DNA of 31,230 bases, from IMG/VR virus record IMGVR_UViG_3300021389_000095, positions 1 to 31,230 of that record; one strand, written 5' to 3'. The DNA is from a virus. The translations under genes were made by a program, and so were the position numbers. Positions 1 through 31,230 of this stretch are shown piece by piece. A model generated the notes under the pieces. It was not told where the DNA came from. It saw nothing but the letters and a program-made list of their open reading frames with translations, and ran no database searches. The first letter of the stretch is position 1; each line of letters opens with the position of its first letter.

Positions 1-226
1 GTTAATTCATGAGGATAATGAGTTGCTCATCAAGGGGAAAAAAGAACGAAAATTGAGTGAGAGTGAAAGATTCTCGCATCAAGGTCTCAGTCTTAAATCT
101 TTTGAGCGTAAGTTTATGTTAAACACGGACTTAAAAGTTGACAATGTCGAACTAACAGATGGACTATTGACTATCGCGCTGTCTAAAACTCCGAACTCCA
201 ATCGTAAAGTATTGGATATTAAATGA
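1..226 (+). CDS. hsp20: Small heat-shock protein Hsp20 (alpha-crystallin domain), 5'-truncated by window edge
   Basis: The frame is open from base 2, with no start codon in the window, so this is the C-terminal part of a longer gene. Visible residues begin LIHEDNELLIKGKKERK and later include SFERKFML and LLTIALSK. These match the alpha-crystallin fold: the strand with an I.GK(K/R) turn, the R-F-LP-type strand and the G-LTI strand. Family knowledge: Hsp20 proteins are ATP-independent holdases that bind unfolding proteins. Homologues are well known in T4-like cyanophages and related marine phages. The final residues (KTPNSNRKVLDIK) sit where an I-x-I-type tail is usual. The stop overlaps the next ATG by four bases. 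A TTG at 23 could be read as a start but would cut the conserved domain. Identity is fairly certain; the N-terminus is unknown. Confidence 0.85.
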   Translation, partial: LIHEDNELLIKGKKERKLSESERFSHQGLSLKSFERKFMLNTDLKVDNVELTDGLLTIALSKTPNSNRKVLDIK

Positions 227-351
227 AAACAATAATAAATAGTTTTAGACAAGTAGAGAAATATGAGGATGTATCAGACGCAATCACAATGATTGGGTTA
301 ATTGGTATATTTGGATTGGCTATCGTAGCCAGTGCAGCTCCTCTATTTTAG
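223..351 (+). CDS. Small single-pass membrane protein (42 aa)
   Basis: An ATG overlaps the hsp20 stop (ATGA) and opens 42 codons. A polar N-terminal half (MKTIINSFRQVEKYEDVSDA) is followed by a hydrophobic stretch of about 20 residues rich in G, I, L, A and V (roughly residues 21-41), ending APLF. This looks like one transmembrane helix with a cytoplasmic N-terminus. No family is recognised. The translational coupling to hsp20 supports a real gene; function unknown. Confidence 0.55.
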   Translation: MKTIINSFRQVEKYEDVSDAITMIGLIGIFGLAIVASAAPLF

Positions 352-370
352 TACGAGTCAAGACCTAAGT

Positions 371-396
371 CGAGAGGGCAGGAAACTGCCCACTCG
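371..396 (+). promoter_or_regulatory. Stable GNRA-capped RNA hairpin in the leader of iscA
   Basis: GGGCAG (376-381), GAAA loop (382-385) and CTGCCC (386-391) form a perfect 6-bp stem capped by a GNRA tetraloop. The helix extends past an A-A mismatch by CGAG (371-374) with CTCG (393-396). CGAGT at 353-357 could pair with ACTCG (392-396) instead, giving a second possible fold. The 14 bases between the hairpin and the iscA ATG at 411 hold no clear Shine-Dalgarno. The following sequence is A/T-rich but has no clean T-run, so a terminator is less likely than a leader structure or RNA-processing/stability element. Confidence 0.6.
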
Positions 397-410
397 CATT
401 AATTTATTAT

Positions 411-722
411 ATGGTAATCGTAAGTGCAGACGCTTTAGAAAGACTAAAGCAAAAAATAAAAAATAGACAAGTTTGGGGACTACGACTTAGTATGAAACCG
501 AACGGATGTAATGGGTGGTCGTATGACTTGAGTTATTTGGAAGAACCAAATGCTTCAAGTGATGCGGTGTTCTATGGCATAATAGCTGTAGACCCAATGA
601 CATTTAGTTATGTCGATCAAATCAGTATTGATTGGACAGAAGATGGGTTAAATGAATATTTTGAAATCAGAAGCCCACAAGAAACAGCCCGTTGTGGTTG
701 TGGAGAAAGTTTTACATTATGA
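411..722 (+). CDS. iscA: A-type Fe-S cluster carrier protein (IscA/ErpA/HesB-like)
   Basis: A 103-aa protein of typical A-type carrier length. The three Cys ligands are visible: C33 in NGCNGWSY, and C95 and C97 in the C-terminal CGCGESF motif. The family (Fe-S biosynthesis domain) carries [2Fe-2S]/[4Fe-4S] clusters from the scaffold to apo-proteins in the cytoplasm. HesB/IscA-type genes are known auxiliary metabolic genes of marine phages. ATG 411 starts the conserved VIVSADA strand, and no strong ribosome-binding site precedes it; a hairpin lies just upstream. The stop overlaps the endolysin start (ATGA at 719-722). An IscU-like scaffold is encoded about 5 kb downstream, so the phage has two consecutive steps of cluster assembly. 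All ligands are intact. Confidence 0.88.
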   Translation: MVIVSADALERLKQKIKNRQVWGLRLSMKPNGCNGWSYDLSYLEEPNASSDAVFYGIIAVDPMTFSYVDQISIDWTEDGLNEYFEIRSPQETARCGCGESFTL

Positions 723-1162
723 AAATATCACAAGAGGGTATATCCCTTATCAAGAAATTTGAAGGTTGCGAATTAGAAGCATACCAAGACGCAGTAGGAA
801 TATGGACTATAGGTTATGGTCATATCAAAGGTGTCACAGAGGGAATGTCTATTACAAAACCTCAAGCAGAAGAAATGCTAGTACACGAACTAACAGAGTA
901 CGAACAGCATGTTCTTAATCAAGTAACCATCTCACTCGACCAGTGTATGTTCGATGCATTAGTATCATGGACATTCAATCTCGGTCCGACCAATTTAAGT
1001 AGCTCTACTCTTTTAAAAGTATTAAATAGTGGAGACTACGCAGGAGTCCCTGCCCAGATCAAACGCTGGAATAAAGCAGGCGGCAAAGTATTAGAAGGAT
1101 TAGTTCGTAGGAGAGAAGCAGAAGCTCTGCTTTTTGAAGGTAAGGACTGGTCTAACGTATAG
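719..1162 (+). CDS. Endolysin, GH24 T4-type lysozyme
   Basis: A 147-aa muramidase that cleaves the beta-1,4 bond between MurNAc and GlcNAc in peptidoglycan at the end of infection. The GH24 catalytic triad is visible: E15 in KKFEG, D24 in AYQDAVG and T30 in WTIGYGH, with spacing as in T4 lysozyme (E11, D20, T26). The C-terminal half has the usual SWTFNLG and GLVRRREAEALLF segments. There is no signal peptide or N-terminal anchor, so it should need a holin; a candidate lies at 3384-3761. The start is placed at the internal ATG 719, overlapping the iscA stop, because it begins directly at the conserved N-terminus. An upstream in-frame start at 692 would add nine residues inside iscA. Spanins follow downstream. 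Confidence 0.93.
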   Translation: MKISQEGISLIKKFEGCELEAYQDAVGIWTIGYGHIKGVTEGMSITKPQAEEMLVHELTEYEQHVLNQVTISLDQCMFDALVSWTFNLGPTNLSSSTLLKVLNSGDYAGVPAQIKRWNKAGGKVLEGLVRRREAEALLFEGKDWSNV

Positions 1163-1168
1163 GAAATT

Positions 1169-1459
1169 ATGGATATATTATTAGTATTAGCATTGATTTG
1201 GGGGTATAACAACCAACCAAAAGATGTAGATCCCGTAGCTCCTACAAGTACAACGTTCAACCAAGCAGCAGGTTTTGAGTGTCAAAGTAATTGTACTCCA
1301 GCAACTTCTACAACTGTAGATGCAGGAGATACAAGTACAACGACTACAGTAGCAGATATTATAGCTGAGTTAGAGGCAATGCCCGTAACTACAACTGTAA
1401 CTGCAACTACTACAAGCACAGGTACAGGAACATCAACGAGTACTTCAACAGGAACTTAA
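1169..1459 (+). CDS. Thr/Ser-rich low-complexity protein with hydrophobic N-terminus (96 aa)
   Basis: AGGAA precedes ATG 1169 by a few bases. Residues 1-13 are hydrophobic (MDILLVLALIWGY). Then come a short region with two cysteines (ECQSNC) and a long tail made almost only of T, S, G and V, with TTTT and STSTSTG runs. The composition is unlike its neighbours. The position between endolysin and spanins suggests a lysis or envelope role, but this is only context. It could be a secreted or membrane-tethered linker-like peptide. No family is recognised. Reading-frame integrity through a repetitive stretch and a usable ribosome-binding site support a real gene. Confidence 0.6.
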   Translation: MDILLVLALIWGYNNQPKDVDPVAPTSTTFNQAAGFECQSNCTPATSTTVDAGDTSTTTTVADIIAELEAMPVTTTVTATTTSTGTGTSTSTSTGT

Positions 1460-1467
1460 CGGAAAGA

Positions 1468-1704
1468 ATGGCAGTACCACTACTATTAGTGGTGCTTGCT
1501 TGTTTCTTTGTATATGACCATCAAAAGCATAAAACAGAGTTAGAGATAACTCGAAACATAGAATTAGCGAATTGGCAAAAGCTAAATCAACTAGAGAGTA
1601 CTATAAATGGACAAAATAAAAAAATTATTCGCAACAATGAAAAGGTGGTGGATTGCATTAAAAAGCAAGTTTATAACCCTATATACATTGACTGTGAGTT
1701 ATAA
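1468..1704 (+). CDS. Small membrane-anchored protein (78 aa)
   Basis: GGAAAG lies just before ATG 1468. The N-terminus (MAVPLLLVVLACFFVYD) is one transmembrane helix or signal anchor. It is followed by a charged, probably coiled-coil region (residues 18-60) and a tail with two cysteines. The 3' third overlaps the next gene in another frame (98 bp). The layout (N-terminal anchor plus helix in a lysis region) could suit an accessory spanin or lysis protein, but the better spanin pair is at 1855-2551. Function not known. Confidence 0.55.
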   Translation: MAVPLLLVVLACFFVYDHQKHKTELEITRNIELANWQKLNQLESTINGQNKKIIRNNEKVVDCIKKQVYNPIYIDCEL

Positions 1705-1855
1705 TCAGATTTGGGGCGATGCAGATGATGAAACTTTCATTGTTAAAAAGTTTATTATAACAAAGCCCAACCATTTAAAGTTCAGAACTGAAAGCGGTGA
1801 AGTCATAGAGATGCATGGAGCAGAAGGACTTAACTATAAAATAGAGGAAATGTAA
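1607..1855 (+). CDS. Conserved phage hypothetical protein (82 aa)
   Basis: The start ATG lies inside the previous gene, preceded by AGAGAG. A basic, aromatic N-terminus (MDKIKKLFATMKRWW) leads to a region that looks like a small beta-rich domain: VSYNQIWGDADDETF, KFIITKPNHLKFR and MHGAEGLNYKIEE. The second half resembles small hypotheticals of marine phages by memory, which supports translation of this frame over its start overlap. The stop overlaps the next start as TAATG, suggesting translational coupling with the i-spanin. Function unknown. Confidence 0.65.
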   Translation: MDKIKKLFATMKRWWIALKSKFITLYTLTVSYNQIWGDADDETFIVKKFIITKPNHLKFRTESGEVIEMHGAEGLNYKIEEM

Positions 1856-2250
1856 TGAATCAATTCTTTTTAGCTTTATTATTAGTATTAAGTGGGATAT
1901 GTTATTGGCTTTGGAATGAGAATAAAATTCTTGTAGCAAACAACGCCGCACTTGAGGGAGCAGTAGCTACCCAAGAAGAAACAATCGCCACTATGCAAAA
2001 TGATTTTAGCTTACAAACAGAACAGTTGCAAGCAATGACAGTTAAAAGTCAAGCAGCACAACGTGAATTAAATAGATATACACAGTTTATTCAAAATTAT
2101 GAATTAACTGCAAAAATCTTAGCAGACCCAGTAGAACTGGAGAGGAAAATAAATAATGGAACAAAACACGCATTTGAAGACATTGAGAAACTTAGCGATA
2201 CCGTTGACAGTCTTGATGATGGGCTCCAGTTGCAGCCTTCTTCCAACTAA
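1855..2250 (+). CDS. Rz-like i-spanin (inner-membrane spanin subunit)
   Basis: A 131-aa protein with one N-terminal transmembrane segment (residues 4-20, FFLALLLVLSGICYWLW). A long, glutamine- and glutamate-rich periplasmic coiled coil follows (about 28-85: EETIATMQNDF, LQTEQLQAM, RELNRY). This is the classic type II topology of Rz. Its 3' end overlaps a second gene in another frame that encodes a lipoprotein, as in lambda Rz/Rz1. Family role: the i-spanin binds the o-spanin across the periplasm, and the complex fuses inner and outer membranes after peptidoglycan is cut. The call rests on architecture, not sequence identity. Confidence 0.75.
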   Translation: MNQFFLALLLVLSGICYWLWNENKILVANNAALEGAVATQEETIATMQNDFSLQTEQLQAMTVKSQAAQRELNRYTQFIQNYELTAKILADPVELERKINNGTKHAFEDIEKLSDTVDSLDDGLQLQPSSN

Positions 2251-2551
2251 AGTAGTAGAAGTAAGTGCAAAACCTATAGAACGAAAAATCGTTCAACCTG
2301 TTATGCCAAGAGAGATCGATTTAAAGAATCCTACTTGGATAGTAGTTACTCCAGACAACTGGGAAGATCAGCTTTCAAGAATAGAAAAACAAGAAGGTGA
2401 ATTAGTATTTTTAGCAATGACTATTCCTGATTATGAGTTGATGGCATATAATACACAAGAGTTAAAAAGATATATTACTGAATTAAAAGATGTAGTAGTA
2501 TATTATCGAAAAGTTACAACTGAGGATATCTCTGCCGATGGGAACAAGTGA
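2156..2551 (+). CDS. Rz1-like o-spanin (outer-membrane lipoprotein)
   Basis: Starts inside the i-spanin gene (95-bp overlap, different frame). The N-terminus is a lipoprotein signal: a basic n-region (KTLR), a hydrophobic core ([11 protein letters not shown]) and a lipobox-like GSSC with Cys26 as the lipidation site. Gly at -3 is not the favoured residue. A proline-containing mature region ([18 protein letters not shown]) follows, then an acidic/helical C-terminus. Role by family: the outer-membrane half of the spanin complex. At 131 aa it is longer than lambda Rz1. The next gene (acyl carrier protein) starts 14 bases before its stop. No signal-peptide predictor was run. Confidence 0.7.
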
Positions 2552-2771
2552 TAAAGTATTTAGCATAATTAAGTGCCATTTTAATGAGCCTGCTCTTAAT
2601 TTAAAAACACATTTAATAGATGACCTTGGAGCAGACAGTTTAGATATTGTTGAAGTTATAATGCAAGTCGAAGAAGAGTTTAAAATCGAAGTACCTGATG
2701 AAGATGCATCTGGTTTATCAACAATAGGAGACATTGTTTGGTATGTTAAAATCAATAGAAAAGCTACTTAA
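2538..2771 (+). CDS. acpP: Acyl carrier protein
   Basis: A 77-aa protein of normal ACP length. The phosphopantetheine site is clear: Ser34 in [14 protein letters not shown], followed by the acidic recognition helix ([18 protein letters not shown]) and the last helix beginning TIGDIV. In bacteria, holo-AcpS adds 4'-phosphopantetheine to this Ser, and the carrier then shuttles acyl chains for fatty acid and lipid A synthesis. The phage copy keeps the catalytic and partner-binding features, so it should be modifiable by the host enzyme. It lies between spanin and membrane-protein genes and overlaps both neighbours. No other fatty-acid gene is in the window. It may act as a decoy or as an acyl donor for phage-directed acylation; this is speculation. 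Confidence 0.85.
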
Positions 2772-2925
2772 ATGGTGGCATTCATATTTAGCTTACCGAG
2801 ATGCTATGAAAGGGGCAAGATATTTTGAAAAACACCCACACCTACAAGAAAGACTAGAAATAATAGAAGATTGGTGTGAAGAACTCGAAGTTAGATTAGA
2901 TCAACTTCAAGAAAATAAAAAATAA
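2743..2925 (+). CDS. Small helical hypothetical protein (60 aa)
   Basis: ATG 2743 is chosen because AGGAG at 2726-2730 sits about 12 bases upstream; a TTG at 2734 would be only three bases from it. The protein is amphipathic and charged: a basic/aromatic N-terminus ([20 protein letters not shown]), then acidic helices ([20 protein letters not shown]) likely to form a coiled coil. The first 29 bases overlap the ACP 3' end. Function unknown. Confidence 0.55.
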
Positions 2926-3159
2926 ATGGTAGAATTTAACAAATTACAGAAACTACTTCAAAACTTTGTTGTTGAAGTAAGTTTTACAAGTTTAAAGTCT
3001 GGCAAGCAATACAGTATACCTTGTACACTAAGGGCTGATATTCTGCCAGCTGTAGTCAAACAGTCTGAATCAGATTCTATATTACTGTATCGACTAGATA
3101 CAAATAAATGGGAGGACTTACGTCTTTCCACTATAGATGGCTACAAAGATCCCTACTGA
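2926..3159 (+). CDS. SH3-like DUF2693-type phage protein (77 aa)
   Basis: Begins directly after the previous stop. The core pattern (VSFTSLKSGKQYSIPCTL, then ILLYRLDTNKWEDLRLSTI) matches my memory of DUF2693. That is a small SH3-like domain found in T4-like phages, with a FTKxDG-type strand, RxCTL strand and W-x-x-(F/L)R strand. Role in infection is not established. A second protein of rather similar build, small and beta-rich, is at 7188-7451. Family assignment is from motif memory only. Confidence 0.55.
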   Translation: MVEFNKLQKLLQNFVVEVSFTSLKSGKQYSIPCTLRADILPAVVKQSESDSILLYRLDTNKWEDLRLSTIDGYKDPY

Positions 3160-3194
3160 TTGGGAAAGCCTCATAAGAGGATTAGGAGAGAAGA

Positions 3195-3383
3195 ATGTTA
3201 GGATTCTTACAATGGGTAATCGGATGGATTCAAGTCATCCCATGGTTGGTCATGAGTGCTTCAATTATTGCAGCATGTACTGACACACCAAAAGACGACA
3301 AGATAGTTGGGAAAATGTACAAAGTTCTCGACTGGTTTGCAATCAATGTCGGTAAAGCTAAGCAAAGCGCAAAGGAGAGCTAA
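3195..3383 (+). CDS. Small membrane protein of a common phage family (62 aa)
   Basis: AGGAGAG precedes ATG 3195. A hydrophobic segment at residues 3-27 (LQWVIGWIQVIPWLVMSASI) leads to the motif CTDTPKDDKIVGKMYKVLDW and then FAINVGKAKQ. A TPTPKDD..(V/I)GK.Y..(L/I)D....NVGKAK pattern recurs in small phage proteins near lysis genes. It may be a holin-type or holin-associated protein; which of this and the next gene is the holin cannot be settled from sequence. Directly adjacent to the next ORF (stop then ATG). Confidence 0.65.
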   Translation: MLGFLQWVIGWIQVIPWLVMSASIIAACTDTPKDDKIVGKMYKVLDWFAINVGKAKQSAKES

Positions 3384-3761
3384 ATGGCAGACGAACGATT
3401 TTCAGGTGACATGAGTAGAAATGAGGTCGAGATTGACCTTAGTAAGTTCATGGAACTTGTACAAGAGAACTCTAATCTAAAAGCAAAAATAGTAGAGATG
3501 GAAGCCAACAGAGAGCCAGATAATCCTTGGCAGCGTTGGATTTTCTTATCAAACATGATTGATGCGTGGAGGATCTTTCCCCGAGCATTTCTTAGTGTAT
3601 ATATTTTCCTATTATACTATTGCACAATGTGGTTTATGGCATTACCAGAACCCACGATGGAACAGTCTGGTTTAATCAGTATTGTTGTTGGTGCAGGTGC
3701 AGCTTGGTTTGGTCTTTATGCTGGGACAGCAAAGGATAAAATTAACGGATCTGGAAAATAG
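3384..3761 (+). CDS. Putative holin (two transmembrane segments)
   Basis: A 125-aa protein with a cytoplasmic N-terminal 60 residues containing a short coiled coil (ELVQENSNLKAKIVEMEA). Two hydrophobic segments follow, at about 69-87 (FLSVYIFLLYYCTMWFMAL) and 96-114 (GLISIVVGAGAAWFGLYAG), and then a short charged tail. Class II-like holins have two membrane spans and sit with the endolysin and spanins, as here. The role would be timed formation of inner-membrane holes that release the signal-less endolysin. The Gly/Ala-rich second span is typical of phage holins. The call is by topology and context; a T4-type gp t domain is not present. Confidence 0.6.
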   Translation: MADERFSGDMSRNEVEIDLSKFMELVQENSNLKAKIVEMEANREPDNPWQRWIFLSNMIDAWRIFPRAFLSVYIFLLYYCTMWFMALPEPTMEQSGLISIVVGAGAAWFGLYAGTAKDKINGSGK

Positions 3762-3793
3762 TTCTTGACTTTATTTCATAATTTTAGTATAAT
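3755..3793 (+). promoter_or_regulatory. Promoter P1 (sigma-70-like, leaderless start)
   Basis: Upstream block AAAATAGTTC (3755-3764), -35 TTGACT (3765-3770), 17-bp spacer, -10 TATAAT (3788-3793) extended to TATAATAT. The predicted transcription start falls at about 3800-3801, on the ATG of the following 37-codon gene. The motif is shared with P2-P5. Confidence 0.88.
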
Positions 3794-3800
3794 ATACATT

Positions 3801-3914
3801 ATGAAAAAGTTTAAAGAAATCAAAAAAATCAAGCCAGAGAAAAAAGTCTGTCCGTACTGTAAGACTACAGAAAACGCAGACAAACTCTGTGGCGTATACA
3901 AATGTTGGAAGTAA
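3801..3914 (+). CDS. Leaderless small Cys-rich protein (37 aa)
   Basis: ATG 3801 lies seven bases past the -10 box of P1, so the mRNA would have no leader. The protein has a very basic N-terminus (MKKFKEIKKIKPEKK) followed by CPYC and two further cysteines (C30, C35), a plausible four-Cys zinc knuckle. It may bind nucleic acid or a host protein; no family is recognised. Being first behind a strong promoter suggests early, high expression. Confidence 0.6.
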   Translation: MKKFKEIKKIKPEKKVCPYCKTTENADKLCGVYKCWK

Positions 3915-3917
3915 GAT

Positions 3918-4514
3918 ATGAATTTATTTTATTTAGACGAGGATCTCGATAAGGCAGCACAGTATCATGTTGACAAGCATATTGTTAAGATGCCACTGGA
4001 AGCTGCCCAGATTCTTTGTACAACTATTTACATTGACAAATTTCTAGGGTATGTTCCTCGTGCGTTGAATGCAGAAGAACGAGAGGTTCTTAACAAGGTC
4101 AAAGCCGAAATTAAGCATCTGCCACTTGAGGAGCGACCCTTCCCCTACCTTCCAATGATGTACAATCATCCCTGCACAATCTGGGCAAGGGAGTCATTGG
4201 ATAACCATGAGTGGGTTCATTGTTATGCTAACGCATTGAACGATGAATACTACTATCGTTATGGAAAACTACACAAATCAGTAGAGCAAGTAGTAAACAA
4301 ACTACCTGATCCAGTACATCTTGAAAGAGTAGGCTTTACTAAGTTCGGACTGGCAATGCCAGAGGATCTTAGAGATTACGACAATCCGATACAAAGCTAT
4401 CGAGATTATTACCACTTAGACAAGGCAACCTTCGCAGCTTGGTCTCATCGAGACAAACCACATTGGTGGAACGAAGATTATGCCGATTACGAAAAAAGGA
4501 TAACTCGTGTATAA
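3918..4514 (+). CDS. Conserved marine-phage protein of unknown function (198 aa)
   Basis: Begins MNLFYLDEDLDKAAQYHVDK, followed by HIVKMPLEAAQIL. It later shows NHPCTIWARES, YYYRYGKLH, PFALAMP-like FGLAMPEDL and QSYRDYYHLDK. These blocks recur, by memory, in a widespread family of T4-like cyanophage and other phage proteins annotated only as hypothetical. Several conserved His, Asp, Arg and Tyr residues (HVDKHxxK, RYG, YRDYY) suggest an enzyme. It starts three bases after the previous stop and its stop overlaps the next gene's GTG. No catalytic assignment is made. Confidence 0.7.
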   Translation: MNLFYLDEDLDKAAQYHVDKHIVKMPLEAAQILCTTIYIDKFLGYVPRALNAEEREVLNKVKAEIKHLPLEERPFPYLPMMYNHPCTIWARESLDNHEWVHCYANALNDEYYYRYGKLHKSVEQVVNKLPDPVHLERVGFTKFGLAMPEDLRDYDNPIQSYRDYYHLDKATFAAWSHRDKPHWWNEDYADYEKRITRV

Positions 4515-4809
4515 ATTTAACGAAGATTTAATTTTAAGAAGATTACAGTACTATATAAATGGTACATATGATCAACACTATGCTCAAGCAAAGACTCAAA
4601 CTACAGAGATAGTATTTGAGAATGGGCATGGTGAGGGTTTCTGTATAGGAAACATTATAAAATATGCACAGCGTTTTGGAAAGAAAGACGGCAAAAATGA
4701 AAAAGATTTATATAAAGTTATTCACTATGCCATTATTTTACTAGGCGCAATGCATGAAGAAGAACTCAAAGAGGTAAACGACTATCATTTGGATTTAAAA
4801 AATGATTAA
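4507..4809 (+). CDS. DUF3310-like protein (100 aa)
   Basis: GTG start inside the previous gene (8-base overlap). The central block EGFCIGNIIKYAQRFGKKDG, followed by EKDLYKVIHYAIILL, matches the DUF3310 pattern (F..GN..KY..R...K.....DL.KA..Y). That pattern is common in phage proteins sometimes labelled nucleotide kinase-like. A beta/alpha N-terminal part (LILRRLQYYINGTYDQHY) precedes it. The biochemical role is not settled for the family. GTG is used because no ATG lies before the conserved block in this frame. Confidence 0.65.
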   Translation: MYKFNEDLILRRLQYYINGTYDQHYAQAKTQTTEIVFENGHGEGFCIGNIIKYAQRFGKKDGKNEKDLYKVIHYAIILLGAMHEEELKEVNDYHLDLKND

Positions 4810-4876
4810 TTGGGTATTCGGATGGATAAGTATTGACTATTTAATTCACAAAGGAGTGATAAAAGATGGCAGTTAG
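4802..4876 (+). CDS. Possible 24-aa hydrophobic peptide
   Basis: An ATG overlapping the end of the DUF3310 gene opens MINWVFGWISIDYLIHKGVI..., ending inside the start of the next gene. It fills the only gap between the two neighbours and is hydrophobic like other micro-ORFs here, but it is very short and has no clear ribosome-binding site. Marginal. Confidence 0.25.
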   Translation: MINWVFGWISIDYLIHKGVIKDGS

Positions 4877-5519
4877 AAAGAAAAGAGAGGAGAAACTCTC
4901 AGAAACAAACATTAATAAAGTAATAGAACTGCTTGCCGCAGAGAAACCTATTACTAAAAAAGAGGCGTGTGAGATATTGCATATTGCATACAATACTACT
5001 CGTCTTAGTAAAATTATTGCAGATCATCAAGAAACAATAGACCACCGACTTAGGAGAAAAGCACAGAATAAAGGTAAAGGAGTAACAGAGTTAGAGAAAA
5101 AATCAATAGTCAAGTACTATTTAGAAGGTTCTAATACATCTGACATTGCTAAGGCATTGTATCGCTCACCAGCTTTTATCAAAGCAGTAATCGAACGAAT
5201 GGGAGTACCACAAAAACTTCCTGACACTGATTACAAAGGCATTAAAAATGCTATGATACCAGAGCCTTGTGTAGCAGAGGAGTTTGAGGTAGGTGAAAGA
5301 GTGTGGTCAGCTCAAGGCAACTGTATTGCAGTTGTAAAACGAGAAATAACAAAGTCCCATAACTTTGATAAATATGGTAGCAAGTGCTATCTATTATGGG
5401 AAATCGAAATGGCAGAGTGTGAATCGCCCTACTTTGGATTTGTACGCAACGCAGGGCATAATGCTCCACGACTAGCGTATAACATTGGAAGTTTAAGACA
5501 CTTACAGGAATATTTATGA
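4866..5519 (+). CDS. HTH DNA-binding protein, putative phage regulator (217 aa)
   Basis: AAAGGAG stands upstream of ATG 4866. Two helix-turn-helix-like units are visible: residues about 27-50 (ITKKEACEILHIAYNTTRLS) and about 92-112 (SNTSDIAKALYRSPAFIKAV). A basic linker (RLRRKAQNKGKG) separates them. The C-terminal 80 residues (EEFEVGERVWSAQGNCIAVV, YLLWEIEMAE) look like a beta-barrel domain. Proteins with this order occur in marine T4-like phages as hypotheticals. A transcription-regulator or replication-accessory role is inferred from the HTH units. Its stop overlaps the next gene (ATGA). Confidence 0.65.
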   Translation: MAVRKKREEKLSETNINKVIELLAAEKPITKKEACEILHIAYNTTRLSKIIADHQETIDHRLRRKAQNKGKGVTELEKKSIVKYYLEGSNTSDIAKALYRSPAFIKAVIERMGVPQKLPDTDYKGIKNAMIPEPCVAEEFEVGERVWSAQGNCIAVVKREITKSHNFDKYGSKCYLLWEIEMAECESPYFGFVRNAGHNAPRLAYNIGSLRHLQEYL

Positions 5520-5767
5520 AATACTTTTTAGCTTTTTATATTGCAGGATGGCTTTTTTGCTTACTAAGATTATATTATCCTTCTATAAGATTTCTTCAGA
5601 AATTTGATAGTAGTAATATACTTGTAAGACAAAAAGTTCTTGGTTGGTTAGTTGCAAGTCTAGGATTTTTTATTGCAACTCCATTGACCTTGCCCGTAGC
5701 ATTATCAGACACGCTATCAAGAGAGTTCATAGTTGCATTTTGCGACAAAGCCTTAAAAGACATATAA
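5516..5767 (+). CDS. Small membrane protein, two spans (83 aa)
   Basis: ATGA overlap with the HTH gene. Hydrophobic segments at about residues 2-18 (KYFLAFYIAGWLFCLLRLY) and about 43-64 (LGWLVASLGFFIATPLTLPV) flank a basic loop (FLQKFDSSNILVRQK). Ends one base before the iscU ATG. Function unknown. Confidence 0.6.
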   Translation: MKYFLAFYIAGWLFCLLRLYYPSIRFLQKFDSSNILVRQKVLGWLVASLGFFIATPLTLPVALSDTLSREFIVAFCDKALKDI

Positions 5768-5768
5768 T

Positions 5769-6173
5769 ATGGCATATAGTAAAGAAGTAGTAGATCGATT
5801 TGAGGGAGTACTAAACTCTCCAAAACAGTTTTCAGTTGGGAAATACGATCCCAAAGATCCAACAGTAGCAACAGGTATGCAAGGCGCACCTGCATGTGGA
5901 GATGTAATGAAACTACAGCTACGAATCGATCCAGGCAGCAACCGTATCATGGGTGTAAAGTTTAAAACCTATGGATGTGGTAGTGCGATTGCTTCTTCTT
6001 CTATGTTTGTTGATATGTTGCAAGGTCTAACAATAGACGAGGCAAAGTTAATCAAAGACAAAGATATTGCAGATGCTTTACAATTACCACCAATTAAACT
6101 TCACTGCTCAGTTTTAGCAGAGGGAAGTATTAAGGCAGCAATCGAAGATTGGGAGAAGAAAAGAACATGCTAG
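5769..6173 (+). CDS. iscU: IscU-like Fe-S cluster assembly scaffold
   Basis: A 134-aa protein nearly co-linear with bacterial IscU (128 aa in E. coli). All functional residues are present: C43 and D45 in GAPACGDVMKLQ, C70 in FKTYGCGSAIASSS and C113 in LHCSVLAEGSIKAAI. The HscA-recognition motif LPPVK appears as LPPIK just before the third Cys. Family role: [2Fe-2S] clusters are built on these Cys with sulfur from IscS, then released by HscA/HscB to carriers such as IscA. The phage has its own IscA-like carrier at 411-722 and a glutaredoxin at 8746-8979, but no IscS, HscA/B or ferredoxin in the window, so it would depend on host partners. It ends KKRTC, with an extra C-terminal Cys not usual in the family. 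Confidence 0.93.
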   Translation: MAYSKEVVDRFEGVLNSPKQFSVGKYDPKDPTVATGMQGAPACGDVMKLQLRIDPGSNRIMGVKFKTYGCGSAIASSSMFVDMLQGLTIDEAKLIKDKDIADALQLPPIKLHCSVLAEGSIKAAIEDWEKKRTC

Positions 6174-6322
6174 ATTTTTTATTTGGACTACCTTTCATAA
6201 TTGCAAAATTTGCATTTAATTTAGCAGTATGGTCAGGTATAATCTACTATGGATATATCTATGGTAGAGACACTTATCATCAGTACAAAGATGGTCACTT
6301 TGATAAGTATTTTAAATCATAA
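6167..6322 (+). CDS. Small membrane protein (51 aa)
   Basis: ATG 6167 overlaps the iscU 3' end by seven bases. Residues 2-30 are hydrophobic (LDFLFGLPFIIAKFAFNLAV, then WSGIIYYGYIYG), followed by a polar tail (RDTYHQYKDGHFDKYFKS). Probably one or two membrane spans. Its stop is next to AAGGAG of the following gene. Unknown function. Confidence 0.55.
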   Translation: MLDFLFGLPFIIAKFAFNLAVWSGIIYYGYIYGRDTYHQYKDGHFDKYFKS

Positions 6323-6331
6323 AGGAGAATT

Positions 6332-6532
6332 ATGAACTATTTATTAAAAGCACTTATCGCCAAGTTAAAAGGCGAAGTAGAAGTTGCAAAAGCAAATGTT
6401 ATGGTGTATACTAGAAGCTCAACAGGTATTGGAGAACATCCAGAGATTGTCGAGGCTATCGAAACACAGATAGAGAAAATCGCAAATGCCGAGGAGAAGA
6501 TAGCAACTATAGAAAACCATTTTTCAAGATAG
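6332..6532 (+). CDS. Small conserved coiled-coil phage protein (66 aa)
   Basis: AAGGAG sits five bases before ATG 6332. The sequence has a helix-forming N-terminus (MNYLLKALIAKLKGEVEVAK), a central TGIGEHPEIVEAI motif and a C-terminal heptad-like helix (IEKIANAEEKIATIENHF). The GIGEHP motif recurs in small hypotheticals of T4-like cyanophages, by memory. Function unknown. Followed by promoter P2. Confidence 0.7.
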   Translation: MNYLLKALIAKLKGEVEVAKANVMVYTRSSTGIGEHPEIVEAIETQIEKIANAEEKIATIENHFSR

Positions 6533-6552
6533 GAAAGCGTATAAGATACCGA

Positions 6553-6591
6553 AAAATACTTCTTGACAATTGGTTTCAAATTCATTATAAT
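6553..6591 (+). promoter_or_regulatory. Promoter P2 (sigma-70-like)
   Basis: AAAATACTTC (6553-6562), -35 TTGACA (6563-6568), 17-bp spacer, -10 TATAAT (6586-6591) within TATAATAT. Predicted start near 6598, giving a leader of about 20 nt with AAAGGA before ATG 6618. With the terminator at 7086-7117 it defines a one-gene transcription unit. Confidence 0.9.
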
Positions 6592-6617
6592 ATATTTATA
6601 TTAAAAAAAGGATATAC

Positions 6618-7067
6618 ATGAGTGACAGATTTTATATGGAACAGTACGACCGAACAGGTTGGAAACCCATATGGAACGGCGAATGGATCCAAAACAAACA
6701 CAGGAGAAAAAGAATGGCTTGGACAGATGAATCTAAAGCACAGGCAGTCGAAATGTATCAGGAATCAGAACCTACACCTGAGACTTCTATGGAGATTGTA
6801 AAAGAAATCGCAGACGAACTTGGCGAATCACCAAATGGAGTTCGAATGATATTGACCAAAGCAGGCGTTTATGTAAGAAAAACACCAGCAGCTAAATCCT
6901 CAGGTGGATCTACTGGTGGTGGACGAGTATCAGTAGCTGATGCTCAAGCAAGTCTTACTTCCGCACTGTCAGACGCAGGTCAAGAAGTTGATGAAGCTAT
7001 TATCAGTAAACTAACTGGTAAAGCAGCAGTATACTTCAAAGGCGTTGTAGAAGCATTAAATAATTAA
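6618..7067 (+). CDS. Abundant-type phage DNA-binding protein with possible dual start (149 aa / 117 aa)
   Basis: The long form starts at ATG 6618 with AAAGGA upstream. An in-frame internal ATG at 6714 (residue 33) has its own AGGAGA and begins MAWTDESKAQAVEMYQ, which looks like the true domain start of a family common in marine phages. Residues about 33-90 form an HTH-like unit (IVKEIADELGESPNGVRMIL). A Gly/Ser linker (KSSGGSTGGGR) follows, then a small helical C-terminal domain (VSVADAQASLTSALSDAGQE). The 33 extra N-terminal residues (RTGWKPIWNGEWIQNK) may be a separate extension. A monocistronic unit with its own strong promoter and terminator implies high expression. Likely a DNA-binding or nucleoid-type factor; not proven. 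Confidence 0.75.
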   Translation: MSDRFYMEQYDRTGWKPIWNGEWIQNKHRRKRMAWTDESKAQAVEMYQESEPTPETSMEIVKEIADELGESPNGVRMILTKAGVYVRKTPAAKSSGGSTGGGRVSVADAQASLTSALSDAGQEVDEAIISKLTGKAAVYFKGVVEALNN

Positions 7068-7085
7068 GTAGTTGTAACTTAGTTT

Positions 7086-7117
7086 AACCAAGGCATTGCA
7101 AGATGTCTTGGTTTTTT
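7086..7117 (+). terminator. Rho-independent terminator
   Basis: AACCAAGGCA (7086-7095) pairs with TGTCTTGGTT (7104-7113), a 10-bp stem with one G-T pair and an 8-base loop, running directly into a six-T run (7112-7117). It ends the P2 unit. Confidence 0.9.
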
Positions 7118-7138
7118 GCATTCTTTTTTAGAGACCTT

Positions 7139-7183
7139 CCAATTTAACAATTCAAAAGAGTTTTTGTTAGATTAAATTGGAGA
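7139..7183 (+). promoter_or_regulatory. Inverted repeat overlapping the Shine-Dalgarno of the 7188 gene
   Basis: CCAATTTAA (7139-7147) is a perfect 9-base complement of TTAAATTGG (7172-7180). The neighbouring CAA/TTG bases allow an alternative, longer pairing with a bulge. The 3' arm includes the first bases of the ribosome-binding site TTGGAGA (7177-7183) for ATG 7188. Folding would hide the site, suggesting translational control or a processing site in read-through RNA. No promoter was seen between the terminator at 7117 and this element. Confidence 0.5.
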
Positions 7184-7187
7184 AATA

Positions 7188-7451
7188 ATGAAAAAAGAAG
7201 AGCTTAAAAAGAGACTCGACGACTCTGGTGATGCAATTATCACTTACAGAAGTCAAAACTCACGAAAGTTAAAGTACAATGTTTGCACTAATGACTTTTC
7301 TACAGAATACATTCGTCAGAAAAGAAATAGAGCAAAAGAAGGACAGCATACAGTTTTGCTATTTTGTTGGGACACGGATTCTTATAGGATACTTGTGCCC
7401 GAAAATGTAACGAGTGTTGTACCTCTCAACCGAGTAATTAAGAATGATTGA
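7188..7451 (+). CDS. Conserved small beta-rich phage protein (87 aa)
   Basis: GGAGA lies five bases before ATG 7188. Notable blocks are KLKYNVCTNDFSTEYIRQ, KRNRAKEGQHTVLLFCWDTD and SYRILVPENVTSVVPLNRVI. The last looks like an SH3/WYL-like strand pattern found in cyanophage hypotheticals, possibly related to the DUF2693-type protein at 2926-3159. Overlaps the next gene by eight bases. Function unknown; may bind RNA or DNA by fold analogy only. Confidence 0.65.
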   Translation: MKKEELKKRLDDSGDAIITYRSQNSRKLKYNVCTNDFSTEYIRQKRNRAKEGQHTVLLFCWDTDSYRILVPENVTSVVPLNRVIKND

Positions 7452-7740
7452 CCTCGATTCCCCCGCACCATACGAAAAAATAATACAACAAACAGACGAC
7501 GAACAGATACGACTAGTAGTAAATGAATTTCGTGGAACTGAGTACATATCTTTACGAAAGTATTATTTAGACTTTGATGAGGAGTGGAAACCTACACGAA
7601 ATGGAATCACTATGAAAGTTGACTTTGAAAACACTAGACGACTCTTTGAAGGATTAGTAGATATTCTCTCACTAGCAGAAAGCAAATCAGTTTTAGAAGA
7701 ACAATTCAAAGAACAACTGGATGAAATATACCTCCCCTAA
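7444..7740 (+). CDS. PC4/p15-like ssDNA-binding protein (98 aa)
   Basis: Residues about 20-62 carry the PC4-type signature: a strand IRLVVNEFRGTEYISLRKYY, then DEEWKPTRNGITMKVD. In PC4 coactivator domains the order is strand, (F/Y)xG, (V/I)xIRxYY, and WxPxxKGIxL, all recognisable here. A helical C-terminus follows (ILSLAESKSVLEEQF). PC4-like proteins dimerise and bind single-stranded or melted DNA, and phage versions occur near transcription and replication genes. The location just before the ligase fits a role in DNA metabolism. Assignment rests on motif order and was not checked by profile search. Confidence 0.65.
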   Translation: MIDLDSPAPYEKIIQQTDDEQIRLVVNEFRGTEYISLRKYYLDFDEEWKPTRNGITMKVDFENTRRLFEGLVDILSLAESKSVLEEQFKEQLDEIYLP

Positions 7741-7777
7741 AATAATTCTTGACAATACCTTGTAAATTTAGTATAAT
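7739..7777 (+). promoter_or_regulatory. Promoter P3 (sigma-70-like, leaderless start for ligase N-half)
   Basis: AAAATAATTC (7739-7748), -35 TTGACA (7749-7754), 17-bp spacer, -10 TATAAT (7772-7777) within TATAATATA. The predicted start coincides with ATG 7784, and there is no ribosome-binding site between. The first 17 bases (7739-7755) are identical to those of P4. Confidence 0.9.
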
Positions 7778-7783
7778 ATACTT

Positions 7784-8746
7784 ATGAAAAATTTAGAAGC
7801 ACTAATAAATCGAGCAAGGATTGCTTATTATAATGGTAAACCTCTTATGTCAGACGAACTGTATGACAGAATGGAGGCTCAACTTGATACACTGAATGAT
7901 GTTGTGGGCGCAAAGCAAGATCCACGATCAGTAAGGTGGACTCACGCCTTTCCAATGTACTCATTGCAAAAAGCATATACAATGGAAGATAGACCAGACT
8001 ACGGTCAAGAACCTGTAGTAGTCACCCCCAAATTAGACGGAGCCGCAGTTGCTCTACAATATATCTACGGCACATTATCTTGTGCCTTAACTCGAGGAGA
8101 TGGAAAAGAAGGTGTCGACATCACAGAAAAGATGCGACAACTTGTTCCTCGACACTTACTACCCTGCATGGGCAAACATATCGTGCAAATTACTGGAGAA
8201 GTAGTTGCTGATAAAAACATAGAAAATTCAAGAAACTATGCAGCGGGTGCACTCAATTTAAAAGATGTTGACGAGTTCAAAGAACGAGCAGGAAGTATGG
8301 AATTCATTGCCTATAGTATACAGCCTTATCCCACAAATGATTATATAGAAGATATGAACTTCTTAAATCATTGTGGTTTTGAGACTGCAATCGATAGTAA
8401 CTATTCTATGTTTCCTCAAGACGGAGAGGTATGGAGAGTTATAGATAACAAGGCTTTTGAAAAGCTAGGTTATACTTCTCACCATCCACGAGGAGCATTT
8501 GCCAAGAAAACAAAACCAGCAGGAGTAGTAACAAAACTACTTGATGTTGTTTGGCAAGTCGGCAAATCTGGGAATGTATCTCCAGTAGCAATTCTAGAAC
8601 CTATTAATATAAATGGTGCAACAGTAAGTAGAGCAACTCTACATAATATAGCAATCATTGAAGGTCTTGGACTTGAAATTGGTTGTTCTGTTGAAGTAAT
8701 AAGAGCAGGGGAAATTATTCCTCAAGTTATAGCGAGAGTAGATTAA
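7784..8746 (+). CDS. ligA: NAD+-dependent DNA ligase, N-terminal half (adenylation + OB domains)
   Basis: A 320-aa protein. The short N-terminus has the domain Ia-like YYNGKPLMSDELYD motif used in NMN recognition. Then come the adenylation motif KLDG with Lys83 as the AMP-accepting residue, RGDGKEGVDIT at 104-114, and GEVVADK. The last 80 residues form the OB fold (VVWQVGKSGNVSPVAILEPI, AGEIIPQVIARVD). It stops where E. coli LigA (671 aa) passes from OB to zinc finger; the missing zinc finger, HhH and BRCT domains are encoded at 10918-11673. Role: sealing Okazaki-fragment and repair nicks with NAD+. Adenylation could occur without the C-half, but full nick sealing normally needs the HhH region. 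Strong promoter P3, leaderless. Overlaps the glutaredoxin gene (TAATG). Confidence 0.93.
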   Translation: MKNLEALINRARIAYYNGKPLMSDELYDRMEAQLDTLNDVVGAKQDPRSVRWTHAFPMYSLQKAYTMEDRPDYGQEPVVVTPKLDGAAVALQYIYGTLSCALTRGDGKEGVDITEKMRQLVPRHLLPCMGKHIVQITGEVVADKNIENSRNYAAGALNLKDVDEFKERAGSMEFIAYSIQPYPTNDYIEDMNFLNHCGFETAIDSNYSMFPQDGEVWRVIDNKAFEKLGYTSHHPRGAFAKKTKPAGVVTKLLDVVWQVGKSGNVSPVAILEPININGATVSRATLHNIAIIEGLGLEIGCSVEVIRAGEIIPQVIARVD

Positions 8747-8979
8747 TGAGCTTAACAGTAGAAATATTTGGAAAGGATAACTGTCCATTTTGCGACAAGG
8801 CAAAAGCATTGGCGGAAAGACAAGGACATAGTTATACTTATAAACGATTAGGAGAACACTTTGAAATGGGATTCATTGCAGAGGAGTTTCCAGATGCAAG
8901 AACTTTTCCACAGATAAAAGTCAATGGAAATTATTGCGGAGGCTACACAGAGTATGAAACTCTAGTAAAAAAACTATGA
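8746..8979 (+). CDS. grx: Glutaredoxin
   Basis: A 77-aa thioredoxin-fold protein with the dithiol site CPFC (C13-C16) after the first strand TVEIFGKDN. It also has the cis-Pro segment TFPQIKVN and the GGYTEYE motif that binds glutathione. Length is that of small bacterial and phage glutaredoxins (E. coli Grx1 85 aa). Family role: reduces ribonucleotide reductase disulfides and protein-glutathione mixed disulfides. Class I RNR genes at 26749-29472 are a likely client; Fe-S proteins are another. The CPFC site differs from the CPYC of the E. coli enzyme by one residue. Coupled to the ligase N-half (TAATG) and to the next gene (ATGA). Confidence 0.92.
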   Translation: MSLTVEIFGKDNCPFCDKAKALAERQGHSYTYKRLGEHFEMGFIAEEFPDARTFPQIKVNGNYCGGYTEYETLVKKL

Positions 8980-9236
8980 GTTATTTAGCAATGAATGATA
9001 GAGAAGAATACCATATGTATCAGCGTCAAGGTAGAAGAGCAATAGTATATCGATACCACAACGATGCATGTTGGGGTTGTGAGTACTATGAGAATCAACT
9101 TAATGAAGATGGCGAAATGCACAGAGTATTAATCGCAGAGGAAAAGTATCCAAACCATAATGAACACTGGGCAGAAGATTGCGCAGACAATTATGTTTTT
9201 AGAATAAAAAACTTTGAAGAAAATCAAACTACGTAG
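8976..9236 (+). CDS. Hypothetical protein (86 aa)
   Basis: ATGA overlap with glutaredoxin. A polar protein, rich in Tyr, Glu and His, with CWGCEYYENQLNEDGEM in the middle and HWAEDC near the C-terminus. The three cysteines plus histidines could bind a metal. No family is recognised. Lies between the two ligase halves. Confidence 0.6.
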   Translation: MSYLAMNDREEYHMYQRQGRRAIVYRYHNDACWGCEYYENQLNEDGEMHRVLIAEEKYPNHNEHWAEDCADNYVFRIKNFEENQTT

Positions 9237-9246
9237 GGCAGAACCA

Positions 9247-9393
9247 ATGCCCGATAATCCATGCAGGGATTGTAAATTCTACGATCCCGTGCACAATATT
9301 ACTCCTACTCTCAGCGAAGGTTGGTGTAGAGTAAGCAAGTACACAGCATTTGTACTTTCAGAGGAAACTTGTAAAAAATGGGAATTAAAATAA
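9247..9393 (+). CDS. Small four-Cys zinc-ribbon-like protein (48 aa)
   Basis: MPDNPCRDCKFYDPV begins the ORF. Two more cysteines follow in EGWCRVS and ETCKKWE, giving C-x2-C...C...C. The pattern CxxCKFY....GWCR recurs in small phage and bacterial proteins. It begins ten bases after the previous stop and overlaps the next gene by 16 bases. Probably a structural zinc site; function unknown. Confidence 0.6.
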   Translation: MPDNPCRDCKFYDPVHNITPTLSEGWCRVSKYTAFVLSEETCKKWELK

Positions 9394-9563
9394 TACAATG
9401 GCTATTTCCACCAAAAAAGAAAAAAGAAGCAAAACCATTGACTAAATCACAAAAAATGAATGAAGAATTACGACAAGCATTCTTGAAGAATCGTAGTATA
9501 ATGAAAAACAAACCAACCCACAGAGAATGGATGGCTAGACAAGGAAAAGTACAAACGGAATGA
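9378..9563 (+). CDS. Small basic protein (61 aa)
   Basis: Starts inside the four-Cys gene. Very basic (MGIKIIQWLFPPKKKKEAKP), with a short hydrophobic N-terminus and a helical basic remainder (REWMARQGKVQ). Could bind nucleic acid or membrane. No family recognised. Its stop overlaps the next ATG. Confidence 0.5.
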   Translation: MGIKIIQWLFPPKKKKEAKPLTKSQKMNEELRQAFLKNRSIMKNKPTHREWMARQGKVQTE

Positions 9564-9730
9564 AAGAAGAAAAATTATTACAAGTTGCAAATCTATCCCC
9601 TAGTGAGGAAATGATTGAAAAAATTGTAGATGTACATCCAATGAAGCAAGTAGTTATTATGTCAGTAGTACAAGTAGGTATGTTTGGATTTATGTTATTT
9701 AGTTTTTTCGTAATTGATTTGGTAGTATGA
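9560..9730 (+). CDS. Small single-pass membrane protein (56 aa)
   Basis: ATGA overlap with the previous ORF. A charged N-terminal half (MKEEKLLQVANLSPSEEMIE) is followed by a hydrophobic C-terminal span of about 24 residues (VVIMSVVQVGMFGFMLFSFF) ending VIDLVV. Start and stop fit exactly between neighbours. Function unknown. Confidence 0.55.
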   Translation: MKEEKLLQVANLSPSEEMIEKIVDVHPMKQVVIMSVVQVGMFGFMLFSFFVIDLVV

Positions 9731-9912
9731 AACACATAGGCTTTCCTTTGCCTACTGAAATGTTTCATCCTCATACTTGTTTCGCCTTACCAAAAGACGA
9801 GGCAATATGTGAATTACTACAGATACCATTAAAGTGTTATTCCTGTGGAAAAATAATAAAAAGATATGAAAAAACAAAACGAACAATCAACCCACCTGTC
9901 AAAAGGTTCTAG
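9727..9912 (+). CDS. Small protein with CxxC knuckle (61 aa)
   Basis: ATGA overlap with the preceding membrane protein. It contains FHPHTCFALPKDEAICELL and CYSCGKIIKRYEKTKR, giving a possible zinc-binding set (two His/Cys plus CYSC). The C-terminus is basic. Overlaps the next ORF by 47 bases. Unknown. Confidence 0.5.
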   Translation: MKHIGFPLPTEMFHPHTCFALPKDEAICELLQIPLKCYSCGKIIKRYEKTKRTINPPVKRF

Positions 9913-10117
9913 TAAAGTCGAAGCTTACAGGCAGAAGATTACAGAACAGTTTGATGAATTGGAAGCTATGATGAATAAGCAAATGCATCTTACTGACCCT
10001 CAAACAGTAGAAGAAAAAATGTATTCAATAAATTATAAGTGGCATTTTATATCCGAAGAAGATAGAGACTTCTATCAAGGATGTAGACATGCACTTGATA
10101 ACGGATTAAAATGGTAG
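9866..10117 (+). CDS. Conserved phage hypothetical protein (83 aa)
   Basis: A helical, charged protein with the blocks ITEQFDELEAMMNKQMHLTD, MYSINYKWHFISEEDRDFYQ and CRHALDNGLKW. The YKW..(I/L)SEEDRDFYQ block resembles cyanophage hypotheticals by memory, supporting this frame over the overlapping end of the previous ORF. Function unknown. Confidence 0.6.
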   Translation: MKKQNEQSTHLSKGSSKVEAYRQKITEQFDELEAMMNKQMHLTDPQTVEEKMYSINYKWHFISEEDRDFYQGCRHALDNGLKW

Positions 10118-10515
10118 AACAAAAATGGATTACTCTTAGCAAGAATCTTGCTACAAAATCAAAAGCAACTATTAAGGCAAATGAAACTTTGAGAAATCCT
10201 GACGGTACACATAGAAAGAAAGGTGCACAAACTCATAGTATAACTTATGAAGATATACTACAAGTATTGGAAAATCAAAATTTTAAATGTGCGTATACAA
10301 ATCTTCCTTTAGTTCCTGAGTATGGAAAAGCAGGAACAGATTTATATGAACCTTATCATCCTCTAGCCCCCAGCTTGGATAGACTAGATAATAGTATTGG
10401 ATATGAGTTAGGTAATTTACAAGTATGTATACGATTATTTAATTTGGGATTTAGTGCATACAAAGGAAACAAAGAACAAATACTAGAGAAACTATATGGC
10501 AGGCGGAGTATATAA
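10111..10515 (+). CDS. HNH-type endonuclease-like protein (134 aa)
   Basis: The N-terminal half is basic. Residues about 57-65 have FKCAYTNLPL, the usual first part of an HNH motif; the usual second Cys of CxxC is Thr. SLDRLDNSIGYELGNLQV follows at about 89-107, the central beta-beta-alpha unit with Asp-Arg in place of the common Asp-His, as in the SLDRIDxxxGY subgroup. The C-terminus has FNLGFSAYKGNKEQ. Such proteins are free-standing homing or nicking nucleases in phages, and the subgroup may also include non-catalytic DNA binders. It lies with a GIY-YIG-like gene between the ligase halves, which is suggestive of past endonuclease insertion. Confidence 0.65.
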   Translation: MVEQKWITLSKNLATKSKATIKANETLRNPDGTHRKKGAQTHSITYEDILQVLENQNFKCAYTNLPLVPEYGKAGTDLYEPYHPLAPSLDRLDNSIGYELGNLQVCIRLFNLGFSAYKGNKEQILEKLYGRRSI

Positions 10516-10864
10516 TCAAACATATTTTAATAATCGACCCGAAGAAAAAGAAAGAGAGGGCGTTCTTTATGGAGTTATATTAGTTAACCAACGCACATTT
10601 GAGCGTGAGTGTATTAAGGTCGGAATCGCTAGTGGCAAAGACTGGCGACATGTAATCAAAAGAAGTCGTGGATTTAAAGGATATGATTTACGTATCCAGC
10701 GAACTTATCACGACACCATTTATCGGTGCTGGCAAATCGAGCAGGCACTTCACGAGAAGTTTAAACACGATAGTTATTCCCCAATTCAGAAATTTGGTGG
10801 GCATACAGAGTGCTTTAAAATTTCCTCTCTTATTTTATCCCAGTTCCCGAAAAATAATTCTTGA
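10496..10864 (+). CDS. GIY-YIG-superfamily (T5orf172/Mug113-like) nuclease-like protein (122 aa)
   Basis: Residues 22-31 (GVLYGVILVN) and IKVGIASG give the two strands of the GIY-YIG fold. CWQIEQALHEKFKHDSY gives the E..LH..F helix carrying the metal-binding Glu. GGHTECFKI resembles the GxTEWF strand of the T5orf172 group. The gene overlaps the HNH-like gene by 20 bases, and its stop lies on the -35 of P4. Phage GIY-YIG proteins are often mobile endonucleases. Catalytic competence is uncertain because the Tyr and Arg positions cannot be fixed by eye. Confidence 0.65.
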   Translation: MAGGVYNQTYFNNRPEEKEREGVLYGVILVNQRTFERECIKVGIASGKDWRHVIKRSRGFKGYDLRIQRTYHDTIYRCWQIEQALHEKFKHDSYSPIQKFGGHTECFKISSLILSQFPKNNS

Positions 10865-10889
10865 CAAATGGTTCGCCGTTTGTTATAAT
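10851..10889 (+). promoter_or_regulatory. Promoter P4 (sigma-70-like) for ligase C-half
   Basis: AAAATAATTC (10851-10860), -35 TTGACA (10861-10866), 17-bp spacer, -10 TATAAT (10884-10889) within TATAATAT. Predicted start near 10896, a leader of about 22 nt with GAGAAAGAG before ATG 10918. The first 17 bases equal those of P3. Confidence 0.9.
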
Positions 10890-10917
10890 ATTATCATATT
10901 TTAGAGAAAGAGAATAA

Positions 10918-11673
10918 ATGACAGAAATAATACCACCGACAAATTGCCCCGCTTGTAACAGCGTACTAGAATTTGTAGGTGACCAGTTATTTTGTCAGAA
11001 CTCCTCTTGCTCTGCAAAATCTGCAAAGCGTCTTGAACACTTTGCAAAAACCTTAAAAATCAGAGGACTCGGTCCCTCAACTATTGAGAGACTTGGTCTT
11101 GACGATTACAAAGATATTTATTCGTTAACCCAAGAAGAAATATCTTTTCTGTTGGATTCAGAGAAGCTAGGTACGAAACTACACAATGAGATACAGAAAT
11201 CAAAGAGTGTCGACCTTATAACTCTACTTCCAGCTTTTTCGATACCGCTGATTGGCTCAAGTGCTTCAAATAAATTAGCGAAACACATCTCATCTTTAAG
11301 TGAGATAACCCCAGAGATATGTATAGAAGCAGGTCTGGGTCCGAAAGCGGCGTCGAATCTTATTGATTGGTTAGTAAACACTTTCCATTTCGAACAATAC
11401 TATAACCTACCCTTTACTTTTACTTGCAAAAAACGAGAAGAGGTCACTAACACTGACACTAAGGGAACAGTTTGCATTACAGGAAAGTTAAAAAGCTATC
11501 CAACTAAAGCCGCTGCACAAGAAGTATTAATAAAGAAAGGCTACTTAGTAAAGGATAATCTCACCAAAGATGTAACTATCTTAGTTAATGAGAGTGGAAT
11601 CGAAAGTGCAAAAACCAAGAAAGCAGAAGAAATGGGTATAATAATAAACCAAAATTTAAAAGAACTTATTTAG
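10918..11673 (+). CDS. ligA: NAD+-dependent DNA ligase, C-terminal half (zinc finger + HhH + BRCT)
   Basis: A 251-aa protein that starts exactly at the LigA zinc finger: C10, C13, C26 and C31 in NCPAC and FCQNSSC. Helix-hairpin-helix repeats follow (KIRGLGPSTIERLGL at 47-61, IGSSASNKLAKHI, GLGPKAASNLIDWL). A C-terminal BRCT domain spans about 182-251 (GTVCITGKLKSYPTKAAAQE). It has no adenylation motif, so it cannot be a ligase alone and must complement the 7784-8746 product. Together the halves give 571 aa against about 670 in bacteria, with the HhH region shortened. Family knowledge: zinc finger and HhH clamp nicked DNA. Own promoter P4 and ribosome-binding site, followed 12 bases later by an HTH gene. 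Confidence 0.92.
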   Translation: MTEIIPPTNCPACNSVLEFVGDQLFCQNSSCSAKSAKRLEHFAKTLKIRGLGPSTIERLGLDDYKDIYSLTQEEISFLLDSEKLGTKLHNEIQKSKSVDLITLLPAFSIPLIGSSASNKLAKHISSLSEITPEICIEAGLGPKAASNLIDWLVNTFHFEQYYNLPFTFTCKKREEVTNTDTKGTVCITGKLKSYPTKAAAQEVLIKKGYLVKDNLTKDVTILVNESGIESAKTKKAEEMGIIINQNLKELI

Positions 11674-11685
11674 GAAAATAAAATC

Positions 11686-12402
11686 ATGGCATTACCAAAA
11701 TGGACAGACGAAAGGACTCAATCTCTAGTAGATTTCGTAGGAAGCGAGAGCCCAATATCCCAAGGAACAGTTGCAAATGCAGCAGAGCACTTGGAAACAT
11801 CAACCCGTTCAGTCTCAAGCAAATTGAGAAAAATGGGATTTGATGTTGAACTAGCTTCAGCATCAGCAAGCAAGTCTTTTTCAGACGAGCAAGAAGCAAC
11901 ACTATCAGCATTTGTCAATGACAATAGCGGATCGTACACATATGCAGAAATTGCATCAAACTTTGAAGGCGGACACTTCTCAGCTAAATCAATCCAAGGA
12001 AAAATTCTTTCTATGGAATTAACAGAGCATGTTAAACCTGCTCCTAAAGTTGAGACAGTTAGAACTTATACTCCTGAAGAAGAAGGCACATTTGTAGAGA
12101 TGGTTAACGGTGGATCTTTCGTAGAAGAAATCGCTGACGCTCTTGGCAAATCTGTTAATTCAATCAGAGGTAAAGCTCTTTCACTTCTAAGAAGTGGCGA
12201 AATTAACGCTATTCCAAAGCAAAAAGAAACTAAAGGATCAAGCAAAGCTGACGTACTTGCTGATATCGATATTACTGACATGACTGTAGAGTCAATTGCA
12301 GATCAAATCGGTAAAACAGTAAGAGGCGTGAAAACTATGTTAACAAGACGTGGTTTACAGTGTGCTGATTACAACGGTGCAGCTAAAAAAGATATCGGTT
12401 AA
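11686..12402 (+). CDS. Multi-domain HTH/Myb-like phage DNA-binding protein (238 aa)
   Basis: Begins MALPKWTDERTQSLVDFVG, a family that by memory is very widespread in marine phages. Four helical units can be read: 5-45 (WTDERTQ...TSTRSVSSKLRKMG), 64-105 (FSDEQEATLSAFV...FSAKSIQGKIL), 123-166 (YTPEEEGTFVEMV...KSVNSIRGKALSLL) and 195-230 (MTVESIADQIGKTVRGVKTM). Each ends with an S(V/I)xxK-type recognition helix, as in Myb/SANT or homeodomain-like folds. Several tandem DNA-binding units suggest a transcription or nucleoid factor. It is co-transcribed with the ligase C-half from P4 and closed by a terminator. Related in build to the 6618-7067 product, which is also followed by a terminator. Confidence 0.75.
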   Translation: MALPKWTDERTQSLVDFVGSESPISQGTVANAAEHLETSTRSVSSKLRKMGFDVELASASASKSFSDEQEATLSAFVNDNSGSYTYAEIASNFEGGHFSAKSIQGKILSMELTEHVKPAPKVETVRTYTPEEEGTFVEMVNGGSFVEEIADALGKSVNSIRGKALSLLRSGEINAIPKQKETKGSSKADVLADIDITDMTVESIADQIGKTVRGVKTMLTRRGLQCADYNGAAKKDIG

Positions 12403-12423
12403 TCCGCAGTATTCAATTTAGTC

Positions 12424-12462
12424 GGTGGAGGCACTCTTGTGCCTCTGCCATTTTTAATTTTT
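12424..12462 (+). terminator. Rho-independent terminator
   Basis: GGTGGAGGCAC (12424-12434) pairs with GTGCCTCTGCC (12439-12449): 11 bp including two G-T pairs, with a TCTT loop, followed by A and then TTTTTAATTTTT (12451-12462). It separates the ligase/HTH unit from the helicase; no promoter of the P1-P5 type follows it. Confidence 0.88.
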
Positions 12463-12476
12463 GAGAGAGTTATACA

Positions 12477-13829
12477 GTGAATATTGCATCAGCGTTACTA
12501 AAACAGATTATAGTTCAAAAAGATTTAGACACATGGTCTAAGTTAAAAGAACATTACCTCCCTGGTGAATATCAGTCAATATTCCGCATCCTTGATAAAC
12601 ACATAGACAATTATCAAGACCTCCCCCAATTTGAAGATCTCCAATATGAAGTGCGAGATCGACAACTTCAAGAAAAAATATTTGCAATCGAATCAGTTGA
12701 AGTCGAGGTAGACGCATGGCTTTTACTTGATTATCTCAAAAATGAATATGCACAAGTAGAAATTCTAGATGAACTTGATACTTACATTGACAACACAGTT
12801 GCAATGGCTAGTGCAGAAGAAAACATAGAACAACTCCAAGAAATAGTATTAAGGGTAAGTGACAAGGTAGATGTCAAGCCACCCGAAGAAAGTATGCAGA
12901 GCATATCTTTATTCGAGGATGACAAAGAACTATCGAGGTATTTACCCTTAGGACTTAATAGTGAGTACGATTCACAAATTCAGTTCTCACCCAAAGACTT
13001 AGTGCTAGTTGGCGGGCGACGAGGAGCAGGTAAGTCCGTTACCTGTTGTAATCTAGCAGCAAATGTATACGATTCAGGTCGTAGTGCGCTCTACTTTACT
13101 ATAGAAATGGACAGCAGATCAATCCTTCAAAGGATTTGTTCTGTATCAACAAAAATACCATTAAAAAGACTACGCAGTAAAATGCTATCCGCTGAAGAGT
13201 GGAATCTAGTAGGCGGCTGGTGGGCAGGTAGATTTGACGGTGGGCATGAATTATTGCCAGAGTTTATAAAAACACATGACTTTGATACATTTCATAAAAA
13301 CCTAACAAAACTACCTCTCCACAAAGAAAAGCAATTGGATGTTATTTACGATCCAGCTTTAACTCTCTCAAAAATACAGTCAGAGCTAGATAAAAAGGTT
13401 AACCAACTTGATGTTGGTGTGGTAATTGTTGATTATCTAAACCAAGTCAAACGCCACAATGCGCCAAGTCGTTCAGGTCAATATGATTGGACAGAACAGA
13501 TTGAAGTCAGTAAGAAAATGAAACTATACGCTCAGCAGTATGAAACCCTATTCTTTGCCCCATACCAAACAGATGCTAGTGGAGAGGCTAGATTTGCAAA
13601 AGGTATACTTGATGCAGCAGACGCTGCTTATGCATTGGAGACTTGGGATCAACAAGATGAGTGTATGACTTTTAATTGTGTAAAAATGAGAAGCAATAGG
13701 ATGGAAAGCTTCACAAGTGCAGTAGATTGGGAAACCTTGAAGATTGGTCCGCAGTCTGCACTAAATCCTAAAGAGAAAGAAAATATAGAAAACAGTATGA
13801 AAACAGGAGAAGATGTAGATGACATTTAG
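12477..13829 (+). CDS. dnaB: Replicative DNA helicase, DnaB/gp41-type (450 aa)
   Basis: GTG start at 12477, with GAGAG upstream. An N-terminal helical domain (residues 1-165) precedes a RecA-like motor. Walker A is GGRRGAGKS (about 179-187), an FTIEMD segment follows (motif H1a of the DnaB family), and Walker B is in VGVVIVDYLNQVKR. A conserved downstream Gln/Arg region (APYQTDASGEARF) completes it. Length is close to T4 gp41 (475 aa) and bacterial DnaB. Role: 5'-3' hexameric unwinding at the fork, working with the primase at 14916-15755 and PolA at 15748-18021. The last ten bases overlap the next micro-ORF. Confidence 0.9.
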   Translation: MNIASALLKQIIVQKDLDTWSKLKEHYLPGEYQSIFRILDKHIDNYQDLPQFEDLQYEVRDRQLQEKIFAIESVEVEVDAWLLLDYLKNEYAQVEILDELDTYIDNTVAMASAEENIEQLQEIVLRVSDKVDVKPPEESMQSISLFEDDKELSRYLPLGLNSEYDSQIQFSPKDLVLVGGRRGAGKSVTCCNLAANVYDSGRSALYFTIEMDSRSILQRICSVSTKIPLKRLRSKMLSAEEWNLVGGWWAGRFDGGHELLPEFIKTHDFDTFHKNLTKLPLHKEKQLDVIYDPALTLSKIQSELDKKVNQLDVGVVIVDYLNQVKRHNAPSRSGQYDWTEQIEVSKKMKLYAQQYETLFFAPYQTDASGEARFAKGILDAADAAYALETWDQQDECMTFNCVKMRSNRMESFTSAVDWETLKIGPQSALNPKEKENIENSMKTGEDVDDI

Positions 13830-13917
13830 ATGGCAACCATGGGTTTTAAGCCTATACATATATGGGGCATTTGATCCCCTAATTTTAACTATCGCTGCAT
13901 TAGTAAACAGATTATGA
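13819..13917 (+). CDS. Hydrophobic peptide (32 aa)
   Basis: ATG 13819 overlaps the helicase 3' end. The sequence MTFRWQPWVLSLYIYGAFDP, followed by LILTIAALVNRL, is one hydrophobic membrane-type stretch. The stop overlaps the next ATG. The exact fit between neighbours supports translation; function unknown. Confidence 0.5.
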   Translation: MTFRWQPWVLSLYIYGAFDPLILTIAALVNRL

Positions 13918-14075
13918 TTTTATACACAGAAGCACAATTAATGATAGCATATACTAGATATGTGCGAAAACTAAAAGAAAGCAATATTCGTATTGCTCCG
14001 CCAACAATAGAGGAGTTTCGTGTGATTTACGAAACAGAACTCGAAGAACAATTATGGGATCAGTTAGATGACTAA
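13914..14075 (+). CDS. Small acidic protein (53 aa)
   Basis: ATGA overlap with the preceding micro-ORF. The sequence MILYTEAQLMIAYTRYVRKL, then RIAPPTIEEFRVIYETELEE, is mostly helical and acidic at the C-terminus (QLWDQLDD). It overlaps the next gene by eight bases. Similar small proteins occur beside helicase genes in marine phages, by impression only. Function unknown. Confidence 0.55.
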   Translation: MILYTEAQLMIAYTRYVRKLKESNIRIAPPTIEEFRVIYETELEEQLWDQLDD

Positions 14076-14328
14076 AACAGAAAAAGCCGCATTACAAGAA
14101 TCTGTACTACAGGTAGGCGCTGCTCTTGTTATTAACTTTCCATTACAAACATTCCTACTATGGTTATTCATAGAAAAATGGGGATGGACAAGTGCATTTT
14201 TGATATCACTTGTTACTACTTTTATATTTACAGTAGTTGCATTGATACGAACATACATGATTCGTATGGAAATTGAAAAGAGACGTAGACATGGCTTATG
14301 GAGAAAAGTAAGAAATGGCGGCAGATAG
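14068..14328 (+). CDS. Small membrane protein, DUF7220-like (86 aa)
   Basis: Two transmembrane segments, at about residues 15-34 (QVGAALVINFPLQTFLLWLF) and about 41-61 (TSAFLISLVTTFIFTVVALI). A basic C-terminus follows (RTYMIRMEIEKRRRH). The order ESVLQVG..., two spans and RxY.(I/V)R recalls a small phage membrane family (DUF7220). Function unknown. Overlaps both neighbours in a coupled series. Confidence 0.6.
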   Translation: MTKTEKAALQESVLQVGAALVINFPLQTFLLWLFIEKWGWTSAFLISLVTTFIFTVVALIRTYMIRMEIEKRRRHGLWRKVRNGGR

Positions 14329-14818
14329 AATCAGTAAGGAAACGGCAGAGTTAGTAGCTCTGCCTCCCTACACTTGGGAAACACGATCAGTTAAGTTTCT
14401 ATTGAATCAGAAAAAGATTTATCAGAATATAGAACGAGTTCCCATAAATCAACCACTATACGATAGTATAGAGAAGCATGGTATTGAATCCCCCATATTG
14501 TGTATGCCTAACTATTATCCTATTGCAGGAAGTCAAAGAATGAGAGTAATGTGGGAACTAGTAAGAAAACACCATGATGGATGGATGTTTAAAACAATGA
14601 ATATAAAAGTCTGCCGATTTGACAAAGAATGGTGGAATATGTTTTATTTATGGGGAGATAAAGAAGAAAGAGATCGTATGATAGCAATATGGTTTCAAAT
14701 GGTAGAACTTGCTTGGAAAAGTAAGTACTATGAACACGAAACAGATCCAAGTGGTAAAAAGATGACAGATTTTGAAGAACTTGGTGACAAACTAAAAGGA
14801 TGGAAACACAAACAATGA
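14315..14818 (+). CDS. ParB/sulfiredoxin-fold protein (167 aa)
   Basis: The region RVPINQPLYDSIEKHGIESP, then ILCMPNYYPIAGSQRMRVMW, matches the ParB-like N-terminal fold: (L/V)..SI...G...P(I/L), then a G.(Q/H)R motif with the phosphate-contacting GSQR. The C-terminal 70 residues are Trp/Lys-rich and unassigned. In phages such single-domain ParB-like proteins may be CTP/ATP-binding DNA proteins, nucleases or modification enzymes. There is no HTH or ParA partner, so a partition role is unlikely. Confidence 0.65.
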   Translation: MAADRISKETAELVALPPYTWETRSVKFLLNQKKIYQNIERVPINQPLYDSIEKHGIESPILCMPNYYPIAGSQRMRVMWELVRKHHDGWMFKTMNIKVCRFDKEWWNMFYLWGDKEERDRMIAIWFQMVELAWKSKYYEHETDPSGKKMTDFEELGDKLKGWKHKQ

Positions 14819-14919
14819 TGACATTTTTAGAACATTTTTTCTATGCAATAACAATGGCAATAGCATTGGCTATACCTATATTTGCTATAGTGCTTATGCT
14901 ACAGCCTTATTTCACATGA
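14815..14919 (+). CDS. Hydrophobic peptide (34 aa)
   Basis: Starts at ATG 14815 (a second in-frame ATG is at 14818) overlapping the ParB-like stop, and ends overlapping the primase ATG (ATGA). FYAITMAIALAIPIFAIVLM is one transmembrane helix. A third micro membrane ORF in this replication block. Unknown function. Confidence 0.5.
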   Translation: MMTFLEHFFYAITMAIALAIPIFAIVLMLQPYFT

Positions 14920-15755
14920 CAGTAGAAGAACTATTACAAGAACGAAAAATACAATATAAGTTGTCTCCGGCAGACGCTATTGTTAAGTGCTTGAACCCTG
15001 AGCATGATGATAGTAATCCAAGTATGAGAATTGATAGAATTACAGGTGTATTCAACTGTTTTTCTTGTGGGTTTAAAGGTAATTTATTTAACCACTACGA
15101 CGCTCCTTCGAATCCGTTGGACATTCGTAGAGAAAAACTTAGAAGAAAAGTAGAAGAAAAAAGAGCATCTTCCGTAGGATTGAAGATGCCAAAGAATTTT
15201 ATGCCTTATGTAGGTAACTGGAGAGATATATCTCCAGACGCTTATAAAAACTTTGATGCATTTATACATCCAGACAAACCGTTTACAGGCAGAATTTCTT
15301 TTCCAATCAAGGACTTGACAGGGAGAATAGTGGCATTTAACTGTAGAACACAGTCAATGACTGATGTTCCTAAATACTTAATCCATCCCCCAAAGGCAGT
15401 ATTACCCCTATTCCCTGCTCGAGTCCAACCTATAAAAGGCAGAGTAATATTAGTAGAAGGTATATTTGATATGCTAAACTTACATGACAAAGGATTAGAA
15501 AATGTTATGTGTTGTTTTGGTACAAGAAATATAGATATTGAGAAACTAAAACTACTCAAAATGCAAGGTGTGGAGGCAGTAGATATACTATTTGATCCAG
15601 ACGAAGCAGGGCAGGAAGCTTCAATCAAGATACAAGAAATGTGCGAGATTGCAGAGATACTTGCTAAAAATGTAAAAATACCGATTGCTCTTGGGGATGC
15701 TGGAGCACTCAACAAAGAAAAAGTAAAACAATTAAAGGAACAATTATATGGCTAA
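14916..15755 (+). CDS. DNA primase, DnaG-type (zinc finger + Toprim)
   Basis: A 279-aa protein. The N-terminal zinc finger has C25, H30, C48 and C51 (CLNPEHDDSNPSM, FNCFSCGFKGN), typical of DnaG/T7-type primases. The catalytic Toprim domain shows VILVEGIFDML, with the metal-binding Glu near 180, and ILFDPDEAGQEA near residue 225 (DxD). The central linker FTGRISFPIKDLTGRIVAFN matches the RNAP-basic/active-site entry of the family. It lacks the helicase domain of T7 gp4; a separate helicase lies at 12477-13829. Role: RNA primers for lagging-strand synthesis. Overlaps PolA by eight bases. Confidence 0.9.
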   Translation: MTVEELLQERKIQYKLSPADAIVKCLNPEHDDSNPSMRIDRITGVFNCFSCGFKGNLFNHYDAPSNPLDIRREKLRRKVEEKRASSVGLKMPKNFMPYVGNWRDISPDAYKNFDAFIHPDKPFTGRISFPIKDLTGRIVAFNCRTQSMTDVPKYLIHPPKAVLPLFPARVQPIKGRVILVEGIFDMLNLHDKGLENVMCCFGTRNIDIEKLKLLKMQGVEAVDILFDPDEAGQEASIKIQEMCEIAEILAKNVKIPIALGDAGALNKEKVKQLKEQLYG

Positions 15756-18021
15756 AATAGCATTAATCGAAAGTAAGCCTAGTCGAAATGACTATGTAAA
15801 ACTTTTCAACAACGAGTTTGATTTTGACAAGTATGAATTATGCTCTGACCCAACAGTAAAGAAAGTATTAAAACGAGATTGTGATATCGAAATAGATATT
15901 GATTCTTATGACTGGCTTATACTGATAGGCTCAGAATCATTAAAGTTCTTTACAAATCAAAACTCAGTTACAGAATACAGCGGAAGAGTTGTAGATGACA
16001 AATTTCTACCAGTAATAAACCCAGCAATGATAACATTCAAGCCAGAGGCAAAGAAAGTATGGGATGAATCTAGTAGTAATATTACGAAATATATTAAAGG
16101 AGAACTCAAACAACAGAAACTTGGAGACGATAAGTGTTATGGTATTACAGAAAGTGCAGACTTATATGTATTTCTAGACAACGCATTGAATCATGATAAT
16201 GATTTTATCGCACTTGACTCTGAAACTTCAGGTTTATACCCAAGAGATGGATATATGCTTGGTATTAGTCTATCTTATGAGCCAGAGCATGGCGCATACA
16301 TTAGTTCTGATTGTATTGATGAAAAAGCAGAAGGATTGCTACAACAACTATTTGACAAAAAGAGAGTAGTATTTCATAATGCTAAATTTGATTTAGCGTT
16401 CTTTGAATATCATTTTGGATTTAACTTTCCAAGATTTGAAGATACTATGCTATTACACTATATGTTAGACGAGAATCCTGGCACACACGGTTTGAAACAA
16501 CTATCACTGAAATACACACCTTATGGAGATTATGAAAAAGGTATGTATGAGTGGATAGATGACTATTGTCGTAGAAATGGCATACTTAAAGGTAGCTTTA
16601 GTTGGGATATGATTCCTTTTGAAATAATGCAAGACTATGCAGCAATGGATGCTGTATGTACATTTTTACTCTTTCAAAAGTTTGAAAATGCTCTAGTAAA
16701 AAATGAAAGACTATATGGAGTATATAAAGATATTCTTATTCCAGGCTGTAGATTCTTAACAGATATACAAGATACTGGAGTGCCATTTGACAAAGAAAGA
16801 TTGCAGACATCTTCAGTGCTAATGCAAGATCAAATTGATGAAGCTATTGCTAAGTTATATACTTATCCAGCTATCAAAGAGTTTGAACATTCACAAGGCA
16901 AGGACTTCAATCCTAATAGTACAATGCAACTTAGAGCATTACTATTTGATTACTTAGGTCTCAAGCCTACAGGTAAGAAAACAGGAACAGGTGCAGACAG
17001 TACAGATGCAGAAGTGTTAACTCAACTTGCAGAAGAACATGAAGTACCACAATTAGTATTAGATATTCGTCAGAAAGTAAAGATTAAAACTACTTATCTT
17101 GATAAGATATATCCACAACTTGATAAAGATAGTAGACTTCGTACTGGATTTAACCTTCATGGTACAACATCAGGTCGTCTATCTTCTAGTGGTAAAATGA
17201 ATATGCAACAGATTCCAAGAGACAACCCAATTGTTAAAGGATGTATCAAAGCTAATCCTGGCAAGAAAATAGTTGCAATGGACTTAACAACAGCAGAAGT
17301 TTATTGTGCAGCAGTACTTGCAAATGATAAAGCATTAATGGAAGTATTCAAGGGTGGAGGAAACTTTCACTCAAACATTGCAAAGCTCGTCTTTAATCTT
17401 CCTTGCGAAGTAGACGAGGTTGCAGAACACTATGGCACACAAAGACAAATGGCTAAAGCTGTTACATTCGGAATAATGTATGGAGCTGGTCCAAAGAAAA
17501 TTAGTGAACAAGTAACCAAAGATAGTGGTACTTACTTTAGTATGAATGAAGCAAGTGCAGTTATTAAAGATTACTTTGAACAATTTCATGGTCTTAAGAC
17601 TTGGCTTGACTCACAGAAAAAGTTTATTCAAGATAATGGATTCATCTATTCTCACTTTGGTAGAAAGAGAAGATTACCAAATGTATTCTCTACCGATAAA
17701 GGTATTGCATCACATGAAGTAAGATCGGGAGTAAACTTTCTAGTACAATCGATTGCATCTGATGTAAATTTACTTGGAGCAATTGATGCTCACAATATTA
17801 TTAAACAAGATGGCAAAGAAGATAAAATGAAAATATTTGCTCTAGTTCATGACTCTGTTCTTGCAGAAGTTGATGAAGATTGGGTCGAACATTATCAGTT
17901 TATACTGAAAGCTTGCATTCAAAAAGACAGAGGTATGTCTATTCCAGACTGCCCAGTTGGATGTGATTTTGATATTGGAGACGATTATTCCTTTGGAAAG
18001 TTTGAAGCAAAGTATGGATAA
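15748..18021 (+). CDS. polA: DNA polymerase I-type (family A) replicative polymerase with 3'-5' exonuclease
   Basis: A 757-aa protein. Residues 1-130 are an unassigned N-terminal region. The proofreading domain has Exo I (IALDSETSG, D157/E159), Exo II (VVFHNAKFDLAF) and Exo III (YAAMDAV). The polymerase domain has motif A MDLTTAEVYCAAV (D512), motif B RQMAKAVTFGIMYGAG and motif C ALVHDSVLAEV. Phe occupies the position equivalent to E. coli Pol I F762, a residue linked in the phage literature to replication style. In motif C the Glu after the catalytic Asp is Ser703 (HDS, not HDE), a change I believe also occurs in other phage PolAs. There is no 5' nuclease domain; that activity is encoded separately at 25911-26765. 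Confidence 0.95.
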   Translation: MAKIALIESKPSRNDYVKLFNNEFDFDKYELCSDPTVKKVLKRDCDIEIDIDSYDWLILIGSESLKFFTNQNSVTEYSGRVVDDKFLPVINPAMITFKPEAKKVWDESSSNITKYIKGELKQQKLGDDKCYGITESADLYVFLDNALNHDNDFIALDSETSGLYPRDGYMLGISLSYEPEHGAYISSDCIDEKAEGLLQQLFDKKRVVFHNAKFDLAFFEYHFGFNFPRFEDTMLLHYMLDENPGTHGLKQLSLKYTPYGDYEKGMYEWIDDYCRRNGILKGSFSWDMIPFEIMQDYAAMDAVCTFLLFQKFENALVKNERLYGVYKDILIPGCRFLTDIQDTGVPFDKERLQTSSVLMQDQIDEAIAKLYTYPAIKEFEHSQGKDFNPNSTMQLRALLFDYLGLKPTGKKTGTGADSTDAEVLTQLAEEHEVPQLVLDIRQKVKIKTTYLDKIYPQLDKDSRLRTGFNLHGTTSGRLSSSGKMNMQQIPRDNPIVKGCIKANPGKKIVAMDLTTAEVYCAAVLANDKALMEVFKGGGNFHSNIAKLVFNLPCEVDEVAEHYGTQRQMAKAVTFGIMYGAGPKKISEQVTKDSGTYFSMNEASAVIKDYFEQFHGLKTWLDSQKKFIQDNGFIYSHFGRKRRLPNVFSTDKGIASHEVRSGVNFLVQSIASDVNLLGAIDAHNIIKQDGKEDKMKIFALVHDSVLAEVDEDWVEHYQFILKACIQKDRGMSIPDCPVGCDFDIGDDYSFGKFEAKYG

Positions 18022-18160
18022 GCAAGTACTAAAGTTAGTAGTATATACTGATGAAGATATAATCAATATGGAAATGGATGATCATGTAGCAATTATAGAA
18101 AAAGCTATAGAAGAAAAAACCTTTAACCGTATAGAGTTAATTAATCCTGCTAAAAAATGA
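18014..18160 (+). CDS. Small acidic protein (48 aa)
   Basis: ATG 18014 is chosen as the first start near the end of polA (eight-base overlap). An earlier in-frame start at 17957 lies fully inside polA. The sequence MDKQVLKLVVYTDEDIINME, then DDHVAIIEKAIEEKTFNRIE, suggests a beta-alpha acidic fold. Overlaps the next gene by four bases. Function unknown. Confidence 0.55.
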   Translation: MDKQVLKLVVYTDEDIINMEMDDHVAIIEKAIEEKTFNRIELINPAKK

Positions 18161-18636
18161 ATCTCTCAGATATACAGTTTCCAATCTATGTAGTGCATAC
18201 AGATGATGTAGTGCGTCAAGATGGAATCTTATGGTGCGAGGGCGCTGTTATTGATGATAGAAACACAGTAGGAAGTTCATTAGGAGAAAGAAGATTAAAG
18301 ACTCCCATGAAGAATCTTTATGATCTTAAGTATCAAATTGATGACTTTGGAGGACTCATAAAACATAGAGGAAGATTCTATATAGATTCAAATGGAAAGT
18401 TTTTCATTTACGAAAAAAGTAAAAGTGCAAAATTGAAGTATCACTTAATAGGAAAGTTAGAACATAAAGATGTTGCTACTCTTATGTGGATTCAAGGTAT
18501 ACCTTTTCCTTTTGAATTACCAAGACCGCCTGCACTAAATATGAGATATGCAGGTATTTTGTATATAAATAATAAACCATCTTTTGTATATGAACTCTGT
18601 GCTGAGTTTAAGAAAGATAGCTGGAGAAAAATATGA
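18157..18636 (+). CDS. Conserved marine-phage hypothetical protein (159 aa)
   Basis: ATGA overlap on both sides. Recognisable blocks are DIQFPIYVVHTDDVV, WCEGAVIDDRNTVG, RRLKTPMKNLYDLKYQIDDF, GIPFPFELPRPPAL and YAGILYINNKPSFVYE. Together they resemble a T4-like cyanophage hypothetical family, by memory. Beta-rich, without obvious catalytic residues. It sits between PolA and an oxygenase and is probably co-translated with them. Function unknown. Confidence 0.7.
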   Translation: MNLSDIQFPIYVVHTDDVVRQDGILWCEGAVIDDRNTVGSSLGERRLKTPMKNLYDLKYQIDDFGGLIKHRGRFYIDSNGKFFIYEKSKSAKLKYHLIGKLEHKDVATLMWIQGIPFPFELPRPPALNMRYAGILYINNKPSFVYELCAEFKKDSWRKI

Positions 18637-19217
18637 TAAGATCAGCTTATGCAGTACCGTTTTGGTATTCAAAAACAGACAGGTTATCCGATGAAGCCTG
18701 TGATCAAATAATAAAACTCGGAAAAGAAAATGGATTAGATGAAGCAGGAATCTATGGCGCAACAACAAATAAAAAAGTCGATAACAAAAAGACTAGAGTT
18801 ACAAATGTGTCATGGTTTCCGCAAGGACACTTTTTAGAAACAATGCTTCAAGGGTATGCTACATTAGCAAACTTAGAGGCATGGAACTTTATTATAACAG
18901 GTAAAGAAACTATACAGTTTGGTGAGTATAAAAGAGGAGGACATTACGGATGGCATACAGATTCATCTTTAAATTCAGCAGTGCCTTTTCGAAAATTATC
19001 TATTACAGTAAACCTATCTCATCCAAAAGATTATGAAGGTGGTAACTTTGAAATAAAAAATCCACAAGGGCAAGAACTAAAGATGCCTTTGGGGCAGTTG
19101 AGAAAAAGAGGAACAGTAATTATTTTTCCTTCCTTCCTACAACATAGAGTTACCGAAGTAAAAAGAGGGACACGATACTCACTCGTTCAGTGGTATAATG
19201 GTCCCGAGTTTAAATAG
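18633..19217 (+). CDS. 2-oxoglutarate/Fe(II)-dependent oxygenase (prolyl-4-hydroxylase-like)
   Basis: A 194-aa protein with the double-stranded beta-helix facial triad: H108 and D110 in HYGWHTDSS, and H171 in QHRVTEV. R181 in GTRYSLVQW is positioned to bind the 2-oxoglutarate C5 carboxylate. The strands SITVNLSHP, GGNFEIK and GTVIIFPSFLQHR are characteristic of the P4Hc/PKHD family. Phage members are common in marine myoviruses; substrates are mostly unknown, but protein prolyl residues or nucleobases are possible. Gene position inside the replication cluster would fit a DNA- or replication-linked substrate; that is inference. The triad is complete, so an active enzyme is likely. Confidence 0.9.
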   Translation: MIRSAYAVPFWYSKTDRLSDEACDQIIKLGKENGLDEAGIYGATTNKKVDNKKTRVTNVSWFPQGHFLETMLQGYATLANLEAWNFIITGKETIQFGEYKRGGHYGWHTDSSLNSAVPFRKLSITVNLSHPKDYEGGNFEIKNPQGQELKMPLGQLRKRGTVIIFPSFLQHRVTEVKRGTRYSLVQWYNGPEFK

Positions 19218-19225
19218 GAGATAAC

Positions 19226-19885
19226 ATGGCAAATCATGTATATTTTAATATAGATGTATCTACAAATCTTACTGACGAACAGTGGAGCGAATCTTTTCTA
19301 GAAAAAGAAGTCACTCGCCAGTGGGGAGATAACGAACCCTACCAAATAATGGAGTTTGTAGAACTAGAAAATCAACCATTTATGCAAAGTGCAAAACCTA
19401 AGTTTGATAAAGACGGGCATCTTGAAGATAGTTGGAACTGGTATGTAGATAATGTTGGTGCAAAGTGGTGTAATGTTGACGAAGCCAGCAACGGGTACAT
19501 AACAGGTTACTCGGCTTGGAGTCCTCCATATAATATGGCGCAGAATGTTGCAAACTATATAGCAGAAACGTATGGAGAAACAGTGTACATAAAAATGACT
19601 TATGAAGATGAGTTTCGAAACTTTATCGGAGTATATCATATTGAAACTCTGTTAGACGAAGATGGCAAACATTTTCTTGATGATAATGACAATTATCAAG
19701 AGGATGGCGATATCACTTGTGTTATGGAAGAAGTCCTCGGCGAAGGCTATGCAGACAATGATGAATTTGAGTGGCACGAGCCTTGTACAAATTTACTAAC
19801 AGGAGAGGAGATTTATCCTTACGAGTATCTCGATGAAGTTGTGTACAACTTTTTCGAGACTGGCGACTTAGTACCACTGGACTAA
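19226..19885 (+). CDS. Api92/YubB (DUF1281)-like ferredoxin-fold protein (219 aa)
   Basis: GGAGAT precedes ATG 19226. The N-terminus MANHVYFNIDVS is typical of this family's first strand. The diagnostic region NWYVDNVGAKWCNVDEA, then GYITGYSAWSPPYNMAQNV, parallels the W...(G)xKW....(F)xTAWSPP motif of YubB/Api92 proteins of phages and plasmids. The C-terminal part is very acidic (LDEDGKHFLDDNDNYQEDGD). Function is not established; such proteins are often near antirestriction or DNA-processing genes. Family call is moderate. Adjacent to the helicase, with zero spacing. Confidence 0.6.
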   Translation: MANHVYFNIDVSTNLTDEQWSESFLEKEVTRQWGDNEPYQIMEFVELENQPFMQSAKPKFDKDGHLEDSWNWYVDNVGAKWCNVDEASNGYITGYSAWSPPYNMAQNVANYIAETYGETVYIKMTYEDEFRNFIGVYHIETLLDEDGKHFLDDNDNYQEDGDITCVMEEVLGEGYADNDEFEWHEPCTNLLTGEEIYPYEYLDEVVYNFFETGDLVPLD

Positions 19886-21163
19886 ATGAAAGCAGTTCTT
19901 TCCAATCGCATTTACCTAGAGTGCACTAACGAATATCAGTCGTTTCTCGATGAAGAACTGACATATTCGATACCACCTCGAAGACCAACTGATCCGCCTA
20001 TCATCATTAAGAATATGGGCGTAATTAGATCAGGTTTGGTTTCCATACCGATTGGAAGAACGGATCTTATACCAGAGGATTACGAAATAAAGGATAAGCG
20101 GAATGATATACCAATCAAACCCTTTGACTTTAAGTTCACTTTACGAGACTCTCAACAGTCCGTATATGACGAAGTTCAAGACAGTTGTATAATCAACGCT
20201 TGGGTAAGCTGGGGTAAGACATTCACTGCGTTAGCAATCGCAAATAAATTGCAACAAAAGACACTCATTGTTACTCATACATTAGCATTAAGAGGACAGT
20301 GGGAAAAAGAAGTACAAAAAGTCTTCGGGGTCACGGCGGGTGTGATTGGCTCAGGAAAGTTTGACATGAACAAGGAAATTGTCGTTGGAAATGTACAAAC
20401 TTTATACCGAAATATCGACAAAATCGTAGGAGAGTTCGGTACAATTATATTGGATGAGATGCACCATGTATCTTCACCAACTTTTACACGCATCGTGGAC
20501 GCTTCGAAGGCACGCTACAAAATAGGACTGACTGGAACAATGCAGAGAAAGGATGGAAGACATGTAGTCTTTCGTGATTACTTTTCAAATACTGTATTTA
20601 AACCGCCCAAAGAGAACTATCTTACTCCACGAGTTGACATAGTACACTCGGGGATTCGCTTTATGGATGGCAATGTTGATTGGGCAAATCGAATCAACGC
20701 ACTTGCGTATGATTGGGAATACCAAAATACAATGGCAATGCTTGCAGCGAGTTATGCCGCAAAAGGGCACAAGGTGTTACTTGTAGCGGATAGAGTAGAT
20801 TTTCTAAAGAGTTGTGCAAGACTTGTGGGAGATAACGCAATCTGCGTAACAGGAGATGTTCCTCACGAAGAACGTGGCAAACTGATAAAACAAATCTTTT
20901 CTGATAAAGATATACTGTTTGGAACACAAAGTATATTTTCAGAGGGTATTAGTGTTGATTGCCTAAGTTGTCTTATTTTGGGAACACCCGTAAACAATGA
21001 GCCTTTGCTCACACAGTTAATCGGGCGTGTTATAAGAATGAATGAGGGAAAGCTGCAACCTGTGATAGTAGATATCAATCTAGAAGGTCGTACAGCTAGA
21101 AAGCAGGCATCTGCGAGAAGGGGATACTACATGCGACAAGGGTATGAAGTATCAGATATATAG
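19886..21163 (+). CDS. uvsW: SF2 DNA helicase, UvsW-like (425 aa)
   Basis: Starts directly after the previous stop. The helicase motifs run in order: Q-like region RDSQQSVYDEV, motif I AWVSWGKTFTA (fits [AG]x4GK[ST]), motif Ia VTHTLALRGQW, motif II DEMHH, motif III-like GLTGTMQRKDG, FGTQSIFSEGISVD and motif VI QLIGRVIRMN. The N-terminal 90 residues are the extra domain seen in UvsW-type enzymes. Role by family: branched-DNA unwinding, fork regression and the switch from origin- to recombination-dependent replication. Likely partners are SbcCD (22743-25488) and the resolvase at 25481. UvsW is a better fit than a UvrB/RecG type because of length and the DExH/QxxGRxxR set. Confidence 0.85.
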   Translation: MKAVLSNRIYLECTNEYQSFLDEELTYSIPPRRPTDPPIIIKNMGVIRSGLVSIPIGRTDLIPEDYEIKDKRNDIPIKPFDFKFTLRDSQQSVYDEVQDSCIINAWVSWGKTFTALAIANKLQQKTLIVTHTLALRGQWEKEVQKVFGVTAGVIGSGKFDMNKEIVVGNVQTLYRNIDKIVGEFGTIILDEMHHVSSPTFTRIVDASKARYKIGLTGTMQRKDGRHVVFRDYFSNTVFKPPKENYLTPRVDIVHSGIRFMDGNVDWANRINALAYDWEYQNTMAMLAASYAAKGHKVLLVADRVDFLKSCARLVGDNAICVTGDVPHEERGKLIKQIFSDKDILFGTQSIFSEGISVDCLSCLILGTPVNNEPLLTQLIGRVIRMNEGKLQPVIVDINLEGRTARKQASARRGYYMRQGYEVSDI

Positions 21164-21169
21164 GAGTGA

Positions 21170-21208
21170 AAAATAGTACTTGACACGAGGTCAAGAATTT
21201 GTTATAAT
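21170..21208 (+). promoter_or_regulatory. Promoter P5 (sigma-70-like)
   Basis: AAAATAGTAC (21170-21179), -35 TTGACA (21180-21185), 17-bp spacer, -10 TATAAT (21203-21208) within TATAATAT. The predicted start (near 21215) is a few bases inside the downstream ORF, whose ATG at 21209 overlaps the TATAATATG. Drives the SSB-peroxiredoxin-SbcCD-RNR block. Confidence 0.88.
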
Positions 21209-21616
21209 ATGTTATTCTATAATTGGGAAAAAGTAAAAAAGGAAAGCAATGGGAGTGTCAAAGATATTATGACAATCCTTCATATACTTACCTATAAACT
21301 TCCACCAGTGAATAGACATGATAGAATATATAAGTTTTGGACTAAAAGTTTTCATGGACATAGTTTCCTAGTAAACCCCGAGGCATTATTCATTCAGCGT
21401 AGGAGATATTCAGATGCAGAGATTGTGCAGTATGCAGGTATCGCATCATTGCGTAATTATTTTGAATATCAAAAAACAAAAGATACCAGATTAGACCTCC
21501 TCCACTTTACAGGGGATGAGGACAGTATTAAAAACAATAGATTACTACGAATAGAGGGATATTATATACACTTTCTATTTGAAGAAATCACTTTAAAGGA
21601 ACTAAAATGGCAATAA
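21209..21616 (+). CDS. Conserved marine-phage hypothetical protein (135 aa)
   Basis: Contains FYNWEKVKKESNGSVKDI, then TYKLPPVNRHDRIYKFW, SFHGHSFLVNPEALF, EIVQYAGIASLRNYFEY and NRLLRIEGYYIHFLFEE. These are blocks I recall from T4-like cyanophage hypotheticals, where the N-terminal YNW region is also conserved. The start is awkward: ATG 21209 lies on the -10 extension of P5, so an RNA from P5 would begin inside the ORF. The next in-frame ATG is 21269, after GGGAG at 21251-21255. Either the long form comes from read-through RNA or the short form from P5. Overlaps the next gene by ten bases. Confidence 0.65.
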   Translation: MLFYNWEKVKKESNGSVKDIMTILHILTYKLPPVNRHDRIYKFWTKSFHGHSFLVNPEALFIQRRRYSDAEIVQYAGIASLRNYFEYQKTKDTRLDLLHFTGDEDSIKNNRLLRIEGYYIHFLFEEITLKELKWQ

Positions 21617-22233
21617 AATTTAATCAAGCTAAGGGCGAAGCCCAAAAAAATAAAATCGACAGTTATCAATATGTCGAAGGCGACAACATGGTAAGAATGG
21701 TTGGGGATATGCTTCCTCGCTATGTTTACTGGTTGAAAGGCGAAAACGGTAAGAATTTACCATTCGAGTGTCTATCATTCGATAGAGACGCAGAAGCATT
21801 TACCAATGTAGAGAAAGACTGGGTAAGAGAATATCATCCAGAATTGAAATGCGGTTGGGCATATGCGATTCAATGTATCCACGATGGAAAAGTCAAAGTA
21901 CTAAACTTAAAGAAAAAATTACTCGAGCAGATAATGGTTGCAGCAGAAGATCTTGGCGATCCAACTGACCCTGAAACTGGCTGGGATGTTTACTTTAAGA
22001 GAGTAAAAACTGGACCGATGGCTTATAATGTTGAGTATCAACTACAAGCTCTGAAGTGCAAACCAAGAGCCTTGACTGAAGATGAGCAAGCATTAGTTGC
22101 TGAACTTAAGTCAATGGACGAAGTACTTACTCGACCAACCCCCGATGCACAGAAAGAACTTCTCGACAGATTAAGAGAAGGAGCATCAAACGAACCTGAT
22201 GAAACAGTCACAGACGAGTTTGATATCAAATAG
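21607..22233 (+). CDS. Putative single-stranded DNA-binding protein (208 aa)
   Basis: Starts MAIKFNQAKGEAQKNK. A central domain has CGWAYAIQCI, KVKVLNLKKKLLEQIM, AAEDLGDPTDPETGWDVYF and KTGPMAYNVEYQLQAL, beta strands like an OB-type SSB found in marine phages. The C-terminal tail is acidic and ends DETVTDEFDIK, as in gp32/SSB proteins that dock partners through an acidic tip. No gp32 zinc Cys set is seen. Position ahead of peroxiredoxin and SbcCD, and the expected need for an SSB with this replisome, support the call. No other SSB candidate except the PC4-like protein at 7444 is in the window. Confidence 0.65.
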   Translation: MAIKFNQAKGEAQKNKIDSYQYVEGDNMVRMVGDMLPRYVYWLKGENGKNLPFECLSFDRDAEAFTNVEKDWVREYHPELKCGWAYAIQCIHDGKVKVLNLKKKLLEQIMVAAEDLGDPTDPETGWDVYFKRVKTGPMAYNVEYQLQALKCKPRALTEDEQALVAELKSMDEVLTRPTPDAQKELLDRLREGASNEPDETVTDEFDIK

Positions 22234-22242
22234 GAGTAGATT

Positions 22243-22746
22243 ATGTTAACAGTAGGCAACGATTTTCCGAACTTGCACATGCAAGGAGTAAATGAAGAAA
22301 ACGAAATTATTGATGTAGATGTATTATTGAACGAATGGTCAGTAGTATACTTCTATCCAAAAGATTTCACCTTTATTTGCCCAACAGAAATATCAGAAAT
22401 GGACAAGTTATGTAGCGAAGCTGATGTTATTGGTGTAAGCGGAGATAACGAATTTTGTAAATTAGCATGGAAGAAAGATAATTCTCTTATCAGAGACATT
22501 AATCATATTCTTGCAGCAGATTGCGGTCTTACGCTTTCTCGAAAACTAGGAATAGTAGACGAAGAAAATGGAGTATGTTATCGAGCAACTTTTATAATCG
22601 ATCCCGAAGGGGTAATACAACATGTATCAGTAAATGCATTAGATACAGGAAGAAATGCAGACGAAGTTTTACGAACACTACAAGCTTTAAAAGCTGGTGG
22701 TCTTACAGGTTGTTCTTGGACACCAGGAGACGAATTCGTAGGATGA
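22243..22746 (+). CDS. Peroxiredoxin, AhpC/Prx1-type 2-Cys
   Basis: A 167-aa thioredoxin-fold peroxidase with AGGAG before ATG 22243. Peroxidatic Cys46 lies in DFTFICPTEI, with the Pro-x-x-x-Thr-x-x-Cys surroundings (YPKDFTFIC); the numbering equals that of E. coli AhpC. The catalytic Arg is probably in YRATFIID. A resolving-Cys candidate, C157, is in TGCSWTPGDE, followed by a shortened tail (E. coli AhpC is 187 aa). Role: reduction of H2O2 and organic peroxides in the cytoplasm, regenerated by AhpF, thioredoxin or glutaredoxin. The phage encodes a glutaredoxin at 8746-8979. No reductase partner is present. Four-base overlap with the sbcD-like gene, so it is probably translated with the recombination operon. 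Confidence 0.92.
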   Translation: MLTVGNDFPNLHMQGVNEENEIIDVDVLLNEWSVVYFYPKDFTFICPTEISEMDKLCSEADVIGVSGDNEFCKLAWKKDNSLIRDINHILAADCGLTLSRKLGIVDEENGVCYRATFIIDPEGVIQHVSVNALDTGRNADEVLRTLQALKAGGLTGCSWTPGDEFVG

Positions 22747-23705
22747 TTCTATTCACTGCAGATTGGCATATTAAACTTGGACAAAAGAATGTACCTGTAG
22801 CTTGGGCGTGCTCACGCTACAAGTTATTCTTTGAACAGATTTATGATCTTGAAAAAGATATTGATTTGCACATCATTGGTGGGGACTTATTCGATAGAGT
22901 CCCCAGCATGGATGAACTTACACTTTACTTTGACTTTGTAAAGGGCGTCAGTGTTAGAACTATCATTTATGATGGTAACCATGAAGCAACAAGAAAACAC
23001 AAAACTTTCTTTACAAACTTAAAAAAAGTTACAACAGAACTCAATCCTCTAGTAAAAGTGATTGATGAAACAACATATGGGGAAATGGTTCCTCATGATT
23101 ATGCAATATTACCCTATACAGATTTACATAAAAAGAAAAGTATAGAAGATATTGATGCGGATATATTATTTACTCATGTTCGTGGTGAGATACCACCTCA
23201 TGTACAACCTGAAGTAGATTTAGATCGTTTTGACAAGTTCAAAGTAGTATTCTCAGGTGATTTACATGCACATAGTAATACACAAAGAAATATAGTATAT
23301 CCTGGCAGTCCTATGACTACAAGTTTTCATAGAAAGAATGTGGAAACTGGATACTTATTAATAGATAATAAGGACTGGAGTTGGACATGGCATAAATTTA
23401 ATTTACCACAATTAATTCGTAAAACAGTTACAGATCCTAGTGAAATGATTCAAACAGAGTGGGATCATACAATATATGAAATTGAAGGAGATGTATCTGA
23501 TCTAAGTAATATCAAAAATAGTGAATTACTTGATAAAAAAGTTATAAAAAGAAAAACAGAGGCAACTCTAATATTAGGTCAAGACATGACAATCGAAGAA
23601 GAATTAGGCGAGTACCTAAGCTATATATTAGAGTTAGATGAAAGTAAAACAAAAAATATATTAGGAGTGTTTAGTGATTACGCTAAAGAAGCTGGAGTGG
23701 AGTAA
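22743..23705 (+). CDS. sbcD: SbcD/gp47-like recombination nuclease subunit
   Basis: A 320-aa calcineurin-like phosphoesterase starting at ATG 22743 (ATGA overlap with peroxiredoxin); an in-frame upstream extension to 22521 is a shadow of the peroxiredoxin gene. Metal-binding motifs run in order: FTADWHIKLG (D7, H9), IIGGDLFDR, DGNHE, LFTHVRGE and SGDLHAHSN. With SbcC it forms an Mre11-Rad50-type complex that resects DNA ends and opens hairpins; T4 gp47 is the model. The C-terminal 100 residues probably bind the ATPase. Overlaps sbcC by 32 bases. Confidence 0.9.
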   Translation: MILFTADWHIKLGQKNVPVAWACSRYKLFFEQIYDLEKDIDLHIIGGDLFDRVPSMDELTLYFDFVKGVSVRTIIYDGNHEATRKHKTFFTNLKKVTTELNPLVKVIDETTYGEMVPHDYAILPYTDLHKKKSIEDIDADILFTHVRGEIPPHVQPEVDLDRFDKFKVVFSGDLHAHSNTQRNIVYPGSPMTTSFHRKNVETGYLLIDNKDWSWTWHKFNLPQLIRKTVTDPSEMIQTEWDHTIYEIEGDVSDLSNIKNSELLDKKVIKRKTEATLILGQDMTIEEELGEYLSYILELDESKTKNILGVFSDYAKEAGVE

Positions 23706-25488
23706 TTGTTTTAGTTATGGTTCGGATAATATACTTGACTTAAATGACAGTATAGTTACTCAGCTAGTCGGAACAAATGGAACAGGAAAAAGTTCAATCC
23801 CGTTAATACTTGAAGAAGTATTATTCAATAAAAATTCCAAAGGAATTAAAAAAGCAGATATACCAAATCGTGAAGTCAATAATGGCTATGATATAGCTTT
23901 GTCTTTTTCTGTGAATGATGATGAGTACTTAATTGATGTTGTTAGACGCACAAATATAAAAGTAAAATTATATAAGAATGAAGAAGATATATCAAGTCAT
24001 ACAGCAACTGCAACATATAAAACGCTAGAAGCAATTATTGGAATTGACTTCAAAACATTCTCGCAGATAGTATATCAGAATACTAATGCCAGTTTGCAGT
24101 TTTTGACAGCTACAGACACAAATCGTAAGAAATTTTTGATCGATCTACTACAGTTAGATAACTATGTAAAATTCTTTGAAGTTTTCAAGGAATTATCACG
24201 AAATTTAGCTGGAGACGTTTCTCGCATACAAGGGAAAATTGACACAATCGATAAGTGGTTATCAGATAATTATTTGGAAGATACATCACTACTTTCAAAA
24301 ATGGAATTACCATTTTACTCGGAAGAAGATGAAGAAACTCTGCGTTCTTTACAAATAGAATTTGAAAATATCTCTGAAATTACGAAAAAAATTAACCAAA
24401 ATAATTTATACAAAAGCCAGTTGGAGTCTATAGATTTAGGACTTGCGAAAGAGTACGTTTCTGAAAATGAATGGCAAGACACAGAACATCTACTTCAACA
24501 GATTGGAGAAATAAAATCACAAGGTAGTCAAGAAGTCCGTATGATCAAAAAGTATACTGACTTGTTAGATGTAGATGATGCAGGCTGTCCTACTTGTGGT
24601 CAAGAAATAGACCTCGCATTTATAGAACAAGAGTTAAAAAAACACCAAGAAACAAAAGAGGAATATACAGCTCAACTAGAGTTAGTAAATGATAATCTTG
24701 GAGAGATAAATAAAGCAAATCTTCTACTCAAAGAAATGCAACAGAAGATTAGTAACTGGGAAGAAATATACAGACAAATAGACCACAGTCTTCCCACTGA
24801 AGTACCAAACGATACAGAGTTAACAGAAAAGATAACAAAACTTAAAACTCGTATTCGAGAAAGACAAAGTAGAGTTGAAGAAGTAATTGCAGAAAACGAA
24901 AGAATAGAAAGACATAATACAAGACTTGCAATTATTGAAGAACAACAAACAGATTTTGAAGAACAACATAAAAGTTTAACTACTGATATAACAGAAGTAG
25001 AAGATAAACTTGGTCATGTTGAAATTTTAAAGAAAGCATTTAGTACTAATGGACTACTTGCTTATAAGATTGAGAACTTAGTAAAAGATCTCGAAGAATT
25101 AACAAATGAATACCTCGCAGAGTTATCAGATGGCAGATTTAGTTTACAATTTGTAGTATTAAATGACAAACTAAATGTAGAAATAGATGACAATGGTAAA
25201 ACAGTAGATATCTTAGCTTTGAGTGCTGGAGAGTTGGCACGAGTTAACACATCTACTCTTTTAGCAATTCGTAAATTGATGAGTAGTATTTCTAAGTCTA
25301 GAATTAATGTATTATTTCTTGACGAAGTTACAAATGTACTCGACGAGGGCGGAAAAGAAAGATTAGTAGAAATTCTACTGAGAGAGGAAAATTTGAATAC
25401 TTATATAGTATCACATGGTTGGACACACCCACTATTGTCCAAAATAGACATAATCAAAGAACAGAAAATTAGTCGACTCGATGGTTAA
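23674..25488 (+). CDS. sbcC: SbcC/gp46-like SMC-type ATPase
   Basis: A GTG start at 23674, with GGAG upstream, inside the sbcD 3' end. A 604-aa protein: N-terminal nucleotide-binding half with Walker A GTNGTGKSS (33-41), coiled coil, zinc hook CPTCGQ (C305, C308), second coiled coil, and C-terminal half with ABC signature LSAGELARV (about 516) and Walker B NVLFLDEVTNVLDEGG. The coiled coil is short, as in T4 gp46 (560 aa). Role: ATP-driven gating of the gp47 nuclease during recombination-dependent replication. Overlaps the resolvase-like gene by eight bases. Confidence 0.93.
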   Translation: MITLKKLEWSNCFSYGSDNILDLNDSIVTQLVGTNGTGKSSIPLILEEVLFNKNSKGIKKADIPNREVNNGYDIALSFSVNDDEYLIDVVRRTNIKVKLYKNEEDISSHTATATYKTLEAIIGIDFKTFSQIVYQNTNASLQFLTATDTNRKKFLIDLLQLDNYVKFFEVFKELSRNLAGDVSRIQGKIDTIDKWLSDNYLEDTSLLSKMELPFYSEEDEETLRSLQIEFENISEITKKINQNNLYKSQLESIDLGLAKEYVSENEWQDTEHLLQQIGEIKSQGSQEVRMIKKYTDLLDVDDAGCPTCGQEIDLAFIEQELKKHQETKEEYTAQLELVNDNLGEINKANLLLKEMQQKISNWEEIYRQIDHSLPTEVPNDTELTEKITKLKTRIRERQSRVEEVIAENERIERHNTRLAIIEEQQTDFEEQHKSLTTDITEVEDKLGHVEILKKAFSTNGLLAYKIENLVKDLEELTNEYLAELSDGRFSLQFVVLNDKLNVEIDDNGKTVDILALSAGELARVNTSTLLAIRKLMSSISKSRINVLFLDEVTNVLDEGGKERLVEILLREENLNTYIVSHGWTHPLLSKIDIIKEQKISRLDG

Positions 25489-25972
25489 TCCTAGACAGAA
25501 AGGCAATCGAGGCGAGCAGCAAGTTATATCTATGATGGATAGACTTACTGATGAATCATGGACACAGACACCTGGATCTGGTAGTGGGAAAATAAAAGGT
25601 GATCTCATGGTTCAAGACAAACACAATCTTTTTACTGTAGAAGTTAAGTTCTACAAAGAGTGTGGTTTCAATAGTAAAATTTACACACAGAAAAGTAATA
25701 ATCTTTTTAAGTGGTGGAGTAAACTATGTAAACAAGCACAACAAATGGAACAAGAACCCTTACTTATTTTTCGAGAGAATCATGGTAAGTTCTTTGCTGC
25801 AACAGTAAGAGAACCAAAAAATACATTGCAGTATATGCACATTGCCTGGCTGGGTGCATATATACTTATTGCAGAACACTGGCTAGAAAAAGAGGAGATA
25901 CAGTTTACAAATGGCAATCACATTCTCAGACCTTGGGAACCCAGCCCCGACTGGCAACTTGCTGATAGTTGA
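25481..25972 (+). CDS. PD-(D/E)XK nuclease, Holliday-junction-resolvase-like (163 aa)
   Basis: The N-terminus VNPRQKGNRGEQQVISMM carries the GxRGE Glu typical of archaeal Hjc and RecB-like nucleases. GSGSGKIKGDLMVQ (the D of PD) and FTVEVKFYK (ExK) follow, completing the active site. The C-terminal part is Trp-rich (WWSKLCKQAQQM, PWEPSPDW). Role inferred: junction or branched-DNA cleavage together with UvsW and SbcCD; sequence alone cannot separate a resolvase from a repair nuclease. Its last 62 bases also encode the start of the exonuclease gene in another frame. Confidence 0.8.
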   Translation: MVNPRQKGNRGEQQVISMMDRLTDESWTQTPGSGSGKIKGDLMVQDKHNLFTVEVKFYKECGFNSKIYTQKSNNLFKWWSKLCKQAQQMEQEPLLIFRENHGKFFAATVREPKNTLQYMHIAWLGAYILIAEHWLEKEEIQFTNGNHILRPWEPSPDWQLADS

Positions 25973-26765
25973 TGGACTGAATATTGCATTTAGATGGAAA
26001 CATCAAGGTGTAACAGACTTCAAGTATGACTATGTTAGAACAGTAGAAAGTCTAGCAAAGTCTTATAATGCAGGTACTATAGTTATTACGGCTGATGGTG
26101 GGAGTTCTTATAGAAAAGAAATATTCCCAGAATACAAGGCAAACAGAAAAGAAAAATATGCAGAACAAACTCCTCAAGAAGAAAAAGAGTTTGCAATGTT
26201 TATGGCAGAGTTTAGTAATACTCTAACATTACTCAAAGAAAAATATCCAGTATTTCAATTCAAGGGAGTTGAAGCTGATGATATTGCAGCATACATTAGT
26301 ATGAATCTTGATAAGTATGGATTAGACGAATGTTGGATGATTTCATCTGATAAAGATTGGGACTTGCTTATCAATGATAAAGTTTCTCGTTTTAGTACAG
26401 TTACTAGAAAAGAAACAACAGTACATAATTGGGACGAACATTATGATTTTGAGATCCCCGATTATATTACATTCAAATGTCTGACTGGCGACAAGGGGGA
26501 CAATGTTCCAGGAATACCTGGAATCGGTCCAAAGCGTGCAGTACAGCTAATGGAACAATATGGAGACGTTTTTGATATCTACAATGCCTGTCCTATCGAT
26601 GGAAAGTATAAATATATTCAGAATCTTAACGAAAATGCAGAACAACTTCTGACAAACGTTGAACTTATGGATTTAATTACTTACTCGGAGACAGCTATCG
26701 GAGAAGAAAACACAGAGGTTATTAACACAACTTTATTAAGGCACTTAGATGAAAATAGATTATAG
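25911..26765 (+). CDS. 5'-3' exonuclease / flap endonuclease (FEN/PIN-like)
   Basis: A 284-aa homologue of T4 RNase H/T5 D15-type nucleases. Conserved metal ligands: LLIVDGLNIAFRWKH, TADGGSSYRKEIFPEYKANR, GVEADDIAAY and ISSDKDWDLL. The helix-3-turn-helix GDKGDNVPGIPGIGPKRAVQ follows. Role: removal of RNA primers and 5' flaps, the activity missing from the phage PolA. The ATG at 25911 lies 62 bases inside the previous gene, and the N-terminal AITFSDLGNPAPTG looks like a conserved start, so the overlap is likely real. Overlaps nrdA by 17 bases. Confidence 0.92.
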   Translation: MAITFSDLGNPAPTGNLLIVDGLNIAFRWKHQGVTDFKYDYVRTVESLAKSYNAGTIVITADGGSSYRKEIFPEYKANRKEKYAEQTPQEEKEFAMFMAEFSNTLTLLKEKYPVFQFKGVEADDIAAYISMNLDKYGLDECWMISSDKDWDLLINDKVSRFSTVTRKETTVHNWDEHYDFEIPDYITFKCLTGDKGDNVPGIPGIGPKRAVQLMEQYGDVFDIYNACPIDGKYKYIQNLNENAEQLLTNVELMDLITYSETAIGEENTEVINTTLLRHLDENRL

Positions 26766-28509
26766 TAAAGACAAACTTCTAACAGAGTTTAGTCATAAAA
26801 CACTAGAGGACAGATACCTCGTTGGGGATGAGAAGTCACCACAAGAGGCTTTTGCTCGAGCAGCAACAGCTTTTGCAGATGATGAAGATCATGCCCAAAG
26901 ATTATATGATTACGCAAGTAATCTATGGTTTATGTTCTCTACACCCGTACTTTCAAATGGAGGTACAGAACGAGGTATGCCTATCTCATGTTTTCTCAAT
27001 TATGTAGAAGATAGTAGAGAGGGTATTACAGATCATTACACCGAAAACGCTTATTTATCTTCTTTCGGAGGAGGTATAGGTGGTTCTTGGAGTGCAGTGA
27101 GATCACAAGGAACATCAACTTCCAAAGGTTCAGAGTCCACAGGTGCAATTCCTTTTATGAAAGTAGTAGATGCAGAGATGCTTGCTTTTTCACAAGGAGT
27201 TACAAGACGAGGGAGTTATGCAGGTTATATGCATATTACACATCCTGAAGTTGAAGAATTTCTAGACATTCGTAAGCCTACTGGTGGAGATATTAATCGT
27301 AAGTGTACAAACTTACATCATGGTGTAGTCATAAATGATAAGTTTATGGAAACTATACACAGAGCTACGCATGAACAAAACTTTGATGATAGTTGGGAAC
27401 TTATTGATCCTCACACACAAGAAGTTAAAAAAGTAGTGTCCGCAAGAACACTTTGGGTAAAATTACTGCAGAATCGCATGGAAACAGGAGAACCTTATCT
27501 CATGTTTGAAGATGCTGTAAATGCAGATTTACCCGACTTTCAGAAAAGAAAAGGACTCTATGTAAATCATAGTAATCTTTGTTCTGAAATCACTCTTGCC
27601 ACAAATGAAGAAAGAACAGCAGTATGTTGTCTTTCAAGTGTAAATCTGGAGTATTTTGACGAATGGTCTAAGATTCCAGCATTTATACCAGACTTAGTAC
27701 GAATGTTAGACAATGTATTAGATTACTTTATTGAACACGCCCCAAGTCAGATGGAAAAAGCCAAGTACAGTGCCTTCAGAGAAAGAAGTATCGGTCTTGG
27801 CGCAATGGGATTTCATGCTTATTTGCAAAGAAACAATATTCCATTTGAAAGTATTGGAGCAAGTGGTAAAAATCACCAAATGTTTAAGCATATCAAACAA
27901 GACGCATTACATGAAACTCGTAGACTCGCAGTTGAGAGAGGTGCTTGTCCCGATGATGACTCTTGTGAAGTGCGAAACGCACATTTATTAGCGATTGCTC
28001 CAAATGCAAGTTCTAGTATTATTTGTGGAAATACAAGTCCAAGTATAGAACCTTTTCGTGCAAATGCATTTACTCAAAAAACAAAGAGTGGATCATTTTT
28101 ACTGAAGAATAAATACTTAGAGCAGTTATTAGAGCACAAAAGTGCGAATACCGATAATGTATGGAAAGAAATTGTTGCAAACAAAGGAAGTGTGCAACAT
28201 CTTGATATTCTTACACCAGAAGAAAAAGAAGTATTTAAAACAGCTGTAGAGATTAATCAATCTTGGGTTGTAGAACACGCTGCAGAAAGACAACAATTTG
28301 TTTGTCAATCTCAAAGTGTAAATTTATTCTTTCCGCCTGATGTAAATAAAGGTGATCTACACAATGTACATATGTTAGCATGGGCTAAAAATTTAAAAAC
28401 ATTATATTATTTACGAAGTGAAGCAATCAGCAGAGCTGATAATGTTTCTAGTAAAGTAAAAAGAGAAATAATCTTTGAACAAGAAGATTGTTTAGCATGC
28501 GAGGGATAA
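26749..28509 (+). CDS. nrdA: Class I ribonucleotide reductase large (alpha) subunit
   Basis: A 586-aa protein without the N-terminal ATP-cone; the family barrel starts almost at once, so overall-activity dATP inhibition is likely absent. Active-site residues: N276, C278 and E280 in NLCSEI; the redox Cys pair in PISCFLN and TAVCCLSS; the radical-transfer tyrosines in TLYYLRSE. The C-terminal CLACEG supplies the mobile redox Cys pair served by thioredoxin or glutaredoxin. Role: reduction of NDPs to dNDPs with the beta subunit that starts at the next base. Shorter than E. coli NrdA (761 aa), as expected for phage forms lacking the cone. No intein or split is seen. Confidence 0.95.
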   Translation: MKIDYSKDKLLTEFSHKTLEDRYLVGDEKSPQEAFARAATAFADDEDHAQRLYDYASNLWFMFSTPVLSNGGTERGMPISCFLNYVEDSREGITDHYTENAYLSSFGGGIGGSWSAVRSQGTSTSKGSESTGAIPFMKVVDAEMLAFSQGVTRRGSYAGYMHITHPEVEEFLDIRKPTGGDINRKCTNLHHGVVINDKFMETIHRATHEQNFDDSWELIDPHTQEVKKVVSARTLWVKLLQNRMETGEPYLMFEDAVNADLPDFQKRKGLYVNHSNLCSEITLATNEERTAVCCLSSVNLEYFDEWSKIPAFIPDLVRMLDNVLDYFIEHAPSQMEKAKYSAFRERSIGLGAMGFHAYLQRNNIPFESIGASGKNHQMFKHIKQDALHETRRLAVERGACPDDDSCEVRNAHLLAIAPNASSSIICGNTSPSIEPFRANAFTQKTKSGSFLLKNKYLEQLLEHKSANTDNVWKEIVANKGSVQHLDILTPEEKEVFKTAVEINQSWVVEHAAERQQFVCQSQSVNLFFPPDVNKGDLHNVHMLAWAKNLKTLYYLRSEAISRADNVSSKVKREIIFEQEDCLACEG

Positions 28510-29472
28510 ATGAGTTTATTAGAGGAAAGAGAATATTATAAACCTTTTGTATATCCGTGGGCATTTGAGTTTTACAAGAAACAACAACAAATGCATTGGC
28601 TACCTGAAGAAGTGCCATTACAGGATGACATTCGGGATTATAAAGAAAAATTATCAGAGGGTGAAAGAACACTTATAGACAATATATTTAAGTTCTTTAC
28701 ACAGGCTGATGTTGACGTGTGTTGTGGATATGCTAAGCATTATCTACCCACATTCAAACAACCTGAAGTAAGAATGATGCTAGTAAGTTATGCTGCGATG
28801 GAAGCAGTACACCAAGAAGCGTATTCTTTACTTTTGGAAACACTAGGAAAGTCTGATGAGATGTACCAAGAGTTTTTTGATATACAAGCTATGTCAGAAA
28901 AACATGAGTACTTAACAGACTTCAATATGGACACACCACATGAAATGGCTAAAACAATGGCTGTTTATAGTGGTTTCACCGAAGGAGTTCAGTTATTTAG
29001 TAGTTTTGCTATATTATTGAACTACCCAAGACATAATATGATGAAAGGTATGGGACAGATTGTTACATGGTCAATAAGAGATGAGTCTCTACATGTAGAA
29101 GGTCTTTCTAAACTTTTTAGAACATTTATTGCAGAGAATCCAGAGATATGGACAGACAAGTTAAAGTATGAAATCTACTGTGCGGCAGAAAGAGTAGTTG
29201 AACTTGAAGATAAATTTATTGATATTTGTTTCGATAAAGCAGATATTCCAGATTTAACAGCAGAGGAAGTAAAAGAGTATATTCGTTATATTGCGGATAG
29301 AAGATTACTAGGATTAGGTATGAAGAATATCTTTCATAGTAGTGATGAGAACCCTTTGCCTTGGATTGATATGCAGGTTAACGCAGTTGAGCATACCAAC
29401 TTTTTTGAAAACCGTGCTACTGAGTATGCTAAGGCTAGTACACAAGGAAATTGGCAGGATATATTTAAATGA
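28510..29472 (+). CDS. nrdB: Class I ribonucleotide reductase small (beta) subunit
   Basis: A 320-aa ferritin-like protein directly abutting nrdA. Metal and radical residues: an Asp in QADVDV, E98 and H101 with radical Tyr105 in MEAVHQEAY, E158 in GFTEGVQ, and E192 and H195 in RDESLHVEG. The C-terminal ENRATEYAKASTQGNWQDIF is the tail that docks in the alpha subunit. The intact Tyr fits a tyrosyl-radical (class Ia/b-like) enzyme. Its stop overlaps the next start as ATGA. Confidence 0.95.
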   Translation: MSLLEEREYYKPFVYPWAFEFYKKQQQMHWLPEEVPLQDDIRDYKEKLSEGERTLIDNIFKFFTQADVDVCCGYAKHYLPTFKQPEVRMMLVSYAAMEAVHQEAYSLLLETLGKSDEMYQEFFDIQAMSEKHEYLTDFNMDTPHEMAKTMAVYSGFTEGVQLFSSFAILLNYPRHNMMKGMGQIVTWSIRDESLHVEGLSKLFRTFIAENPEIWTDKLKYEIYCAAERVVELEDKFIDICFDKADIPDLTAEEVKEYIRYIADRRLLGLGMKNIFHSSDENPLPWIDMQVNAVEHTNFFENRATEYAKASTQGNWQDIFK

Positions 29473-29690
29473 GTGTACAATCAGAAAACCCTACTATCAC
29501 AATTAATGATGTAGAGTATAATATTTCCGATCTTTCAGACGACGCAAAGTACTTTATTAATTGCATAAGCAATATAGATAATCAGCTTTCGCAAATAAAG
29601 ATGAATCAAGACACCATGAATTTGGCTAGAGAAGGTTTTAGTCAGAGATTGGAGAAATTACTTGAACCACCTGTGAGTGAAGAAAGTTAA
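29469..29690 (+). CDS. Small conserved coiled-coil phage protein, DUF6447-like (73 aa)
   Basis: ATGA overlap with nrdB. The start TITINDVEYNISDLSDDAKY and the following helix (NCISNIDNQLSQIKMNQDTM) match a small phage family with a (I/V).(I/V)(D/N)G..Y....LS..A motif followed by a coiled coil (DUF6447, by memory). Last gene of the rightward block, seven bases before the terminator stem. Function unknown. Confidence 0.65.
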   Translation: MSVQSENPTITINDVEYNISDLSDDAKYFINCISNIDNQLSQIKMNQDTMNLAREGFSQRLEKLLEPPVSEES

Positions 29691-29696
29691 ACAATA

Positions 29697-29719
29697 AAGG
29701 GGCTTAAAGCCCCTTTTTT
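29697..29719 (+). terminator. Rho-independent terminator between convergent genes
   Basis: AAGGGGC (29697-29703) pairs with GCCCCTT (29709-29715), loop TTAAA, then a run of six T (29714-29719). It closes the rightward block. On the minus strand the same stem is followed only by TTTATTGTTT, so it may also work weakly for the converging tail genes. Confidence 0.92.
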
Positions 29720-29720
29720 A

Positions 29721-30773
29721 TTATCTTGCCGTTGTTGGTATTCCACCAGCAACAAATGGATGTTCTGCAAATGCCATAAATATACAGGTTGTACCACTTT
29801 GATTCAAAGTTGTCGCACTATTTCGTATTTTAAATCCATTGCTTAAAAAATCTAAACCTATATTATCGTTTGCGTTTTCTGCATCAGGTAGCGATGGATT
29901 AATACCATTATTAACTAAATTAAATGTATTTCTTTTATTATCAAACATATACCAATACTTATAATTAGAATCAGCTTTAATTAAAACAAAAGCAGGTTTG
30001 AAGCCTGTATAGACAAACGGACCATCTGTACTGGCATTACCAACATATTTGCCAAACTTGCTATAGCCCTGCACCTCTGCGAAACAATAAGCTACAAAAA
30101 TTCTATAAGAAGCTGTACTGCTACCGCCTCCAACAAAAGTAGTTGATGTTGGTGAAGAAAGAGAACTATTAAATTTATATCCATCTTCGTTAAGTTTAAG
30201 ATAATCCAAAGAACCATCTAAAACAGTTGTATAAAAATGCCAAAAACCATTAGAGTCTCCTCTTTCTCTTGCTTTATAAATTATAACTTTGGGTGTTACT
30301 CCTAAACCATGCCCTACTGTTTCATTTGAACCACTATTCATAGTGTAAGTTAGAATTGAAAATCCAGCATCACTATTTACTTGCACTGTTGATGTAACAG
30401 CACCATCATTATTTGTACTTGTCGTACCACCATTGGCTTTCCATTGCCATGCTACAAAAGGTTCTCCACTGGCGTTATAAGCTCCTGAAGTGCTACCTGT
30501 TGTAAACCCATCAGTATCAAAAGACTGAAATTTAGTTGTAGGTGATATTGTTCCTTCTACGTCAGTTCTGTCAGTAGATAAAAATTTAGTAACTCCTCTA
30601 TTACTATCGTGTAAAACAGGTTGATTATCATAGTCACGTCTTTTTATCCAAACTAAATCTGGTTGTAAATCACTATTACCATCATTTGTAATAGCATGAG
30701 TATCTGCATTATTTCCTGTATAAGTTTTAACTTGAAAATGTGCTGAAGGATCTTTTATTGTTGAATAAGCCAT
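29721..30773 (-). CDS. Tail/virion adhesin-like protein (DUF7483-type, 350 aa)
   Basis: Read leftward from the ATG at 30773, which has GAGGAG upstream on its strand; a longer start at 30803 lacks such a site. Begins MAYSTIKDPSAHFQVKTYTG. It contains DLVWIKRRDYDNQPVLHDSN, FTTGSTSGAYNASGEPFVAW, WQWKANGG, VGHGLGVTPKVIIYKAR and two YCFAEVQGYSKFGKYVGNA-type strands. These patterns (VWIK.R......LFD..RG, FVAWQWKAGG, FAEV.GYSKFG.Y.GN) are typical of marine phage tail-fibre or virion surface proteins. Gly/Ser/Thr/Asn-rich and beta-structured; likely a receptor-binding or decoration protein. The C-terminus is FAEHPFVAGGIPTTAR. TAATG overlap with the upstream gene shows they form one operon, opposite in direction to the rest of the window. 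Confidence 0.8.
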   Translation of the reverse strand: MAYSTIKDPSAHFQVKTYTGNNADTHAITNDGNSDLQPDLVWIKRRDYDNQPVLHDSNRGVTKFLSTDRTDVEGTISPTTKFQSFDTDGFTTGSTSGAYNASGEPFVAWQWKANGGTTSTNNDGAVTSTVQVNSDAGFSILTYTMNSGSNETVGHGLGVTPKVIIYKARERGDSNGFWHFYTTVLDGSLDYLKLNEDGYKFNSSLSSPTSTTFVGGGSSTASYRIFVAYCFAEVQGYSKFGKYVGNASTDGPFVYTGFKPAFVLIKADSNYKYWYMFDNKRNTFNLVNNGINPSLPDAENANDNIGLDFLSNGFKIRNSATTLNQSGTTCIFMAFAEHPFVAGGIPTTAR

Positions 30774-31230
30774 TATCCGTACTCCTCTAAATTTTTGGTA
30801 CATAATGCGTAGCCAGATTTTGTATCAAACTCAAAATTACCATAGCCATTGGGGTCTGTATTTCCTGAAGATACTGTAGCATCAAATGGATTACCAAAAT
30901 TGCAAAATGCTTTCATACCTGTGTTGTAAATAAAAACTACTGGGAAATAAAAATCATTTTCAAAATCGTGAGAAGTTGCAGTATGCCTAGTTGTAAATAA
31001 TGTGTCGTTTTTATAAATTTTTAAATTTGGATTTGATGAGTCGCATTGAAGTAAAAAACCAAAAACATCACCATCTGCACCAGTTCCTTCGGCGGGTGGG
31101 TCAAAATTAAAAGAAGTCCATATTTGAAAACCTGCATTATTTCCTGCTGTTGCTTTATCTGATGTAGTGCTTTGTATAATTGAAGTTGCTAACCATCCAG
31201 CACCTAACTCTATCCCGTCTCCACTATTGT
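30773..31230 (-). CDS. Tail/virion protein with SPRY-like domain, N-terminus beyond window
   Basis: On the minus strand the frame is open from the window edge to a TAA at 30775-30773 that overlaps the next ATG. About 151 residues are visible. They include SGDGIELGAGW-like strands, FGFLLQCDSSNPNLKIYKND, TATSHDFENDFYFPVVFIYN and MKAFCNFGNPFDATVSSG, ending YGNFEFDTKSGYALCTKNLE. The order G(D)..G.....(D)....(I)..N, YFPVVF....G....NFG, then GYGxFE(Y/F)..PSGY.ALCTKN is that of SPRY/concanavalin-like domains at the ends of marine phage structural proteins. It is a true partial gene, not a shadow, because it is longer than 450 bases without a stop and in frame with this recognisable ending. Partner of the 29721-30773 product. 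Confidence 0.8.
   Translation of the reverse strand, partial: NSGDGIELGAGWLATSIIQSTTSDKATAGNNAGFQIWTSFNFDPPAEGTGADGDVFGFLLQCDSSNPNLKIYKNDTLFTTRHTATSHDFENDFYFPVVFIYNTGMKAFCNFGNPFDATVSSGNTDPNGYGNFEFDTKSGYALCTKNLEEYG

Follow-up and report, generated by a model that had tools for sequence, protein, structure and literature searches.

How does a phage come to carry an NAD+-dependent DNA ligase as two separate genes with other genes between them, and could the two products still work as one enzyme? The question is raised by a stretch of viral DNA of 31,230 nucleotides (positions 1 to 31,230 of the IMG/VR record IMGVR_UViG_3300021389_000095), referred to here as the window, in which the original prediction had recognized the N-terminal half of such a ligase at 7784-8746 and the C-terminal half at 10918-11673. 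We are highly confident that the products of these genes, ligA and ligB, are subunits A and B of a heterodimeric NAD+-dependent DNA ligase of the T5 type, and that the window is part of the genome of a marine T5-like phage. This reading draws on sequence, domains, conservation, synteny and promoter motifs. The split itself is not novel, as T5 and its relatives are already known to have a two-piece ligase. What is added to this known kind of enzyme is the breadth of the marine group that carries it and a leaderless-type start of ligA.

Domain content and break point

The coordinates of both halves proved exact, and their predicted domains were recovered. Subunit A (7784..8746, plus strand) is a product of 320 aa with the Ia, adenylation (Pfam 9.5e-23) and OB domains; the OB domain spans residues 250-318 (Pfam 1.3e-24), and the chain stops just past the OB fold. 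Subunit B (10918..11673, plus strand; 251 aa) starts with the zinc-finger cysteines Cys10, Cys13, Cys26 and Cys31, followed by HhH and BRCT. On the LigA model TIGR00575, which has 652 positions, the N product covers 1-377 and the C product 388-646, so the pair rebuilds nearly the whole of LigA, with the break at the border between the OB fold and the zinc finger (about residues 392-399 when mapped onto E. coli LigA). This coverage agrees with the earlier view of a cut at a clean domain border rather than a frameshift. The adenylation motif KxDG of subunit A is invariant (K83, D85 and G86, K83 being the KLDG lysine), the other ligase motifs are also kept, and all four zinc cysteines of subunit B are invariant.

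Misassembly or frameshift as the source of the split is excluded: in a second contig both halves are 100% identical and are separated by the same gap of 2,171 bp, and dozens more contigs have the split. In one 5.1 kb contig (L050, 2266-3019), the C half itself lies in two overlapping frames, which is probably a sequencing or assembly error.

Family and structure matches

Each half belongs to the family of the corresponding T5 subunit in PHROGs, subunit A to phrog_3359 (3.3e-102, 1-323 of 325) and subunit B to phrog_3498 (6.9e-61, 2-248 of 256). The C product was not assigned to any family outside the ligases, and both halves align to consecutive parts of the fused family phrog_3869. In a sequence search of the PDB, each half finds its counterpart chain in 9hu3/9i5i as the top match; this structure is known here from its PDB title alone, 'PR1 phage heterodimeric DNA ligase in complex with 21-mer nicked DNA'. 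The AlphaFold2 models (mean pLDDT 86.8 for the N half and 84.8 for the C half) both bring up 9hu3/9i5i first in a structure search, with Z 31.7 and an rmsd of 4.0 over 301 residues for the N model, and Z 16.3 and an rmsd of 3.3 over 153 residues for the C model, for which E. coli LigA ties. The C model has a pTM of 0.61, and the mutual placement of its zinc finger, HhH and BRCT is uncertain. A search of the open-access literature found no paper on split or heterodimeric DNA ligase, nor on 9HU3.

Gene order and age of the split

The window contains the T5-type replication module of Demerecviridae (T5-like phages), in the same order as in T5: ligA, ligB, D5, a D6-like helicase, primase, polymerase and a D10-like helicase. 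The gene for the D5-like DNA-binding regulator (11686..12402, plus strand) fixes the synteny with T5, and ligB and D5 are adjacent in every isolate read. Directly upstream of ligA are two small genes, one of a phage family of unknown function and one of a transcriptional-regulator family; small genes before ligA are also found in T5-type isolates.

As the original prediction had suggested looking for, the same gene order recurs in related genomes. Every one of the 12 T5-type isolates read, from the hosts Escherichia, Klebsiella, Serratia, Pantoea, Pectobacterium, Proteus, Aeromonas, Enterobacter and Vibrio, has the ligase in two pieces, 178-1,374 bp apart; in related IMG/VR viral contigs the halves are apart in 66/66 distinct intervals, by 488 to 4,190 bp. 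No fused allele was found in the T5-type loci read, and single-chain LigA was met only in distantly related phages. The 31 kb window, itself a fragment of a genome, holds no fused LigA, and seven long relatives (records that are also fragments, of up to 104 kb) each carry only one A and one B.

In maximum-likelihood trees of the N and C halves, a 100/100 branch parts the split rows from the fused phage ligases, and the relatives of the window form one group in both; the fused outgroup rows are long-branched, and the trees were used only for this separation of split from fused. An independent recent split in this phage is ruled out, the split rows all lying on one side of that strongly supported branch. 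The split is ancestral to the whole phage group, and the interval has since gathered accessory genes.

Genes between the halves

The 2,171 bp between ligA and ligB are occupied by nine overlapping small ORFs, matching the eight or nine counted originally. For all nine, homologues turn up between the ligase genes of related contigs, so that they are real genes. The first encodes a glutaredoxin-like protein (8746..8979, plus strand; PF00462, 3.9e-10), found in 20/66 of the relatives' intervals. It is followed by six small overlapping accessory ORFs on the plus strand (8976..10117, namely 8976-9236, 9214-9393, 9378-9563, 9560-9730, 9727-9912 and 9866-10117), which have homologues in 6-28 of the 66 intervals and gave no match above the cut-off in family searches. 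The last two genes encode nucleases. A free-standing nuclease of the HNH or endonuclease VII-like type (10111..10515, plus strand) is sporadic, occurring in two of the 66 distinct intervals; it is shared with the contig L025, and it is probably a recent mobile arrival. The other, a small GIY-YIG nuclease of the T5orf172 type (10496..10864, plus strand), is present in every one of the 66 related intervals. Apart from this GIY-YIG gene, the content of the interval is fluid across relatives.

The two nucleases bring up the explanation that a homing endonuclease split the ligase gene in place, as happened to nrdA with mobE in Aeh1, so that the GIY-YIG and HNH genes would be the cause of the arrangement. 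There is a documented precedent in phage genes split by mobE and mobA (PMC2988022); two nuclease genes do lie between the halves, and an occurrence as scattered as that of the HNH gene (2/66) is expected of a mobile element. However, T5 and the other isolates read share the break, show no GIY-YIG gene in sequence searches and have gaps down to 178 bp; the fused allele is absent from close relatives among the T5-type loci read; and the HNH gene arrived later than the split. The GIY-YIG protein is also unlike a wandering element, with a dN/dS of about 0.07. Such an origin is unlikely in our view, while the same data leave room for a variant in which a very old insertion was followed by loss of the nuclease in the isolates.

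Under the preferred reading of an ancestral split with an interval filled later, the GIY-YIG gene seems to be fixed in the marine group and not to be a passing homing element, because it is found in all the intervals and, with a mean column identity of 84%, is more conserved than both ligase halves. It was not detected by sequence search in the T5-type isolate regions read. The nearest annotated phage relatives of its product are a Vibrio phage endonuclease and tcgC of ICP1, annotated as 'putative homing endonuclease'. Nicks are known in the T5 genome, and the idea of the GIY-YIG protein as the ligase's genome-nicking partner was set aside without support.

Promoters and the start of ligA

A strong promoter of its own had been predicted for each half, and both turned out to be perfect matches to the consensus TTGACA-17-TATAAT (12/12). 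The promoter of the N-half gene (7749..7777, plus strand) has a -10 element that ends 6 nt before the ATG. The promoter of the C-half gene (10861..10889, plus strand) lies 28 nt before the ATG and is followed by the Shine-Dalgarno-like AGAGAAAGAG. Perfect promoter sites number four in the window, against 0.05 expected. Both ligase promoters are conserved in relatives. For ligB, the -10 element lies at a variable distance from the start, in most cases 23-35 nt, and is followed by a Shine-Dalgarno-like purine run. The original prediction also held that the C half could be regulated separately; its own promoter is conserved, which makes separate expression plausible.

The promoter in front of ligB could instead mean that subunit B has a second role independent of the ligase (e.g., DNA nick binding, or replication control together with D5). 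The conserved promoter stands immediately 5' of ligB-D5, and the constant adjacency of these two genes in the isolates would fit such a role. But subunit A accompanies subunit B wherever a contig reaches far enough, and family searches give no sign of another role, so that we regard this as very improbable and keep to the reading of B as a subunit of the ligase.

The promoter of ligA has a different geometry. Among 71 distinct upstream sequences, 54 have a promoter (11-12 of 12 matches, spacer 17) that ends 6-7 nt before the ATG, the distance being 6 nt in 51 of them and 7 nt in three. These 54 are on average without a Shine-Dalgarno sequence, with a mean anti-Shine-Dalgarno pairing energy of +0.3 kcal/mol, whereas the remaining 17 have no promoter but do have a Shine-Dalgarno sequence (mean -4.1 kcal/mol; Mann-Whitney p 4e-11, uncorrected for shared ancestry). 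By inspection, the 17 promoterless sequences occupy at least three separate positions in the N tree (L095, the L099-L108 group and L202).

The arrangement extends beyond ligA. Four genomes together contain 57 near-perfect promoters, and 20 of these are followed by an ATG-started ORF 6-9 nt past the -10 element; the density is 5.0 per position at 6-9 nt vs 0.67 at 10-45 nt (p 1.6e-9), bearing in mind that these genomes share some genes and the promoter sites are not all independent. In the control set of TATAAT without a -35 element, only 2/250 have an ATG-started ORF 6-9 nt downstream. A second leaderless-type promoter in the window (3765-3793, 11/12, with the ATG at 3801, 7 nt past the -10) precedes a 37-codon zinc-ribbon-like mini-ORF and is also seen in the relative G004 at 34582 (minus strand). 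At another perfect promoter (21180-21208), which is conserved in G004 and almost fully in G001, the -10 element abuts the first ATG of the ORF 21209-21616 (0 nt). Since transcription from it would begin within the ORF, the real start probably lies downstream of that first ATG.

The ligA gene itself shows the leaderless-type sequence features: it lacks a Shine-Dalgarno sequence, and its -10 element is within the range of about 6-9 nt upstream of the ATG. With the usual spacing between -10 and start site, the first nucleotide transcribed would be the A of the ATG, and the ligA mRNA is predicted to be leaderless, starting exactly at the start codon. We also put forward, as a tentative and somewhat doubtful proposal, that in the marine T5-like group host sigma70 consensus promoters start ligA and several other transcripts at the AUG, and that, with A leaderless and B translated from a Shine-Dalgarno sequence, the ratio of the two could shift with the state of the ribosomes during infection. 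In enterobacteria, few mRNAs are leaderless (PMC9031893), and nothing directly relevant was found in the open-access literature on genome-wide leaderless transcription in phages. Terminator-like hairpins at 7086-7113 and 12424-12449 flank the stretch from ligA to D5, and the layout suggests one transcription unit from ligA to D5 with an internal promoter before ligB.

Function of the two subunits

Both halves are under purifying selection, as judged from the median dN/dS among nine relatives (0.15 for N and 0.21 for C, values whose precision is limited by saturation). It is most likely that the halves act as a heterodimer in which A is adenylated by NAD+ and B gives DNA binding. The T5 A and B families, this selection and best matches to the two chains of a solved heterodimer speak strongly for the two-subunit enzyme that had been proposed, whose physical assembly and activity we infer. 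In the mechanism we envisage, subunit A, which carries the OB fold, would bind NAD+ and take AMP from it on K83; the zinc finger, HhH and BRCT of subunit B would clamp the nicked DNA; and the A+B dimer would seal the nick, both chains being needed. Each gene would be read from its own host-type promoter, the A transcript leaderless and the B transcript with a normal leader and a Shine-Dalgarno sequence. A comparable division was made in Haloferax LigN, where residues 1-417, the N half of a fused LigA, can be adenylated by NAD+ but cannot ligate; the motive of that truncation test was the T5 split (PMC1684257). That the halves are decaying, non-functional fragments of a broken ligase gene, as the presence of two ORFs in place of the single one of most organisms might suggest, has a negligible probability, given intact ORFs, invariant catalytic residues, dN/dS of 0.15-0.21, and promoters and lengths conserved in dozens of contigs.

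Significance

The known T5-type heterodimer is extended here to a large group of uncultured marine phages, in which the ligase stays split but the distance from ligA to ligB is free to grow. The less ordinary features are the leaderless-type start of ligA and the GIY-YIG gene present in all 66 intervals. The promoter-on-start-codon arrangement is a more useful lead than the ligase: a group that seemingly uses leaderless mRNAs repeatedly is a natural testable set, which includes relatives with a Shine-Dalgarno start for ligA.

Comparison with known systems

The closest known system is T5 itself, whose LigA (T5.116) and LigB (T5.117; AY543070) have the same break point and belong to the same two subunit families, with identities to the window of 46% (A) and 37% (B), and which shares the order ligA-ligB-D5-D6-pri-pol-D10. 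The original prediction had set the window apart from T5 by the distance between the halves and by their own promoters. The gap is indeed larger, 2,171 bp with nine ORFs vs about 200 bp and no gene in between in T5, but this is a difference of degree; annotated T5 promoters, one before ligA and two before ligB, likewise precede both genes. In T5, however, a promoter-like -10 element lies 31 nt before the ligA ATG, whereas that of the window ends 6 nt before it. Gaps wider than that of T5 occur elsewhere, up to 1.37 kb in Vibrio T5-type phages and up to 4.2 kb in other marine relatives. For example, the Ermolyevavirinae Vibrio phages Rocket24 and VPT02 also have a split ligase with intervening genes (914-1,374 bp), among them a DprA-like gene where the window has the glutaredoxin and GIY-YIG genes. 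The heterodimeric ligase of phage PR1 (9hu3/9i5i) divides the same domains over two chains, at an identity to the window of about 40% (A) and 34-37% (B), and is the best match of each half in both sequence and structure. Finally, nrdA/mobE of Aeh1 and gene 39/60/mobA of T4 (PMC2988022) are likewise cases of one enzyme made as two chains with nuclease genes nearby; unlike these, the split in the window is old, group-wide and present also where the nucleases are not.
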